Positions 1 to 64,000 of a DNA stretch of 64,000 nt are shown here, piece by piece. Position numbers and translations under genes: made by a program. A model generated the notes under the pieces. The model saw only the letters and a list, made by a program, of their open reading frames with translations, had not been told where the DNA came from and did not search any database. The stretch covers positions 1-64,000 of the forward strand of contig CAILRB010000100.1 in assembly GCA_903836465.1 (NCBI GenBank). Reading direction: 5' to 3'. The stretch comes from an uncultured Chlorobiaceae bacterium (GTDB taxonomy: Bacteria > Bacteroidota > Chlorobiia > Chlorobiales > Chlorobiaceae). Position 1 is the first letter of the stretch, and every line of letters starts with the position of its first letter.

Positions 1-250
1 TAGTCTCTTGCTGAATTGCTTCTTGAAAAGGGCTGCGAAGTGCACGGCATAAAGCGTCGGGCCAGTAGTTTGAATACACAGCGGAGATCATCTCTATCAG
101 GATACTCATGTTACTCATCGCAACGTTGTGCTTCATTATGTTGACCTGACTGATAGCAGTAACCTGACCCGCATTGTTGCCGAAATGGTAACTCATACCT
201 TCCTCAAAGCCAACGGCTACCACATCGACCTCAGCAGAAGCAGCCCGTAT
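1..250 (+). pseudogene. GDP-mannose 4,6-dehydratase remnant, copy A
   Basis: The first 90 bases translate to the N-terminal part of GDP-mannose 4,6-dehydratase ([17 protein letters not shown], then NTQR). The first codon of the window is already an in-frame TAG where the better copy at 4432 has TCG. After NTQR the reading frame shifts, and the family sequence resumes (DHLYQD, then [18 protein letters not shown]). It then jumps straight to the C-terminal end of the enzyme (FLKANGYHIDL), so the middle of the roughly 350-residue protein is gone. The join falls in a GTTGCCGAAATG stretch that also occurs near the 3' end in copy B. Nonsense codon, frameshift and large deletion make this clearly non-functional. 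The 68-residue ORF at 128-334 is only the tail of this remnant. Confidence 0.85.
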
Positions 251-401
251 CGAAGTGCCCAGGCTGCTTCTGCTGAGGAAAATGGTTATATGTCAATAAT
301 TTTTATATTTCGATGTGTAGTAAACAAGTGTTAAACGGTATTGCTGATCTGTTGGAGTGTTTATGCGCGCGATGGGCTCATGTTTTAAATGGAGGAGAAT
401 G
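242..401 (+). repeat. Shared upstream unit of nuclease paralog 1
   Basis: This non-coding stretch starts at AGCCCGTATCGAAG and runs through a segment around 255-296 that is almost identical to 4975-5019. It continues into an AT-rich leader (around 301-325, TATATTTC then GTAGTAAA) also seen at about 2808-2832 and 5028-5050. It ends in GGAGGA, the ribosome-binding site of the first nuclease gene. No terminal inverted repeats or transposase are associated with it. Confidence 0.75.
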
Positions 402-1919
402 ATGAAAAAGCTGCCGATAGGAATACAGACGTTCAGCGAGATCATAAACGAGGATTACCTGTATATCGACAAAACAGGGATCGCCTATAGCCTGATTGAC
501 AACTTTAAATATGTTTTTCTGTCGCGGCCACGCCGATTCGGGAAAAGCCTGTTTCTCGATACGCTGAAAAATATTTTTGAGGGAAATCGGGAGCTGTTCC
601 GGGGGCTGCTGATTGAGGATCAGTGGAACTGGGAGGTGAAATATCCGGTCATCAACTTAAGTTTCAGTGGGGGAATACGCAGTCAGGAAATTCTTCGTAA
701 AAAACTTTTCTATATCCTGAAGAGCAATCAGAAACGGCTTGATATTCACTGCGACGAGAAAGAGGATCCCTGCCAGTGTTTCGCAGAATTAATCGAGAAA
801 GCTTATGAGAAATATCATCAAAAGGTGGTCATCCTGATTGATGAGTACGACAAGCCGATTTTGGACAATATTGAGAACATCCCTCAGGCTCTCCTCATCC
901 GGGATGGATTGCGTGAATTTTACACAAACATCAAGGATAACGACCGCTATCTCCGCTTTGCCTTCCTCACCGGGGTGAGCAAATTCGCCAAAGTCTCGAT
1001 CTTCAGCGGCCTGAACAATCTTGAAGACATCAGCCTCAACCCTGATTATGGCAATGTCTGCGGTTACACCCAGCTTGACCTCGACACCACGTTTGTCCCT
1101 TATCTCGAAGGGGTGGATATGGAGAAGGTCAAACGGTGGTACAACGGCTATAACTTTTTGGGTGACAGTGTTTATAATCCGTTCGATATCCTGCTTTTTA
1201 TCAAGAACCATTTTGAGTTTGATAATTACTGGTTTGAAACTGGTACGCCGAGTTTCCTGGTTGAGCTGATCAAAAAGAACAGCTATTTTATACCCCGGTT
1301 TGAGGGACTGTGCGTCAATAAGTCTCTGCTTAACAGTTTTGATATTCAAAATCTCAATCTGGAGACCATTCTGTTTCAGAGCGGCTATTTGACCATCAAA
1401 CGCCAGCTTCCGTTGGATATGGGATTTGGTTATGAGTTGGGATTTCCCAACATGGAGGTGCGGATCAGTTTTAACGATTATATCCTCCAATCGATGACCA
1501 CCGTTTCGGAAAATGAGCCGATCCGCCGTTCGCTGTTTGCTCTCCTGATGAGTGGTGATGTTGCAAGTCTGGAACCCGCTATCAAACGCCTTTTTGCCAG
1601 TATCGCCTATAATAATTACACCAACAACGATATCGCGAGGTATGAGGGCTTTTATGCCAGTGTGCTCTATGCTTATTTTTCCAGTATGATGCTGGGCATC
1701 ATCGCCGAGGACGCGAGCAACATGGGCAGAGTTGACCTGACACTGGTGGTCGGAGGGAGAACCTTTCTCTTTGAATTCAAGGTGACCGACGGGGAGCCAC
1801 TTGAGCAGATCAGGAAGATGAAATACTATGAGAAGTATGAAGGTGAACGGTATTTGATTGGCATTGTCTTTGACCCCAAGTCAAGAAATGTCAGCAGGTT
1901 TGAGGTTGAGAGGGTGTAA
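402..1919 (+). CDS. Predicted AAA-ATPase / PD-(D/E)XK nuclease, paralog 1
   Basis: This two-domain protein of about 505 residues combines an N-terminal AAA-ATPase-like domain (Pfam PF09820 type) with a C-terminal PD-(D/E)XK nuclease-like domain (PF08011 type). The P-loop is RPRRFGKS near residue 40, and a Walker B-like stretch, ILIDEYDKP, lies near residue 145. The C-terminal part has an Asp in RVDLTL, then FEFK, then a Gln in EQI, matching the D...ExK...Q nuclease core. I chose ATG 402 because GGAGGA sits just upstream and because the paralogs begin MKKLPVGIQ at the equivalent place. The family is abundant in Chlorobi and Bacteroidetes, and its biological role is not established. Here it stands alone without a partner gene. 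Confidence 0.85.
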   Translation: MKKLPIGIQTFSEIINEDYLYIDKTGIAYSLIDNFKYVFLSRPRRFGKSLFLDTLKNIFEGNRELFRGLLIEDQWNWEVKYPVINLSFSGGIRSQEILRKKLFYILKSNQKRLDIHCDEKEDPCQCFAELIEKAYEKYHQKVVILIDEYDKPILDNIENIPQALLIRDGLREFYTNIKDNDRYLRFAFLTGVSKFAKVSIFSGLNNLEDISLNPDYGNVCGYTQLDLDTTFVPYLEGVDMEKVKRWYNGYNFLGDSVYNPFDILLFIKNHFEFDNYWFETGTPSFLVELIKKNSYFIPRFEGLCVNKSLLNSFDIQNLNLETILFQSGYLTIKRQLPLDMGFGYELGFPNMEVRISFNDYILQSMTTVSENEPIRRSLFALLMSGDVASLEPAIKRLFASIAYNNYTNNDIARYEGFYASVLYAYFSSMMLGIIAEDASNMGRVDLTLVVGGRTFLFEFKVTDGEPLEQIRKMKYYEKYEGERYLIGIVFDPKSRNVSRFEVERV

Positions 1920-1920
1920 G

Positions 1921-2247
1921 AAAGCTCAGGAGTACGGCTACCACCCGGAAATTATTCTTGCGGGCAGGCATCTCAATGACCAGTCAGTGCGTGAGCGGAT
2001 CGGGTTATCCCGGGATGAGTTTGCTTCAATGATGCGGGTCAGCGTTAGGACGTTGCAAAAGTGGGAAAAGCATCGCAGCAACCCGAGTGGTCCTGCTGCG
2101 GCTCTTCTCAAGATTGTCGTTGCGGCACCAGATGTGGGGAGCGTTCGCTGTTGTGGACTGTTGAAAACGCATGGTTTGCTTGATGCGTTTCTGTCTGCGC
2201 CGACTGATGAAAATCGCAAGATTTATAGTATAACGTTTGTAGATTAA
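1921..2247 (+). pseudogene. Truncated HTH antitoxin-like gene (NadS/HigA type)
   Basis: Starting two bases after the nuclease stop, the frame reads GYHPEIILAGRHLND followed by a recognisable Xre/HTH segment: VRERIGLSRDEFASMM, then VSVRTLQKWEKHR, then PSGPAAALLKI. That is the pattern of NadS/HigA-like antitoxins. The usual N-terminal 30-40 residues and start codon are missing, and any start would have to lie inside the preceding gene (ATG at 1858). The tail after residue AAPD does not look like the family and may be frameshifted. I read it as a 5'-truncated relic of a toxin-antitoxin pair. Whether it is expressed from the overlapping ATG cannot be told. Confidence 0.65.
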
Positions 2248-2250
2248 CAT

Positions 2251-2373
2251 TTTGAACATTCATACCGGCAGATTATCAGGAAACTGAAAACTTTCGGTTT
2301 TGAATTGTACAGGCAAGCTGCCGGGAGTCATGAACTCTGGCTTCATCCTGCCAGAAAGATATTTACATGTCTG
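2251..2373 (+). pseudogene. HicA/YcfA-type toxin remnant
   Basis: This open stretch has no start codon and reads YRQIIRKLKTFGFELYRQ, then AAGSHELWLHPARK, ending in TGA at 2371-2373. The pattern (I..L...GF...RQ.GSH..W.HP) is that of the small mRNA-interferase HicA/YcfA, including the GSH histidine motif. Only about 35 residues of a normally 60-80 residue protein are left. It sits directly after the HTH remnant, so this is a degraded patch of toxin-antitoxin-type genes. Confidence 0.6.
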
Positions 2374-2399
2374 TGATTTATCTGTTGCAATGATGCAGG

Positions 2400-2495
2400 T
2401 CCGGAATGGTTGAAAAGCGCTTCCGAAAAGGATTTGGAGGCTTGGAGTGAGGTTGTTCTCACCGCCCCGACACTCGAAGCTGTTTTACGCAAAAC
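2400..2495 (+). pseudogene. C-terminal scrap resembling Rpn/DUF4351-type proteins
   Basis: One frame reads GPEWLKSASEKDLEAWSEVV followed by LTAPTLEAVLRK. This resembles the C-terminal tail of many cyanobacterial and Chlorobi Rpn-family/DUF4351 proteins (PEW...L....LE.W...L.APTLE.VF). No start or upstream body is present. I assign it only from memory of that tail, so the identity is tentative. A profile search with this short peptide would decide. Confidence 0.35.
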
Positions 2496-2614
2496 GATAC
2501 TGATATTTAATGGGAGAAGCTTTAGCGCTCTGCTCTATAGCGGAGGAGTTGCACGAATGCAACGCTGATAAAGAGAGAAAAAGTACCATATTTTTTACCA
2601 GTGGAGAGAGAATT

Positions 2615-2773
2615 ATGCTCGACAAAGACAATGACCCCAGTGGTGGCGTGGCGCAATTTCAGCCTTTTGCCAGCTGCGCCGAACAAGAGTTCAAGGCAAT
2701 TGGTATGGACAGCTTTTTTGACACCAGCGAAGACGATAATGTTGACTGGGAGGATCTGTTTGATGTCAGTTAA
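2615..2773 (+). CDS. Small acidic protein, 52 residues, unknown
   Basis: This short ORF has a good ribosome-binding site (GGAGAGAG) five bases before ATG 2615. The product is very acidic and ends GMDSFFDTSEDDNVDWEDLF plus three residues. I do not recognise a family. Size, acidity and surroundings of toxin-antitoxin relics fit an antitoxin or the regulatory end of one, but no toxin partner follows; the next gene is the second nuclease paralog. It could equally be a leftover 3' end of a larger gene, since the frame stays open upstream to 2510. Confidence 0.4.
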   Translation: MLDKDNDPSGGVAQFQPFASCAEQEFKAIGMDSFFDTSEDDNVDWEDLFDVS

Positions 2774-2798
2774 CACTGAGGTGTCGGTCTCATTTTCT

Positions 2799-2898
2799 GA
2801 CAAAAAATTTTATATTTCAGCGTGTAGTAAAAAAAGTGTGGTGTTGTGGTTGAATGCATAAGCCAGGGGTGGGCTAATGTTTTAAATTGAGATTGACG
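2799..2898 (+). repeat. Shared leader of nuclease paralog 2
   Basis: About 100 bases directly before the second nuclease gene match the leaders at 301-401 and 5017-5125: TATATTTC, then GTAGTAAAAAAAGTGTGG, then GGCTAATG, ending GAGATTGACG before the ATG. Unlike copies 1 and 3 it is not preceded by the dehydratase remnant. Conservation starts at about 2800 and ends at the start codon. It may contain the promoter and translation start shared by the paralogs. Confidence 0.7.
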
Positions 2899-4416
2899 AT
2901 GAAAAAGCTGCCAGTAGGCATACAGACTTTTAGTAAAATAATTGAAGATGATTATCTCTACATAGACAAAACGGAGATTGCCCGTAGTCTGATCAACAGA
3001 TATCAATATGTTTTTCTGTCGCGGCCCCGGCGATTCGGGAAGAGCTTGTTTCTGGATACGCTGAAAAACATTTTTGAGGGAAAACGGGAGCTTTTCCGGG
3101 GGCTGCTGATTGAGGAGCAATGGAACTGGGAGGTAACGTATCCGGTCATCAAGATTAGTTTCAGTGGCGGGATTCACTCGAAAGCCGACCTGGAGGAGGA
3201 TTTGTTGTACCTACTCAAATCCAATGAGAAGCGACTTGGGCTGGAGTGTGAAAACAGAGTCAGGTCACAACACTTCTTCGCAGAATTAATCGAGAAGGCG
3301 TATGAGAAATATCATCAGAAGGTAGTTATTGTGGTTGATGAGTATGACAAGCCGATTCTCGACAATATTGAGAATATTCCTGAGGCTCTGGTTATTCGGG
3401 ATGGAATGCGTGATTTTTACACTAAAATCAAGGAGAACGACGAGTATCTGCGCTTTGTGTTTCTTACCGGTGTGAGTAAATTCTCGAAAGTGTCGCTCTT
3501 CAGTGGTCTGAACAATCTTGAGGATATCAGCCTTAACCCTGATTATGGCAACGTTTGTGGTTATACCCAGCTTGACTTGGACACCTCATTTGCCCCTTAT
3601 CTCGAAGGGGTGGATATGGAGCAGGTCAAACGCTGGTACAACGGGTATAACTTTTTGGGTGACAAGGTGTATAATCCTTATGATATTCTGCTCTTTATCA
3701 AGAACCATCGTATGTTCAAGAACTATTGGTTCGAGACAGGAACGCCAAAATTTCTGATTGATCTCATCAAAAAGAACAACTATTTTGTTCCCAGGTTGAA
3801 TAGACTGCGCGTTAATGAGTCTCTGGTCAACAGCTTTGACATTGAGGCTCTTGATCTGGAGGCCATTCTGTTTCAGACTGGCTACTTGACCATAAAGCGG
3901 TTGCTGCCGTCAGGCATGGGAGTTCGATATGAGTTGGGGTTTCCTAACATGGAGGTGCAGATCAGTTTTAACGAGTATATCCTGCAATCGATGACCAGTG
4001 GTTCGGAGAAAGAGCCGATCCGCGATGAGCTGCTTGATCTTATTGACGCCGGAGATGTTGGAAGTCTGGAACCTGTTATCAAACGTCTTTTTGCAAGCAT
4101 CGCCTACAATAATTTTACCAACAATGATATAGAGAGGTACGAGGGCTTTTATGCCAGCGTGCTCTATGCCTATTTTGCCAGTCTCGGGGTAGACATTATC
4201 GCCGAGGATGTGAGCAACAAAGGGAGAATTGACCTGACGCTGAAGGCCGGGGGGAGAACTTTTCTCTTTGAATTCAAGGTGAGCGACGGGGAGCCTCTTG
4301 AGCAGATCAGGAAGATGAAATATTATGAGAAATATGGTGGCGAACGCTATCTGATTGGCATTGTCTTCGACCCGAAAGCGAGAAATGTCAGTAGGTTTGA
4401 GTGGGAGAGGCTCTGA
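2899..4416 (+). CDS. Predicted AAA-ATPase / PD-(D/E)XK nuclease, paralog 2
   Basis: This full-length protein of 505 residues has the same domain order as the gene at 402: P-loop RPRRFGKS, Walker B-like VVDEYDKP, and nuclease core IDLTL...FEFK...EQI. ATG 2899 is the start by alignment with paralogs 1 and 3; a TTG at 2887 in the same frame is less likely. From 'GGIHSKADLEEDLLYLLKSN' onward it is much closer to paralog 3 than to paralog 1, while its first 30 residues (TFSKIIEDD, TEIARSL) differ from both. The stop is followed within 20 bases by the second dehydratase remnant. Function is unknown, as for the other copies. Confidence 0.85.
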   Translation: MKKLPVGIQTFSKIIEDDYLYIDKTEIARSLINRYQYVFLSRPRRFGKSLFLDTLKNIFEGKRELFRGLLIEEQWNWEVTYPVIKISFSGGIHSKADLEEDLLYLLKSNEKRLGLECENRVRSQHFFAELIEKAYEKYHQKVVIVVDEYDKPILDNIENIPEALVIRDGMRDFYTKIKENDEYLRFVFLTGVSKFSKVSLFSGLNNLEDISLNPDYGNVCGYTQLDLDTSFAPYLEGVDMEQVKRWYNGYNFLGDKVYNPYDILLFIKNHRMFKNYWFETGTPKFLIDLIKKNNYFVPRLNRLRVNESLVNSFDIEALDLEAILFQTGYLTIKRLLPSGMGVRYELGFPNMEVQISFNEYILQSMTSGSEKEPIRDELLDLIDAGDVGSLEPVIKRLFASIAYNNFTNNDIERYEGFYASVLYAYFASLGVDIIAEDVSNKGRIDLTLKAGGRTFLFEFKVSDGEPLEQIRKMKYYEKYGGERYLIGIVFDPKARNVSRFEWERL

Positions 4417-4913
<497 letters not shown>

Positions 4914-4920
4914 TGAAAGA

Positions 4921-4979
4921 GGGCGACAGCCCGTATCGAAGGCTACGGTCACTGAGTAGGGCGATAGCCCGTATCGAAG
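4921..4979 (+). repeat. Tandem 21-base repeat with a small hairpin
   Basis: Two copies of a 21-base sequence that differ at one base lie at 4921-4941 and 4959-4979. Each starts GGGCGAYAGCCC, which can fold as a four-pair stem with a four-base loop, and ends CGTATCGAAG. The second half (AGCCCGTATCGAAG) also occurs at 242-255 after copy A. It could be part of a dispersed short repeat family in this genome. Confidence 0.65.
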
Positions 4980-5125
4980 TGCCCAGGCAGCTTCTGCTGA
5001 GGAAAATGGTTATATGTCAAAAAATTATATATTTCAAAGCGTAGTAAAAAAAGTGTGGAGTTGTGTCAGTGTCTTACAGTGCCGATGCCTGCGATCGGCT
5101 AATGAGTTACAACATGAGATTGACG
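4971..5125 (+). repeat. Shared upstream unit of nuclease paralog 3
   Basis: Positions 4975-5019 repeat 253-296 almost base for base. Positions 5020-5125 carry the leader found before all three paralogs (TATATTTC, GTAGTAAAAAAAGTGTGG, CGGCTAATG, GAGATTGACG before ATG). With the dehydratase remnant before it, this reproduces the arrangement at the left end of the window. Confidence 0.75.
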
Positions 5126-6643
5126 ATGAAAAAGCTGCCAGTTGGGATACAGACCTTCAGTGAGATTATAAACGAGGATTACCTGTATATCGACAAAACC
5201 GGGATAGCCTGTACCCTGATCGACAGCTTTAAATATGTCTTTCTGTCAAAGCCCCGCCGATTCGGGAAGAGCCTGTTTCTTGATACCCTGAAAAATATTT
5301 TTGAGGGAAAACGGGAGCTATTCAGGGGGCTTCTGATTGAGGACCAGTGGAACTGGGAGGTGAAATATCCGGTCATCAAGATCAGCTTCAGTGGCGGGAT
5401 TCACTCGAAAGCCGATTTGGAGGAGGATTTGTTGTACCTGCTCAAATCCAATGAAAAGCGACTTGGGCTTGAGTGTGAAAATAAATCCAGAGCACAATAC
5501 TTTTTTGCAGAATTAATCAAGAAAGCGTCCGAAAAATATCAGCAAAAGGTTGTCATTCTCATTGATGAGTATGATAAACCGATTTTGGACAATATTGAGA
5601 ACATTCCTGAGGCTCTGGTTATCCGGGATGGAATGCGGGACTTTTATACAAAAATCAAGGATAACGATGAGTATCTGCGCTTTGTGTTTCTCACCGGTGT
5701 GAGCAAATTCTCCAAAGTCTCGCTCTTCAGCGGTCTGAACAATCTTGAGGATATCAGCCTGAACCCTGATTTTGGAAAAGTCTGCGGATACACCCAGCTT
5801 GATCTGGAAACCTCTTTTGCACCATATCTTGAAGGTGTTGATATGGAGCAGGTCAAACGGTGGTACAATGGGTATAACTTTTTGGGTGACAGTGTTTATA
5901 ATCCTTACGATATCCTGCTCTTTATCAAGAACCAGCGTACGTTCAGGAACTATTGGTTCGAGACTGGAACGCCAAAATTTCTGATTGAACTCATTAAAAA
6001 GAAGAGTTATTTTATCCCGAAATTTAATGGATTACAGGTGAATGAGTCTCTGGTCAACAGCTTTGACCTTGAAAATCTTAATCTGGAGACCATTCTCTTT
6101 CAGACCGGCTATTTGACCATCAAGCGTCTGCTTCCGCTGGATATGGGATTAGGCTATGAGTTGGGATTTCCCAACAAGGAGGTGCAAATGAGTTTTAACG
6201 ATTATATCCTGCAATCGATGACCAGCGTTTCGGAAAATGAGCCGATCCGCCGTGAGTTGCTTGCTCTCATGAACACTGGAGATGTTGGAGGTCTCGAACC
6301 CGTTATCAAACGTCTTTTTGCCAGTATCGCTTATAATAATTTTACCAATAATGATATCGAGCGTTATGAGGGCTTTTACGCCAGCGTCCTCTATGCCTAT
6401 TTTGCCAGTATCGGGGTTGACATTATCGCAGAGGATGTCAGCAACAAGGGCAGAATTGATCTGACGCTGCTGGCCGGGGGGAAAACTTTTCTCTTTGAAT
6501 TCAAGGTGAGCGACGGGGAGCCGCTTGAGCAGATCAGGAAGATGAAATATTATGAGAAATACGGTGGAGAACGATACCTGATTGGCATTGTCTTTGATCC
6601 GAAGCAGAGAAACGTCAGCAAGTTTGCGTGGGAGAAGCTGTAA
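5126..6643 (+). CDS. Predicted AAA-ATPase / PD-(D/E)XK nuclease, paralog 3
   Basis: This is the third full-length copy (505 residues). It has P-loop KPRRFGKS, where the first residue is Lys instead of Arg, Walker B-like LIDEYDKP, and nuclease core IDLTL...FEFK...EQI. ATG 5126 (MKKLPVGIQ) matches the other copies; the frame is open upstream to 5063 but that part is the conserved non-coding leader. It is a mosaic: the first 50 residues follow paralog 1 (TFSEIINEDYLYIDKTGIA), residues about 80-130 follow paralog 2 (GGIHSKADLEEDLL), and FNDYILQSMTS.SENEPIRR follows paralog 1 again. It is the last gene of the accessory region. Confidence 0.85.
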   Translation: MKKLPVGIQTFSEIINEDYLYIDKTGIACTLIDSFKYVFLSKPRRFGKSLFLDTLKNIFEGKRELFRGLLIEDQWNWEVKYPVIKISFSGGIHSKADLEEDLLYLLKSNEKRLGLECENKSRAQYFFAELIKKASEKYQQKVVILIDEYDKPILDNIENIPEALVIRDGMRDFYTKIKDNDEYLRFVFLTGVSKFSKVSLFSGLNNLEDISLNPDFGKVCGYTQLDLETSFAPYLEGVDMEQVKRWYNGYNFLGDSVYNPYDILLFIKNQRTFRNYWFETGTPKFLIELIKKKSYFIPKFNGLQVNESLVNSFDLENLNLETILFQTGYLTIKRLLPLDMGLGYELGFPNKEVQMSFNDYILQSMTSVSENEPIRRELLALMNTGDVGGLEPVIKRLFASIAYNNFTNNDIERYEGFYASVLYAYFASIGVDIIAEDVSNKGRIDLTLLAGGKTFLFEFKVSDGEPLEQIRKMKYYEKYGGERYLIGIVFDPKQRNVSKFAWEKL

Positions 6644-6862
6644 CGCAAAAAGGTGGCTGTAGTTGACAGAGTCTCTTTTCGTCTGAAAAATATTTTTTTC
6701 ATGATTGGATATCGTTAACAATCGTATATTAAAGACATAAGCTTGCTCCTTTGTAGCATGTATCGAACATTTTCTGTTGCAGGCCCTGCGGGAATGTTTT
6801 TATAACCTTCAGGTCTCTGAAAAACAAACATTTACTGTTTCAATTTCAAAACGGAGGTAGTA

Positions 6863-7948
6863 ATGCAAAGCAACCAGACCTTTGCTGATCTCTTCAGGGC
6901 CAGTGGAGTAAGCCGCAGGGATTTTCTCAAGTTTTGTTCGCTTACTTCGGTTTATCTTGGTCTTTCACCCTCGATGGTGCCGACTATTGTTCAGGCGATG
7001 GAGAACAAGCCTCGAACTCCCGTTATATGGATGCACGGTCTTGAATGCACCTGCTGCTCCGAGTCGTTTATTCGCTCTTCCCATCCCACGATTGAGGATC
7101 TGCTCTTCAACATGATCTCTCTTGATTATGATGACGTGCTGAGCGCCGCTGCGGGTCATCAGTTGGAGGATGCGCGCCGCAAGATCATGAAAGAGTACAA
7201 GGGGAAATACATTCTTGCCATTGAAGGAAATGCTTCAACCAAAGATGATGGTGTCTACTGTATGGTTGGTGGCGACTCATTCCTCAATACCCTGAAAGAG
7301 ACTGCTGCGGATGCGGCTGCCATTATTGCCTGGGGCACCTGTGCTTCATTCGGCTGTGTGCAGAATGCCGATCCGAATCCCACTGGTGCGGCGCCGGTTT
7401 CTGATATTATCAAGGACAAGCCCATTATCAAGGTGCCGGGCTGTCCTCCGATTTCAGAGGTGATGACTGGTGTTATCACCCATTTTCACACCTTCGGTAC
7501 CCTTCCTGAACTTGATCGCCTCGGTCGTCCCAAAGCATTTTACAAGACGCGGGTTCATGATAAATGCTACCGCCGCGCCTTCTTTGATGCGGGTATGTTT
7601 GTGAGAAGCTTTGATGATGATGCGACAAGAAAGGGGTGGTGCCTCTATAAGATGGGATGCAAGGGGCCGACGACCTACAATGCCTGTTCAAAGATCCAGT
7701 GGAACGGTGGAACGAGCTTCCCGATTGGTTCCGGTCATCCCTGTATCGGCTGCTCTGAGCCTCATTTCTGGGACAGGGGTCCCTTCTACAGCAGACTTGC
7801 CGAAGTTCCGTTCCTTGGCAGCGACAGCAATGCTGACAAGATTGGCATAGTAGCCGTTGGTGCTGCTGCGGCCGGTGCTGCCGCTCATGCGGTGGTCACT
7901 GCGGTGAAGAAGGCGAAGTCAGACAAGCTTGATAATGATAAAGCATAA
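6863..7948 (+). CDS. hupS: [NiFe] uptake hydrogenase small subunit
   Basis: This iron-sulfur subunit of a membrane-bound group 1 [NiFe] hydrogenase passes electrons from the active site toward cytochrome b. It has 361 residues with a twin-arginine signal (SRRDFLK, 17-23), so the folded heterodimer is exported. A C-terminal Ala-rich hydrophobic anchor spans about 327-348. Proximal cluster ligands are Cys62, Cys65, Cys160 and Cys194. Two extra cysteines, Cys64 (ECTCCSES) and Cys165 (GTCASFGC), match the six-cysteine [4Fe-3S] pattern of oxygen-tolerant enzymes such as Ralstonia HoxK. Distal and medial ligands lie at HDKC, GWC, MGC, NAC, HPC and IGC. The start has a strong GGAGG site. It is the first gene of hupSLCD; no convincing promoter is visible in 6644-6862. 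Confidence 0.95.
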
Positions 7949-7963
7949 TCCGGGAGTAAGCTC

Positions 7964-9682
7964 ATGGCCAAAAAAATAGTTGTTGATCCAATTCCCCGTA
8001 TTGAGGGGCACTTGAGAATAGAGGCGACGCTGAACGACAGCAATGTGATTGAGAATGCTTACTCCAGTGGTACGATGTGGCGCGGTATTGAGGTGATCCT
8101 CAAGGGGCGCGATCCGAGGGATGCGTGGGCGTTTACCGAGCGTATCTGCGGCGTGTGTACCACGGTGCATGCTCTTGCTTCGGTACGGTGCGTCGAGGAC
8201 GCTCTTGGCATTGATATTCCGACCAATGCACGAATTATCCGAAACCTGATGAATGCGACGCAGGTGACTCAGGATCACCTGGTGCATTTTTATCATCTTC
8301 ATGCCCTTGACTGGGTCGATGTGGTCAGTGCCCTGAAGGCCGATCCGAAACAGACTTCGGTTATTGCGCAGAGTATCTCTTCATGGCCGAAATCGTCGGT
8401 GGGCTACTTCAAGGATCTGCAGCAGCGCCTTGTCGGCTTTGTCGAAAGTGGTCAGCTTGGCATTTTCTCCAACGGTTACTGGGGGCATCCGGCCTACAAG
8501 CTTCCTCCTGAAGTGAATCTGATTGCGGTGGCGCACTATCTTGAGGCGCTTGATTTCCAGAAGGAGATTGTCAAGATTCATACTATTTTTGGCGGCAAGA
8601 ACCCTCATCCCAACTATCTGGTGGGCGGTATGGCCTGCGCCATAGATCCCAACAGCGATACGGCGATCAATATCGAGCGTCTCTCGATGATCAAGAAAAT
8701 CATTGACGATACGACCACGTTTATCGACCAGGTCTATATTCCTGACCTTATCGCCATTGCAGGATATTACAAGGGGTGGCTGCATGGCGGCGGTCTTGGC
8801 AACTATCTCAGCTATGGTGATTTCCCTGAGACCACTCTCGCTGATTTCAAGACGCTGCTCTGGCCGAGGGGCGCTATTCTCAACAAGGATCTTACGACCG
8901 TTCTCGACGTTGATCCAAGGGATGCCTCGCAGGTGACTGAAGAGGTGAGCCACAGTTGGTACACCTATTCGGGTGGTGATGGCAAGGGGCTTCATCCATG
9001 GAAGGGTGAAACAACTCCGCGTTATACTGGCCCAAAGCCGCCGTTCGAGCATCTTGATACCGACAAGAAGTACAGTTGGCTGAAGACGCCACGCTGGAAG
9101 AATCATCCAATGGAGGTTGGCCCGCTTGCCCGTGTGCTGGTTGCCTACGCCAAGGGTGATCCGATGATCAAGGATACGGTCGGTCTTGTGCTCTCGAAGC
9201 TTGAGGTTGGCCCTGAGGCGCTCTTTTCGACGCTTGGCCGAACTGCGGCTCGCGGCATTGAGTGCAAGCAGACGGCAGGCTTTATGCGCCATTATTATGA
9301 TCAACTGATTGCCAATATCAAGACCGGTGATTACCGCACCTTCAACAGTGATCGGTGGGAGCCCTCATCCTGGCCTGAAGAGTGCAAGGGATTTGGCTAC
9401 ACTGAGGCTCCGCGCGGTTCGCTTGGTCACTGGATTCATATCAGCGATAAAAAGATCAAGGAGTACCAGATTGTGGTGCCTTCCACCTGGAATGCCTCTC
9501 CAAGGGATGCCAATGGTAATTCAGGGGCCTACGAGTCGGCGCTGAAGGGGACGCCGATGATCAATCCTGAACAGCCGCTCGAAATTCTCAGAACGGTGCA
9601 CTCCTTTGATCCGTGTCTTGCCTGTGCCTCCCATCTGTTCGATATGAACGGCAAGGAGATCACCTCGGTCAAAATCGTTTAA
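7964..9682 (+). CDS. hupL: [NiFe] uptake hydrogenase large subunit
   Basis: This catalytic subunit of 572 residues carries the Ni-Fe(CN)2CO site. The N-terminal ligand motif is RICGVC (Cys62, Cys65) and the C-terminal motif is DPCLACASH (Cys551, Cys554, His557). Fifteen residues follow His557; in this family that peptide is removed after nickel insertion by the protease encoded two genes downstream. It has no signal peptide, as expected, because it is exported together with the Tat signal of hupS. It starts 15 bases after hupS with GGAG upstream. No truncation or odd residues were seen. Confidence 0.95.
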   Translation: MAKKIVVDPIPRIEGHLRIEATLNDSNVIENAYSSGTMWRGIEVILKGRDPRDAWAFTERICGVCTTVHALASVRCVEDALGIDIPTNARIIRNLMNATQVTQDHLVHFYHLHALDWVDVVSALKADPKQTSVIAQSISSWPKSSVGYFKDLQQRLVGFVESGQLGIFSNGYWGHPAYKLPPEVNLIAVAHYLEALDFQKEIVKIHTIFGGKNPHPNYLVGGMACAIDPNSDTAINIERLSMIKKIIDDTTTFIDQVYIPDLIAIAGYYKGWLHGGGLGNYLSYGDFPETTLADFKTLLWPRGAILNKDLTTVLDVDPRDASQVTEEVSHSWYTYSGGDGKGLHPWKGETTPRYTGPKPPFEHLDTDKKYSWLKTPRWKNHPMEVGPLARVLVAYAKGDPMIKDTVGLVLSKLEVGPEALFSTLGRTAARGIECKQTAGFMRHYYDQLIANIKTGDYRTFNSDRWEPSSWPEECKGFGYTEAPRGSLGHWIHISDKKIKEYQIVVPSTWNASPRDANGNSGAYESALKGTPMINPEQPLEILRTVHSFDPCLACASHLFDMNGKEITSVKIV

Positions 9683-9694
9683 ACGGAGCTTGTC

Positions 9695-10378
9695 ATGGGG
9701 AGATTAATTGAAGAGATCTATGTCTGGAGGTTGCCTGTCAGGTATTATCACTGGATCAATGCCCTGTGCACGGTTGTTCTTTTTGTAACCGGCCTCTATA
9801 TTGCCGCTCCCGTGCTGAACCCTCCGCTTGGTGAGGCGGTCTGGTACAAGGGGCTGGCGTGGTGGCGCTATCTGCACTTTGCCTCAGCCTTTCTTTTTAT
9901 CGCCAACTTTCTTTTCCGCTTGTATTGGGCGATCTTCGGCGGTGACCGGTATGCGCGATTCGGCGGATTCAGGCCCTGGTCCCCAGCGTGGTGGGGAAAA
10001 CCTTTTCTGGAGCAGGTTGAGTCTTATCTGTTTATTCGTTCGGAAGAGCCTAACTATGTCGGTCACAACCCGGTTGCAGCCCTGGCGCACTTTCTTTTCA
10101 TTTTCTGCGGCTCAAGCTTCATGATTTTTACCGGCCTTGCCATGTACGGTGAAAATAATCCGGGAGGGTTCGGTGATGCCTGGTTCGGGTGGCTGATCCC
10201 CCTTTTTGGTGGCAGTTATACCCTTCATTTTGCCCACCACCTGATGGCCTGGATTTTTCCTATTTACGTGATCATGCACCTGTATGCGGTTTTTCGTCAT
10301 GATGTGGTTGATCGTACGAGTGTTACCTCTTCTATTATTACCGGCTTCAAGCATAAGGTCGAGGAAGAGCCAGGATGA
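9695..10378 (+). CDS. hupC: Hydrogenase b-type cytochrome subunit
   Basis: This integral membrane di-heme cytochrome b of 227 residues anchors HupSL and transfers electrons to quinone. About four hydrophobic segments are visible (near 20-45, 60-80, 125-150 and 175-205). Candidate heme-ligand histidines are in RYYHWIN, LHFAS and LHFAHHLMAW. The N-terminal EIYVWRLPVRYYHW is typical of HupC/HoxZ. It lies 12 bases after hupL, and its last codon overlaps the start of hupD (ATGA). Confidence 0.93.
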   Translation: MGRLIEEIYVWRLPVRYYHWINALCTVVLFVTGLYIAAPVLNPPLGEAVWYKGLAWWRYLHFASAFLFIANFLFRLYWAIFGGDRYARFGGFRPWSPAWWGKPFLEQVESYLFIRSEEPNYVGHNPVAALAHFLFIFCGSSFMIFTGLAMYGENNPGGFGDAWFGWLIPLFGGSYTLHFAHHLMAWIFPIYVIMHLYAVFRHDVVDRTSVTSSIITGFKHKVEEEPG

Positions 10379-10863
10379 ACGCTCCGCTGATCAATGTTAT
10401 CGGGCTTGGCAATCTGCTTTATGGTGATGAGGGATTTGGTGTTGCCGCTCTCAACAGTTTCAGGGATTCGTTTGATTTCCCTGAAACTGTTCGCTGTATA
10501 GACGGTGGAACGCAGGGGATCTACCTGCTTGACTATATTGAGTCGTGCGATGCGGTGATTGTTTTTGATGCGCTGATTCCTCTCGACTATGATCGTCGAG
10601 TCTATGTCTATCGGAATGAACAGCTTCCGGCCTTTATTCACCGCAAGATGTCTTCCCACCAGATGGGACTCAGCGAGATGCTCGGCATCGCCAGGCTGCG
10701 CGGTACAATGCCGAAGGAGATTGTTCTCATCGGTGTTCCTCCCAAAGAGCTTGAACTCAATGTCGGTCTCAGTCCCGAACTCTCTCTCTTGCTTCCTGAA
10801 GCAGTAGAAGAGGCCCGGGCAATTGTGCAGGGGTGGCTTGCCTCTCCGGTGGCTATGACTTGA
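10375..10863 (+). CDS. hupD: Hydrogenase maturation endopeptidase
   Basis: HyaD/HupD-type protease of 162 residues that trims the C-terminal peptide of HupL after the nickel-iron centre is assembled. The N-terminus [14 protein letters not shown] contains the Ni-sensing Glu, VFDALIP the conserved Asp, and [11 protein letters not shown] the conserved His. It overlaps hupC by four bases, so translation is coupled. It converges with folE and overlaps its 3' end by 11 bases, leaving no room for a terminator between them. The hyp genes for metal-centre assembly are not in the window. Confidence 0.93.
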
Positions 10864-11527
10864 TCAGCCGCAGAAATTCGCTTCTTGTAGACTGTGAGGT
10901 GATGAATTGCCCCGACATTGCTGAGGTGGTGGTAACTGAGTTGAGTTTTTCAACCCCCCGCATCACCATGCAGAGATGCTTTGCCTCAATAACGACTCCG
11001 ACACCTTTCGGGTTCAGGACGTTCTGGATGGCGTCGCGGATCTGCTGGGTAAGCCGCTCCTGCACCTGAAGACGCCGGGCAAAGACTTCAACCACCCTCG
11101 CAAGTTTTGAGAGGCCGACAATCTTTCCGTCAGGAATGTAGGCGACATGCGCTTTTCCGAAAAAGGGGAGCATGTGGTGTTCGCACATGGAAAAGAGGTC
11201 GATATCCCGCACCACCACCATTTCATCATAGGCCTCGGTAAAGACCGCGTTTTTTAAAAGCTCTTCAGGATTCTGACTGTATCCTCCTGTCAGAAAGCGC
11301 AAGGAACGGGCAACCCGTTCGGGCGTTTTCAGGAGTCCTTCGCGGTGCGGGTCTTCACCGAGTCCTTCCAGCATGGCATAGACGGTCTCTGAAAGCCTGT
11401 CTGTCATCAGGGGATCCGTTTCAGGAGCAACTGAACAGCACTCGTCGTCATGACAGCAACAGCCTTCAGCAGATTGCAGGGGAGGGTTACTCTCCGAAAT
11501 AACTGACGGAATTTTTTCCTGTTTCAT
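10853..11527 (-). CDS. folE: GTP cyclohydrolase I
   Basis: Converts GTP to 7,8-dihydroneopterin triphosphate, the entry to folate and biopterin synthesis. The zinc ligands are in CEHHMLPF and in HLCMVMRGV. The tail SEFLRLI is typical of type I enzymes. The N-terminus is extended and contains a Cys/His cluster ([12 protein letters not shown]) that is not part of the usual fold. I chose ATG 11527; ATG 11542 is also possible and neither has a clear ribosome-binding site. Either way the gene starts inside the 3' end of the upstream pterin synthase gene (stop at 11487), so the two are translationally coupled. Confidence 0.92.
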
Positions 11528-11936
11528 AGATCTTGACTTCATGGAGAGAGATTTCCCGGTTATTGATGTTGTGCAGTCGTTCTGCAAGGATGTCCCAGAT
11601 CAGCACGGCCAGCACTTCGGTTGTAGGTACGCACTCCTGAAGATCCGGCACGTCATAGTTCAGGTTCTTGTGGTCAAACCTCTCCATAATCTCCTCTTTC
11701 AGGATGTTTTTCAGCTCTTTCAGGTCGAACAGAAAGCCTGTTTTGGAGTCAACAATGCCGCAGATCGTTATTTCAAGCTGGTAATTATGCCCATGCCCGT
11801 TTTTGTTGCTGCATTTGCCGTAAATGGCAAGGTTTTCTTCTTCCGAACAGAGCGGATTGAAGAGCCGGTGAGCAGCATTGAACTCGATTTTTCTTGAAAC
11901 GTAGACTTTCCTTGGTTTCTGCAAAAGATCATTCAT
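11487..11936 (-). CDS. 6-pyruvoyl-tetrahydropterin synthase (PTPS/QueD family)
   Basis: 149 residues. It has the zinc-binding histidines (FNAAHRL and NGHGHNY), the catalytic Cys in [35 protein letters not shown] and the substrate Glu in KIYET. The spacing and motifs resemble the animal biopterin enzyme more than short bacterial QueD proteins. With folE directly downstream and overlapping, the pair can make 6-pyruvoyl-tetrahydropterin. Chlorobium species are known to contain biopterin glycosides (limipterin, tepidopterin), which fits a biopterin role. A queuosine role (6-carboxy-tetrahydropterin synthase) cannot be excluded from sequence alone. Its ATG overlaps the stop of the upstream gene (ATGA). 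Confidence 0.85.
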
Positions 11937-12415
11937 GATGCGCTCTTTTCAGACTCCGAAATCTTGATTTTTTCAAGGTGAGGGGCGATCTCGAGCATAC
12001 GTGCCTGGTGGTTCAGAAGTTCATACTGGATGAACTTCTCGGCTTGGTACTTTTTCATTTTTTCGAGAATTCTGGCCATCATCACCACATCAAGATGGTG
12101 GGAAACCTCGCTGAAATATTCAAGCGGCAGGTCGTTGGCATAGCCGGTAGCCTGGTCGACTCCCATTTTAATGCAGACTCCTGCGGCAATTCTGGGGCGG
12201 ATGTGCTCGACCATAAGCGGAATAACCATAAAATTCGGAATGAATTTGACGATCATGCTGATGGCGTTGTAGAGATCATCAAGTCCGTCTGTGTTATGGC
12301 TGACAAGGTTTTTTGCCCATGACACCACCTCCAGTTTCTGGTGAGGTGGTAACTGATGCAGTACCTCAGGCACCGGCAGAGGGCTAAGTGCCAATAACTC
12401 ATTCAATTCACTCAT
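11933..12415 (-). CDS. Conserved-looking helical protein, unknown function
   Basis: 160 residues; I do not recognise a family. Composition and pattern suggest an all-helical soluble protein: a Pro/Leu-rich start (ALSPLPVPEVLHQLPPHQKLE), then long amphipathic helices, and a Glu/Lys-rich tail. No Cys motifs, signal peptide or membrane segment are seen. It is the first gene of the minus-strand trio, and its stop overlaps the start of the pterin synthase by four bases. It is therefore co-expressed with pterin synthesis, though a direct role there is only a guess. Confidence 0.75.
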   Translation of the reverse strand: MSELNELLALSPLPVPEVLHQLPPHQKLEVVSWAKNLVSHNTDGLDDLYNAISMIVKFIPNFMVIPLMVEHIRPRIAAGVCIKMGVDQATGYANDLPLEYFSEVSHHLDVVMMARILEKMKKYQAEKFIQYELLNHQARMLEIAPHLEKIKISESEKSAS

Positions 12416-12631
12416 CGGTCTTGTTTTGTTATGGATAGTGTGTCGGCCGGGGTTGCAGGGTGTCCTGCCTTTTGTTTTGTGAATCTTGTTAAGTTTATCA
12501 AAAAAAAGGAGAATAGAAAACAGTAAAGCATTAAAGACGCATAATGAGATGACTGCAAAACGGAAACCAATAGCTATATTCCCCTTTTTTGAAGGGTCAT
12601 GAACATATAATGTAAGGAATGGTGAACAGGT

Positions 12632-14521
12632 ATGGTGCTTTTAACGGTTGAAGGGTTGGAAAAAAAATATGGTCTGAAGCATTTGTTCGAGGATGTCTCG
12701 TTTGGTATAGATGATCGTGACAAGATAGGTATTATAGGGGCGAACGGGAGCGGCAAGAGTACACTGCTGAAAATTCTTGCTGGTGTTGAAACCCCGGATA
12801 AAGGGAAGGTGATGGTGGCGAACCAGAAGCGGATTGCCTATCTGCCGCAGGATTCACCCTATAATCCTGAGGATACCGTTCTTCAGGCTATTCTGAAGTC
12901 AAGCGACAAGGTGATGGATCTCATCTATGAGTATGAGGTGGTCTGCAAGGAGCTTGAGACGAAGCACACCGATGACCCTTCGTTACTCGAGCGGATGAGC
13001 AGGCTTGCTCACGAGCTTGATGTGACGGGTGCCTGGGAGCTGGAGTCGAATGCCAAAACGGTGCTTGGCAAGCTTGGCCTCTACGATTTGACGGCCATCA
13101 TGGGGACGCTCTCCGGTGGTCAGCGCAAGCGGGTTGCGCTCGCTCATGCTCTTGTGGTGCCGAGCGACGGACTGATTCTTGATGAGCCGACCAACCATCT
13201 TGATGCCGACAGTGTTGAGTGGCTTGAGCAGTATATCCGGCGTTATCAGGGCGCGGTGCTTCTCATTACGCATGACCGGTATTTTCTTGACCGAGTGGCG
13301 ACGCGCATGATTGAGATGGACGGGCGCACAGCGGTCACCTATACCGGTGGCTACTCAAGTTACCTGCAGCAGAAGGCTGAACAGGAGGAACAGGCGGTGC
13401 GGGACGACCGCAAGCGTCAGGCGCTTGTCCGCCAGGAGCTTGACTGGATGAGGGGCGGTTGCAAGGCGCGAACCACCAAACAGAAAGCGCGTATGCTGCG
13501 GGCCGAGAGTCTGGTCTATGCGCCGAAAAAGGAGAAGACGAAGGCGATGGATATTGGCTTTGGCGCTGGCCGTCTCGGCGATAAAATCATTGAGTTTCAC
13601 AAGGTGTCGAAGTCGTACGGCGACAAGGTGCTGCTTCGCGACTTTGAATATCATCTGCAGAAGGGCGACCGTATCGGTATTATCGGGCCGAATGGTTCGG
13701 GTAAAACCACCCTGTTTGAGATGATTACCGAGCGAGTCCAGCCTGACAGCGGCCACATTGACATGGGCAAGACGGTGAAAATCGGCTATTACGATCAGCA
13801 GAGCCGTGGCCTTGACGATGACAAGCGGGTTATTGAGTGCATTCAGGCTGAGGCTGAGCAGATTACGACAAAGGACGGAACGGTGGTCTCGGCATCAAAA
13901 ATGCTGGAGCGATTTCTTTTTGCTCCCTCCACCCAGTACAGTTATGTCCGTACCCTTTCCGGTGGAGAACGTCGTCGCCTCTACCTGCTGCGCCAGCTTA
14001 TCGGTTCTCCCAATGTGCTGCTGCTTGATGAGCCGACCAATGATCTTGATATTCCCACACTGAGGGTGCTTGAGGATTATCTCGACACCTATCAGGGCTG
14101 TCTTATGGTGGTGAGCCATGACCGTTATTTTCTTGATCGCACGGTTGAGTATATTTTTGCTTTTGAGGCAAACGGCACCATTCGTCGCTATCCCGGCAAC
14201 TACACGCTCTATCTTGAACTGAAGGCGTCGGAGGGAAAGAGTGAGCAGAAACCGTTGAAAAAAGCGGCTGAAGCGCCGAAGCCGGCAGCGCCAGCGTTGC
14301 CAAAACAGAGCAGGCTCTCCAGCAAGGAGAAGCGTGAACTGGAGCAGCTTGAACGTTCTATTCATGTGGCTGAAACCCGCCAGTCGGAGATAGCGGCGCA
14401 ACTCGCCTCCGCTGGAGCTGATTTTGCCTTGCAGCAGAAGCTTGGAGCCGAGCTTCAGAAACTCCAGCAGCAGCTCGAAAAGGAGATGGCCCGTTGGAGT
14501 GCACTTGCCGAGCAGGCGTAA
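12632..14521 (+). CDS. uup: ABC-F family ATPase, Uup-like
   Basis: A soluble tandem ABC protein of 629 residues without membrane segments. The first P-loop, GANGSGKST, is near residue 37 and the first signature is LSGGQRKR. The second P-loop, GPNGSGKTT, is near 352 and the second signature is LSGGERRR. Both Walker B motifs read LDEPTN. After the second domain comes an Ala/Lys/Pro-rich linker and a C-terminal coiled coil (about 560-629, KEKRELEQLERSI), the feature that separates Uup from EttA. ABC-F proteins act on the ribosome; Uup also affects transposon excision in E. coli. The upstream 216 bases separate it from a divergent operon and hold no clear motif. Confidence 0.88.
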   Translation: MVLLTVEGLEKKYGLKHLFEDVSFGIDDRDKIGIIGANGSGKSTLLKILAGVETPDKGKVMVANQKRIAYLPQDSPYNPEDTVLQAILKSSDKVMDLIYEYEVVCKELETKHTDDPSLLERMSRLAHELDVTGAWELESNAKTVLGKLGLYDLTAIMGTLSGGQRKRVALAHALVVPSDGLILDEPTNHLDADSVEWLEQYIRRYQGAVLLITHDRYFLDRVATRMIEMDGRTAVTYTGGYSSYLQQKAEQEEQAVRDDRKRQALVRQELDWMRGGCKARTTKQKARMLRAESLVYAPKKEKTKAMDIGFGAGRLGDKIIEFHKVSKSYGDKVLLRDFEYHLQKGDRIGIIGPNGSGKTTLFEMITERVQPDSGHIDMGKTVKIGYYDQQSRGLDDDKRVIECIQAEAEQITTKDGTVVSASKMLERFLFAPSTQYSYVRTLSGGERRRLYLLRQLIGSPNVLLLDEPTNDLDIPTLRVLEDYLDTYQGCLMVVSHDRYFLDRTVEYIFAFEANGTIRRYPGNYTLYLELKASEGKSEQKPLKKAAEAPKPAAPALPKQSRLSSKEKRELEQLERSIHVAETRQSEIAAQLASAGADFALQQKLGAELQKLQQQLEKEMARWSALAEQA

Positions 14522-14541
14522 TCGTTAAAAACTTGAATGTC

Positions 14542-15261
14542 ATGAGTGTTACAGCATCCATGATTATCAACAATCTTGAAGCGCTCTCAAATTCTGAGGC
14601 TGCGCTCTTTGCCCGGAGATATTTCAAGACCGGCCCAGGTGAATACGCTGAAGGCGACCTGTTTCGAGGCATTCGGGTTCCGGTGCTGAGAAAAATGGTT
14701 CCTTCGCTTGATGGCACGCCATTGCCTGAGGTTATCCGTCTGCTGGAGTCCGCTTTTCACGAGGATCGCCTGCTTGCCCTTCTGCTGCTCATGCGTCGTT
14801 TTGCGAAGGGTAATGAGGCGCTCCGTCAGCAGATCCACGAGATCTATCTGGAGCATACCCGGTACATCAACAACTGGGATCTGGTGGATATTTCAGCGCA
14901 GTATCTTGTCGGCGCTTTTTTGCACTTGCGAGACAGAGCTTTGCTCTACCAGCTTGCCGCATCAGAGAGTTTGTGGGAGCGGAGGATAGCTGTCATGGCC
15001 ACCTTTCATTTTATCCGGAAAGGTGAGTTTGACGAGACGCTTGCTCTGGCAGAGCTTCTCCTTGATGACCCGGAGGAGCTGCTCCACAAGGCGACTGGAT
15101 GGATGCTCCGTGAGATCGGCAAGCGCGACCTGCCAACCCTCGAATCGTTCCTGCGGCGCCATTACCGCCGGATGCCGAGGGTGATGCTCCGCTACGCCAT
15201 TGAACGGCTTCCGGAAGAGAGGCGGCTGCTCTATCTCAAGGGTATAGTCACTACCCGGTGA
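14542..15261 (+). CDS. DNA alkylation repair protein, AlkD-like
   Basis: About 240 residues forming HEAT-like helical repeats, as in AlkD-type DNA glycosylases that remove bulky or charged alkylated bases. The diagnostic NNWDLVDIS segment matches the conserved N.WDLVD motif carrying the catalytic Asp. HKATGWMLREIGKRD and MPRVMLRYAIERL are also typical. The frame is open back to 14494 inside the ABC gene, but ATG 14542 (or 14560) is the more sensible start. It overlaps the convergent pseudouridine synthase by 11 bases. Confidence 0.85.
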   Translation: MSVTASMIINNLEALSNSEAALFARRYFKTGPGEYAEGDLFRGIRVPVLRKMVPSLDGTPLPEVIRLLESAFHEDRLLALLLLMRRFAKGNEALRQQIHEIYLEHTRYINNWDLVDISAQYLVGAFLHLRDRALLYQLAASESLWERRIAVMATFHFIRKGEFDETLALAELLLDDPEELLHKATGWMLREIGKRDLPTLESFLRRHYRRMPRVMLRYAIERLPEERRLLYLKGIVTTR

Positions 15262-16294
15262 GGGTGATCGCGCGGATTTTCTCCAGCGCAAGCTGCATAT
15301 CTTCAGGCAGAGGCGCGGTGAACGAGAGTTGTTCACGGCTGGTGGGCTGCTGAAACGAAAGGGTTTCGGCGTGCAGCGCCTGGCGCGGCAGCAGTTCCAG
15401 CAGGTTTCTGACAAAGCCTTCGCTTTTACTGAAGGGGAGGGTGCGCAGTGAAGCGCCTCCGTAGGTGTCGTCGCCGAGGATCTGATGCCCAAGGTGCTGC
15501 AGGTGCGCCCTGATCTGGTGGGTTCGTCCGGTATGGAGTGTCAGCGAGAGGAGTGAAAACCAGTGAAGGTTTTCGGTGACGCTGTAGTCGGTGATGGCGG
15601 TTTTCCCGTCTTTTCCTTCAAAAGGGAAGTTTGCCATCACTTTACGATCTTTTCTCGAACGTCCGATATTGGTGGTTATGGTGCCTGACGGAGGGAATGG
15701 TACGCCCCAGACAATTGCTTTGTAGACTTTTATCACTTTGCGATCAGCAAACTGGCGGGCAAGACGGTGGAGTGCTACCGGATTTTTTGCGACGATGATC
15801 AGCCCGGAGGTGTTTTTGTCGAGCCGGTGCACAATGCCTGGCCGCAGGTCAGATTTGTCGAGCTCTTCGGCATCTTTGCCGAGGTGGTGCAGAATGGCGT
15901 TGGCCAGCGTGCCTGTCCAGTTGCCGAATGCCGGGTGGACGACCATGCCCGGTTTTTTGTTGATGACCATCAGATCATCATCCTCATACATGATCTCTAT
16001 CGGAATGTCTTCCGGTGCCAGTTCCGGTGCCGGTGGCCGGAGAAAGGTCATCTGAATCAAATCACAGGATTTGATGCGGTAGTTCGATTTGACGATTTTG
16101 TCATTGACCAGCACCCGCCCTTCCTCAATGGCCTCCTGCACCTTGTTGCGTGTGGCGTTTTCGACCTGGCGTGTAAGGTATTGGTCGATGCGCATCGGTG
16201 TCTGCACCCGGCTGACCTGAAGGGTGAGTTTTTTCGGTTCAAGAGGAGTCCCTTCTCCCGGTTCAGATTCGTTTTTTATCAACTGATTTTGCAT
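15251..16294 (-). CDS. rluD: RluA/RluD-family pseudouridine synthase
   Basis: 347 residues. An N-terminal S4 RNA-binding domain (about 30-95: MRIDQYLTRQ, VLVNDKIVKSNYRIK) is followed by the RluA catalytic domain with HRLDKNTSGL, where the Asp is the nucleophile. The later motif HTGRTHQIRAHL is also present. In E. coli RluD modifies helix 69 of 23S rRNA; the name rests on domain layout, and the exact target is inferred. It stands alone on the minus strand between convergent AlkD-like and divergent bchI. Confidence 0.85.
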   Translation of the reverse strand: MQNQLIKNESEPGEGTPLEPKKLTLQVSRVQTPMRIDQYLTRQVENATRNKVQEAIEEGRVLVNDKIVKSNYRIKSCDLIQMTFLRPPAPELAPEDIPIEIMYEDDDLMVINKKPGMVVHPAFGNWTGTLANAILHHLGKDAEELDKSDLRPGIVHRLDKNTSGLIIVAKNPVALHRLARQFADRKVIKVYKAIVWGVPFPPSGTITTNIGRSRKDRKVMANFPFEGKDGKTAITDYSVTENLHWFSLLSLTLHTGRTHQIRAHLQHLGHQILGDDTYGGASLRTLPFSKSEGFVRNLLELLPRQALHAETLSFQQPTSREQLSFTAPLPEDMQLALEKIRAITLTG

Positions 16295-16584
16295 TTAGCG
16301 AAACTTGAACACCACGGACGGCACACTTGCGGAGTCAGTATAAGAAAACCATCTCATATCTGCTATGCTTTCCAACCGGCTCCTGCCTGAAAGATATTTT
16401 CTGTAAGAAGAAGATTGGCTGGCAGAAAATGCTCTGCCTGAGTTACTTTTTGAAAACCATTTTCTATTGTCTTTCTAAAAGCATAAATTCAGTGTCAATT
16501 ATTTAACTCCTTAAAAACAGTAAACCTTTTTCGGTGAATCAGTTCATTGTTCACGGGGTGAAGGTATCAACTAAATGATCAATT
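16295..16584. other. Divergent intergenic region before bchI
   Basis: 290 AT-rich bases between rluD (minus) and bchI (plus). It must hold the promoter of the magnesium-chelatase operon, but I see no confident -35/-10 pair. AAGG at about 16562 could serve as a weak ribosome-binding site for bchI. No tRNA, hairpin terminator or repeat was seen. Confidence 0.4.
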
Positions 16585-17760
16585 ATGACTCAGACTGAAA
16601 CGGCTGCAAAAAAAACTGCACCAAGAAAAACAGTTGTGGCAAAAGCGAAGGCAGGTTCAGATGCGACGGCAACTTCGGAACCGATAAAAGCAGTAAAGCC
16701 TGCTGCAAAAAAGAAATCCGGACAGGCGTTTCCTTTTACAGCAATTGTCGGTCAGGAGGAAATGAAGCTTAGTCTGATCCTCAATATCATTGATCCGAGA
16801 ATCGGAGGTGTGCTGGTAATGGGCCACAGGGGTACAGGAAAAAGTACTACCGTCAGGGCGCTTGCCGAAGTTCTTCCTTTTATTGACAGGGTGGAAGGTG
16901 ATACCTATAATCGTACCATCGACCAGTATATTGAAGGTGAAGAGGCTAAAAAAGGTCGGAAGGTCATTGATCCTGCTTCGCTGAGAACTGAGAAAATTCC
17001 TGTTCCGGTTGTTGATCTTCCCCTTGGCGCTACTGAAGATCGCGTTTGCGGTACTATTGATATTGAGCAGGCGCTCACCAGCGGTGTAAAAGCATTTGAG
17101 CCAGGTCTGCTTGCCCAGGCGAACCGTGGATTTCTCTATATTGACGAAGTTAACCTGCTTGACGATCATCTTGTTGATGTACTGCTTGATGTGGCAGCAA
17201 GCGGCCTGAATGTGGTTGAACGTGAAGGCATCAGTATCCGCCACCCGGCCCGCTTTGTGCTTGTCGGCTCCGGTAACCCTGAGGAGGGCGAGCTTCGTCC
17301 CCAGCTTCTTGACCGTTTCGGTCTGCATGCCCGTATCATCACGATTCTTGACGTTGCCAAACGAGTTGATATTGTCAAACGCCGCCGTGAGTTTGATGAA
17401 GATCCGGATGCTTTCATGAAAAAGTACAACCGCGAACAGCAGAAGCTTCAGAAAAAGATTCAGACCGCTAAAGAGCTGCTGCCGGCCGTGACCATGGATG
17501 ACAGCGTACTTACCGATATCGCCAAACTTTGTATGAATCTTGGCATTGACGGTCACCGTGGTGAGCTTACCATTACCCGTACCGCTTTTGCTCATGCGGC
17601 TTTCCTTGGTGAGACCGTTGTGACCATGAAGCATGTCAAGGAGATTGCCGGCCTCTGTCTGCGTCACCGTCTGCGCAAGGATCCTCTTGAAACCCTTGAT
17701 GCCGGTGAGAAAATTGATCGTGAACTTGCTAAAGTCCTTGGAGAAGCGGAAGCCGTATAA
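16585..17760 (+). CDS. bchI: Magnesium chelatase subunit I
   Basis: AAA+ motor subunit of protoporphyrin IX magnesium chelatase, the first committed step of bacteriochlorophyll synthesis. It is 391 residues with P-loop GHRGTGKST near 80, Walker B LYIDEVNLL near 183 and a sensor segment GSGNPEEGELRPQLLDRFG. The first 45 residues are a Lys/Ala/Thr-rich extension before the conserved FPFTAIVGQEEMK, longer than in many BchI proteins and probably disordered. The stop overlaps the bchD start by one base (TAATG), so the two subunits are made together. Confidence 0.95.
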   Translation: MTQTETAAKKTAPRKTVVAKAKAGSDATATSEPIKAVKPAAKKKSGQAFPFTAIVGQEEMKLSLILNIIDPRIGGVLVMGHRGTGKSTTVRALAEVLPFIDRVEGDTYNRTIDQYIEGEEAKKGRKVIDPASLRTEKIPVPVVDLPLGATEDRVCGTIDIEQALTSGVKAFEPGLLAQANRGFLYIDEVNLLDDHLVDVLLDVAASGLNVVEREGISIRHPARFVLVGSGNPEEGELRPQLLDRFGLHARIITILDVAKRVDIVKRRREFDEDPDAFMKKYNREQQKLQKKIQTAKELLPAVTMDDSVLTDIAKLCMNLGIDGHRGELTITRTAFAHAAFLGETVVTMKHVKEIAGLCLRHRLRKDPLETLDAGEKIDRELAKVLGEAEAV

Positions 17761-19616
17761 TGATAGCATTTACCGATATTGTAGGGATGGATCTGGCCAA
17801 GCAGGCGCTGATGCTGCTGGCCGTTGATTCTGAACTTGGCGGAGTTGTTATCCCTTCGGCTGTAGGGTCGGGGAAATCAACCCTTGCCAGGGCGTTTGCT
17901 GATATTCTTCCCCCGGGCACTCCTTTTGTGGAGCTGCCCCTTAACGTGACCGAAGATCGTTTGATCGGAGGCGTTGATCTTGAGGCAACTCTTGCCACCG
18001 GCGTTCGTGTGGTGCAGCATGGCGTGCTTTCAAAGGCGCATGGCGGAGTGCTCTATGTCGATTCCATCAGTCTTCTCGACAGCTCGGCGGTGTCGCACAT
18101 TATGGACGCTATTTCGCGCGGCGAGGTTCTTGTCGAGCGTGAGGGGCTCAGTGAGGTGCATCCGGCAAAGTTTATGCTTGTGGGCACCTATGATCCCACG
18201 GATGGAGAGGTTCGTATGGGACTGCTCGACCGGGTAGGCATTATTGTGCCGTTTACCGCCCAGAACGATTACAGGGCGCGCAAGAAAATTGTTAACATCG
18301 TGCTTGGTACGAGAGATGAAGAGGATACCCGTGATGAGCTGAATATGCTTGCCGGTTTTATCCAGGCAGCCAGGGAGCAGTTGCCGCATGTTTCGATTAC
18401 TGACGAGCAGATTAGAGCGCTGATTCAGACGGCCATCAGCCTCGGGGTTGAGGGCAATCGAGTTGATATCTTTACCGTTCGAGCGGCAATAGCTTCGGCG
18501 GCACTTGCTCAGCGGAGTGATGTCGAGGAAGAGGATATGAAGCAGGCCATCAAGCTGGTGCTTATTCCCCGTGCTACCCGTATGCCTGAGCGGGAAGCCG
18601 AGTCGAATGAAGCGCCTCCCCAGGAGGAGCCGCCGCAGCAGGACGAGCCCGAGTCTGAGGATGAGGAGGCACCGTCGGATACTCCTGACGCTGAAGCGGA
18701 GGAGGAGCAGAAGGAGACTCCCGACATGATTGAGGAGTTGATGATGGATGCTATCACGATGGAGCTCCCTGACAATATTCTTAATATCTCGCTGGCTTCG
18801 AAGAAGAAGACGACAACGGGCAGCCGTGGTGAGGCGCTCAACTTCAAGCGAGGTCGTTTTGTAAGGGCTCAGCCAGGCGAAATGCGCAGTGGCAAGGTTG
18901 CGCTTATTCCAACCTTGATTTCCGCAGCACCGTGGCAGGAGACTCGCCGTCGCGACAGCAAGATGGCAGGCAGACCAAAAACCGCGCTGCTCATCACCAA
19001 GGATGATGTGAAGATCAAGCGCTTCCGAGACAAGTCTGGTACGCTCTTTATTTTTATGGTGGATGCCTCGGGTTCCATGGCGCTGAACCGTATGCGTCAG
19101 GCGAAGGGCGCTGTTGCCAGTCTTTTGCAGAACGCTTATGTGCACCGCGACCAGGTTGCCCTTATTTCATTCCGTGGAAAGCAGGCTCAGGTGCTTCTTC
19201 CCCCTTCACAGAGTGTCGATCGTGCAAAACGTGAGCTTGATGTGCTTCCTACCGGTGGTGGCACACCGCTTGCTTCTGCGCTTTATCTTGGCTGGGAGAC
19301 CGCCAAACAGGCTCGTACAAAAGGAATTACACAGGTGATGTTTGTGCTGATTACGGATGGACGCGGTAATATCGGCCTGCAGGCAACTTTTGATCCGACG
19401 GCGGAAAAGGCTTCAAAGGAGGATCTTGAAAAGGAGGTTGAGGCACTGTCACTCTCCATCCAGGCCGATGGTGTGGCCGCTATCGTCATCGATACCCAGA
19501 TGAACTATCTTTCAAGGGGTGAGGCTCCCAAACTCGCCCAGAAGCTTGGAGGACGTTATTTTTATCTGCCGAATGCAAAAGCCGAACAGATTGTTGAAGC
19601 TGCAATGAGCTTTTGA
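17760..19616 (+). CDS. bchD: Magnesium chelatase subunit D
   Basis: 618 residues in three parts. The N-terminal AAA+ domain has a nearly intact P-loop (AVGSGKST, near 35-42). A Glu/Pro-rich acidic linker spans about 280-325. The C-terminal von Willebrand A domain has the MIDAS motif VDASGSMAL near 433 and later Thr and Asp ligands (GGGTPLASAL, ITDGRGNIG). BchD assembles with BchI into the double-ring ATPase that activates the porphyrin-binding subunit. It is followed by a clear terminator before the next bch gene. Confidence 0.95.
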   Translation: MIAFTDIVGMDLAKQALMLLAVDSELGGVVIPSAVGSGKSTLARAFADILPPGTPFVELPLNVTEDRLIGGVDLEATLATGVRVVQHGVLSKAHGGVLYVDSISLLDSSAVSHIMDAISRGEVLVEREGLSEVHPAKFMLVGTYDPTDGEVRMGLLDRVGIIVPFTAQNDYRARKKIVNIVLGTRDEEDTRDELNMLAGFIQAAREQLPHVSITDEQIRALIQTAISLGVEGNRVDIFTVRAAIASAALAQRSDVEEEDMKQAIKLVLIPRATRMPEREAESNEAPPQEEPPQQDEPESEDEEAPSDTPDAEAEEEQKETPDMIEELMMDAITMELPDNILNISLASKKKTTTGSRGEALNFKRGRFVRAQPGEMRSGKVALIPTLISAAPWQETRRRDSKMAGRPKTALLITKDDVKIKRFRDKSGTLFIFMVDASGSMALNRMRQAKGAVASLLQNAYVHRDQVALISFRGKQAQVLLPPSQSVDRAKRELDVLPTGGGTPLASALYLGWETAKQARTKGITQVMFVLITDGRGNIGLQATFDPTAEKASKEDLEKEVEALSLSIQADGVAAIVIDTQMNYLSRGEAPKLAQKLGGRYFYLPNAKAEQIVEAAMSF

Positions 19617-19623
19617 TCCTCGA

Positions 19624-19660
19624 AGACCTTTCCGATGAGTGAATTGGAAAGGTCTTTTTC
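19624..19660 (+). terminator. Rho-independent terminator after bchD
   Basis: Inverted repeat AAGACCTTTCC ... GGAAAGGTCTT with a 12-base loop, followed by TTTTT. It lies 8 bases after the bchD stop, so bchI-bchD can end here while bchT may have its own promoter in 19661-19752. Confidence 0.85.
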
Positions 19661-19752
19661 GGAATTATTCCCCTTCTTTTATACATTTAAGGTATAGTGT
19701 CCTGTCTCCGTGATAAACGTGATACATCTAATGCATACCTACTCCCTTTATT

Positions 19753-22700
19753 ATGTCTGATCTCCGCAAGATTGTTGCTATTGTTGGTCTTGAGCAGTAC
19801 AACGCCGGCCTCTGGAAAAAGATCAAGGGGCTTCTTTCAGGTGAAGCCGAACTGACCCAGTTGAGTGATATTGACCTGGAAAAAAAGAATCCTGAAGCGG
19901 CAACAGCAATTCAGGAGGCTGATTGTGTCTTCATGAGCATGATCAACTTCAAAGAGCAGATCGACTGGTTTAAACACCAGCTTGATCTGGGCACCAATGA
20001 AAAGACTATCTTTATTTTTGAGTCCATGCCTGAAGCCATGGCGCTGACCAAGGTTGGAAATTATTCTGTTGGCGACGGCAAGGCCGGCATGCCTGATATG
20101 GTTAAAAAAGTGGCGAAAATGCTGGTGAAGGGGCGCGATGAGGATGCTCTCTACGGCTATATGAAGCTCATGAAAATCATGCGTACCATTCTGCCGCTTG
20201 TGCCCAAAAAGGCGAAGGATTTCAAGAACTGGCTGATGGTTTACTCCTACTGGATGCAGCCGACCGCAGACAATATCGCCAACATGTTCCGGCTGATTCT
20301 TCGCGAATACTTTGATGAGCAGATTATTGTCGGCGCAATTGTTGATGTCCCGAACATGGGGCTCTACCATCCGGATGCACCGGCATATTTCACCGATGTC
20401 AAGAGCTATAAAAACTGGCTGAAAAAACGCGGCATAAATATTGATAAGGGTCAGAAAATCGGTCTTTTGTTTTTCCGTAAGCACCTGCTGCAGGAAAAGA
20501 CCTATATCGACAATACCATTCGTGTGCTTGAAAAGCAGGGGATTCATATTTTCCCCTCTTTTGTGATGGGCGTTGAAGGCCATGTACTGGTGCGAGACTG
20601 GCTGGCAAAGGAGAATATTGATCTGCTGGTCAATATGATGGGTTTCGGTCTTGTGGGTGGCCCGGCGGGATCGACCAAGCCTGGAACGGCCGCTGATGCT
20701 CGACACGAGATTATGACAAAACTTGATGTTCCCTACATTGTTGCTCAGCCTCTGTTGACCCAGGGGTTTGAATCGTGGAAGGAGCTCGGTGTCTCTCCGA
20801 TGCAGATTACCTTTACCTACGCTATTCCGGAAATGGATGGCGCAATATGCCCGGTTATTCTTGGCGCCCTGCAGGATGGCAAGATTGAGACGGTTCACGA
20901 GCGTATCGAGCGGCTTGCACTTCTGGTCAAACAGTGGCTTCGGCTGCGGGCGACGGCCAATCGCGACAAGAAGGTGGCTTTTATCGTTTATGATTATCCT
21001 CCCGGTCTTGGCAAGAAGGCCAGTGCCGCGCTGCTTGATGTTCCAAGAACCCTTTTTGCTGCGCTGCAGAGACTGAAAAAAGAGGGATACAATGTTGGTC
21101 AACTGCCGGAATCTGCTGATGCCCTTTTTCATGTCCTTGATCAGGCGACCGATCATCAGGTCAAGCAGAACCAGCCTGATGCGCTGAAAGTCAGTTATGA
21201 CAGCTTCAGGGAGCTGACCTCTTCAAGAGAACGTGAGCGCATTGATGAGCGGTGGCAGAAATTTCCCGGTGAAATTGTGCCGATCGGAGATCATGATGTG
21301 TTTATCGGGGGTATACAATTTGGTAATATCTTTATTGGTGTTCAGCCGCGCATCGGGGTGCAGGGCGATCCCATGCGCTTGTTGTTCGACAAGTCAAATA
21401 CGCCGCACCACCAGTATATTGCCTTCTACCGCTGGATAAGCCGGGAGTTTCAGGCGCACGCCATGGTGCATGTTGGTATGCACGGCTCTGTTGAGTGGAT
21501 GCCGGGACTTCAGACAGGCCTTACCGGCGACTGCTGGCCAGATGCTCTGCTTGGCGAGGTGCCGCATATTTATATCTATCCTGTGAATAACCCCAGTGAG
21601 TCTACCATTGCCAAACGGCGCGGTCTTGCCACCATGGTTTCCCATGTGGTGCCTCCGCTGTCACGCGCCGGACTTTACAAGGAGCTGCCCGCGTTGAAAG
21701 AGCTGCTGGTCGATTTCCGGGAAAGAAATTTTTCTGCTTCTGCCTCCGGTGACGGGCAGGGGGATGGTTCTGGTTTCGAAGAGGCCATTATGCAGAAAGC
21801 CGAGCTGCTTAATCTGACTGACGATTGTCCCCGGCGTACGAGTGAAGGGTTCGGTGATTATGTCAGCAGGCTGTATATGTATGTCAGCGAACTTGAAAAC
21901 CGGCTTATTTCCAATTCGCTTCATGTCTTCGGTGAGGCGAGTCCTCTCGAAGCCCAGATTATCACCGTCACTGAAACCCTTAAAAATCGGGCGGAGGAAT
22001 CGAGAACGCTGCCCTCTCTGCTGATGACCGCATCGGGAAAGAATGGACATTTTAACAGCTATGAGGAGGTGGCCAGCCGGTCGAGAAAGGGCGAAGAGGA
22101 GGCAATCCGACTTCGTGAATGGATCGATACGGCATGTCGGGAGTTTGTTCAGCAGGTCCTCTTTGACCGGAAAAATGCTCTGGCAGCCTTTGCCTCGATA
22201 ACGGGAGGCTCTAAACTTCCTGCAGAATATATGCCTTTTATTGAGCAGTTGATCAGGGAGGGATCGCAGCTTCTCTTTGCGCTTCGCGACAATACGGGCG
22301 AGATGGATGCGCTGCTGAAGGTGCTTGACGGGCGTTATATCTCTTCAGGGCCGGGAGGTGATCTGGTGCGAGATGGTGTCAATGTGCTTCCTTCGGGACG
22401 TAATATCCACTCGATTGATCCGTGGAGAATTCCTTCGGTTCTGGCTTTCAAGCGTGGTTCGCTTATTGCGGACAGTATTGTTAAAAAGCATCTTGAGGAG
22501 AATGAGGGACAATATCCTGAAACTATTGCCCAGGTGCTTTGGGGCCTTGATACCATTAAAACCAAGGGAGAGGCTGTTGCTGTGGTGATCAGGCTGCTTG
22601 GGGCGGAGCCATCCTATGACGCTTTTGGAAAAATCAGCCATTACAGTCTGGTGCCGCTTGACAAGTTGCGCCGGCCGCGTATTGATGTGCTGATGCAGCT

Positions 22701-23589
22701 CAGCCCTATTTTCCGCGATGCGTTTGGTCTTCTCATGGATCAGCTTGACCGGCTTGTCAAGGAGGCTGCAAGGGCCGATGAACCGGTTGAGATGAACTAT
22801 GTCAAGAAACATGTTGATGAGGCGCTTGCCTCCGGTATGGAGTTCGAGAGTGCCACGGCCCGTCAGTTTACCCAGGCTCCAGGGGCTTACGGCACCTATG
22901 TTGATGATATGATTGAGGATTCAGCATGGGAATCTGAAAACGATCTTGATGATCTCTTTATTCGCCGCAACAGCAGCGCTTATGGCGGGGGAAGGAAAGG
23001 GGAGAATGAGTCGGCGATTCTGCAGAAAATGCTTGGTTCGGTTGACCGGGTTGTGCATCAGGTCGACTCCACCGAGTTTGGTATTTCCGATATTGACCAC
23101 TATTTCTCCTCGTCAGGGTCACTCCAGCTTGCCGCGCGCCGCAGAAACACGAAGGGCGGCGATATCAAGCTCAACTACGTTGAATCGTTTACCTCCGACA
23201 TCAAGGTTGACGATGCTGAGAAATCGCTTCGCATTGAGTATCGTTCAAAACTGCTCAACCCAAAGTGGTTTGAAGGGATGCTCAAGCATGGCCATAGCGG
23301 CGCCGGCGAAATCAGCAACCGCGTTACCTATATGCTTGGCTGGGATGCGGTCACCAAGAGTGTGGACGACTGGGTCTATACAAAAACCGCCGAGACCTAC
23401 GCGCTTGACCCGGTAATGAAGGAGCGGCTTGCAACCCTCAATCCGCAGGCGATCAAGAACATCGTTGGCCGTATGCTCGAGGCGCACGGCCGCGGTATGT
23501 GGAAAGCTGACCAGAGTATGATTGATGAGCTTCAGGAGATCTACGCCGATCTTGAAGACCGGCTGGAAGGCATGACGGATGACAAATAG
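19753..23589 (+). CDS. bchT: Magnesium chelatase large subunit (BchH/BchS/BchT family)
   Basis: The 1278-residue porphyrin-binding subunit, a CobN-type protein. Family motifs include MGFGLVGGPAGS, HVGMHGSVEWMPGLQ, GRNIHSIDPWRIPS and EFGISDIDHYFSS. Green sulfur bacteria carry three paralogs (bchH, bchS, bchT). From memory, in Chlorobaculum tepidum the one next to bchI and bchD is bchT, so I use that name on synteny; sequence comparison with all three would settle it. The protein inserts Mg2+ into protoporphyrin IX with BchI and BchD. The gene is intact and convergent with guaB, with a shared hairpin between them. Confidence 0.9.
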   Translation: MSDLRKIVAIVGLEQYNAGLWKKIKGLLSGEAELTQLSDIDLEKKNPEAATAIQEADCVFMSMINFKEQIDWFKHQLDLGTNEKTIFIFESMPEAMALTKVGNYSVGDGKAGMPDMVKKVAKMLVKGRDEDALYGYMKLMKIMRTILPLVPKKAKDFKNWLMVYSYWMQPTADNIANMFRLILREYFDEQIIVGAIVDVPNMGLYHPDAPAYFTDVKSYKNWLKKRGINIDKGQKIGLLFFRKHLLQEKTYIDNTIRVLEKQGIHIFPSFVMGVEGHVLVRDWLAKENIDLLVNMMGFGLVGGPAGSTKPGTAADARHEIMTKLDVPYIVAQPLLTQGFESWKELGVSPMQITFTYAIPEMDGAICPVILGALQDGKIETVHERIERLALLVKQWLRLRATANRDKKVAFIVYDYPPGLGKKASAALLDVPRTLFAALQRLKKEGYNVGQLPESADALFHVLDQATDHQVKQNQPDALKVSYDSFRELTSSRERERIDERWQKFPGEIVPIGDHDVFIGGIQFGNIFIGVQPRIGVQGDPMRLLFDKSNTPHHQYIAFYRWISREFQAHAMVHVGMHGSVEWMPGLQTGLTGDCWPDALLGEVPHIYIYPVNNPSESTIAKRRGLATMVSHVVPPLSRAGLYKELPALKELLVDFRERNFSASASGDGQGDGSGFEEAIMQKAELLNLTDDCPRRTSEGFGDYVSRLYMYVSELENRLISNSLHVFGEASPLEAQIITVTETLKNRAEESRTLPSLLMTASGKNGHFNSYEEVASRSRKGEEEAIRLREWIDTACREFVQQVLFDRKNALAAFASITGGSKLPAEYMPFIEQLIREGSQLLFALRDNTGEMDALLKVLDGRYISSGPGGDLVRDGVNVLPSGRNIHSIDPWRIPSVLAFKRGSLIADSIVKKHLEENEGQYPETIAQVLWGLDTIKTKGEAVAVVIRLLGAEPSYDAFGKISHYSLVPLDKLRRPRIDVLMQLSPIFRDAFGLLMDQLDRLVKEAARADEPVEMNYVKKHVDEALASGMEFESATARQFTQAPGAYGTYVDDMIEDSAWESENDLDDLFIRRNSSAYGGGRKGENESAILQKMLGSVDRVVHQVDSTEFGISDIDHYFSSSGSLQLAARRRNTKGGDIKLNYVESFTSDIKVDDAEKSLRIEYRSKLLNPKWFEGMLKHGHSGAGEISNRVTYMLGWDAVTKSVDDWVYTKTAETYALDPVMKERLATLNPQAIKNIVGRMLEAHGRGMWKADQSMIDELQEIYADLEDRLEGMTDDK

Positions 23590-23606
23590 TTCTTGTTCCT
23601 CTGTTG

Positions 23607-23649
23607 CGGGACTTATAGCGTTCACCACGCTATAAGTCCCGTTCTCTTT

Positions 23650-23650
<1 letters not shown>
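23607..23650. terminator. Bidirectional hairpin between bchT and guaB
   Basis: A perfect 13-base-pair inverted repeat (GGGACTTATAGCG, 7-base loop, CGCTATAAGTCCC) is followed on the plus strand by TTCTCTTTTT. It lies between two converging genes and likely stops both transcripts, more strongly on the plus strand. Confidence 0.85.
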
Positions 23651-25218
<1,568 letters not shown>

Positions 25219-25280
25219 TTAATCATGGTTCCCATCGCTCATAGAGAAAATATGTCGAAAAGAGAGGGTAAAATAGAGTT

Positions 25281-25308
25281 TTGACAGGCTCTTCGCTAAC
25301 AGAATACT
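25281..25308 (+). promoter_or_regulatory. Putative sigma-70 promoter for the tRNA-Ser cluster
   Basis: A perfect TTGACA at 25281-25286 is followed after 16 bases by AATACT (25303-25308), which matches four of six positions of the -10 consensus. It sits about 45 bases before the first tRNA, the expected position for a stable-RNA promoter. Confidence 0.55.
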
Positions 25309-25355
25309 TGTGAAACTCACAAATAGAATGTAAATTCCGAACCTTTTATTATTAC

Positions 25356-25446
25356 GGAGAGGTCGCATAGTTGGTCTAGTGCGCTCGCCTGGAAAGCGGG
25401 TAGGGTGTTACAGCCCTCGAGGGTTCGAATCCCTCCCTCTCCGCCA
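25356..25446 (+). tRNA. tRNA-Ser (GGA)
   Basis: A long-variable-arm tRNA with acceptor stem GGAGAGG/CCTCTCC, anticodon loop CTGGAAA (anticodon 25391-25393), T-loop GGTTCGAATCC and encoded CCA. It reads UCC/UCU serine codons. It is the first of three serine tRNAs in a row. Confidence 0.97.
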
Positions 25447-25528
25447 GGAAAATTGCTTTTGATATCTTTTTTTCTGGCTTTTTCAGAAGGATTAACTATC
25501 TTTTGCACCTGTTCTTTTTGATACACCT

Positions 25529-25614
25529 GGAGGATTAGTCTAATTGGTAAGGCAGCAGTCTTGAAAACTGCCGGGCTCACGCCCTTGGGGGTTCGAGTCC
25601 CTCATCCTCCGCCA
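25529..25614 (+). tRNA. tRNA-Ser (TGA)
   Basis: Acceptor stem GGAGGAT/ATCCTCC, anticodon stem GCAGT/ACTGC with loop CTTGAAA (anticodon 25562-25564), a long variable arm and encoded CCA. It reads UCA (and UCG by wobble). Confidence 0.96.
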
Positions 25615-25622
25615 GACCATCA

Positions 25623-25716
<94 letters not shown>

Positions 25717-25752
25717 ATAACCAACGTTATTGAGTAGAATGACTTGGTGTCC

Positions 25753-25788
25753 AGAACGCCCGCTGCACGCGGGCTTCTGTGTTTTTTT
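25753..25788 (+). terminator. Rho-independent terminator after the tRNA-Ser cluster
   Basis: Hairpin AGAACGCCCGC / GCGGGC-TTCT with a short loop, followed by TGTGTTTTTTT. It lies 38 bases after the third tRNA and closes the tRNA transcript before murB. Confidence 0.85.
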
Positions 25789-25904
25789 ACTACATTGACA
25801 GGGTTGACTGTGTATCGGCTTTCACCGGGAACATTGAACAGGAGCAGATTTTGCCATCCTGCTTGATGATGAAATGATCAAGGTTCAATTAAAATAATGG
25901 AGTT

Positions 25905-27512
25905 ATGTCCGATTTTACCTTGCCCTGTCATTTTGAATCTGCTGTTTCGCTTGCTGCCAGAACGTATTACGGAATTGGCGGTACCGCCCGTTTTCTTGCT
26001 GTTCCAGCCTCTCTTTCAGAGTTCTCCAATCTTTTGATCTGGAATCGTACTTACCGTTTTCCGCTTGCGCTTCTGGGGAGTGGGAGCAATATTCTCTTTT
26101 CTGATCATGAGTTTCCCGGTATTGTAATCTCTTTGGAAGGGATGCAGCGTCTTTTCTGGCTTTCTGATAATGAACTTTTCTGCGAGGCGGGTGTGGACAA
26201 TACCCTGATTGCTGAAGAGCTTTTTTCTGCCGGCAAGGGAGGGGGAGAGTGGCTTTATCGTCTGCCGGGTCAGATCGGGGCGACGGTAAGAATGAATGCG
26301 CGATGTTTCGGGGGGGAGGTTTCGGAAATTACGGCAGGTATTCTGACGCTTTCGGTTGATGGCCGGTTGCGATGGAAAAGGCCCGACGAAGTTTTTCATG
26401 GCTACAAGCGCACCTCATTGATGGATAATCCGGAAATTGTCGTTGCTGTTGTCTTGCGTTTTCCCGAAAGTCGCCCTGCTGAAAAGATCAGGAGTGAGAT
26501 GCTTGGTTATGAAGAGGAGCGTTCAAAAAAGCACCATTTTGATTTTCCAAGTTGCGGTTCAACGTTCAAGAACAACTATGCCGCAGGCCGGTCGAGTGGC
26601 ATGATTTTTGAGGAACTTGGCTTCAAGGGGCAGTCGGAAGGTGGCGCCATGGTCAGTGAGTATCATGCCAATTTTATCTATAACACAGGAGGGGCCACGG
26701 CGGAGAATGTGCTCAGGCTTGCTGCACGGATGAGGACTGCGGCTTTTGAGCAGGCCGGTGCTGAACTTGATCTTGAAGTTCAGTGCGTCGGCTTGTTTGA
26801 TGCTGAACTTCTTGCTTCATGTGGTGTGGGGTTTGAAGCTGATCATCGGGACTCTTCACAGGGATGGGTCGGACTGTTGTGGTCGCCCACGCAAAAGGAA
26901 CATACTCTTCAGGAGCCTCTTTTTCCCCGTCTTCTCATGCAGGGGCCACTGGCAGGTTATTTTGGTTTCGACAGGGAGTTTCCTGCTGGTGTTGTTGTGG
27001 AGGTTGAGCAGTTGTGTTCGTTAGAGGATGCGGCGGCTGCTCCTGAAACACCTTTTCTTCGCTGGATAACCCGCAGCAATGATCCTTTGCTGTTTTCGTT
27101 GAAAGCTCCTGCTCCAGCAGGGTTTATCGATGGATTATGGCAGTATAGTGTTTCTGAACTGTTTATTGCCGGAACTCCGGGTGGAAGCTATCTTGAGTTT
27201 GAAATGACTCCGGAGGGTCACTGGGTTGCGCTGCGTTTTGATACCCCAAGAAAAAGGGCAGAAGGTTTTGAGGTGCTTTCCGCTGAACCATGGAACAGGG
27301 AGCTCTGTCTGGTGCAGGAGGCGGGGGTGTTCGGCATGGAGTTCTGCTGGCATCTACTCAAGCCATTCATGAGCGAAGGGCATGTTATTGCCTTGCAGTG
27401 CGCGGCCTCTTCCGGCAGGGGAGAGTTTGGCTTGTTTCCCTGGTGGCAGATGCCCTCTTCACCGGCCGATTTTCATCAGCCAGATCAGTTTTTCCGGATT
27501 TCTTTGCTATGA
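25905..27512 (+). CDS. murB: UDP-N-acetylmuramate dehydrogenase with C-terminal DOMON-like domain
   Basis: Residues 1-300 are MurB, the FAD enzyme that reduces UDP-GlcNAc-enolpyruvate in peptidoglycan synthesis. They show the FAD motif GSGSNILF, the catalytic Ser in SCGSTFKN and GGAMVSEYHANFI, the type II form without the extra substrate loop. The protein is 535 residues against the usual 300-350. Residues about 310-535 form a second domain (GFIDGLWQYSVSELFI, then YLEFEMTPEGHWVALRF) resembling carbohydrate-binding DOMON/CBM9-like folds; a MurB-linked DOMON subfamily exists in domain databases as I recall. Its role is unknown. The stop overlaps the P-type ATPase start (ATGA). GGAG precedes the start. 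Confidence 0.92.
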   Translation: MSDFTLPCHFESAVSLAARTYYGIGGTARFLAVPASLSEFSNLLIWNRTYRFPLALLGSGSNILFSDHEFPGIVISLEGMQRLFWLSDNELFCEAGVDNTLIAEELFSAGKGGGEWLYRLPGQIGATVRMNARCFGGEVSEITAGILTLSVDGRLRWKRPDEVFHGYKRTSLMDNPEIVVAVVLRFPESRPAEKIRSEMLGYEEERSKKHHFDFPSCGSTFKNNYAAGRSSGMIFEELGFKGQSEGGAMVSEYHANFIYNTGGATAENVLRLAARMRTAAFEQAGAELDLEVQCVGLFDAELLASCGVGFEADHRDSSQGWVGLLWSPTQKEHTLQEPLFPRLLMQGPLAGYFGFDREFPAGVVVEVEQLCSLEDAAAAPETPFLRWITRSNDPLLFSLKAPAPAGFIDGLWQYSVSELFIAGTPGGSYLEFEMTPEGHWVALRFDTPRKRAEGFEVLSAEPWNRELCLVQEAGVFGMEFCWHLLKPFMSEGHVIALQCAASSGRGEFGLFPWWQMPSSPADFHQPDQFFRISLL

Positions 27513-30058
27513 AAAACACCATTAAACCTGAAGAATTTTCGGGTCTTTCAGAGGTGGAAGCCGCAGAACGACTGCTTTCAGAAGGATTTAATGAGCTGCC
27601 CGCTGCGGGGCAACGAGGTATTTTCTCTTTAGCGTTTGGTGTTATCCGGGAACCCATGTTTCTGTTGCTGGTTGCCTGTGGAGCGGTCTATTTGGTGCTT
27701 GGCGATATCCAGGAGGCGTTGATGCTTCTCGGCTTTGTCTTCTTTGTTATGGGTCTTACTCTCTACGAGGAGCGAAAAACGGAGAATGCTCTGGATGCGT
27801 TGCGGGATCTTTCAAGCCCGCGCGCCCAGGTTGTCAGGGATGGCAAAGAACGGCGTATTGCGGGGCGTGAGGTGGTGCGCGGTGATATTCTTGTTGTCAA
27901 TGAGGGTGATCGTGTTCCTGCTGATGCACGACTGCTTTCGTGCCTGAATCTTTCGGTTGATGAATCTCTTTTGACGGGCGAATCTGTTCCGGTCAGAAAA
28001 TCAGATGATGCCGGGGAGGAAAAAAAGGTTTGTCCCGGTGGAGATGATCTTCCTTTCATCTATTCAGGTACTTTGGTGGTTCAGGGGCAGGGTATTGCAC
28101 AGGTTATCGCAACCGGCATAAAGACCGAAATCGGGAAAATCGGCGCTGTCTTGCAGAGTGTTGAGCCTGAAGAGACGCTGTTGCAGAAAGAGACTGATCG
28201 ATGGGTGCGTACCCTGGCTGTTTTTGGATTGTCGTTGTGTTTTCTGGTGATTATTTATTACAGTCTCACTCGTGGCGACTGGCTTAATGGATTGCTTGCC
28301 GGCGTTACTCTTGCTATGGCAACGCTCCCTGAAGAGCTGCCTGTTGTGCTGACTATTTTTCTTGCCATGGGAGCCTGGCGCATTGCAAGAAAACAGGTTC
28401 TTACCCGTCGTATGCCAGCCATTGAAACACTGGGTTCTTCAACGGTGCTTTGTGTGGACAAAACCGGTACGCTTACCATGAATCGCATGTCAGTCAGCAA
28501 ACTCTTTGCGGCCGGAGAGCTGCTTGATGTCGGCTCGGTTGTACGGAATTCCATGCCTGAACAATTTCATGAACTTCTGGAATTCAGTATTCTGGCAAGT
28601 CAGCTTGATCCGTTTGATCCTATGGAAAAAGCTATCAAAGAGACTGGAGATGACTATCTGACAGAGACAGAACATTTGCACAAGGACTGGGAGCTGGTTC
28701 ATGAATACGCTTTGTCAAAAGAGTTGCTTTCACTTTCCCGGGTCTGGAAGTCAGCGGAAAATGAACATTATACTATTGCAGCCAAAGGTGCTCCTGAAGC
28801 AATTATCGGGCTTTGTCATTTTGATGACTCTGCGAGAGCAGAACTTTTTACTCATGTTGCCGAAATGGCTGATCGTGGGTTGCGGGTATTGGGCGTGGCA
28901 AGGGCATTTTTTCAGCAACCGGTTTTACCCAATGCACAGGGTGACTTTGTTTTTGAATTTCTTGGTTTCATAGGCCTTTCTGACCCGGTGCGTCCGACTG
29001 TTCCTTCCGCCATTTCGGAATGTTATAGCGCCGGAGTTCGAGTGGTGATGATCACCGGTGATTTTCCCGGTACGGCACGCAATATTGCCCGGCAGATCGG
29101 GCTGAAAAAAGCTGACCAGTCTCTTACTGGTCCGGAACTGCAGGGTATGACGGACCGTGAACTGCAGGAGAAGATCAATGAGGTGAATATTTTTGCGAGG
29201 GTGGTGCCCGAGCAGAAGTTGCGGCTGGTAAATGCGTTCAAGGCTAACGGTGAAATAGTCGCCATGACGGGGGATGGCGTGAATGATGCTCCTGCGCTGA
29301 AAGCGGCCAACATTGGCATTGCCATGGGTGGACGCGGAACGGATGTTGCCCGTGAGTCGGCGTCACTGGTTCTGCTGGATGATGATTTTTCCTCAATTGT
29401 GCAGGCCATCAGGCTGGGGCGAAGAATTTTTGACAATATCAGAAAAGCCATCGCCTATATATTTGCAATCCATGTTCCCATTGCCGGGATGTCGCTTTTG
29501 CCTGTTCTTTTTCAATGGCCGCTGCTCTTGCTGCCAGCGCATATCGCTTTTTTACAACTCATCATTGATCCTGCATGCTCAATCGTTTTTGAAGCTGAGG
29601 GAGAAGAAGCTGATGTGATGAATCGTCCGCCCCGAAACTCCAGGGAGCCGTTATTCAGCAGAAAGACTGTTGTGCTCAGCCTGATGCAGGGAGTTATGGT
29701 GCTTGCGGTTATTCTGGGTGTTTTCTGGTTTGCCCGTTCAAGAGGAGCTGACGCGCAGGAACTTCGCGCAATGACCTTTACGACGCTGATGATTTCCAAT
29801 CTCGGTTTGATTCTGACCAACCGCACCTGGAGTCGCACGTTTGCTTCTGCAACGCGATCTGCCAATGCGGCATTGTTTCCAGTGGTCGCCGGAGCCATAC
29901 TCTTTTTGGGAATTGTGCTGTATGTTCCTTTTTTTATTCACCTTTTCAGGTTTTCATCATTGCATCTCCCTGATCTTCTGCTTTGTCTCGCTGCAGGGCT
30001 TGGAAGTGTTCTCTGGGTTGAAGGGTTCAAGCGTGCTTTCAGAAGAAGTGGCAGGTGA
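27509..30058 (+). CDS. P-type cation-transporting ATPase (P2, Ca2+-ATPase-like)
   Basis: 849 residues from ATG 27509, which overlaps the murB stop; the longer frame back to 27290 lies inside murB. The phosphorylation motif is CVDKTGTLTMN, the membrane-segment motif PEELP, the actuator TGES, and the hinge TGDGVNDAPAL. About ten hydrophobic segments are expected. The PEELP segment 4 and the overall layout fit the calcium/manganese branch of P2 ATPases, but the ion is not certain. The 3' end overlaps the convergent gene at 29938 by 121 bases. Confidence 0.9.
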   Translation: MKNTIKPEEFSGLSEVEAAERLLSEGFNELPAAGQRGIFSLAFGVIREPMFLLLVACGAVYLVLGDIQEALMLLGFVFFVMGLTLYEERKTENALDALRDLSSPRAQVVRDGKERRIAGREVVRGDILVVNEGDRVPADARLLSCLNLSVDESLLTGESVPVRKSDDAGEEKKVCPGGDDLPFIYSGTLVVQGQGIAQVIATGIKTEIGKIGAVLQSVEPEETLLQKETDRWVRTLAVFGLSLCFLVIIYYSLTRGDWLNGLLAGVTLAMATLPEELPVVLTIFLAMGAWRIARKQVLTRRMPAIETLGSSTVLCVDKTGTLTMNRMSVSKLFAAGELLDVGSVVRNSMPEQFHELLEFSILASQLDPFDPMEKAIKETGDDYLTETEHLHKDWELVHEYALSKELLSLSRVWKSAENEHYTIAAKGAPEAIIGLCHFDDSARAELFTHVAEMADRGLRVLGVARAFFQQPVLPNAQGDFVFEFLGFIGLSDPVRPTVPSAISECYSAGVRVVMITGDFPGTARNIARQIGLKKADQSLTGPELQGMTDRELQEKINEVNIFARVVPEQKLRLVNAFKANGEIVAMTGDGVNDAPALKAANIGIAMGGRGTDVARESASLVLLDDDFSSIVQAIRLGRRIFDNIRKAIAYIFAIHVPIAGMSLLPVLFQWPLLLLPAHIAFLQLIIDPACSIVFEAEGEEADVMNRPPRNSREPLFSRKTVVLSLMQGVMVLAVILGVFWFARSRGADAQELRAMTFTTLMISNLGLILTNRTWSRTFASATRSANAALFPVVAGAILFLGIVLYVPFFIHLFRFSSLHLPDLLLCLAAGLGSVLWVEGFKRAFRRSGR

Positions 30059-31044
30059 TCGGAATAGCCTCCTTTATATTTCCTTTTTTCGTATGTCGCA
30101 TAGGGCTTTTTCCCCGATTCGTCCAGCAGTCGGGAAAAGGCGAAGCAGCGGAATGCGTTGTCTGGCGCAAAGAAGCCTCTGTTCTCAAGCATTCCTGCGC
30201 TGAGGAGGATCTGGTCGATCTGCTGCCAGTGGTTGTTGTAGAAGTAGCTGCCGATTCCCTCGTATCCGTTCCAGCAATTGTAAAGAAATGCAGTGCTGTT
30301 TGCCTTGACTTTTGCGGCATCAAAGGACGAACCAAGAACCTGTTTTATTGAGCGGTCGCCGGGCTCGTCGTTGAAGTCTCCCATGACAATAATATCCGCT
30401 TTCGGGTTGCCGACAAGCAGGCTGTCAACAATGTGTCGGGTGACCTTTGCGGCGGCAAGTCGTTTTGGTTCGGTCCATCCGGTATCGAAAGCGCGTGATG
30501 GCCAGTGGTTCAGAATCAGGTGAAACGGGTAACCGTCAGCGGAAAACCCGGCAACAATGATTTTTCTTGTCTGCCGGGCAAGAGGAACGGAGTAAGCTTT
30601 TGATACGGTTGGACGGAGCGTTTGCGGATTGTAGCCAAGGCCGATATCGATGCCTCTCGGGTCTGATGACTCAAAATAAATGCTTTTGTACCTGATTCCC
30701 TGAAGCCGGGAGAGCGTTTCTTCAAAGACGTTGCGGTTTTCAACTTCCGCAAATGCTACAATGTCAGGATATTTCCGGTACTCAGGGTGCGCCTCAACTG
30801 CCGTGAGAAGGTGGCGGATGCGCATCTCTTTGAGAAGAAGTTTTTTTTCTGTCCACTGAAGCTTTCCTTCCGGGGTGAAGTCGTCATCGTCAGTCAACGG
30901 GTCATTCTGCGGATCAAACAGATTTTCAACGTTCCACCACAGGAAAAGCACGCTTTTTTCCGGTTTTTGATTCCCTGAGGCAGAATGGGAAATCAGGGAT
31001 GCTGCGCTGAAGAGGAGAAAAAAGTAACAGAGTAATGTTCGCAT
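29938..31044 (-). CDS. Endonuclease/exonuclease/phosphatase family protein, exported
   Basis: 368 residues with an N-terminal signal peptide (MRTLLCYFFLLFSAASLISH). The EEP fold residues are visible: NVENLFD, AFAEVENR (metal-binding Glu), GDFNDEP (catalytic Asp/Asn) and GYSDHLPLLL (catalytic His). The substrate is not predictable; similar secreted proteins are annotated as nucleases or phosphodiesterases. After SDHLPLLL, normally near the C-terminus, a further 30 basic residues follow that are encoded opposite the ATPase 3' end. This tail was probably gained by loss of the original stop codon. Confidence 0.85.
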   Translation of the reverse strand: MRTLLCYFFLLFSAASLISHSASGNQKPEKSVLFLWWNVENLFDPQNDPLTDDDDFTPEGKLQWTEKKLLLKEMRIRHLLTAVEAHPEYRKYPDIVAFAEVENRNVFEETLSRLQGIRYKSIYFESSDPRGIDIGLGYNPQTLRPTVSKAYSVPLARQTRKIIVAGFSADGYPFHLILNHWPSRAFDTGWTEPKRLAAAKVTRHIVDSLLVGNPKADIIVMGDFNDEPGDRSIKQVLGSSFDAAKVKANSTAFLYNCWNGYEGIGSYFYNNHWQQIDQILLSAGMLENRGFFAPDNAFRCFAFSRLLDESGKKPYATYEKRKYKGGYSDHLPLLLKARLNPSTQRTLPSPAARQSRRSGRCNDENLKR

Positions 31045-31150
31045 AACCTCTTTCTATGTAATTTTTTTTCTTTACCATAATGATTATGTAACTTAATCGG
31101 GATTTTGCTGCTATCAATATTTTTTATTACCAAACGATCCGGAAAGCATT

Positions 31151-31549
31151 ATGACCCACAAGAGTGATGTCAAAGAGCGGGCGAAAGATATCCTCGATGA
31201 AACCCTTGACAGGGAGGCGGTTATTGTGTTGGCAAGGATTTCCGAAGAGATGCAGTTGCTTATTCTGGCACATCCGGAGCCGGAAGCCGATAAGGTTAAA
31301 GAGATTGTGACCGGTTTTTTCCTTGAGAACGGCAGATCGGAACAGTTCATTGATGACTGGATACACACCTCTGAAGAGTACAGCCGTACCAGGGGGCTGA
31401 GTGAACAGGATCAACCGAAAGCCATGTTGTCAGATCTTGGTGTGTTCAGATTTATGAATTTTTTGAAGGACAAAGGGCTGACCGACGATCAGATTACTAT
31501 TGTGCTTACCGGAGCGGTTCAGCAGGCGGCTTCTGATCAGTCAGTATGA
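31151..31549 (+). CDS. Helical cytosolic protein, unknown function
   Basis: 132 residues, acidic, mostly helical by pattern (ERAKDILDETLDREA, EMQLLILAHPEPEADKVKEIV). No signal, membrane segment, Cys motif or family I recognise. It starts about 106 bases after the divergent nuclease-like gene and is followed 70 bases later by purC in the same direction. Codon use resembles its neighbours, so it looks like a native gene. Confidence 0.7.
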   Translation: MTHKSDVKERAKDILDETLDREAVIVLARISEEMQLLILAHPEPEADKVKEIVTGFFLENGRSEQFIDDWIHTSEEYSRTRGLSEQDQPKAMLSDLGVFRFMNFLKDKGLTDDQITIVLTGAVQQAASDQSV

Positions 31550-31619
31550 GAGGGGATAATTTTTCAGGATATACAGGGTTATCGGCTGCGATAGCCACTC
31601 AAATATAAAAAAGTTCACT

Positions 31620-32330
31620 ATGACAAAGACGACACAGCTCTACGAAGGCAAGGCTAAAAAGGTTTTCTTGACAGATGACAGCAACCTGGTGATACAGGAG
31701 TTCAAGGACGATGCGACGGCGTTCAATAACAAGAAAAAGGGAACGATTGCTGAAAAAGGTATTGTGAACAATGCTATCTCTTGCAAGCTTTTTACCATGC
31801 TTGAGGAGAACGGGATACGTACTCATCTGGTTGAAAAGCTTTCTGATCGTGAGATGCTTTGCCGGCGTCTCGATATTATCAAGGTTGAGGTTGTGGTCCG
31901 CAATATTGCGGCTGGTTCGCTGGTGAAGCGGTATGGGTTTGCAGAAGGAACCGTGCTTGAAAGGCCGATTGTAGAGTTCTATCTTAAAGATGACGATCTT
32001 GATGATCCGCTGATGAATGAATCCCATGCGGTGGCGCTTGGTGTTGCCACTCTTGAGGAGCTTGCGGTTCTGAAACAGCGTGCCGAAGCGATTAATGTTG
32101 TGCTTCGTAAATTTTTTGCAGAAAGAAAACTGAAGCTGGTTGACTTCAAGCTGGAGTTCGGTCGTCATAACAACGAGATTCTGCTTGGCGATGAGATAAG
32201 TCCTGATACCTGCAGGTTCTGGGATCTTGAGACGAACGAAAAAATGGACAAGGATCGTTTCCGTTTTGATCTGGGCAGTGTTGAGGATGCCTATAGTGAG
32301 GTGCAGAGAAGAGTTCTTGATCTTGACTGA
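31620..32330 (+). CDS. purC: SAICAR synthetase
   Basis: Phosphoribosylaminoimidazole-succinocarboxamide synthase of purine synthesis, 236 residues, the usual bacterial length. Motifs are LYEGKAKKVF at the ATP site, VRNIAAGSLVKRYG, the LVDFKLEFG segment and the LGDEISPDTCRFWD signature. No other pur genes are adjacent. Confidence 0.95.
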   Translation: MTKTTQLYEGKAKKVFLTDDSNLVIQEFKDDATAFNNKKKGTIAEKGIVNNAISCKLFTMLEENGIRTHLVEKLSDREMLCRRLDIIKVEVVVRNIAAGSLVKRYGFAEGTVLERPIVEFYLKDDDLDDPLMNESHAVALGVATLEELAVLKQRAEAINVVLRKFFAERKLKLVDFKLEFGRHNNEILLGDEISPDTCRFWDLETNEKMDKDRFRFDLGSVEDAYSEVQRRVLDLD

Positions 32331-32356
32331 TACAGTAACGACAGACGGGGTGTGCC

Positions 32357-33001
32357 ATGCTTGAATCTGCGATTTTCTGGCTGCAGCATGCAGACCCTTT
32401 TGCGGTCTATGTTTTTCTTTTTCTGATTGCTTTTCTTGAAAACGTCATACCGCCGATACCTGGTGATGTCCCGGTAGCTTTTATCGGGTATTTGATATAC
32501 GGCAGTCAGCTAACGTTTGCCGGCGCCCTGTTCTGGTCTTCGCTGGGCTCTACGGCCGGGTTTATGGTGATCTATATGCTGAGCAAACATCTCGGCATAA
32601 AATTATATGCCGCCGGCGATACTGAGGTGCAGCACCGGTTTTCGAAAAGCGTTCACCGCTTTTTCCCGCCGTCAGACATGGTACTGCTGCGCCACAAATT
32701 TACTACTCATGGTTACCTTGCTGTATTGGTGAACCGGTTTCTGTTCGGGTCCAGGGCAGTTATTTCTGTTATGGCAGGTCTGATGCATCTCAAGACGCCA
32801 TTTGTTCTTCTTGCGGCGTTGACCAGTGCTGTGGCATGGAATGTATTGTTGCTCTACGGTGGCTTTTTCCTTGGAAGCAACTGGCAGCATATCGGTGGTT
32901 ATGTTGCTGTATACAGTATTCCGGTCACGATTATTTTTGTTGTGGTGCTTTTATTTTCTTTATGGAAGTTTCTCAGGGAAAGAAAGTTGAAGCATGAATA
33001 A
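32357..33001 (+). CDS. DedA-family membrane protein
   Basis: 214 residues with several hydrophobic segments. The DedA/SNARE-associated signature is present: FLENVIPPIPGDVPVAF near the N-terminus and NRFLFGSRAVISVMAGLMHL in the middle, with the conserved Arg residues. DedA proteins help flip or recycle lipid carriers such as undecaprenyl phosphate and keep membrane potential; the exact substrate here is unknown. It starts 26 bases after purC. Confidence 0.88.
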   Translation: MLESAIFWLQHADPFAVYVFLFLIAFLENVIPPIPGDVPVAFIGYLIYGSQLTFAGALFWSSLGSTAGFMVIYMLSKHLGIKLYAAGDTEVQHRFSKSVHRFFPPSDMVLLRHKFTTHGYLAVLVNRFLFGSRAVISVMAGLMHLKTPFVLLAALTSAVAWNVLLLYGGFFLGSNWQHIGGYVAVYSIPVTIIFVVVLLFSLWKFLRERKLKHE

Positions 33002-33043
33002 TTTTTATTAATTCACAAGAATTTTGTTGACATATTATCAATT

Positions 33044-33955
33044 ATGGCAAAAGACGTAAAACTTTATCCTGCTGAAAAAAAAGGCGTGTTGCTTGAGCTT
33101 GCAGCAATTGAGGACCTCAAGGAAATGGCCCGGCAGGTTCGTCGGGATATTATCCGAATGCTTGCTATGGCTAATTCCGGTCATACCGGTGGTTCGCTTG
33201 GCATGGCTGATATTTTTACTGCGCTCTACTTTCGGGTACTTCAGCACAAGCCTCATGAGTTCTGGCATCATCATGATGAGGATATGGTTTTTCTCTCCAA
33301 TGGTCATATTGCGCCGGTTTGGTACAGTGTTCTTGCCCGTTCAGGTTATTTCCCTCTCAGCGAACTGAACTCCCTGCGGCAGGTTAACTCCTACCTGCAG
33401 GGTCATCCAACCTCTGAATCAAGACTTCCCGGTATCAGAATCGCTTCCGGTTCTCTTGGTCAGGGTCTTTCTACCGCAGTGGGAGCAGCCCTTGGTCTCC
33501 GTATGGATGGAAAGGAGAACGATGTCTTCTGCCTGATGGGTGATGGTGAATGTCAGGAGGGACAAATATGGGAAGCGGCGATGAGTGCTTCCCATTACAA
33601 GCTTGACAACATTATCGGTATTGTCGATTACAATAATTTGCAGATTGACGGCGAGGTCTCCTCTATCATGGGTGTGGAACCGTTTGCTGATAAATGGCGG
33701 GCATTCGGATGGGATGTCTGTCAATGTGATGGCAATGATATGGATGATTTTGTCGGCACCATTGAGAAAATCAAATCGAACAAAAGCCGCAAGAGACCAA
33801 CGGTTGTTCTTGCAACAACAATTATGGGAAAAGGGGTTCCCTTTTTTGAGGGTTCCATGCCTGACAACAGCAACTGGCATGGAAAGCCGCCATCAAAGGA
33901 TGATGCACTCAAGGCTCTTGCCATTCTTGGCGAGACCGTCTATGGTGATTTTTAG
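33044..33955 (+). CDS. Transketolase, N-terminal (TPP-binding) subunit
   Basis: 303 residues covering only the thiamine-diphosphate-binding half of transketolase. Visible are NSGHTGGSLG, HIAPVWYSVLA, GSLGQGLSTAVG and the TPP/metal motif GDGECQEGQIWEA ending NNLQID. The C-terminal half (pyrimidine and transketolase C domains) does not follow; the next gene is rsmD. Split transketolases are usually encoded side by side, so the partner must be elsewhere in the genome. It acts in the pentose phosphate pathway. Confidence 0.9.
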   Translation: MAKDVKLYPAEKKGVLLELAAIEDLKEMARQVRRDIIRMLAMANSGHTGGSLGMADIFTALYFRVLQHKPHEFWHHHDEDMVFLSNGHIAPVWYSVLARSGYFPLSELNSLRQVNSYLQGHPTSESRLPGIRIASGSLGQGLSTAVGAALGLRMDGKENDVFCLMGDGECQEGQIWEAAMSASHYKLDNIIGIVDYNNLQIDGEVSSIMGVEPFADKWRAFGWDVCQCDGNDMDDFVGTIEKIKSNKSRKRPTVVLATTIMGKGVPFFEGSMPDNSNWHGKPPSKDDALKALAILGETVYGDF

Positions 33956-33969
33956 GCAGAAACAGTTTC

Positions 33970-34512
33970 GTGCAGATTCTGGCGGGTACATATAAAGGGC
34001 GAAAAATCAGGAGCTCATCGTCGCTTGCTATACGTCCATGCAGCAGCAGGGTGAAGAAATCGATATTTGATACGCTGGCAGCAAGAATTGACTTTGATGG
34101 TGCTTCTGTTCTTGATTTGTTTGCCGGGTTCGGTTCTCTTGGTTTTGAGGCGCTGAGTCGTGGTGCAGGCTCCGTCTTTTTTGTCGATCAGCATGTTGAT
34201 GCACTGAAAGCCATGAAGGCAACGGCTCTTCAGCTTGGTGTACAGGAGAGTGTAAAAATTGTCAATGCAGATGTTCTGGCATTTCTCAGGCGTTCGACCG
34301 GTCATTTTGATCTTCTTTTTTGTGATCCGCCCTATTCCTGGCCTGATTACGATCAGTTGATTGAGATGATTTTTGGAGGCGCTCTTCTTTCCGATGGGGG
34401 AATGCTGCTTATCGAACATAGTACATATTTTGATTTCAGGTTGTCGTTGCACTACTCTTTTCACAAGGATTACGGCATGACAAGAGTAACTTTTTTCAGC
34501 AATAACCTTTGA
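33970..34512 (+). CDS. rsmD: 16S rRNA (guanine966-N2)-methyltransferase
   Basis: 180 residues. The N-terminal ILAGTYKGRKI is typical of RsmD, the SAM site is VLDLFAGFGSLGFEALSRG, and the catalytic motif is CDPPY. Translation starts at GTG 33970, which aligns with the family N-terminus. The stop codon is directly followed by the coaD ATG, an rsmD-coaD pairing common in bacteria. Confidence 0.93.
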   Translation: MQILAGTYKGRKIRSSSSLAIRPCSSRVKKSIFDTLAARIDFDGASVLDLFAGFGSLGFEALSRGAGSVFFVDQHVDALKAMKATALQLGVQESVKIVNADVLAFLRRSTGHFDLLFCDPPYSWPDYDQLIEMIFGGALLSDGGMLLIEHSTYFDFRLSLHYSFHKDYGMTRVTFFSNNL

Positions 34513-35022
34513 ATGACGATGAAATCAAAAGCGATTTATCCAGGAACATTCGATCCGTTTACCAACGGCCATCTTGATGTGCTTGAACGTGCCCTGAATA
34601 TTTTTGAAGAGGTTATTGTGGTTATTGCCGAGAACAGCCAGAAACACGCACTGTTTACCATAGAGGAACGGGAGGTGATGACGAAAGAGATAACCGGAGG
34701 GTACCTTGGCGTCAGTGTTGAGGTGCTTCATAAAGGATTGCTTGCTGATTATGCCCGGCAGGCTGGCGCAAAATCAATTGTTCGGGGCGTACGGCAAGTC
34801 AAGGATTTTGAGTATGAGTTTCAGATGTCGCTGCTTAACCGTCAACTTTATCCGGAAGTTACCACTGTTTTTCTGATGCCCAATGTCAAGTATACCTATG
34901 TTGCATCATCAATAATCAAGGAGGTGGCCATGCTTGGCGGTGATGTCAGCAAGTTTGTGCACCCTTGTGTTCTGGAGATGATGCATCAAAAACGTGAAGA
35001 ATTGAACCTGAAACATTTATAA
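34513..35022 (+). CDS. coaD: Phosphopantetheine adenylyltransferase
   Basis: Penultimate step of coenzyme A synthesis, 169 residues. The nucleotidyltransferase motif is [12 protein letters not shown], substrate residues lie in [12 protein letters not shown], and the second ATP motif is [11 protein letters not shown]. It starts immediately after the rsmD stop; an in-frame ATG at 34519 is an alternative start. Confidence 0.95.
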
Positions 35023-35039
35023 CCAACTATTTTTTATAT

Positions 35040-36248
35040 ATGTCGACAACAGTTTTGCCAGAAGAACAATATCTCACTCGCCGGGTTCTTGGTATGCAGG
35101 AATCGCAGACCATGCGAATCAGCAATCTTGCTGCTAAAATGAAGGCTGAAGGTATGGATATTGTCAGCCTTTCAGCAGGCGAACCTGATTTCCCTACCCC
35201 CGCCCATGTTAATCAGGCGGGAATAGATGCAATTAATGCCGGATTTACCCGTTATACGGCAAATTCAGGTATTGCGGATCTTAAAAAGGCGATTATCGAA
35301 AAGTTCAGGCGCGATAACGGTCTGGAGTTTCAGGAAAACCAGATCATTGTCAGCAATGGCGGCAAACAGACCCTTGCCAATACCTTTCTTGCGCTTTGCG
35401 AAGAGGGTGATGAGGTGATTGTTCCAGCTCCTTACTGGGTGAGCTTTCCCGAAATGGTTCGTCTTGCGGGTGGTATACCGGTTATTGTTCATACCACACT
35501 GGAGACTGAATATAAAATGAGCCCGGCCCAGCTTGAGGCAGCCATTACTCCGAAAACAAAGATTCTTGTCCTGAATTCTCCCTCGAATCCCACCGGCGCG
35601 GTGTATAGTGAAGTTGAGGTGCGAGCCCTGATGGCGGTTGTCGAAGGTCGTGGAATTTTTGTGCTCTCCGATGAAATGTACGACATGATTGTCTATGGTG
35701 GTGTTCGTCCGTTTTCTCCTGCAAGAATTCCTGCTATGAAGGAGTGGGTTATTGTGAGTAATGGTGTGTCGAAAACCTACGCGATGACTGGCTGGAGAAT
35801 CGGATACCTTGCCGGGCCGAAATGGTTGATTGATGCCTGCGACAAGATACAGTCACAGACCACCTCCAATCCCAATGCCATCGCACAGAAAGCGGCTGTT
35901 GCGGCGCTCAATGGTGACCAGGGAATTGTTGAAGAGCGTCGCGCTGAATTTGAAAAGAGGCGCGATTACATGTACAAGGCCCTGAACAGCATTCCGGGTT
36001 TTAAAACTGCTTTGCCGCAGGGAGCGTTCTACATTTTCCCTGATATCAGTGGTGTGCTTGGCCAAACCTTTAATGGTGTGGTCATGAAAGACTCCGCCGA
36101 TGTTGCTGAATATCTTCTGAAGGTGCATCATGTCGCCACAGTACCTGGTGATGCTTTTGGCGCTCCGGAAAACCTCCGTCTCTCGTATGCGGCCTCAATC
36201 ACCGCGCTTGAGGAAGCGGTAAACCGTATCAGGAGAGCTTTCAAATAG
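35040..36248 (+). CDS. Aspartate/aromatic aminotransferase, class I
   Basis: 402 residues of PLP-dependent fold type I, closest in pattern to the bacterial AspC Ib group. The PLP lysine is in [17 protein letters not shown], other motifs are [11 protein letters not shown] and the substrate Arg near NLRLSYA. It likely transfers amino groups between aspartate/glutamate and oxaloacetate or prephenate; substrate range is inferred. It lies 17 bases after coaD. Confidence 0.9.
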
Positions 36249-36255
36249 GGCGCCG

Positions 36256-37017
36256 ATGCTGAAAGTTCGTCGCAGTCGCCTCTATACGTCATGGTTTGGC
36301 TGGTATTCCCGCCGCCAGTTCAGAAGGCATTTTAATTCGGTACGTGTTTTTATGCAGCCCGGAGTGCAGGAGATGGATCTTCGTACTCCGGTTATTTTTT
36401 ATGCTAATCACGCATACTGGTGGGACGGGTTCTGGTCGCCCTTGTGCACCGAAAAGTTTTTTCACCAGCGGCTGCATATTATTATTGAGTTTCAGCAGTT
36501 GCGGAAACATCGTTTTTTTACCCGTATAGGAGCGTTTTCTCTTGACCGTTCCCGCCCGAAAAGTTGGCCAGCTACGCTTCGTTATGCCGCTGAATTGTTG
36601 ACCGACGAACACGAGCTGCAGAATGCGTTATGGATTTTTCCCCAGGGAAAGATTGAACATGTCGATAAGCGTCCGCTTGTTTTTTTTAAAGGGGCGGCTT
36701 TCATTGCCTCTCAGGTGCTTGAAAAGATCCCGCAGCTTTACGTTGTTTCAATTGTCAGTCGGATTGAATATCTTGACGAACAAAATCCGGAGCTGTTTTT
36801 ATCTTTCAGGGAGCCACGTTTGGTTTCCCGGAAGGAATATACTGGTGCCAATGATCTTACCGCATATATGCAGAAGATGACGGAGAGTCATCTTGATGAA
36901 CTCAGCGAGAAGATTCGGAACCGAAAGCTTGATGACGCAGTGACTCTTGTCAAGGGGAGTGCGTCTGTAAACAGAAGGAGTGAAGCATTCAGGCGATTCA
37001 TAGGTCTTGACAGCTAA
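36256..37017 (+). CDS. 1-acyl-glycerol-3-phosphate acyltransferase-like protein
   Basis: 253 residues of the PlsC/LPLAT superfamily. The catalytic HxxxxD box is NHAYWWD, and the later motif IFPQGKIEH is the glycerol-phosphate binding EGT-like block in altered form. It has few hydrophobic segments, so it is probably peripheral to the membrane. It follows the aminotransferase by 7 bases. The acceptor lipid is not predictable. Confidence 0.8.
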   Translation: MLKVRRSRLYTSWFGWYSRRQFRRHFNSVRVFMQPGVQEMDLRTPVIFYANHAYWWDGFWSPLCTEKFFHQRLHIIIEFQQLRKHRFFTRIGAFSLDRSRPKSWPATLRYAAELLTDEHELQNALWIFPQGKIEHVDKRPLVFFKGAAFIASQVLEKIPQLYVVSIVSRIEYLDEQNPELFLSFREPRLVSRKEYTGANDLTAYMQKMTESHLDELSEKIRNRKLDDAVTLVKGSASVNRRSEAFRRFIGLDS

Positions 37018-37083
37018 TAAAAGGTTGCCGGATCATTTTGCAAGAAGTGGTAAATACACAACATCAACAACGTTCCCCTATTC

Positions 37084-38061
37084 ATGAGTAATGTTATATG
37101 CAGTTGTCTTCTGGGCGATAATGCAAAGGTAAGGTTGAGGCTTTCACAATTGTTGCACAGTGAGATGGAATCGATTTACGGGGCTTCTCCCGATATTGTT
37201 TCTGATGATATCTGTGAAGTTGAGTTGCAGGGTTGCAGGCGTGAGTTTTTTATCAATAATACAGGCATCCCTTTCAGTATCGGGCAGCAGGTTATTATTG
37301 AATCGGATGGAGGCTATGATTTTGGAGTTGTTTATTCGACAGGCCAGATTGCCCGTAAAAAATTTCAACTCAAGGGGTTAGATAAAAATGGCCAGGAGTT
37401 GACAGCCGTGCTGCGAATTGCTGACGAAAATGACTGTCAGGCAATTATTGAACTGAAAAAACGGCAGTCTGATATCCGGGAAGTCTGTATGAACAAGATT
37501 AAAAAGCATGAACTTGATCTAAAGCTGGTTGATGTTGAATTGCGTATGGACCAGCAGAAACTTTCGGTCTACTATACCTCCTCACACCGGGTTGATTTCA
37601 GGACGCTTGTGCGTGATCTTGCCGGAGAGTTCAAGGCAAGAATTCAGATGGTGCAGATTACGACACGAGAAGAGGCCAGAAGGGCAAATGCTTTGGGACC
37701 ATGCGGTTGCCTTTTGTGTTGTTCGAGCTGGCTGCAGAAAATTCACGCCAATCCATTTGCTGAAAAATCTCAATATTCCGAAGTCGCAGGCAATGAGAGC
37801 CATGCTTTCAATATCACCGGCATCTGTAATCGTCCGAAATGTTGTCTTGGTTATTCGAAACATGAGAAGGGCTGTCGTTCTCACGCTTCAGGTCCGTCAC
37901 TTGTTCCTTCTCAAGGAAGCATGGTTTCAACACCCGAGGGGCCTGCCATGGTAGAAAGCATTGACGCCCAGAAAAAACTTGTCTGGCTTCGTTACCAGAT
38001 TAGCGATCAGACTCGCAGGTTTTCTGTCGAAAAGTTCAATGCGCTGTTTGTTAAAAAATAA
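37084..38061 (+). CDS. PSP1-domain protein (YaaT/RicT-like)
   Basis: 325 residues. The central PSP1 domain is followed by a Cys-rich segment (LGPCGCLLCCSSW, later CNRPKCCLGY and KGCRS), like B. subtilis YaaT/RicT, which binds iron-sulfur clusters in the Y-complex affecting RNase Y. Two in-frame methionines are close to the start; ATG 37084 is used. It sits directly before metG (12 bases), the same neighbourhood as yaaT-metS in many genomes. Confidence 0.85.
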   Translation: MSNVICSCLLGDNAKVRLRLSQLLHSEMESIYGASPDIVSDDICEVELQGCRREFFINNTGIPFSIGQQVIIESDGGYDFGVVYSTGQIARKKFQLKGLDKNGQELTAVLRIADENDCQAIIELKKRQSDIREVCMNKIKKHELDLKLVDVELRMDQQKLSVYYTSSHRVDFRTLVRDLAGEFKARIQMVQITTREEARRANALGPCGCLLCCSSWLQKIHANPFAEKSQYSEVAGNESHAFNITGICNRPKCCLGYSKHEKGCRSHASGPSLVPSQGSMVSTPEGPAMVESIDAQKKLVWLRYQISDQTRRFSVEKFNALFVKK

Positions 38062-38073
38062 CGGTTCCTCTCT

Positions 38074-40182
38074 ATGCATCAGTTTACAAGAACCCTTGTC
38101 ACTTCAGCCCTTCCTTATGCCAATGGCCCGGTTCATCTTGGCCATCTTGCCGGTGTGTATCTTCCTGCGGATATTTATGTTCGTTATAAAAGACTCAAGG
38201 GGGAGGATATCATTCATATCGGGGGGTCGGACGAACATGGTGTACCCATTACCATTACAGCCGAGAAAGAGGGAATTTCACCACAGGATGTTGTCGATCG
38301 ATACCACAGGATGAACCAGGATGCCTTCTCCAGGTGTGGTATTTCGTTTGACTATTATGGCAGAACCTCTTCAGAGGTGCATCACAAAACTGCTCAGGAG
38401 TTTTTTCTTGATATTGAACAGAAAGGCATTTTTCAACAAAAGACTGACAAGCTTTTTTTTGACCGGAAAGCCGGGCGTTTTCTTTCTGACCGTTATGTGA
38501 CCGGAACCTGTCCGGTCTGTAATAATCCCGAGGCTAACGGCGATCAATGCGAACAGTGTGGAACCCATTTAAGTCCGCTCGAACTTATTAATCCGAAAAG
38601 CAAGCTTTCGGATGCAACGCCGGAGCTGCGCGATACCATGCACTGGTATTTTCCGCTCGGGCGCTTTCAGGAGCAGCTTGAAGGTTATGTACAAGGTCAT
38701 GAGGATGACTGGCGCTCGAATGTTGTTAATTATACCCGTACCTGGCTTACGCAGGGGTTGAAAGAGCGGGCGATAACCCGTGACTTGTCATGGGGTATAA
38801 AGGTGCCCCTTGAGCGCGAGGAAGCTCTTGGCAAGGTACTCTATGTCTGGTTTGATGCGGTTCTGGGTTATATCTCCTTTACCAGGGAGTGGGCGGCTCA
38901 GCAGGGCGAGAGTGATCTATGGAAATCATACTGGCAGGATCCGCAGTGTCGCCTTGTTCATTTTATCGGCAAGGATAATATTGTGTTTCATACGCTGATG
39001 TTTCCGGCCATTCTGCTGGCATGGAATGAAGGGCGTCACAGTGAGCTCTATAATCTTGCCGACAATGTGCCTGCCTCGGAGTTCATGAATTTTGAGGGAA
39101 GAAAGTTTTCGAAGTCGAGAAACTACGCAGTCTATCTTGGCGAGTTCCTTGACAAGTTTCCCGCTGATACCCTGCGCTACAGTATTGCGATGAATTATCC
39201 TGAAAACAAGGATACCGATTTCAGTTGGCAGGATTTTCAGAACAGAACCAATGGCGAACTGGCCGATACTCTTGGCAATTTTATCAAACGTTCGATTGAT
39301 TTTACCAATGCCCGTTTTGACGGGGAGGTACCCTGTGACTCTACTGCTGAAGAGTGGAACTCTCTCGGGATTGACTGGCCTGATACCCTTCAAAAGCTTG
39401 ATCTCGCCTATGAAGGCTTTCACTTCCGCGAAGCAGCCTCTCTCGGGATGGATATCGCAAGGGCGGCCAACCGTTTTCTGACGGTATCGGAACCATGGAA
39501 AATAATCAAGATCGATCGTGAAGCAGCGGCAAGAACGATGGCGCTCTCGCTTAATCTTTGTCATGCGCTTTCCTTTGTTCTCTATCCGGTTATTCCTGAA
39601 ACCTGCAACAGAATTCATGCCATGCTCGGGTTTGAAAGGCGTATAGAGGATCTTGTGACATCAGGAAAATCAATTTTTTCAGAGCTTCTGTTGCCCGGGC
39701 TTAAAAAAGGAGACAATATCAGGGCGAAATCTGAAATTCTTTTTACTAAAATTGAGGATAGTGCTCTTGCGCCGGAACTTGAAAAAATTGCAGGGTTGCT
39801 GGCCGAAGCGGAAAAACGGGAAGCTGGAGTCGAACAGAGTCGTATGGAGTTCAAGCCGGTGATTAATTTTGACGATTTTCTCAAAGTTGACTTGAGGGTC
39901 GCCAAAGTTATCGCTGCTGAAGCGGTCAAGAAAGCGGGTAAACTTCTGAAACTGCAACTGCAGGTCGGTTCGGTCACAAAACAGGTGCTGGCTGGTATTG
40001 CGAAGCATTACACACCGGAAGAGATGGTCGGCAAAAATGTTGTACTGGTTGCTAATCTTGCCGAACGCTCCATTCGAGATGAGGTTTCAGAGGGGATGAT
40101 TCTTGCCGTCGAGGGTGATGATGGACGATTATATGTTGTTGAGCCCGGAGGAAATGAAATAAACGGCAAACAGATACAATAA
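38074..40182 (+). CDS. metG: Methionyl-tRNA synthetase
   Basis: 702 residues. The HIGH-equivalent PYANGPVHLGHLAG lies at 14-27, the zinc knuckle CPVCNNPEANGDQCEQCG near 145, and the KMSKS-equivalent KFSKSRNY. A C-terminal tRNA-binding (OB-fold) domain spans about 600-702 (FLKVDLRVAKVI, VGKNVVLVANL). Full length and intact. The initiator tRNA gene follows 45 bases after the stop. Confidence 0.95.
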   Translation: MHQFTRTLVTSALPYANGPVHLGHLAGVYLPADIYVRYKRLKGEDIIHIGGSDEHGVPITITAEKEGISPQDVVDRYHRMNQDAFSRCGISFDYYGRTSSEVHHKTAQEFFLDIEQKGIFQQKTDKLFFDRKAGRFLSDRYVTGTCPVCNNPEANGDQCEQCGTHLSPLELINPKSKLSDATPELRDTMHWYFPLGRFQEQLEGYVQGHEDDWRSNVVNYTRTWLTQGLKERAITRDLSWGIKVPLEREEALGKVLYVWFDAVLGYISFTREWAAQQGESDLWKSYWQDPQCRLVHFIGKDNIVFHTLMFPAILLAWNEGRHSELYNLADNVPASEFMNFEGRKFSKSRNYAVYLGEFLDKFPADTLRYSIAMNYPENKDTDFSWQDFQNRTNGELADTLGNFIKRSIDFTNARFDGEVPCDSTAEEWNSLGIDWPDTLQKLDLAYEGFHFREAASLGMDIARAANRFLTVSEPWKIIKIDREAAARTMALSLNLCHALSFVLYPVIPETCNRIHAMLGFERRIEDLVTSGKSIFSELLLPGLKKGDNIRAKSEILFTKIEDSALAPELEKIAGLLAEAEKREAGVEQSRMEFKPVINFDDFLKVDLRVAKVIAAEAVKKAGKLLKLQLQVGSVTKQVLAGIAKHYTPEEMVGKNVVLVANLAERSIRDEVSEGMILAVEGDDGRLYVVEPGGNEINGKQIQ

Positions 40183-40227
40183 CTGTTTGCAAAAGAGAAT
40201 TTATTGCTTAAATTAAAAGACAAACAT

Positions 40228-40303
<76 letters not shown>

Positions 40304-40305
40304 GT

Positions 40306-40337
40306 AAAAGCCGCCCAGTTTTGAGGCGGCTTTTTTT
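40306..40337 (+). terminator. Rho-independent terminator after tRNA-fMet
   Basis: Hairpin AAAAGCCGCC ... GGCGGCTTTTTTT with a 9-base loop, starting three bases after the tRNA CCA end. Confidence 0.9.
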
Positions 40338-40362
40338 GTGCATATTTTTTCAAAGGCACGCA

Positions 40363-41625
40363 ATGACTCTTGATAATCGCTCGTTTTCGATGCTTTACGA
40401 TATTGGAAAAAAGAGCTTTTTCATACTCTTTCTAACTCTTGCAGCTCTCTTCCTTGTTCCGCATCCTGTTTTTGCTGAACGGTTGCTCTATGGTATTGAT
40501 CGGCTTGAAGCCTCCGGGTGTCGGGAGCTTTCAGGCTTGAGAGTTGGCCTTATTACCAATACGGCAGGCGTTACCCGGGGAGGGGAACCGGATTACTCGG
40601 TGCTGCTCCGGAGTGGCGTCAGGCTGAAATTTCTCATGGCTCCCGAGCACGGTTTTTCGGCTGATATCGAAGCGGGTAAAATGGTCGGCAGCACGGTTGT
40701 TGCCGATACTCTCCCGGTTTATTCACTCTACGGCACCTTAAAAAAACCTGACATCCACCAGTTGCGGCAGATTGATGTGCTTGTTTATGATCTTCAGGAC
40801 ATCGGTACACGGTGTTATACCTACATCTCGACCATGAAGATTGCCATGGAGGCTTGTAATGAGGCTGGCATAGCGTTCATGGTTCTGGATCGTCCCAATC
40901 CGGTTGCGCCCCTCTCGCCGGAAGGGTTCATGCTGACGCCCGGATATGAGTCCTTTGTCGGGGCCGTCAATATTCCATTTGTTCATGGAATGACGGCTGG
41001 TGAGATTGCCTTGCTGTTGAAGGAGCAGCGCTACAGGACGCTTGATCTCAGGGTGATACCCATGCAGGGGTATCGCAGAAACAGGTTTGCTGATGAGTAT
41101 CCGGGGTTCACCTTTAAGAGCCCTTCGCCGAATATCAGAACCGTTGATGCGGCCATAGTCTATCCCGCTACGGTCTTTCTTGAAGCGACAAGCGTTAGTG
41201 AAGGGCGTGGCACCGATGCTCCCTTCATGCAGTTTGGTGCCCCTTATATCAAGAGCGAGGAACTTGCTGTTGCTCTCAGGAAATACGAGCTTCCCGGAGT
41301 GTCGTTTGATAACGTTGTTTTTCAGCCATGCTCAGGCAAGTTCAGTGGAGAGCGTTGCGAGGGCCTGAAGCTTTCTCTGACCGACAGAAAAACCTTCAGC
41401 CCGTTCAGAACCGCAACAGCGCTTCTTCTGGTACTTCAACGTCTTTACCCTGATAACATTGCTCTTGACAGGAGGGGCAAGTTTTTTGATAACCTTGCAG
41501 GAACACCTCTTTTCAGGGAGATGATTAAAAAACAACTGCCGCTTGAGGTTATTATGGAAGAGAGCTGTCGTCAGGCAGGGGAGTTTAGCCGAAGTAATCC
41601 ATCACGTTTTTTTCTTTACCACTGA
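40363..41625 (+). CDS. Secreted exo-beta-N-acetylmuramidase, NamZ/DUF1343 family
   Basis: 420 residues from ATG 40363; the frame is open upstream only because it crosses the tRNA gene. The N-terminus has a signal peptide (FFILFLTLAALFLVPHPVFA). The family pattern of DUF1343 (PF07075; B. subtilis NamZ, GH171) is clear: GLITNTAGV, MAPEHGFSADIEAG, LPVYSLYG, VLVYDLQDIGTRCYTYI, LDRPNP. NamZ releases N-acetylmuramic acid from peptidoglycan ends, so this is likely a periplasmic wall-recycling or turnover enzyme. It converges with cfa with four bases between the stops. Confidence 0.85.
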   Translation: MTLDNRSFSMLYDIGKKSFFILFLTLAALFLVPHPVFAERLLYGIDRLEASGCRELSGLRVGLITNTAGVTRGGEPDYSVLLRSGVRLKFLMAPEHGFSADIEAGKMVGSTVVADTLPVYSLYGTLKKPDIHQLRQIDVLVYDLQDIGTRCYTYISTMKIAMEACNEAGIAFMVLDRPNPVAPLSPEGFMLTPGYESFVGAVNIPFVHGMTAGEIALLLKEQRYRTLDLRVIPMQGYRRNRFADEYPGFTFKSPSPNIRTVDAAIVYPATVFLEATSVSEGRGTDAPFMQFGAPYIKSEELAVALRKYELPGVSFDNVVFQPCSGKFSGERCEGLKLSLTDRKTFSPFRTATALLLVLQRLYPDNIALDRRGKFFDNLAGTPLFREMIKKQLPLEVIMEESCRQAGEFSRSNPSRFFLYH

Positions 41626-41629
41626 CCAG

Positions 41630-42748
41630 TTAGCGGGGAATGGTTACTCGGCCTCTCAGACCGTTTTTTGAGAGCAGTATCTGCCAGACCTGGAGAAAAT
41701 GGGTCCGAAACGCACCTGAACAGCTCAGAAGGTAGAAGCACCACATACGGTAAAATTTCTCACTGTAACGGGATTGCAGTTCAGGCAATTGCTTCTCCAG
41801 ATTTTCATGCCATGCCTTGAGCGTCAAAGAGTAGTCATAGGTAAAGACATGCCAGTCTTCGAGTATGAAGAGCCCTTCGTAGTTTTTTGTTATCTGGCTT
41901 GCAGACGGAATCATTGAGTTTGGAAAGATGTATTTGCTGATCCAGGGATCGGTATTTGCACAGGGCAGATTTCCCCCTATGGTATGCAGGAGGGTCAACC
42001 CATCCGGCTTCAGGCTCCTGTTGATTATCTTGAAGTACTCACGATAGTTTTTATACCCGACATGTTCGAACATACCTATCGAATAAATCCTGTCGAAAGA
42101 ACCCTGTATATTGCGGTAGTCGGTTAGTCCGATGGTCACCGGCAGCTCTCTGCAACGTTCCCTGGCAATTTTAGCCTGTTCGGTTGAGACGGTTATTCCT
42201 GTTACCGAAACTCCATAGTGTTCTGCGGCAAATTGGGCGGCGCCTCCCCAGCCGCATCCGATATCGAGTACCGACATGCCGGGCTGAAGCTGCAGCTTGT
42301 CGAATACCAGGCGGAGTTTCCCTTCCTGGGCTTCGTCAAGGTTGTTGGCCTCTTTCCAGTATCCGCAACTATAGATCATGCGTTTGTCGAGCATGGCTTC
42401 AAAAAGATCGTTGCCGGTGTTGTAATGTTTTTCGCCTACGGCAAAAGCCCTTGAAGGAGACTGCAGGTTGTAAAGCTTTCCAATAAGTTTACCGGTCAGC
42501 TTTGATGGAGTCACTATTTTTTCATCAGCTTTTGAACTGAGGAGCCTGAAGAAGAACTCCTCAAGGTCATCACAGTCCCACCATCCCTCCATATAGGCCT
42601 CTCCCAGACCAAGATTTCCCTTTGTGATTGCGCGTTGAAACACAAGAGGGTGGTTGAATTGAAAATCCCACGGACGGTTGCCCCCTATGGTGATATCGGC
42701 CGGTTCGAAGAGTCTCTTAAGCTGTTTTCTGAAAAAGGTGTCTGACAT
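41630..42748 (-). CDS. cfa: Cyclopropane-fatty-acyl-phospholipid synthase
   Basis: 372 residues. The SAM-binding motif is VLDIGCGWGGAAQFAAEHYG, followed by GITVSTEQ, GMFEHVG (FEHVG catalytic/bicarbonate region) and the lipid-binding segments of the CFA family. It adds a methylene group to unsaturated phospholipid chains. Transcribed alone on the minus strand. Confidence 0.92.
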   Translation of the reverse strand: MSDTFFRKQLKRLFEPADITIGGNRPWDFQFNHPLVFQRAITKGNLGLGEAYMEGWWDCDDLEEFFFRLLSSKADEKIVTPSKLTGKLIGKLYNLQSPSRAFAVGEKHYNTGNDLFEAMLDKRMIYSCGYWKEANNLDEAQEGKLRLVFDKLQLQPGMSVLDIGCGWGGAAQFAAEHYGVSVTGITVSTEQAKIARERCRELPVTIGLTDYRNIQGSFDRIYSIGMFEHVGYKNYREYFKIINRSLKPDGLTLLHTIGGNLPCANTDPWISKYIFPNSMIPSASQITKNYEGLFILEDWHVFTYDYSLTLKAWHENLEKQLPELQSRYSEKFYRMWCFYLLSCSGAFRTHFLQVWQILLSKNGLRGRVTIPR

Positions 42749-42916
42749 GCCCCAATATTTTTGTTTTGATAAAGGGTGATATGATAATCTCTTCGCTGGA
42801 AATTATGATGCTGTACATCGCAATATCCGGAAAATCATGTCGCTGATTGTTCTGTCGCTATCGGAAGGAGGGGCAACAAACCACTTACTTTATTGTACGT
42901 GATATTATTGTATATG

Positions 42917-43504
42917 TCAAGTTTTTTTTGGGCGTCCCCTTTTTTTTAAGCCAGACTCTTTCCCTGTCAGGGGGTCTGCTCTTTCGGCTTCACTGGATAT
43001 TTCATCTGATTCCACAAGATGTTCCTCAAGATGTTCATCGAGATGTTCGTCATGAAGATCGGGTTCTACAATAAGGTCGAGGTCTTCGCAGAGGAGTTCA
43101 TCTATAATTTCATCTGTTGGAGTCTGTGATTTTCCCCGAGCACCACGTTTGCTTTTCATTGCCGGTTCGATGAGGGTCATAACCTCATTGATGGATGAAA
43201 AAATATAAAGCTGTTTGTCCAGATTGGTCAGTTTCAGAAGATCTTTGATCTGCTTGCAGAGGGAGACAAAAATTGCAAGTCCCGTGGATTGATTGGCAAG
43301 CTGATGGGCAAGCAGCATTGAGCTGATGCCACAGGAATCTATAGCTTTTACCTGGGAAAAATCGATAATCAGGTTTTTGCTGCTCTCCTTGTTAACCATA
43401 CTGTCAATTTCCTGCTTGAATGATTCACTATGACGAAAATCGAATACCTCTTCCTCAATTTTCAGAATAGTTAACTCTTTACGCGTCGATATTGAATGTT
43501 TCAT
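42917..43504 (-). CDS. STAS-domain protein with acidic and AT-hook-like tail
   Basis: 195 residues. Residues 1-115 form a STAS domain like anti-sigma-factor antagonists (LIIDFSQVKAIDSCGISSML). Ser57 in D-S-C-G corresponds to the phosphorylation loop, with Cys where Ser or Thr often follows. Residues 130-195 are unusual: a Glu/His/Leu stretch (LHDEHLDEHLEEHL) and a basic end KKRGRPKKT that looks like an AT-hook. The DNA of the stretch is a 12-base tandem repeat at about 43015-43060. No kinase or sigma factor is adjacent; an RsbW-like kinase lies at 59510. Confidence 0.8.
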   Translation of the reverse strand: MKHSISTRKELTILKIEEEVFDFRHSESFKQEIDSMVNKESSKNLIIDFSQVKAIDSCGISSMLLAHQLANQSTGLAIFVSLCKQIKDLLKLTNLDKQLYIFSSINEVMTLIEPAMKSKRGARGKSQTPTDEIIDELLCEDLDLIVEPDLHDEHLDEHLEEHLVESDEISSEAERADPLTGKESGLKKRGRPKKT

Positions 43505-43666
43505 GGTGAGTTCCTGCTATAAAACATGTAAAATATTACTGCTAAAACAGATTAAGAACTTTTTGACCTGATGGTTTTGATACTCGTTTATAAAAAGCTG
43601 ACAGAGCTGGATGCAAAAACATTATTAATAGGTAAGGTAAAAAAAAAGCTCATTGTTAATATTTTT

Positions 43667-44605
43667 TTAAGCCCAAAATTTACTGTTTTCCAACCCCTGC
43701 CAAAGAATATCTGTATTCACCCAGTTAATGGTAAGTCTGTTGTTGAAAAAAGTCAACTGGCGTTTGGCATAGTTGCGGGTATGCTGTTTGATCAGTCTGA
43801 CTGCTTCATCAAAGTCAATGGTGTTGTCGAAATATTGAAACAGTTCCTGGTATCCCACCGATTGCAGTGCGGATGTTCTTTTGTCGGCAAGAAGTTTGTA
43901 ATACTTGTGATAGAGCAGTTCAGCCTCCTGGCAGAGACCAGCTTCAAGCATCTTGTCAGTGCGCTGGTTGATACGTTGATAGAGCGTGTCGCGGGGTATT
44001 GAAAGCCCTGTAGTCAAAAAGTGGAGGTCGGTTTGCTGCTTTTTTCTTCTTGACTGCAACTCAGTAACGCTCAAACCTGTTATCTCAATGATTTCAAGGC
44101 TCCGAATCAACCGCTGTGTTTTTGTGGGGTCAAGGGTTGCTGCCTGTTCAGGATCTTTCTGAAGCAGCTTTTCATAGAGGCGCTCTTTTCCAATATTTTC
44201 AAGTTCAATCAACAGCCTTGCTCTTATTTCCGGGTTTGCTGGCGGTAAATTCGCAAAACCTTTGAGTACTCCTTCAAGATAGAGGGTAGAGCCACCTGCT
44301 ATAATGGCACGTTTACCCCGTCGGTGAATATCCCGGATTCTTTCAACAGCTTCAGTGGCAAAGTCTCCCGCAGTGAAGGGCTCCCCGATATTTTTCTCAT
44401 TGACAAAATGATGTGTCACCTCCTGAAGCGCTTCAGCCGAAGGTTTTGCCGCGCCGATGTCGAGTTCCCGGTATATTTGTCGTGAATCGGCAGAAATGAT
44501 TTCAGCCCCGATTTTTTTTGCAACAGCGAGGGCAAGTTCCGATTTGCCGGAAGCCGTAGGGCCGAGGATCACAATGACTGGCGGCTGAGCTGCTATGGAG
44601 CGCAT
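43667..44605 (-). CDS. miaA: tRNA dimethylallyltransferase
   Basis: 312 residues. P-loop [11 protein letters not shown] near the N-terminus, [15 protein letters not shown] with the catalytic Asp, and [12 protein letters not shown]. It transfers a dimethylallyl group to A37 of tRNAs reading UNN codons. It is the last gene of a five-gene minus-strand operon, starting 21 bases after maf. Confidence 0.93.
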
Positions 44606-44626
44606 GATTATCCGGGGGTGCCGATT

Positions 44627-45205
44627 TTAAAAAAAGGTTTTCAGCGATTTACAGACACGCGAAATCGGGAGCCCGACGACATTATAATAGCACCCCTCAA
44701 TGCGCCTCACATGACAGGCTATCAGGGGATCCTGAATGCCGTAGGCTCCTGCCTTGTCGTAAGGTTTTTCTGACAGAATGTAGCGTTTAATTTCATTGTC
44801 GGACATTGGCTCAAACTCTACCGTGGTGCTCACGCATTCGGTGTGGGTTTGGTTGCCGTAAAGAAGCACAAAACCGGTATAGACCCGGTGGGAGCGATTC
44901 TGGAGACTTTTGAGCATGGTGAATGCCTCTTCGAATCCTTCAGGTTTTCCAAGAATGCGATTCCCTTTTGCCACGACAGTGTCAGCAGCAAGAATAATGG
45001 TATTGCGACCCTGGTCGGGCAGCAATAGCTTTGCAGCTTCGGCTTTTTCGAGAGCAATTCGGGTAACATTCTCTTCAATTGACTGTGAAGAGTCAAGTGT
45101 CTCATTGGTGGCAACCAGCACAGTTTCAAATGGAATGAGCATCAATGAGAGAATATCATGTCGTCTCGGTGACTGCGAGGCAAGAATCAGGGCTGGTTTT
45201 CCCAT
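44627..45205 (-). CDS. maf: Maf-family nucleoside triphosphate pyrophosphatase
   Basis: 192 residues with ASQSPRRHDIL at the N-terminus, the VAKGNRILGKP segment and YDKAGAYGIQDP. Maf proteins hydrolyse dTTP/UTP or modified nucleotides, as house-cleaning or septum-related enzymes. It lies 9 bases after the symporter gene. Confidence 0.93.
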   Translation of the reverse strand: MGKPALILASQSPRRHDILSLMLIPFETVLVATNETLDSSQSIEENVTRIALEKAEAAKLLLPDQGRNTIILAADTVVAKGNRILGKPEGFEEAFTMLKSLQNRSHRVYTGFVLLYGNQTHTECVSTTVEFEPMSDNEIKRYILSEKPYDKAGAYGIQDPLIACHVRRIEGCYYNVVGLPISRVCKSLKTFF

Positions 45206-45214
45206 GGTTGTTTT

Positions 45215-46975
45215 TCAGTTCAGGTTGTTCCAGCCCCGCCGGTTCAGGTCTGCAAAGATAAGGGATCCGGCAATTACTCCAGTACCAAGGAAAAGCGATC
45301 CCTGAAGGATGTCGCCGAAGATGACTTTTCCCGTACCGAAAAGAATAGCGTAAATCATTATAATTCCGAGTCCCCAGTCAACAAAGAGCATGACAAAGCC
45401 GCTGTCGGCCACAACATCGGGCAGATTTACAGAGACTTTTTTCCAGAGTGCGCCGCCGACTCGCGTGGTTCGGTAGAAGGTCTCTAATTGCGCGGTTTCG
45501 GTTGGCGGTGTCAGAAAAGTAACGATAAGGGTTGCCGCAATGGTAAAAGCAACAATAATAAAAATCGAGAAAGGAAAGGTAATTGAGGTAAAAAGTCTGA
45601 TCCAGGTGAACGCGATAAACGGTGCCACCATGGAGGTGATTTCCGACCAGGCATTCAGTCTCCACCAGAACCAGCGGAGGATAAGGACAAAACCAGTGCC
45701 TGCTCCGCACTGGATAATGAACTCCCATGCTCCGGTGATGGAGTCGAGCACAAAAAAGGTGATATAGAGAGCGAAAGCTGCGGTCAGGAATGTAGTGATT
45801 TTGGAAACGGCGACATAGTGCTTTTCATCCCCGTCTGTTTTCAGGAATCGCTTGTAGAAGTCGTTGATCAGATAGCTTGTGCCCCAGTTCAGGTGAGTTG
45901 AGAGCGTTGACATGTAGGCCGCCAGAAAAGCGGCAATAAGCAGTCCTTTCAGCCCGGGGGGCAGCACTGCTTTCATGACATAGACGAAGCCGTCCTCTTT
46001 CTGGTTCATCGGCAGGTTGGGGAACATGACGAGGCTCACAAGGCCGACAATGATCCATGGCCATGGTCTCAGACAATAATGGGCTACCGTAAACCAGAGG
46101 GTGGCAAGAAGCGAGTGTTTCTCGTTTTTTGCGCTCATCATGCGTTGGGCGATATAGCCCCCGCCTCCTGGTTCGGAGCCGGGGTACCATGATGACCACC
46201 ACTGGACAAACGCCATAGCTGCGAACGAGATGAAGGGGAGAGCTACTGCGCCGGTGATGCTTTTACCTGATGTCGAAGAGGTGAAGGTGGGGAAAAAGTC
46301 AAACATCCATGCCGGAAGGGCTTTGGTGAGGCCTCCGGCTGAGACCACTGCAGGTGAATGAACGGCGAGGACGGCAAGAATGATACAGCCTGTCATGGCT
46401 ATGACAAACTGCACAGCATCGGTAATGGAGACTCCCCATAGCCCTGAGAGGCCCGAATAAAAGGTGGTCAGCAGGACGAGAATGACAATGGCGACTTCAG
46501 GGTTGAGTTCTGGTACCATGATCCGGATGATCTTGAACATGGCAAGGTTGACCCAGCCAATAATGATGGCGTTGATGAAGAGTCCGAAATAGATGGCCTT
46601 GAAGCCGCGCAGAAAACGGGCTGCTGCGCCGCTGTAGCGCAACTCAATGAACTCAAGGTCAGTAAGAATTTCTGCCCTACGCCACAGGCGGGCAAAAAAG
46701 AAGACAGTCAACATCCCGCCAGAAACAAAGGTCCACCAGACCCAGTTGCCCGCGATACCGTTTTTGGCTACAAATCCTGCGACGGCAAGCGGAGTGTCAG
46801 CGGCAAAGGTTGTCGCTACCATCCCGGTACCGGCAATCCACCAGGGGAGCTGGCGCCCCGAAAGAAAAAACTCTCCGACATTTTCCGAAGCGCGTGAGGA
46901 AAACCACAAACCAATAACCAGCGTCAGCAGGAGGTAGCCGACGATGAAACTGTAATCGAGGATGTTGAGCTGCAT
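45215..46975 (-). CDS. Sodium/solute symporter, SSS family
   Basis: 586 residues with about 13-15 hydrophobic segments. The SSS pattern is visible from the first helix (YSFIVGYLLLTLVIGLWFSS) through FFLSGRQLPWW, GLWGVSITDAVQF and AAYMSTLSTHLNWGTSYL. The substrate is not predictable. Being next to a PfkB kinase and a GH13-like protein suggests a sugar or nucleoside, but that is inference. The start lies 39 bases after the kinase stop. Confidence 0.88.
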   Translation of the reverse strand: MQLNILDYSFIVGYLLLTLVIGLWFSSRASENVGEFFLSGRQLPWWIAGTGMVATTFAADTPLAVAGFVAKNGIAGNWVWWTFVSGGMLTVFFFARLWRRAEILTDLEFIELRYSGAAARFLRGFKAIYFGLFINAIIIGWVNLAMFKIIRIMVPELNPEVAIVILVLLTTFYSGLSGLWGVSITDAVQFVIAMTGCIILAVLAVHSPAVVSAGGLTKALPAWMFDFFPTFTSSTSGKSITGAVALPFISFAAMAFVQWWSSWYPGSEPGGGGYIAQRMMSAKNEKHSLLATLWFTVAHYCLRPWPWIIVGLVSLVMFPNLPMNQKEDGFVYVMKAVLPPGLKGLLIAAFLAAYMSTLSTHLNWGTSYLINDFYKRFLKTDGDEKHYVAVSKITTFLTAAFALYITFFVLDSITGAWEFIIQCGAGTGFVLILRWFWWRLNAWSEITSMVAPFIAFTWIRLFTSITFPFSIFIIVAFTIAATLIVTFLTPPTETAQLETFYRTTRVGGALWKKVSVNLPDVVADSGFVMLFVDWGLGIIMIYAILFGTGKVIFGDILQGSLFLGTGVIAGSLIFADLNRRGWNNLN

Positions 46976-47014
46976 ATCTGTTTTTTACCTGAAATATTTT
47001 CTTCCCTCCCTGCT

Positions 47015-47926
47015 TTATTCGTCTATTCTTGAAAGTTCACGGAAGCTTTGGAACCGGTCTTCGATTTCAAGCAGATCAAGTGCCGCAATTTTTTCGGTTC
47101 CGAACTTTTCAACACAGAAGCTCGCCATGGTGCTGCCATAAAGAACCGCCCTGCGCAGTTCAATATCGTTGATGGTTTCACATCTTGAAAGGTGGCCGAT
47201 AAATCCGCCAGCAAAAGTATCGCCGGCACCGGTAGGGTCAAAAATGTTTTCGAGAGGGAAGGCGGGAGCGGCAAAGATACCATCGTCGGTAAAGAGCAGG
47301 GCGCCGTGCTCGCCTTTCTTGATGATCAGAATTTTCGGGCCCATCTGGCGGATGATTCTTGCTGATTTGACAAGGTTTGGGTCGCCGCTCAGGAGTCTTG
47401 CCTCCCCATCGTTGATGATAAAAATATCAACACGCTTAAGAGTTTTTTTAAGTGCCTCCAGTTTACCCTCAATCCAGAAGTTCATGGTGTCACAGATGAC
47501 GAGTTTCGGTTTATTGATCTGGTCAAGCACCTTGAGCTGCAGTACCGGGTCGATATTGCCGAGGCAGACAAATTTGGCATTCTGATACTGATCAGGTACA
47601 ACAGGATCGAAATCTGCAAAGACGTTCAATTGGGTGTCGAGCGTGTCGCGGGTGTTCATGTCATAATGATACCGGCCCGCCCAGCGGAAGGTTTTTCCGT
47701 ACTCGATTTTCTGGATACCTTTTGTGTCTATGTTTTTTGAATGCAACACTGAAAAATGTTCATCCTCGAAGTCGTAGCCGACAACACCAACCATCTGTAT
47801 CGTTTCGGTAAAATAGCTGGCCGACAGGGCGATATAGGTGGATGACCCGCCAAGGGTGTTGTCGGAATGTCCAAAGGGGGTTTCGATATCGTCAAAGGCA
47901 AGAGAGCCAACAATGAGAAGAGACAT
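47015..47926 (-). CDS. PfkB-family carbohydrate kinase
   Basis: 303 residues. The N-terminal GSLAFDDIETPFG and the C-terminal signature DPTGAGDTFAGGFIGHL (catalytic Asp) place it in the ribokinase/PfkB group. The lid region resembles nucleoside or unusual sugar kinases; substrate unassigned. It is encoded 29 bases after the GH13-like gene and before the symporter, consistent with uptake and phosphorylation of one compound. Confidence 0.87.
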   Translation of the reverse strand: MSLLIVGSLAFDDIETPFGHSDNTLGGSSTYIALSASYFTETIQMVGVVGYDFEDEHFSVLHSKNIDTKGIQKIEYGKTFRWAGRYHYDMNTRDTLDTQLNVFADFDPVVPDQYQNAKFVCLGNIDPVLQLKVLDQINKPKLVICDTMNFWIEGKLEALKKTLKRVDIFIINDGEARLLSGDPNLVKSARIIRQMGPKILIIKKGEHGALLFTDDGIFAAPAFPLENIFDPTGAGDTFAGGFIGHLSRCETINDIELRRAVLYGSTMASFCVEKFGTEKIAALDLLEIEDRFQSFRELSRIDE

Positions 47927-47955
47927 AGCGGTAGTAATGTTTGGTTATTGAAAAC

Positions 47956-49848
47956 TTACAAAAGTTCAAAAAGCATGCATTGTCCAGGTTTGCAGGTGAC
48001 GCCAAGCCGATGTTCCTTGATCGGAAAGGATTGTTTGCTGATCAGGTCGTACATGGTACCATTTTCCATGCTGAATTCAAGAAAACCGCTTTTGGTGTCG
48101 TAAAGGTTACTGTTGCCGATAAAAAGCAGTGATTGAGCAGCAGTTGTTCTCATTACGGCAAAAAGTTCAGGTTCGCTGGTATAGGGGATGGTCATCGAAC
48201 CGGGTTCTCCGCACAGTACCAGATCAAGGTAGTGTGAACGTATCTCCAAAATGTTACGGATATAGCTGTTAAGGGGATTTAGCCCATTGCTGTTTTCCCA
48301 GTCGTAGCTGAAGACGCTGAAGAGCGGAAGTTTTTCGGGAGGATAAAGAGCCCTGTCTTCATCTCTGAAATTGAGTCCGAGGTTAACCGGGTACCATTCG
48401 CAGATCTCCATGCCCGACTGCAGAAAAGGTATGGCTGGCAGTACGGCGCTGAGGGTAAAGATAAAGATCGAATAGTTTCGTCCGGCTTCCTGACGGGGAT
48501 AGCGGAAACAAACACGCGGGGTGTTGTGATTTTCTCCTGTCCCGAAAAATGGCAGTGGGACGCCGGTTTTATTCAGGTTGTTTAATAATCCCCGGAGAAA
48601 AACAACATCATGGATGACAAACGGGAGCGTGCCGAACACCACATTAAATCCTTCCTTGCGCACTTCAGCGGTTGGATCAAAATTTTCATCCCAGAAAGCA
48701 AAATCCGGTTTTTTTTCGCGAGCCTTTTGAACAATTGTTCGTTTCAGAAGGGCAGGCAGGGCGTGGCCCATATCAATCATTGCGCCGTCAATCTGATATT
48801 GCTCTTGATAACTCGGTATAATATCCAAAATTTCGTCCCACAGGCCGGTATTGAAGGTTTCCGGATTGTCAAGTGCACTGTCATACATCCTGATGGTGTT
48901 GTAGGCAATGTAGTTGAACGTCTCATGGTTATGCATTTTCAGATAGGTAACGTCACTCCATGGAGGCTGCTGGTCGTCAGGAGGCCAGTCGGAGAAGGCG
49001 CTTGCGATATGACAAGGTGCACCTGTTTTGGTGGTTCCTGAAATCTGGCCATCCGCGTCCTGTACTGTTACGGGTTGAGCAACGAACTGCTCCCGGTACT
49101 CCGCTTGTGGAGCAGGAAGGTTGCGTAACTTATGGCATTCGACAAGATCATAAATCTTGCTGAGCGTCACAGTGTCAAAATGTGGCGGGCCGTATTTGCC
49201 GGTATTGTTTCTCAGCCAGTAAAACCATTCAGGATGATCCTTTATCCAGTCGCTGTCAATGGATGTTGTTCTGAAGACAAATTCAAGGACAACGTGCATG
49301 TCAAGAAGATGTGCAGCCTCAACAAATGCTTTAAGCAATATTTCTGAAGAAAGTCCGAGGGCAGGTTCGTTGAGCAGTGGATCAAGCTTTCGGGGATTTT
49401 TAACGGCATAAGGAGAGCCGAGAGTGCCCTTTCTGCTTTGGATACCTATTTCAGTAACCGGCAACAGATAGAGAGTATTTGCGCCAAGACTTTTTATATA
49501 AGGCAGAAGAGCAATCGCTTTGAGGAGTGTACCCGTTTCTCTGAATCCGGATTCAAGCGGGTCGGCGCTGATGACTCCGTCGCCGTCATGATCAAACGCG
49601 GCAGTGAGGCGTACAAAAAGGTTGTAAACCACCGCAGTGGTTTTCCATTCAGCTTGTTTTGGTGAAGCTGTTGCGGCGTTGTTCAGGATGTTTTCGATAA
49701 TGTGACCGAAGTATTCGGCAGGATTGACCTGTTCCGTGCCGGTCGTTCTGCCAGTCCAGATACCGGGTACCCGGTAGGATCTTTCGGTCAAGCGCTCAGG
49801 CAGTCCTTTCAACGCCAGAAGAAGCGATTCAAGATGAGTTGTCTGCAA
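47956..49848 (-). CDS. GH13 alpha-amylase-like protein with altered catalytic motifs
   Basis: About 630 residues with a (beta/alpha)8 alpha-amylase-type core. Expected GH13 motifs are partly lost. Region I is [11 protein letters not shown] instead of D..x.NH. Region [11 protein letters not shown], keeps the nucleophile Asp but not the Arg. Region [11 protein letters not shown], keeps the acid Glu. Region IV is ENHNTPR with Asn for the third Asp. The overall pattern ([17 protein letters not shown]) recalls the maltosyltransferase GlgE branch. It could be a glucanotransferase with changed specificity or a binding protein. The start is a TTG at 49848 without a clear ribosome-binding site, so the true start is uncertain. 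First gene of the operon. Confidence 0.75.
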
Positions 49849-49968
49849 TATTGTGCTGTGTTTTTCGGCAAGATGGAAGATAACGAGAAGATAATTATTA
49901 TACGGAATGCAATGTACTAAATTCTCTTTTAAGGCAAGGCAACTGGACAGAATGAATCATCTTCGCGC

Positions 49969-50700
49969 ATGAAAAATATTCGGATTACTGTTGAATATGA
50001 CGGCACTTCTTTTGCTGGCTGGCAAAGGCAGTCTGGAAGGATTATAACTGTTCAGGGGGAGATTGAGGCCGCACTTGGAAAGATTCTGCAGGAAAATATC
50101 TCTCTTGCTGCTGCAGGGAGAACCGACAAGGGAGTTCATGCCAGAGAACAGACAGCAAACTTTGTTACCGTTTCATCAATGGAGCCGGCAAGAATTGTGC
50201 ATTCACTCAATTCTCTGCTGCCCGGTACCATCAGGATCAGTAATCCTGCTGAAGTACCTGAGGATTTTCATGCCCGGCATAGTGCTAAAGAAAGGCATTA
50301 TCGTTATTTTCTCATCGAGAAGCCTTCAGCGATTTACGGCCGGTTTGCGGGGTGTTCCTATGGGACACTTGATCTTGCGGTTATGCAGCAGATAGCCGGG
50401 CTACTGAAGGGGACGCATGATTTTTCTGCTTTTTCAAAGGAAGACAGGGATAATCCCGATCGTATCTGCCATGTGAATGCTTGCGAATGGTATCGTGACA
50501 ATGGCTTTCTGGTTTTTCAGATTTCAGCGAACAGGTTTTTAAGGAGTATGGTTCGTTACCTTGTTGATGCCATGATAAGTGCAGGAAAAGGGAGGCTTTC
50601 CGTTGAAGAATTTAGTCGAATGCTTGAAACCGGAGTCATGACGAGTCAACTGAATCCGGCTTCTCCTGGTGGACTTTTTCTCTGGAAAGTGAACTATTGA
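49969..50700 (+). CDS. truA: tRNA pseudouridine synthase A
   Basis: 243 residues, normal length. GTSFAGWQRQ at the N-terminus, the catalytic Asp in AAAGRTDKGVHA, HARHSAKERHYRY and FLRSMVRYLV. It modifies positions 38-40 of tRNA anticodon arms. Monocistronic between a divergent operon and the lytic transglycosylase. Confidence 0.95.
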   Translation: MKNIRITVEYDGTSFAGWQRQSGRIITVQGEIEAALGKILQENISLAAAGRTDKGVHAREQTANFVTVSSMEPARIVHSLNSLLPGTIRISNPAEVPEDFHARHSAKERHYRYFLIEKPSAIYGRFAGCSYGTLDLAVMQQIAGLLKGTHDFSAFSKEDRDNPDRICHVNACEWYRDNGFLVFQISANRFLRSMVRYLVDAMISAGKGRLSVEEFSRMLETGVMTSQLNPASPGGLFLWKVNY

Positions 50701-50836
50701 CATACTGACATAAAAGGAAACGGTTATTGCAATAGTGGAGAACTGTTTTTATGTTGTTTCTGACATTTCAACAGGGATTTTTGCTGTCGCAGCATTGATC
50801 GTTTGGAGACCATTACTTTAAATCAAACTGCCGCTT

Positions 50837-52948
50837 GTGAAAATCAGCATATATTATACAATATTCAGGGTGTTGTTCTCGGCACTTGTTTTTCAGTTTC
50901 TGGCTCAGCCGGTTCTTGCTGTGGATCCTGTTGTCGTCAATAACCGGGGAGAGCTCAGCAAGTCCTCAGTTACCGATATTCTTGACAGCCTTGTGAATGC
51001 TATATACTTTAAGGATGAGCACTTTTCCATTCCTAAAGAGTCTGAAAAGTTCGGATTTCCCTCCTCTTTCGTGCCACAGTACAGTGATTCGGTCTATACG
51101 GCAAGAATCGCCACATTGAACCGCAAAACACCGCTCCATTTTGTCTACAATGCTCAGGTAAGGGGATTTATAAGACTTTATGCTGTCGAAAAAAGAAGCA
51201 TGACTTCCAAAATTCTCGGATTGAGCAAAATCTATTTTCCGCTTTTTGAGGAAAAACTTGATGCTAACAATGTTCCGCTTGAGATGAAGTACCTCGCCAT
51301 TGTTGAGTCAGCACTTAATCCGACGGCGGTTTCTCCTGCAGGAGCAAAAGGGCTTTGGCAGTTTATGTATGGAACTGGTAAAATGTATGGCCTGCAGTCA
51401 TCATCCTTCATTGATGAGCGGTACGATCCCTACAAGTCTTCAGTTTCAGCAAGCAGGTATCTGAGAGATCTCTACAATATTTATGGTGACTGGTTTCTAG
51501 CGCTTGCAGCATATAATTCTGGTCCGGGAAATGTTAACAAGGCAATCAGGCGGGCTGGCGGGGTAAAAGACTACTGGGCAATATGGGATTACCTTCCGGC
51601 TGAAACAAGAGGTTATGTCCCTGCTTTTATTGCGGTTAACTATATTATGAGTTATTATAACGAGCACAATATCCGACCGGTTGAACCGGGTTTTTTGTAT
51701 CAGGATATCGATACCTTAAGAACCTCACGTCTTTTGTCGTTCGAGCAGATCAATGAAACTATCGGAGTGCCGATGGCTGATCTTCAGTTTCTTAATCCGC
51801 AGTACAAGCTTGGTATTATTCCTGCTGCAGGGAATTCCGGCAATGTTATCAGGCTTCCGAAAAAATTTATCCCTCAGTTTCAGAAACGGGAAAATGAAAT
51901 ATATGCCTATAAATCTGCTAAAACGATTGAACGTGAGGCGCTGTTTGCCCGTCTTGAAACTCTCCATGCCAGCTCAGTCCACAGGAATAGAGATGAAGGA
52001 AAAACACAGAAGGTTCATATCGTCGAACAAGGTGAAAGCCTGGGCTCAATTGCAAGGATGTACCGTACCTATATCAGCCAGCTCATCGCCTGGAACAGCC
52101 TGAAGGATTCTGATGTCTCTCCCGGCCAGAAGCTTATTGTTTTCGGTGGATCTGACAATGCTTTTTCTTCACAACCCAATGTTTCGAAACGAAGGGCAAA
52201 GAATAAGCGAGGAAGTCGCAGGTTGAAAAAAGAGGTTATACTTCAGAGAAAATATATCGCTCAGTCCAGGCCGCAGTCTCAGCTTCTGCCCCAGCCGCCA
52301 CCTCAGCACCAGCCAAAGTCTCAGCCACTGGTGAAAGAGATCGTCGCCCAAAGGTTGGCTATAACTGTTGAGCGTGATGTGCTGTTTGCTTTCGTTGAAA
52401 TTCAGAAGGATCTGAAGGCAGTATCGAGCGTTCCGCCAGCAAAACCTGAACTGAAGTCAGTGCCCGGCGTTCCACCAGCCAAGCCTGAACTGAAGGCAGT
52501 GCCCGGCGTTCCACCAGCAAAACCTGAACTGAAGGCAGTGCCCGGCGTTCCGCCAGTAGAGCCGGATTTGAAGTCAGTACCCGGCATTCCGCCAGCCAAG
52601 CCTGAACTGAAGGCAGTGCCCGGCGTTCCGCCAGCCAAGCCTGAACTGAAGGCAGTACCCGGCGTTCCGCCAGCCAAGCCTGAACTGAAGTCAGTGCCCA
52701 GCGTTTCGCCCTCAGAGCCTGATGCTGAAGGGCAAGTATATATAACGCATGTTGTTGAGGAAGGCGAAAACCTCGGATCCATTGCTGCGAAGTATGGTAC
52801 TACTGTCAGCCAGCTCATAGCATGGAACAGCCTGACAGATTCTCAGGTTGCACCAGGTCAGAAACTTATTGTATTTGTCAATGACGGCAATAGTGCTTCC
52901 TCCCAGGCGGTATCCGGAAAGGGAGATGTTTCAAAGCCGTTACAGTAA
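50837..52948 (+). CDS. MltD-like lytic transglycosylase with two LysM domains and a 13-residue repeat
   Basis: 703 residues with a GTG start. Signal peptide (VLFSALVFQFLAQPVLA), then an SLT/MltD domain: the catalytic Glu is in AIVESALNPTAVSPAGAKGLWQF-type sequence (ESALNP, GAKGLWQ), with YDPYKSSVSASRYLRDLY and ALAAYNSGPGNV. The first LysM lies near 395-440 (VEQGESLGSIARMY) and the second near 635-685 (VEEGENLGSIAAKYG). Between them are a Gln/Pro-rich stretch and eight copies of a 13-residue repeat of the form AVPGVPPAKPELK (52418-52729). It cleaves peptidoglycan in the periplasm; the repeat is likely a flexible spacer. Confidence 0.9.
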   Translation: MKISIYYTIFRVLFSALVFQFLAQPVLAVDPVVVNNRGELSKSSVTDILDSLVNAIYFKDEHFSIPKESEKFGFPSSFVPQYSDSVYTARIATLNRKTPLHFVYNAQVRGFIRLYAVEKRSMTSKILGLSKIYFPLFEEKLDANNVPLEMKYLAIVESALNPTAVSPAGAKGLWQFMYGTGKMYGLQSSSFIDERYDPYKSSVSASRYLRDLYNIYGDWFLALAAYNSGPGNVNKAIRRAGGVKDYWAIWDYLPAETRGYVPAFIAVNYIMSYYNEHNIRPVEPGFLYQDIDTLRTSRLLSFEQINETIGVPMADLQFLNPQYKLGIIPAAGNSGNVIRLPKKFIPQFQKRENEIYAYKSAKTIEREALFARLETLHASSVHRNRDEGKTQKVHIVEQGESLGSIARMYRTYISQLIAWNSLKDSDVSPGQKLIVFGGSDNAFSSQPNVSKRRAKNKRGSRRLKKEVILQRKYIAQSRPQSQLLPQPPPQHQPKSQPLVKEIVAQRLAITVERDVLFAFVEIQKDLKAVSSVPPAKPELKSVPGVPPAKPELKAVPGVPPAKPELKAVPGVPPVEPDLKSVPGIPPAKPELKAVPGVPPAKPELKAVPGVPPAKPELKSVPSVSPSEPDAEGQVYITHVVEEGENLGSIAAKYGTTVSQLIAWNSLTDSQVAPGQKLIVFVNDGNSASSQAVSGKGDVSKPLQ
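52418..52729 (+). repeat. Eight tandem 39-base coding repeats
   Basis: Eight in-frame units encode AVPGVPPAKPELK or close variants; the fourth has VEPDLK and the eighth SVPSVSPSEPDAE. Near-identity of units 3, 6 and 7 at the DNA level suggests recent expansion, so copy number is likely to vary between strains. Confidence 0.95.
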
Positions 52949-53110
52949 ACATCAATTTAGGTGAAGTAATTGTTATTTCATGATATTCAATAAAGGATAA
53001 TTTTCTTATCTTTAAATTCACAGGTTTATGTTAGTCAAGGGACCCAGAATAATTGTTGGCAGAAACCGCTGTAATTCAATAATTCTTTAAATGAGAAACC
53101 ATTAAAACGT

Positions 53111-54298
53111 ATGCGTAATATCATTTTTACCGGAAAGGGTGGAGTTGGTAAAACCTCTATTGCCGCTGCAACAGCGCTCAAGGCAGCAGATATGGGGTAC
53201 AAAACCTTGATCATGTCTACCGATCCGGCACACAGTCTGGGTGACTCGCTTGATGTTCAGTTAGGGCCTTCACCTGTTAAAGTTGCAGAAAATCTTTGGG
53301 GCCAGGAGGTCAGCGTTTTTGGTGATCTCAATCTGAACTGGGATGTTGTCAGGGAGCATTTTGCTCATTTGATGGAAGCCCGTGGTATTGAAGGTGTTTA
53401 TGCTGAAGAGATGGGAGTGTTGCCTGGTATGGAAGAGCTCTTTTCACTCTCCTATATCAAGCGTTATAATGAGCAGAATGAATACGATCTTCTTGTTGTT
53501 GACTGTGCTCCTACCGGAGAAACCCTTCGACTGCTTTCCCTGCCTGAAACATTTGGATGGTTTATCAAGATGATCCGCAATGTAGAGAAATTCATGGTCA
53601 AGCCGGTCATCAGGCCTCTTGCCAAAAAAGTCAACAAGATCAATGATTTTGTCGCTCCTGTGGAGGTTTATGACAAGGTTGACAACCTTTTCTCTTCAAC
53701 TGAGGGAATTATTGACCTGCTTGCTGACGGCTCCAAAACAACCATGCGTCTGGTCATGAATCCGGAAAAGATGGTTATCAAGGAGTCCATGCGCGCCCTG
53801 ACCTATCTTAACCTTTATGGTATTACCGTAGACAGGATTACCATTAACCGTGTCATGCCCGATCAGAGCCCTGACCCGTATTTCCAGAAATGGCGTGCTA
53901 TTCAGCAGAAATATATTGTGCAGATTCAGGAAGCATTTGCTCCGATTCCTATTGTCGAAGTTCCGTTGTTTGATGATGAAGTTGTGGGGCTTGCCATGCT
54001 TCGCAGAGTAGGTCAGAAAGTCTACGAAGAGACGAATCCTCTTGATATATTTTTCAACGAAAATCCGATTGATATCAAAAAGGTTTCAGATGGACACTAC
54101 AAGGTGCGTGTCAGGCTGCCGTTTATGGAGCACATGGGGCTTGAACCAAAAATTCTCAAGCTCGGAGATGATCTTACGATTCGCATCGGTGATTACCAGA
54201 AGATTGTTGCTTTGCCGATTTTCCTTGCGGGCATGGAGTCAACAGGCGCCTCTTATGAAGACAAGTGGCTCAGCATTGATTTCGCGAAGTCCAAATAA
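53111..54298 (+). CDS. ArsA/GET3-family ATPase with C-terminal Hsp20-like domain
   Basis: 395 residues. The deviant P-loop is [11 protein letters not shown], switch [12 protein letters not shown] and switch [17 protein letters not shown]. It is a single ATPase domain rather than the tandem arsenite pump form. Residues about 325-395 ([26 protein letters not shown]) resemble the alpha-crystallin-like ArsA_HSP20 domain. Green sulfur bacteria carry several ArsA-like genes. No ars genes are nearby, so a protein-targeting or chlorosome/membrane role is as likely as arsenite export. Confidence 0.87.
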
Positions 54299-54332
54299 TT
54301 TTGTGTTTGCGAAGCGATCAAAGTAGTACCAA

Positions 54333-54367
54333 TAAAAAAACCTGCTCGTGAGGGCAGGTTTTTTTAT
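54333..54367. terminator. Bidirectional terminator between ArsA-like gene and serA
   Basis: A stretch of A residues, then AACCTGC ... GCAGGTT, then TTTTTTT. The A-tract and T-tract on the two sides let the hairpin stop both convergent transcripts. Confidence 0.9.
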
Positions 54368-54383
54368 TGTCATTTAAAACTCT

Positions 54384-55964
54384 TCAGAGCGATACAAGAT
54401 TGGCAATGCTGACGCCATTCACCTTTCTTATTTCGTCAAGCAGCGCTTTTGTCACTTCGCCGTCGACAACAATTGCTGTCATAGCGACCTTTTTCTCTTC
54501 ATCCCTGGAAAGCGCCACGTAGGCGACATTCAGGTTGTGCTGTAACAAAAGCTGAGTGACATTGGCGATGACACCTGGTTTGTCAATGTTATTGTAAATA
54601 ATGATATTCCCTTCCGGTTTGAACTCTACGAGAAACTGGTCAATCATCACAATCCGTACCTCTTTGTCGCCAAAGACAGTTCCGCCAATCATCCGTTTCG
54701 TTGTGTCGTTTTCAAGCTCTATGCGGATCAGGTTGGTATAGTCCAGATTTTCCTTTTCAAATTTCTGGTTCAGGCTGATGCCGCACTCCTTTGCCATCGT
54801 GAACGCATTGATATAGTTTGTATCCTTTGACTGCCGGATATCAAGAAATCCCTTGAGAGCTGCAGCCGTGATGACTTCATTGAATTTATGAAGAAATTCA
54901 CCGGAGGTTCTGATGGTCATCTTGTCTGCATTAACCGGTGCCATCTGCGCCAGTGTAGCACCGAGTTTTTCGGCAAGGTTCAGATATGATCGTACGCCTG
55001 GAGCCTGTGCCAGTTCGACAGCCGAGGCATTGACGGCTCCCTCGAGTTTTCCTGTCTGTTTCCACGCAACAATCTGTTCTGCAATCTGAACGGCAACCTT
55101 TTCCTGTGCTTCGTTGGTGGATGCGGCAATATGCGGAGTGGCAATAACCTGTTCAAGTTTCAAAAGCGGATTGTCAGGGTTGACCGGCTCCGTCTCAAAC
55201 ACATCAAGCGCTACGGCGGCAACTTTGCCCGATGTTATTGCTTCAGCAAGGTCAGTTTCGTTAATAATTCCGCCCCTTGCGCAATTGACAATGATAACAC
55301 CCTGTTTCATCAGGTCAAGAGTATCTTTTGCAATAAGATTACGGGTCGATTCGTTGAGTGATGAGTGGAGGGTAATAAAATCAGCGTTAATAAAATTTTC
55401 ATGCAGGGGAAGAAGCTCAATGTTGAGCTGTGCAGCGTATTCGTCGGGAATCATCGGGTCATAGGCAATTGTTTTCATACCGAATGCCTGCATTCTGGAT
55501 GCAACTTCGCGTCCAATTTTCCCAAGGCCGATAATCGAGAGGGTTTTCCCTTCAAGCTCAACACCGGTAAATTTTTTCTTGTTCCAATTGCCTTGTTTCA
55601 GGTCGGCGGTTGCCTGCGGAATTCGTCGTGCGGCGGAAAGCATCATAGCACAGGCATGTTCCGCTGCCGAAACCGTGTTTCCGCCCGGGGTGTTCATCAC
55701 AATAATACCTTTGCGGGTGGAGGCTTCAATGTCGATGTTGTCGACACCGGCCCCAGCTCTTCCAATGAGCTCAAGGTTTGTGCCGCACTCAAGAATTTCC
55801 GTGGTAACCTTGGTTGCGCTTCTGACGATCAGCGTATCAAAGCCGCCAATGATCTCTTTGAGTTCTTCCTTGCTGATTTTCGGCTTTTCGGTCACTTCAA
55901 AACCGTTTTGTGCGAGGATTTGACCGCATTGAAGATCAACACCGTCAGTGATCAGTACTTTCAT
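54384..55964 (-). CDS. serA: D-3-phosphoglycerate dehydrogenase
   Basis: First step of serine synthesis from 3-phosphoglycerate. The long form has 526 residues: substrate domain, NAD-binding domain with GLGKIGREVA near 147, catalytic motifs ARGGIINE and TPHIAAST, an intervening domain (about 315-450) and a C-terminal ACT domain (NIDKPGVIANVTQLL) that usually gives serine feedback. Intact and monocistronic. Confidence 0.95.
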   Translation of the reverse strand: MKVLITDGVDLQCGQILAQNGFEVTEKPKISKEELKEIIGGFDTLIVRSATKVTTEILECGTNLELIGRAGAGVDNIDIEASTRKGIIVMNTPGGNTVSAAEHACAMMLSAARRIPQATADLKQGNWNKKKFTGVELEGKTLSIIGLGKIGREVASRMQAFGMKTIAYDPMIPDEYAAQLNIELLPLHENFINADFITLHSSLNESTRNLIAKDTLDLMKQGVIIVNCARGGIINETDLAEAITSGKVAAVALDVFETEPVNPDNPLLKLEQVIATPHIAASTNEAQEKVAVQIAEQIVAWKQTGKLEGAVNASAVELAQAPGVRSYLNLAEKLGATLAQMAPVNADKMTIRTSGEFLHKFNEVITAAALKGFLDIRQSKDTNYINAFTMAKECGISLNQKFEKENLDYTNLIRIELENDTTKRMIGGTVFGDKEVRIVMIDQFLVEFKPEGNIIIYNNIDKPGVIANVTQLLLQHNLNVAYVALSRDEEKKVAMTAIVVDGEVTKALLDEIRKVNGVSIANLVSL

Positions 55965-56179
55965 GTTAACTTGCTTGTTTATTGATTGTCCGGACTTTTA
56001 TAAATTAATCTGAATATAAAGAAATTTTGTTGCTCCATCTCTTTGGAACTTATGAATCCTCGTTCAGGAATTTATAGGCGCGGATGCTCATTATATTACG
56101 CGTTAGTTTTTTATCTTGCCTCCTTTAAAATTATAGCTCTGTCAGGGTAAATTATCTGAAACTCTGTTTTGAGAAAAGA
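55965..56179. other. AT-rich divergent region between serA and the aro leader
   Basis: About 215 bases with no gene. It should hold the serA promoter on the minus strand and the promoter of the DAHP synthase on the plus strand, but no pair of boxes is convincing. Confidence 0.4.
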
Positions 56180-56248
56180 ATGTCAAAAGCAGTGAAAATT
56201 AAATACCTCGAAGCTTTGCTGCGAGGAAGCTTTATTTATAGTTATTAG
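56180..56248 (+). CDS. Candidate 22-residue leader peptide before DAHP synthase
   Basis: A short ORF starting ATG 56180 and ending TAG 56248, 15 bases before the DAHP synthase start, with a weak GAGAAAAG site upstream. The peptide ends GSFIYSY, so Phe and three Tyr (one further upstream) lie close to the stop. An inverted repeat CCTCG/CGAGG and a repeated AAGCTTT lie inside it. No U-run terminator is seen. It may be a translational leader responding to Tyr/Phe-tRNA, or a chance ORF. Confidence 0.3.
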   Translation: MSKAVKIKYLEALLRGSFIYSY

Positions 56249-56263
56249 TTAGTTATAAAACGG

Positions 56264-57313
56264 ATGGAACAATTACATGATTTAAGAGTTTCACGAATTA
56301 TTCGTCTTCCCTCACCAAGGGCGCTCAAGGAGATGCTGCCAGTAAGTGATGGTGTAGCCAGTACCGTTACTCTGGGACGTCGTGAAGTTGAGCGTATATT
56401 GACTGGCAAGGATTCAAGACTGCTGGTTATTGTTGGACCCTGTTCGATACACGATGTCGATGCAGCCCGTGAGTATGCTGAAAAACTCGCTGCATTGCGT
56501 GTTGAGCTCCAGCATGACCTCTGTCTTATGATGCGGGTCTATTTTGAAAAACCGCGTACAACTATCGGCTGGAAAGGTTTTATCAATGATCCTCATCTTG
56601 ATGATACCTACGATATTGAGCATGGTCTTTTTCATGCACGAAAGCTTCTGCTGGAAATAAATGAAATGGGATTGCCGGCAGCGACTGAATTTCTTGATCC
56701 CATAACCCCTCAGTATGTAGCCGATGCCGTGAGCTGGGCTGCAATCGGAGCAAGGACTATTGAGTCGCAGACTCACCGGCAGATGGCAAGCGGCCTTTCA
56801 ATGCCTGTAGGATTCAAGAACTCGACTGATGGTCGTCTCAATGTTGCCGTCGATGCTATCCGTTCGGCAATGCATCCCCACAGCTTTCTCGGTATTGACC
56901 AGGAAGGGCTCAGCAGCGTGATTACAACAAAGGGCAATCCATTCGGACATCTTGTGCTGCGCGGCGGCGAAAAACCGAATTATGATGCGGTTAGTATTGC
57001 ACATGCTGAATCGTGGATAGGGAAAGCGGGTCTGGAACAGTCACTTCTGGTCGACTGCAGTCACGCCAATTCAGGAAAAAAACACGAGCGTCAGTTGACA
57101 GTCTGGGAAAATATTCTGAAGCAGAAAGTTGAGGGTAATAAAAGCATTGTTGGTGTCATGATAGAGAGCAATCTCTTTTGCGGCAATCAGCCTTTTCCGG
57201 AGGATCCCGAGAAGCTCAGGTACGGTGTATCGATAACCGACGAGTGTCTTTCATGGGATGAGACTGAACGCATATTGCGTGAAGGTGCAGAAGTCATGCA
57301 TAAGCTTAGTTGA
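56264..57313 (+). CDS. 3-deoxy-7-phosphoheptulonate synthase, class I
   Basis: First enzyme of the shikimate pathway, 349 residues, the AroF/G/H type. Motifs are [67 protein letters not shown] and GVMIESNL. The N-terminal [11 protein letters not shown] extension corresponds to the allosteric arm of the feedback-sensitive enzymes, so inhibition by an aromatic amino acid is likely but not predictable in detail. The start ATG is in frame with the small ORF upstream. Confidence 0.95.
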
Positions 57314-57375
57314 TAAAATTGTTGCCGTGGACATTGTGCATGTTTTTTTGATTAAACGTTTTGAATGGGGGGAGT

Positions 57376-58509
57376 ATGGCTATAGAGATTCGACAAGTCC
57401 GGAATAAAAAAGAAAAGAAGCAGTTTATTACCTTTGCCTGGCAGATCTATCGCAAGGATCCTGAGCTCAACAAGCACTGGGTACCGCCGGTTATTGACGA
57501 TTATATGAAAACACTTGATACGGCAGTGTTTCCCTTGTATGACCATGCCGACCTTGCAATGTTTACGGCATGGAAAGATGGTGTGATGGTCGGGACTATT
57601 GCCGCAATCGAAAATCGCAGGCACAATGACTTTCATGCTGACAAGGTTGGGTTCTGGGGCTTTTTTGAATGTGTTAATGATCAGAGTGTTGCCAATGCTC
57701 TGTTTGATGCCGCCGGAGGATGGCTCAAAAAGAAGGGGCTGAATGCCATGCGCGGTCCGATCAGTCCCTCCATGAACGATCAGTGCGGTATGCTCACCAA
57801 AGGATATGACAGCCCGCCGGTTTTTCTCATGCTGTATAACCCTCCTTTCTATAATAACCTTGTGTTGAACTACGGTCATCATGTCGCCCAGGAACTGCTT
57901 GCCTGGTACATAGACCAGAAAGCTATCGATATTGAACGCCTGCGCCGAATCTCTGAGCATGTCAAGAAAAGGGAGGGGCTGACGGTACGGATTATGAACA
58001 TGAAGGATTTTGACGGGGAAATTGAGCGTATACGGGAGATCTACAACAAGGCATGGGAGAAAAACTGGGGTTTTGTTCCCATGACCAACAAGGAGTTTGA
58101 TTTTCTTGCAAAAAGCCTCAAGCCTCTTGCAAATCCTCATTATATCTACTTTGTGGAAGATCGCAATAAACGCACAGTCGGTTTTTCTCTGTCTCTTCCC
58201 GATGTCAACCAGGCGTTGAAACATGTGAATGGCAATCCTTTTTCACCCATTGGTCTGCTGAAATATCTCTGGTACAGCCGAAAAATTTCAATGGTACGAA
58301 CCATAACCATGGGAGTGCTGCCCGAATACCGTAACAAGGGTGTCGACAGTATTCTCAATACTGAAATTGCTGATTATGGAGGCAAACACGGGGTTTTTGC
58401 CGCTGAAATGAGCTGGGTACTTAAAGCCAATGAACCGATGAGCAAACTGGCAAAAGTAATCGGAGGAACGCCTTACAAGGAGTATGTTATTTACGAAGCA
58501 GATCTTTAG
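57376..58509 (+). CDS. GNAT-like N-acetyltransferase family protein
   Basis: 377 residues from ATG 57376, preceded by GGGGGGAG; an in-frame TTG 57361 is less likely. The C-terminal half shows a GNAT-like acyl-CoA region (TITMGVLPEYRNKGVDSILN). The N-terminal half (WVPPVIDDY, RGPISPSMNDQCGML) belongs to a conserved family of unknown substrate found in many anaerobes. No signal or membrane segment. Function unassigned. Confidence 0.75.
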   Translation: MAIEIRQVRNKKEKKQFITFAWQIYRKDPELNKHWVPPVIDDYMKTLDTAVFPLYDHADLAMFTAWKDGVMVGTIAAIENRRHNDFHADKVGFWGFFECVNDQSVANALFDAAGGWLKKKGLNAMRGPISPSMNDQCGMLTKGYDSPPVFLMLYNPPFYNNLVLNYGHHVAQELLAWYIDQKAIDIERLRRISEHVKKREGLTVRIMNMKDFDGEIERIREIYNKAWEKNWGFVPMTNKEFDFLAKSLKPLANPHYIYFVEDRNKRTVGFSLSLPDVNQALKHVNGNPFSPIGLLKYLWYSRKISMVRTITMGVLPEYRNKGVDSILNTEIADYGGKHGVFAAEMSWVLKANEPMSKLAKVIGGTPYKEYVIYEADL

Positions 58510-58525
58510 CTGGTATTGAGGAAAT

Positions 58526-58559
58526 AAAAAAGGAGGCAGTTTCAGGCCTCCTTTTTTAT
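58526..58559. terminator. Bidirectional terminator
   Basis: AAAAAAGGAGGC ... GCCTCCTTTTTT with an 8-base loop between two convergent genes. Symmetric A/T tracts suit termination in both directions. Confidence 0.9.
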
Positions 58560-58576
58560 TGGTAAAGATATCCGGA

Positions 58577-59287
58577 TCAGAACGATGCCATAAAGACAAG
58601 GGTTGATTTTTCTGTGTCAGGGTTGTAAACGTAAGAGGCTGTATAGCGATCTTTTGAAACCGATATGCCGGTGTTGACGAGGGCAATATTATTGCCTTCT
58701 TTGTCGCCATAGAAATCTTCATCACCCAAGCCAACAACACCTTTTGCGGTATAGCCATCTTTATTATAGAACTTGTAGCTTGCTTCGCAATATTTGGCAT
58801 TTTTGGCACCGTTCTCTTCTGCTCCTGCAATATTAATGGCTGCAAGCAGACCAAAGTTATCTTTTGCATAAGAAACGCTTGCTTCAATAACGTTGAAGCT
58901 ATCTTTGCTGAAATCAAACGTTCTCGGGCTTGGATTAAGGGTAGTGTCTGGTGCGTAATAATCAGTTAAGGTCAAACTAAAGGGCCCAACCGGCACGGTA
59001 GCATAGAGGTCGACCTCCTGATAGCGATATTTGCTATGAGGAGGGGTTAAACTTGTAGCGTTCTCGCTCAAGGCATAGGAACCCCATGCACCAACAACAA
59101 TACCGCTACCCGCAAAGGTATAGGAAAGAGTTGGCTGAATAGCTGCTGAATCATCCAAATTGATGCCTCTCCAGACATAGCTGCTGACCACATCAGCGCC
59201 TACTTTAAATCCTTCAGCCTGGGCGGTGCCGCTTAATCCTGCAAAAAGAGCCACAGCGAGGCTTAAAAGTTTTGCTGTTTTTTTCAT
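58577..59287 (-). CDS. Outer-membrane beta-barrel protein, TorF/Gcw_chp family
   Basis: 236 residues with a clear signal peptide (LLSLAVALFAGLSGTAQA, cleavage before EGFKV). The mature protein alternates hydrophobic and polar residues and ends in Phe (LVFMASF), as outer-membrane barrels do. The segment VVSSYVWRGINL near the mature N-terminus is the hallmark of the Gcw_chp/TorF family (PF09694). Possibly a small porin or channel; substrate unknown. Confidence 0.82.
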   Translation of the reverse strand: MKKTAKLLSLAVALFAGLSGTAQAEGFKVGADVVSSYVWRGINLDDSAAIQPTLSYTFAGSGIVVGAWGSYALSENATSLTPPHSKYRYQEVDLYATVPVGPFSLTLTDYYAPDTTLNPSPRTFDFSKDSFNVIEASVSYAKDNFGLLAAINIAGAEENGAKNAKYCEASYKFYNKDGYTAKGVVGLGDEDFYGDKEGNNIALVNTGISVSKDRYTASYVYNPDTEKSTLVFMASF

Positions 59288-59509
59288 TGTTTTTATACTT
59301 TGTTTGGTTTTGTAATGATCTTTAAAAAAACGCTTTTAATATAATTAGTTAAATGTATTATCCAATAATCTAAATTAAATAATATTTTATTTAATTTTTA
59401 ATTAACTATTTAAGAAATAAAGGCAGAATCCCTTAAATATTTATTGTTTGTCGTCTCGCTGCAATTTGAAAGCCAACTCATAAAATCATGATAAAATGAG
59501 GCCTATCTC

Positions 59510-59917
59510 ATGAAGCACACTGATATTGTGTTGCCTGGTTTGTATTCAGAATACGAATCGTTGCGAAGGTTCATTTCATTATTTGCCGAGAGTGAGTCTT
59601 ACAGCACGCGGTTTATTGAAGGGCTTCAGTTGACTCTGAAAGAGGCTTTTGTCAATGCCATCAGGCATGGAAACAAGGAACAGGGCGATTTGACGGTATC
59701 CATTCGGTTGATTGCGGAAGAACGCACCCTTTTTGCCTCTGTCAGGGATTGCGGAAAAGGGTTCAATCCTGATGAACTTCCTGATCCTGTGACTTCCGGA
59801 AATCTCTTCAAATTATCCGGAAGGGGTATCTATATTATCAGGAGTATCGCCGAAATAGTCGGTATAGAAAGTGATCTGGATGGATGTACCCTTACGTTGC
59901 GTTATATTTCCTATTAA
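59510..59917 (+). CDS. RsbW/SpoIIAB-like histidine-kinase-type ATPase
   Basis: 135 residues, a single HATPase_c domain of the anti-sigma-factor kinase type. The N-box is KEAFVNAIRHGN, the G1 box DCGKGFNPDEL, and the G2 region SGRGIYIIRSIAE. Such proteins phosphorylate STAS antagonists or bind sigma factors. No STAS or sigma gene is adjacent; the STAS protein at 42917 is a possible but unproven partner. Confidence 0.85.
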   Translation: MKHTDIVLPGLYSEYESLRRFISLFAESESYSTRFIEGLQLTLKEAFVNAIRHGNKEQGDLTVSIRLIAEERTLFASVRDCGKGFNPDELPDPVTSGNLFKLSGRGIYIIRSIAEIVGIESDLDGCTLTLRYISY

Positions 59918-59974
59918 TTGAATTCAGCCGTTCTGTGTATGTCCGGCTTAACACTGTAAACAGGTAATCAACTT

Positions 59975-61630
59975 ATGATGGACTTGTCACAAAGCGCAGC
60001 GTGGCGCGAACTTCAGGCTCACAAACTTGAGGTCGAGGGACTGCAGATGAGGAATATGTTCATTGAGGATAGCTCCCGGTTTGAGCGTTTCTCCTTACAA
60101 TGGGAAGGGCTGATGCTCGACTATTCAAAAAACAGGATTACGCCGCATACCATGGAGTTGCTGCTCAATCTGGCGCGCAATGCCGGGCTCGAAAAAAAGC
60201 GTGATGAGATGTTTGCGGGTGAGCCAATAAATTATACAGAACGGCGTGCCGTGCTGCATACCGCTCTTCGCAGGCCTCCGGGTTATTCACTTGAGCTTGA
60301 CGGTCTTGATCTTTCAACGGAAATTGCTGACGTGCTTGCCCAAATGAAGAATTGTTGCGAAAGGGTTATTTCAGGAACATGGACAGGATATACGGGAAAG
60401 CGGATGACCGATGTGGTTAATATTGGTATCGGAGGCTCTGATCTTGGCCCCTGTATGGTGACCGAAGCGCTTCGTCCTTTTGCTCACGGTCAGCTTCAGG
60501 TTCATTTTGTCTCCAATATTGATGGCACCCATATCAGCGAAACCCTGAAAAAGCTCAATCCGGAAACCACTCTCTTCATTATTGCCTCCAAAACCTTTAC
60601 GACCCAGGAGACTCTCACCAACGCAATGACCGCCCGTGAGTGGTTTTTAACGCATGCCAAAAACGAATCGCATATTGCAAAACATTTTGTGGCGGTGTCA
60701 ACTAACCGTACAAAAGTGGTCGAGTTCGGTATTGATGAAGCCAACATGTTCAGGTTCTGGGACTGGGTTGGCGGACGTTATTCACTCTGGTCTTCCATTG
60801 GTCTCTCCATAGCGCTTTTTCTCGGCTTCGACCATTTTCAGGCGCTGCTCAACGGCGCTTATGCAATGGACGAGCATTTTCGTAATGAGCCGCTTGAACG
60901 GAATATTCCTGTTCTGCTGGCGTTGCTTGGTATTTGGTATAATAATTTTTTTGCTTTTTCATCACACGCGGTTATTCCTTATGACCAGTATCTGCATCGT
61001 TTTTCAGCCTATCTTCAGCAGCTTGACATGGAGAGCAACGGCAAGAGGGTCAATGGCGAGGGAAACACGGTGGACTACGCAACCGGTCCCGTGATATGGG
61101 GTGAACCTGGCACCAACTCCCAGCATGCCTTTTTCCAGCTCCTGCATCAGGGGCCGGATGTCATTCCAGCAGACTTTATTGTGCCTCTCAAAACGCAGAA
61201 CCCTGTCGGGGAGCATCATGACATTCTGCTCGCCAACTGCTTTGCGCAGACTGAAGCGCTCATGAAAGGCAAAAATGAGCAGGAGGTTCGCAAGGAACTT
61301 GAAACCGCAGGGTGCGACGATTCAGAACTGAACCTGCTTTTGCCACACAAGGTTTTTCCTGGAAATCGTCCGACAAATACCATTCTTGTCGACGAACTTA
61401 ATCCGTTTACGCTCGGCAGTCTTATTGCCATGTATGAGCATAAAGTTTTTGTGCAGGGGGTTCTCTGGGAGATCAACTCCTTTGACCAGTGGGGCGTCGA
61501 GCTTGGCAAACAGCTTGCCAAAGCTATTTTTCCAGAAATTCAGGGCAGTGAAACAGTTTCCGGGCATGACAGTTCAACCAACGCTCTTATCAATGCCTAT
61601 AGAGCTTTTCGTTCCAAAAGGATTGCATAA
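59975..61630 (+). CDS. pgi: Glucose-6-phosphate isomerase
   Basis: 551 residues of the bacterial/eukaryotic long PGI form. [27 protein letters not shown], the catalytic Glu in [14 protein letters not shown], and [18 protein letters not shown] with the catalytic His. It links glycolysis/gluconeogenesis and glycogen. It starts 57 bases after the kinase gene and may share its transcript. Confidence 0.96.
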
Positions 61631-61675
61631 GTGTCATTTTATAGCTTTGTGAAGGAATTCATGTTCAGAAATTCA

Positions 61676-61700
61676 GACCCCGCAGTTTTGCTGCGGGGTC
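61676..61700. terminator. Strong hairpin between pgi and nifA-like gene
   Basis: A perfect 10-base-pair stem GACCCCGCAG/CTGCGGGGTC with a 5-base loop between convergent genes. No T-tract follows on the plus strand, so it is terminator-like rather than a classic terminator. Confidence 0.6.
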
Positions 61701-61774
61701 GTCGGGGTTTCCATTGAGTTACTTCCCTGCCAACAGGATAAGTAGAGAATATCATCTGCGTCACCCCTCTTTCG

Positions 61775-63412
61775 TCAGCGGAATTTCCGGTAGTCAATAT
61801 CGAATTTTTTGATGCGGAGGCCCATGATTCTGTCGGAAAGGCCAAGTTGTACTGCGGCACGGGACATGTTGCCTTTGGTGCGTTTAAGCGCTTCCATGAT
61901 CATCTCCATTTCAATGGCGTCAAGTTTCTGCAGCAGCGAGCCGGTATAGGGAGTGCCGCTGGATTCGGCTGTCTGGAGCGTCGGGGGAAGGTGATAGCCG
62001 TGGATAACATTATCTTCGCTTAGAATGACCGCCCGTTCCATACAGTTCTGCAGTTCGCGGACGTTGCCTGGCCAGTGATAGCGCATAAGCATGTCGATAG
62101 AGGTGGTCGAGATGCGCCGTATTCCTTTTTGGTTTGCCGCATTGTATTTTTCTACAAAATAATCGGCAAGCAGAAGAATATCTGTTTTGCGTTCGCGAAG
62201 CGGGGGAACGGTTATGGGAAAAATATTAAGCCGGTAATAAAGGTCTTCCCTGAAAAGGCCGTTTTGGATCAACTCCTCAAGATTACGGTTTGTTGCAGCA
62301 ATGACCCGCACATCAACCTTGATCGTTTTTGATCCTCCGACCCGTTCCAACTCCTTTTCCTGAATGATTCTGAGCAGTTTCGCCTGGACCGACAGGCTGA
62401 GTTCACCGACTTCATCAAGAAAAATGGTGCCGTTATGGGCGAGCTCAAATCTGCCGTGACGGGTAGCCAACGCTCCTGTGAAGGCTCCTTTTTCATGTCC
62501 GAAGAGTTCGCTTTCAACAATACTTTCCGGCAATGCTGCGCAGTTGAACTTGATGAACGGTTTGTCGGCCCTGCGGCTTTTAAAATGAATAGCGCTTGCC
62601 ACCAGCTCCTTGCCAACACCGCTTTCCCCCAGCACCAGCGTTGTGGCGTTGGTGTTTGCAATCTTGTCAATCATTTTATAGAGTGCAATCATCGGTTTGG
62701 TATTGCCGATAATATTTGCAGGTCGTTCGGCTGGAGAAATGGTTTCGTCCTCTTGCTCTTCTTTCTTGAGCTTCTGTTCCGAAGAGGACTTTCCGGTGAT
62801 TGTTGTCTCATGAGGCGTTTTTGTATTCTCCTCATGGGCAAGCTGCTTGAGGCGCACAGCCTGTGATATCATGGAGGCGATAATAGAGAGCTGGTCGACA
62901 TAGTACTGTAACATGTCGATGCTCTCTTCTCCTATTTTTGTTTTTTTTGTTCTTGTTCGATCGTCTATCGCGGTAGGTTCAAACTGGCGGTCAGCGCTCA
63001 ATGTTCCGATGATCTCTGTACCAGCCTTTATAGGAATGCAGATAAAACAAAGGTTCTCTTTTTTCGCCTTGCTCCGAGACCGGGTTCGGTCGAGAAAGAG
63101 CGGTTCGTCGATAATGGAGGGTACAATCACCGCTTTGCCGGTTTTAACCACATGACCGATTACTCCTTCGCCGATCTGATAGCGACCTCTCTCTTTCTCT
63201 TTTTCCGTCAGTCCGAATGATTCGTTGATAACGATTTCGCCGGTATCACGGTTAAGAATCGTGATCATTCCCCTGAGCATGTTCATATTTTCAGACATGA
63301 TGAAAAGGACAAGCCTTAACACCTTGTTGATATCATCTTCATTGGTGATTGTTCTGCTGACTTCAGCAAGCAGGCTGATACTGTTGTGTTCCTGATTCTG
63401 TGTTATGAGCAT
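61775..63412 (-). CDS. nifA: NifA-type sigma-54-dependent transcriptional activator
   Basis: 545 residues. An N-terminal GAF domain (about 10-170), a charged linker, a central AAA+ domain with Walker A GESGVGKE, the sigma-54 contact loop GAFTGA and Walker B FLDEVGELS, and a C-terminal Fis-type HTH (GNMSRAAVQLGLSDRIMGLRI). NifA activates nitrogenase operons from upstream sites together with RpoN. The assignment rests on domain order, the NifA-like C-terminus and the nifV neighbour. It starts 21 bases after the nifV stop, so the two are probably co-transcribed. Confidence 0.85.
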   Translation of the reverse strand: MLITQNQEHNSISLLAEVSRTITNEDDINKVLRLVLFIMSENMNMLRGMITILNRDTGEIVINESFGLTEKEKERGRYQIGEGVIGHVVKTGKAVIVPSIIDEPLFLDRTRSRSKAKKENLCFICIPIKAGTEIIGTLSADRQFEPTAIDDRTRTKKTKIGEESIDMLQYYVDQLSIIASMISQAVRLKQLAHEENTKTPHETTITGKSSSEQKLKKEEQEDETISPAERPANIIGNTKPMIALYKMIDKIANTNATTLVLGESGVGKELVASAIHFKSRRADKPFIKFNCAALPESIVESELFGHEKGAFTGALATRHGRFELAHNGTIFLDEVGELSLSVQAKLLRIIQEKELERVGGSKTIKVDVRVIAATNRNLEELIQNGLFREDLYYRLNIFPITVPPLRERKTDILLLADYFVEKYNAANQKGIRRISTTSIDMLMRYHWPGNVRELQNCMERAVILSEDNVIHGYHLPPTLQTAESSGTPYTGSLLQKLDAIEMEMIMEALKRTKGNMSRAAVQLGLSDRIMGLRIKKFDIDYRKFR

Positions 63413-63433
63413 GATGCTTCCGATATAAGTTTC

Positions 63434-64000
63434 TCAGTCTTTAACAAAGAGTGTGCTGTAAATGCTGTCAAGCTCTTCAGGCTGCAGTGCCCTTTTCTTT
63501 TCAGCGGCAGTTGTGCGGACAATTGTCAGCAGATGATTTGCCTGATTTCTTGTTATTATCATTCCCCTATTGGAATAAAAATGTTGTAATGAGGCGCTTC
63601 CTGAGTGTTTTCCTATCACCAGTTCATGCTTCTCACGACCGACCTGATCCGGAAGAAACGGCTGATAAGAGAGGGGGTGTTTCAGTAGCGCCGCACAATG
63701 AATACCCGATTCATGCTGGAAAGCCGATTTGCCCACAACTGGTTTTTGAGCTTCAATGACTCTTCCCGCAGCCTTGCTTACTGTATTGCAGAGGTGCGAA
63801 AGCTGTCGGGTATCAATGCTGCTCTTAAATTTTCCCGAGAGCGTCAAGGCAATGGCAAGTTCTTCCAGCGCAGCATTTCCGGCGCGCTCACCAAGTCCGG
63901 TTACTGAAACACTGACCGCCTGACATCCAGCATCCAGAGCTGTAAACGCATTTGCTGTTGCCATTCCCAGATCATTATGGGCATGAAATTCAAGAGCCGC
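63434..64000 (-). CDS. nifV: Homocitrate synthase, C-terminal part (runs off the window)
   Basis: Only the last 188 residues are inside the window, and the gene continues beyond 64000. The frame reads FHAHNDLGMATANAF, NGLGERAGN-like VTGLGERAGNAALEELA, VGKSAFQHESGIHCAALLKHP and VIGKHSGSASL, the pattern of the LeuA/NifV family. Its place before a NifA-type gene favours homocitrate synthase, which makes the organic acid of the FeMo cofactor, over 2-isopropylmalate synthase. Confidence 0.85.
   Translation of the reverse strand, partial: AALEFHAHNDLGMATANAFTALDAGCQAVSVSVTGLGERAGNAALEELAIALTLSGKFKSSIDTRQLSHLCNTVSKAAGRVIEAQKPVVGKSAFQHESGIHCAALLKHPLSYQPFLPDQVGREKHELVIGKHSGSASLQHFYSNRGMIITRNQANHLLTIVRTTAAEKKRALQPEELDSIYSTLFVKD

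Follow-up and report, generated by a model that had tools for sequence, protein, structure and literature searches.

A widespread GH13-fold protein of the maltosyltransferase type with a changed catalytic site: a variant from a large uncharacterised branch and probably not part of a three-gene pathway

Whether a GH13-fold protein in which two residues of the catalytic site are replaced still works as an enzyme, and whether the genes beside it form a pathway with it, are the questions raised by a locus in an uncultured Chlorobiaceae bacterium. The DNA analysed is a stretch of 64,000 nucleotides (contig CAILRB010000100.1), called here the window, and the gene in question occupies positions 47956..49848 of its (-) strand. 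It encodes a protein of 630 amino acids which was assigned to the GH13 fold, maltosyltransferase type, from Pfam, from its sequence match to 1gju (the maltosyltransferase of T. maritima) and from an AlphaFold2 model. In ordinary GH13 enzymes the loss of a triad residue normally means partial or complete loss of activity, according to PMC5347038.

The open reading frame starts with a TTG codon, and since no signal peptide was seen by eye the protein is taken as cytoplasmic. Its match to PF00128 scores 24.7 bits against the Pfam cut-off of 22, all NCBIfam models stay below cut-off for it, and the NCBIfam matches of 13 diverse members of its clade at E 1e-5 are spread over 14 models. The homologue from the window's genome groups with those of other genomes of the order Chlorobiales. 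The gene is followed on the same strand by genes for a PfkB-family kinase (47015..47926) and an SSF sodium:solute symporter (45215..46975), separated by gaps of 29 and 39 bp. The preliminary description regarded these three genes as an operon, but the (-) strand run goes on across gaps of 9 and 21 bp into a presumably maf-like gene (44627..45205) and a presumably miaA-like gene (43667..44605), which it had omitted. Two further reading frames of the window deserve a remark. The long ORF at 40204-41625 reads through a tRNA-Met gene (40228-40303), so tRNA sequence is being translated in its opening part and the real start of the protein lies further in. The presumably LysM/lytic-transglycosylase-like product of 50837-52948 carries a run of near-identical PPAKPELKAVPGV repeats.

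The fold has been predicted with AlphaFold2 from 80 sequences (pLDDT 93.6, pTM 0.94), a rerun of an earlier poor model built from 11 sequences (pLDDT 67.1). The predicted model consists of a (beta/alpha)8 barrel and a C-terminal beta domain, and its best PDB matches are GH13 enzymes: the Foldseek search placed 1gju at the top (E 8.5e-46, TM 0.79), followed by GlgE. The likeness to 1gju extends over the whole length of the model, with VIA-align giving Z 44.4 over 576 residues (rmsd 3.0, 30% identity), while the next chain reached Z 31.7. The same structure is the best solved relative by sequence, at E 3e-67 for the single sequence and E 1e-97 for the profile.

The HMMER alignment to 1gju pairs Asp359 (codon at 48772..48774, this and the following codons on the (-) strand) with Asp385 and Glu388 (48685..48687) with Glu414, so that the nucleophile and the acid/base, which had been described as present, do stand at those positions. 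It bears out equally the replacement of the region II Arg and the region IV Asp: two residues ahead of the nucleophile, Met357 (48778..48780) stands in place of Arg383, and Asn442 (48523..48525) in place of the transition-state residue Asp468, and the full set Asp385/Glu414/Asp468/Arg383 of the T. maritima enzyme is thus not found here. Region I, which had been called unrecognisable, can be read; that claim went too far. It has the sequence EFVFRT, with Glu189 (49282..49284) aligned to Asp201 in the DFIPRT of 1gju, and it has no Asn-His pair, as is also the case in 1gju. Arg193, Thr194 and His362 are paired with Arg205, Thr206 and His388. A region I Glu occurs as well in the TreS of the same genome (TIGR02456, 874.6 bits), where the region reads ELVVNH. 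As a control, seven GH13 loci of the genome were searched for region patterns. DGxRxD and HD are both present in TreS and in a 675-aa protein, HD in a 489-aa protein, and DGAMID and HN in the window gene; for the remaining three loci the region pattern gave nothing usable. In region IV the HMMER profile match to GlgE is displaced by three positions, so that Asp480 falls opposite Arg445; the alignments to 1gju and 4gkl have therefore been used for that region.

Lys140 (49429..49431) corresponds to Lys151 of 1gju, which reportedly closes the -2 (maltosyl) subsite, and to Lys264 of S. coelicolor GlgE; it is Lys in 80 of 80 aligned rows and in all 128 homologues. According to PMC4526890, GlgE builds its -2 pocket from Lys264, Asn268, Tyr535, Asp359, residue 279, Lys534 and the Ala282 amide, and its Arg392 and Asp480 touch O2' and O3' of the sugar in the -1 position. 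In the profile alignment Lys264 of GlgE is paired with Lys140 and residue 279 with Ser145 (80/80 each), Ala282 with Ala148 (69/80), and Lys534 with a variable position (Lys in 37, Thr in 18 and Arg in 11 of 80). Asp359 of GlgE is probably the counterpart of the invariant Asp299, in a stretch matched by motif only, and Arg392 lies one residue ahead of the aligned block, opposite Met357. As the -2 residues are kept and the Arg and Asp are replaced, the maltosyl pocket would be largely retained, with both polar holds on the -1 sugar lost.

Conservation was assessed in 128 aligned homologues (29 from the first search for relatives, 20 from the phylum search and 79 named loci; L032, whose reading started on a stop codon, was left out, and some rows represent duplicate genomes). 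Glu189, Arg193, Asp359, His362, Glu388, His441 and Arg445 are invariant in 128/128, position 357 is Met in 122 and Leu in 6, and position 442 is Asn in 127 and Asp in one. Since the substitutions are fixed in 127 or 128 of the 128 sequences they cannot be ascribed to chance, and such fixation of the site points to a working site of some kind. In an alignment of 80 rows only 60 of the 630 window positions are invariant, among them Asp359, Glu388, Lys140, Ser145, Trp297 and Asp299. Against four close relatives the dN/dS of the GH13 gene is 0.114-0.233, well below 1 and indicative of purifying selection, and 1.6 to 4.7 times that of three operon neighbours (PfkB 0.047-0.068, SSF 0.030-0.050, maf 0.072-0.108). 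A decaying pseudogene is ruled out by the residue invariance together with dN/dS. The single homologue with Asp442 rather than Asn (L171, 10001-11629) still has Met at position 357; because it falls inside the Elusimicrobiota group its Asp looks like a reversal and not an ancestral state, and this natural half-revertant could be useful in enzymology.

The gene has been found in 95 of 296 genomes of the GTDB phylum, that is in 75/75 genomes of the order and in 20/221 others; in an earlier sample it was missing from one 85%-complete genome (G002). Three of 201 Chloroflexota genomes, the centre genome included, carry it at E 1e-15, and among these three matches none keeps the Arg/Asp as a transitional form. 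A scan of 84,980 species, one genome each, returned 558 encoding stretches. The best 80 of these 558 gave 79 named loci; their selection by likeness to the query biases them to query-like sequences, so they do not amount to a census, and their titles include Ignavibacteria, Kapabacteria, Bacteroidetes, Chloroflexi, Elusimicrobia, Chlorobi and one Desulfobulbaceae bin. The 20 Chloroflexota rows form one group and the four Elusimicrobiota rows another in a quick ML tree (106 different rows among 111). The clade covers Chlorobiota, Ignavibacteriota/Kapabacteria, Chloroflexota and Elusimicrobiota, i.e. at least four phyla. In one genome (G220, contigs C38 and C22) the GH13 gene and the kinase gene are each present twice, as two adjacent pairs.

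The neighbourhoods outside Chlorobiales differ between lineages. A neighbour map placed 77 of the 79 named loci, with gene identities taken from representatives. Among the 79 loci from the best 80 of 558, 9 have an adjacent gene for GH57 with CBM20/CBM48 modules, 9 encode a solute-binding protein nearby, 8 a permease and 8 an MFS sugar transporter, and two further GH13 genes are present in 5 and 5 loci, respectively. Genomes of the Ignavibacteria type have operons of the maltodextrin type (GH13 genes, GH57 with CBM20/CBM48, MFS, a binding protein and two permeases), and in most lineages beyond them the neighbours are unrelated (LytR-type, HhH-GPD and a gene that is presumably uvrC-like). In 5 of these 79 loci (L143, L165, L168, L170 and L175) the gene immediately upstream, on the same strand, encodes 6-phosphofructokinase.

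With these data the explanations can be weighed. The preliminary description proposed that the GH13 gene may form an undescribed pathway with the kinase and symporter genes for taking up or processing a glucan-derived sugar. In a pathway of this kind the symporter would import a sugar, the GH13 protein process it and the PfkB kinase phosphorylate it. The tight same-strand cluster in the window speaks for such a pathway, as does the adjacency of PfkB to the GH13 gene in 33 of 34 Chlorobiales loci (in the exception, G008, the two genes are near the ends of different contigs). The adjacency is a matter of this order, however: it was seen in 0/19 loci of other Bacteroidota, and genes of the kinase's cluster are near 6 of the 79 named loci from the best 80 of 558. 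The kinase itself is widespread in the phylum (230/296 genomes at E 1e-40); it is found in 75/75 genomes of the order, in 151/201 genomes without the GH13 gene and in only 4/20 of the other carriers, an absence in the direction of avoidance (Fisher p 1.6e-6, genome relatedness ignored). At E 1e-10 or better the kinase matches a single PDB sequence, 3kd6, a nucleoside kinase. The symporter gene is adjacent in 21/23 loci of the same genus and in L102, the one locus examined in the family's other genus, but in 0/11 loci from other families of the order, so that its adjacency is limited to the window's family; in 9/9 other genomes of the order tested its orthologues are unlinked and located elsewhere. 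The three genes are thus not linked across genomes, and a dedicated kinase/symporter pathway, very improbable in our estimate, is not supported by linkage and co-occurrence; the kinase and the symporter are Chlorobiales neighbours, not partners in a dedicated pathway. The link to glucan that had been suggested along with the pathway stands insofar as the fold and the operons of other lineages point to it. The protein is a variant of the maltosyltransferase-type GH13 fold that belongs to a large uncharacterised branch, and not a sign of a new three-gene pathway.

On the function of this variant we lean, at roughly even chances, to an active, presumably cytoplasmic enzyme that handles maltosyl units of alpha-glucan with a changed (neutralised) -1 subsite. 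Such an enzyme, belonging to a large clade that lies next to the T. maritima maltosyltransferase and is uncharacterised, would bind a maltosyl unit in subsites -2/-1 and form or break one bond by a retaining double displacement, with Asp359 as the nucleophile and Glu388 as the acid/base, and so maltosyl units might be moved between, or trimmed from, glycogen or maltodextrin. In GlgE an Arg holds O2 and an Asp holds O3 of the -1 sugar; since both have neutral replacements here, the -1 site would have to work differently, probably with slower turnover or a weaker hold on the donor. This reading agrees with the invariance of Asp359 and Glu388 amid 570 variable positions of 630, with the purifying selection, with the match of the model to 1gju, with the conserved -2 residues, with the maltodextrin-type operons and with the precedent of the active BmaN1; the replacement of both Arg and Asp, the activity that GH13 enzymes normally lose with a triad residue, a dN/dS above that of the operon neighbours and the unrelated neighbours in most lineages stand against it. 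Its main rival is a pseudo-enzyme, rather unlikely in our view, which would bind maltose or maltodextrin through the -2 pocket and regulate or scaffold glycogen turnover without catalysis: two residues normally essential for catalysis are uncharged in all 128 sequences but one (Asp442 of L171), and the glucan context of some lineages would suit it. It is made less likely by the strict retention of nucleophile and acid, which do not vary in 128 sequences from at least four phyla and which a binding protein has no evident need to keep both. It is also conceivable, if improbable, that the protein is an active enzyme for another donor, with something other than ordinary glucose in the -1 position, for example a sugar modified at O2/O3 or a different monosaccharide, so that the contacts to O2 and O3 were dropped. 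Precisely the residues that contact O2'/O3' in GlgE (PMC4526890) are neutral and fixed here, with the catalytic pair and the -2 pocket retained, which would fit that proposal, yet its neighbours include no conserved gene for such a sugar and the operons indicate ordinary maltodextrin.

Returning to the active maltosyl-handling enzyme, we tentatively suggest, a little short of an even chance, that the clade constitutes a widespread undescribed GH13-derived class from at least four phyla, which would transfer maltosyl (or modified maltosyl) units by Asp/Glu without the transition-state Asp and the region II Arg. If this class is real, two residues held invariant in GH13 can be replaced together with catalysis kept. 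An active protein would represent another natural route for the GH13-type reaction and a tractable test of the roles of the region IV Asp and the region II Arg; an inactive one would be a deeply conserved glucan-binding pseudo-enzyme in glycogen-storing phototrophs. Either way, every one of the 75 Chlorobiales genomes sampled from the phylum has the gene, yet the window protein is below every NCBIfam cut-off.

Among known systems the closest is the maltosyltransferase of T. maritima (1gju/1gjw), with which the protein shares the full-length fold including the N-terminal part, the equivalents of Lys151, the region I Arg205/Thr206, the DMGHALP motif, Glu414 and the TPR motif; it differs in having Glu189, Met357, Asn442 and His441 where 1gju has Asp201, Arg383, Asp468 and Pro467. 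GlgE (GH13_3) resembles it in having the barrel (Z about 30) and, at the -2 site, Lys264 and the GSP motif, whereas its Arg392 and Asp480 are without counterpart in the window protein. Its phosphate contact Asn395 corresponds to Met360, so a GlgE-like enzyme acting on maltose-1-phosphate is disfavoured; the contacts Lys355, Asn352 and Tyr357 lie outside the stretch aligned by the profile. The genome (G000, contig C102, ~87000-91400, L001 and L007) also has a TreS-maltokinase fusion beside a 670-aa protein whose match to the window protein is confined to the stretch shared with GlgE and which may itself be GlgE. The set of substitutions was not described in the titles and abstract openings found by the literature searches, whose coverage of subscription papers is thin, and in a 2024 paper on GH13_48/49 (PMC11239784) maltosyltransferase, arginine and Chlorob have 0 occurrences each. 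The amylases 4gkl and 3dhu (probably of the GH13_48 type) have the stretch 101-220 in common with the window protein, and 4gkl shares the region IV motif ENHxxPR, reading ENHDQPR against ENHNTPR here. BmaN1 (GH13_45) is active with His for the transition-state Asp and Glu for the region I Asp, and its group resembles the present clade in belonging to GH13, in lacking the transition-state Asp and in the region I Glu (PMC5347038). In that source the nucleophile position of BmaN1 is a Lys, with an Asp one step on, and its transition-state Asp is replaced by His; the window protein has the nucleophile Asp359 in place, Asn442 instead of His and, in addition, Met for the region II Arg, and thus lacks the His and Lys that mark the BmaN1 group.
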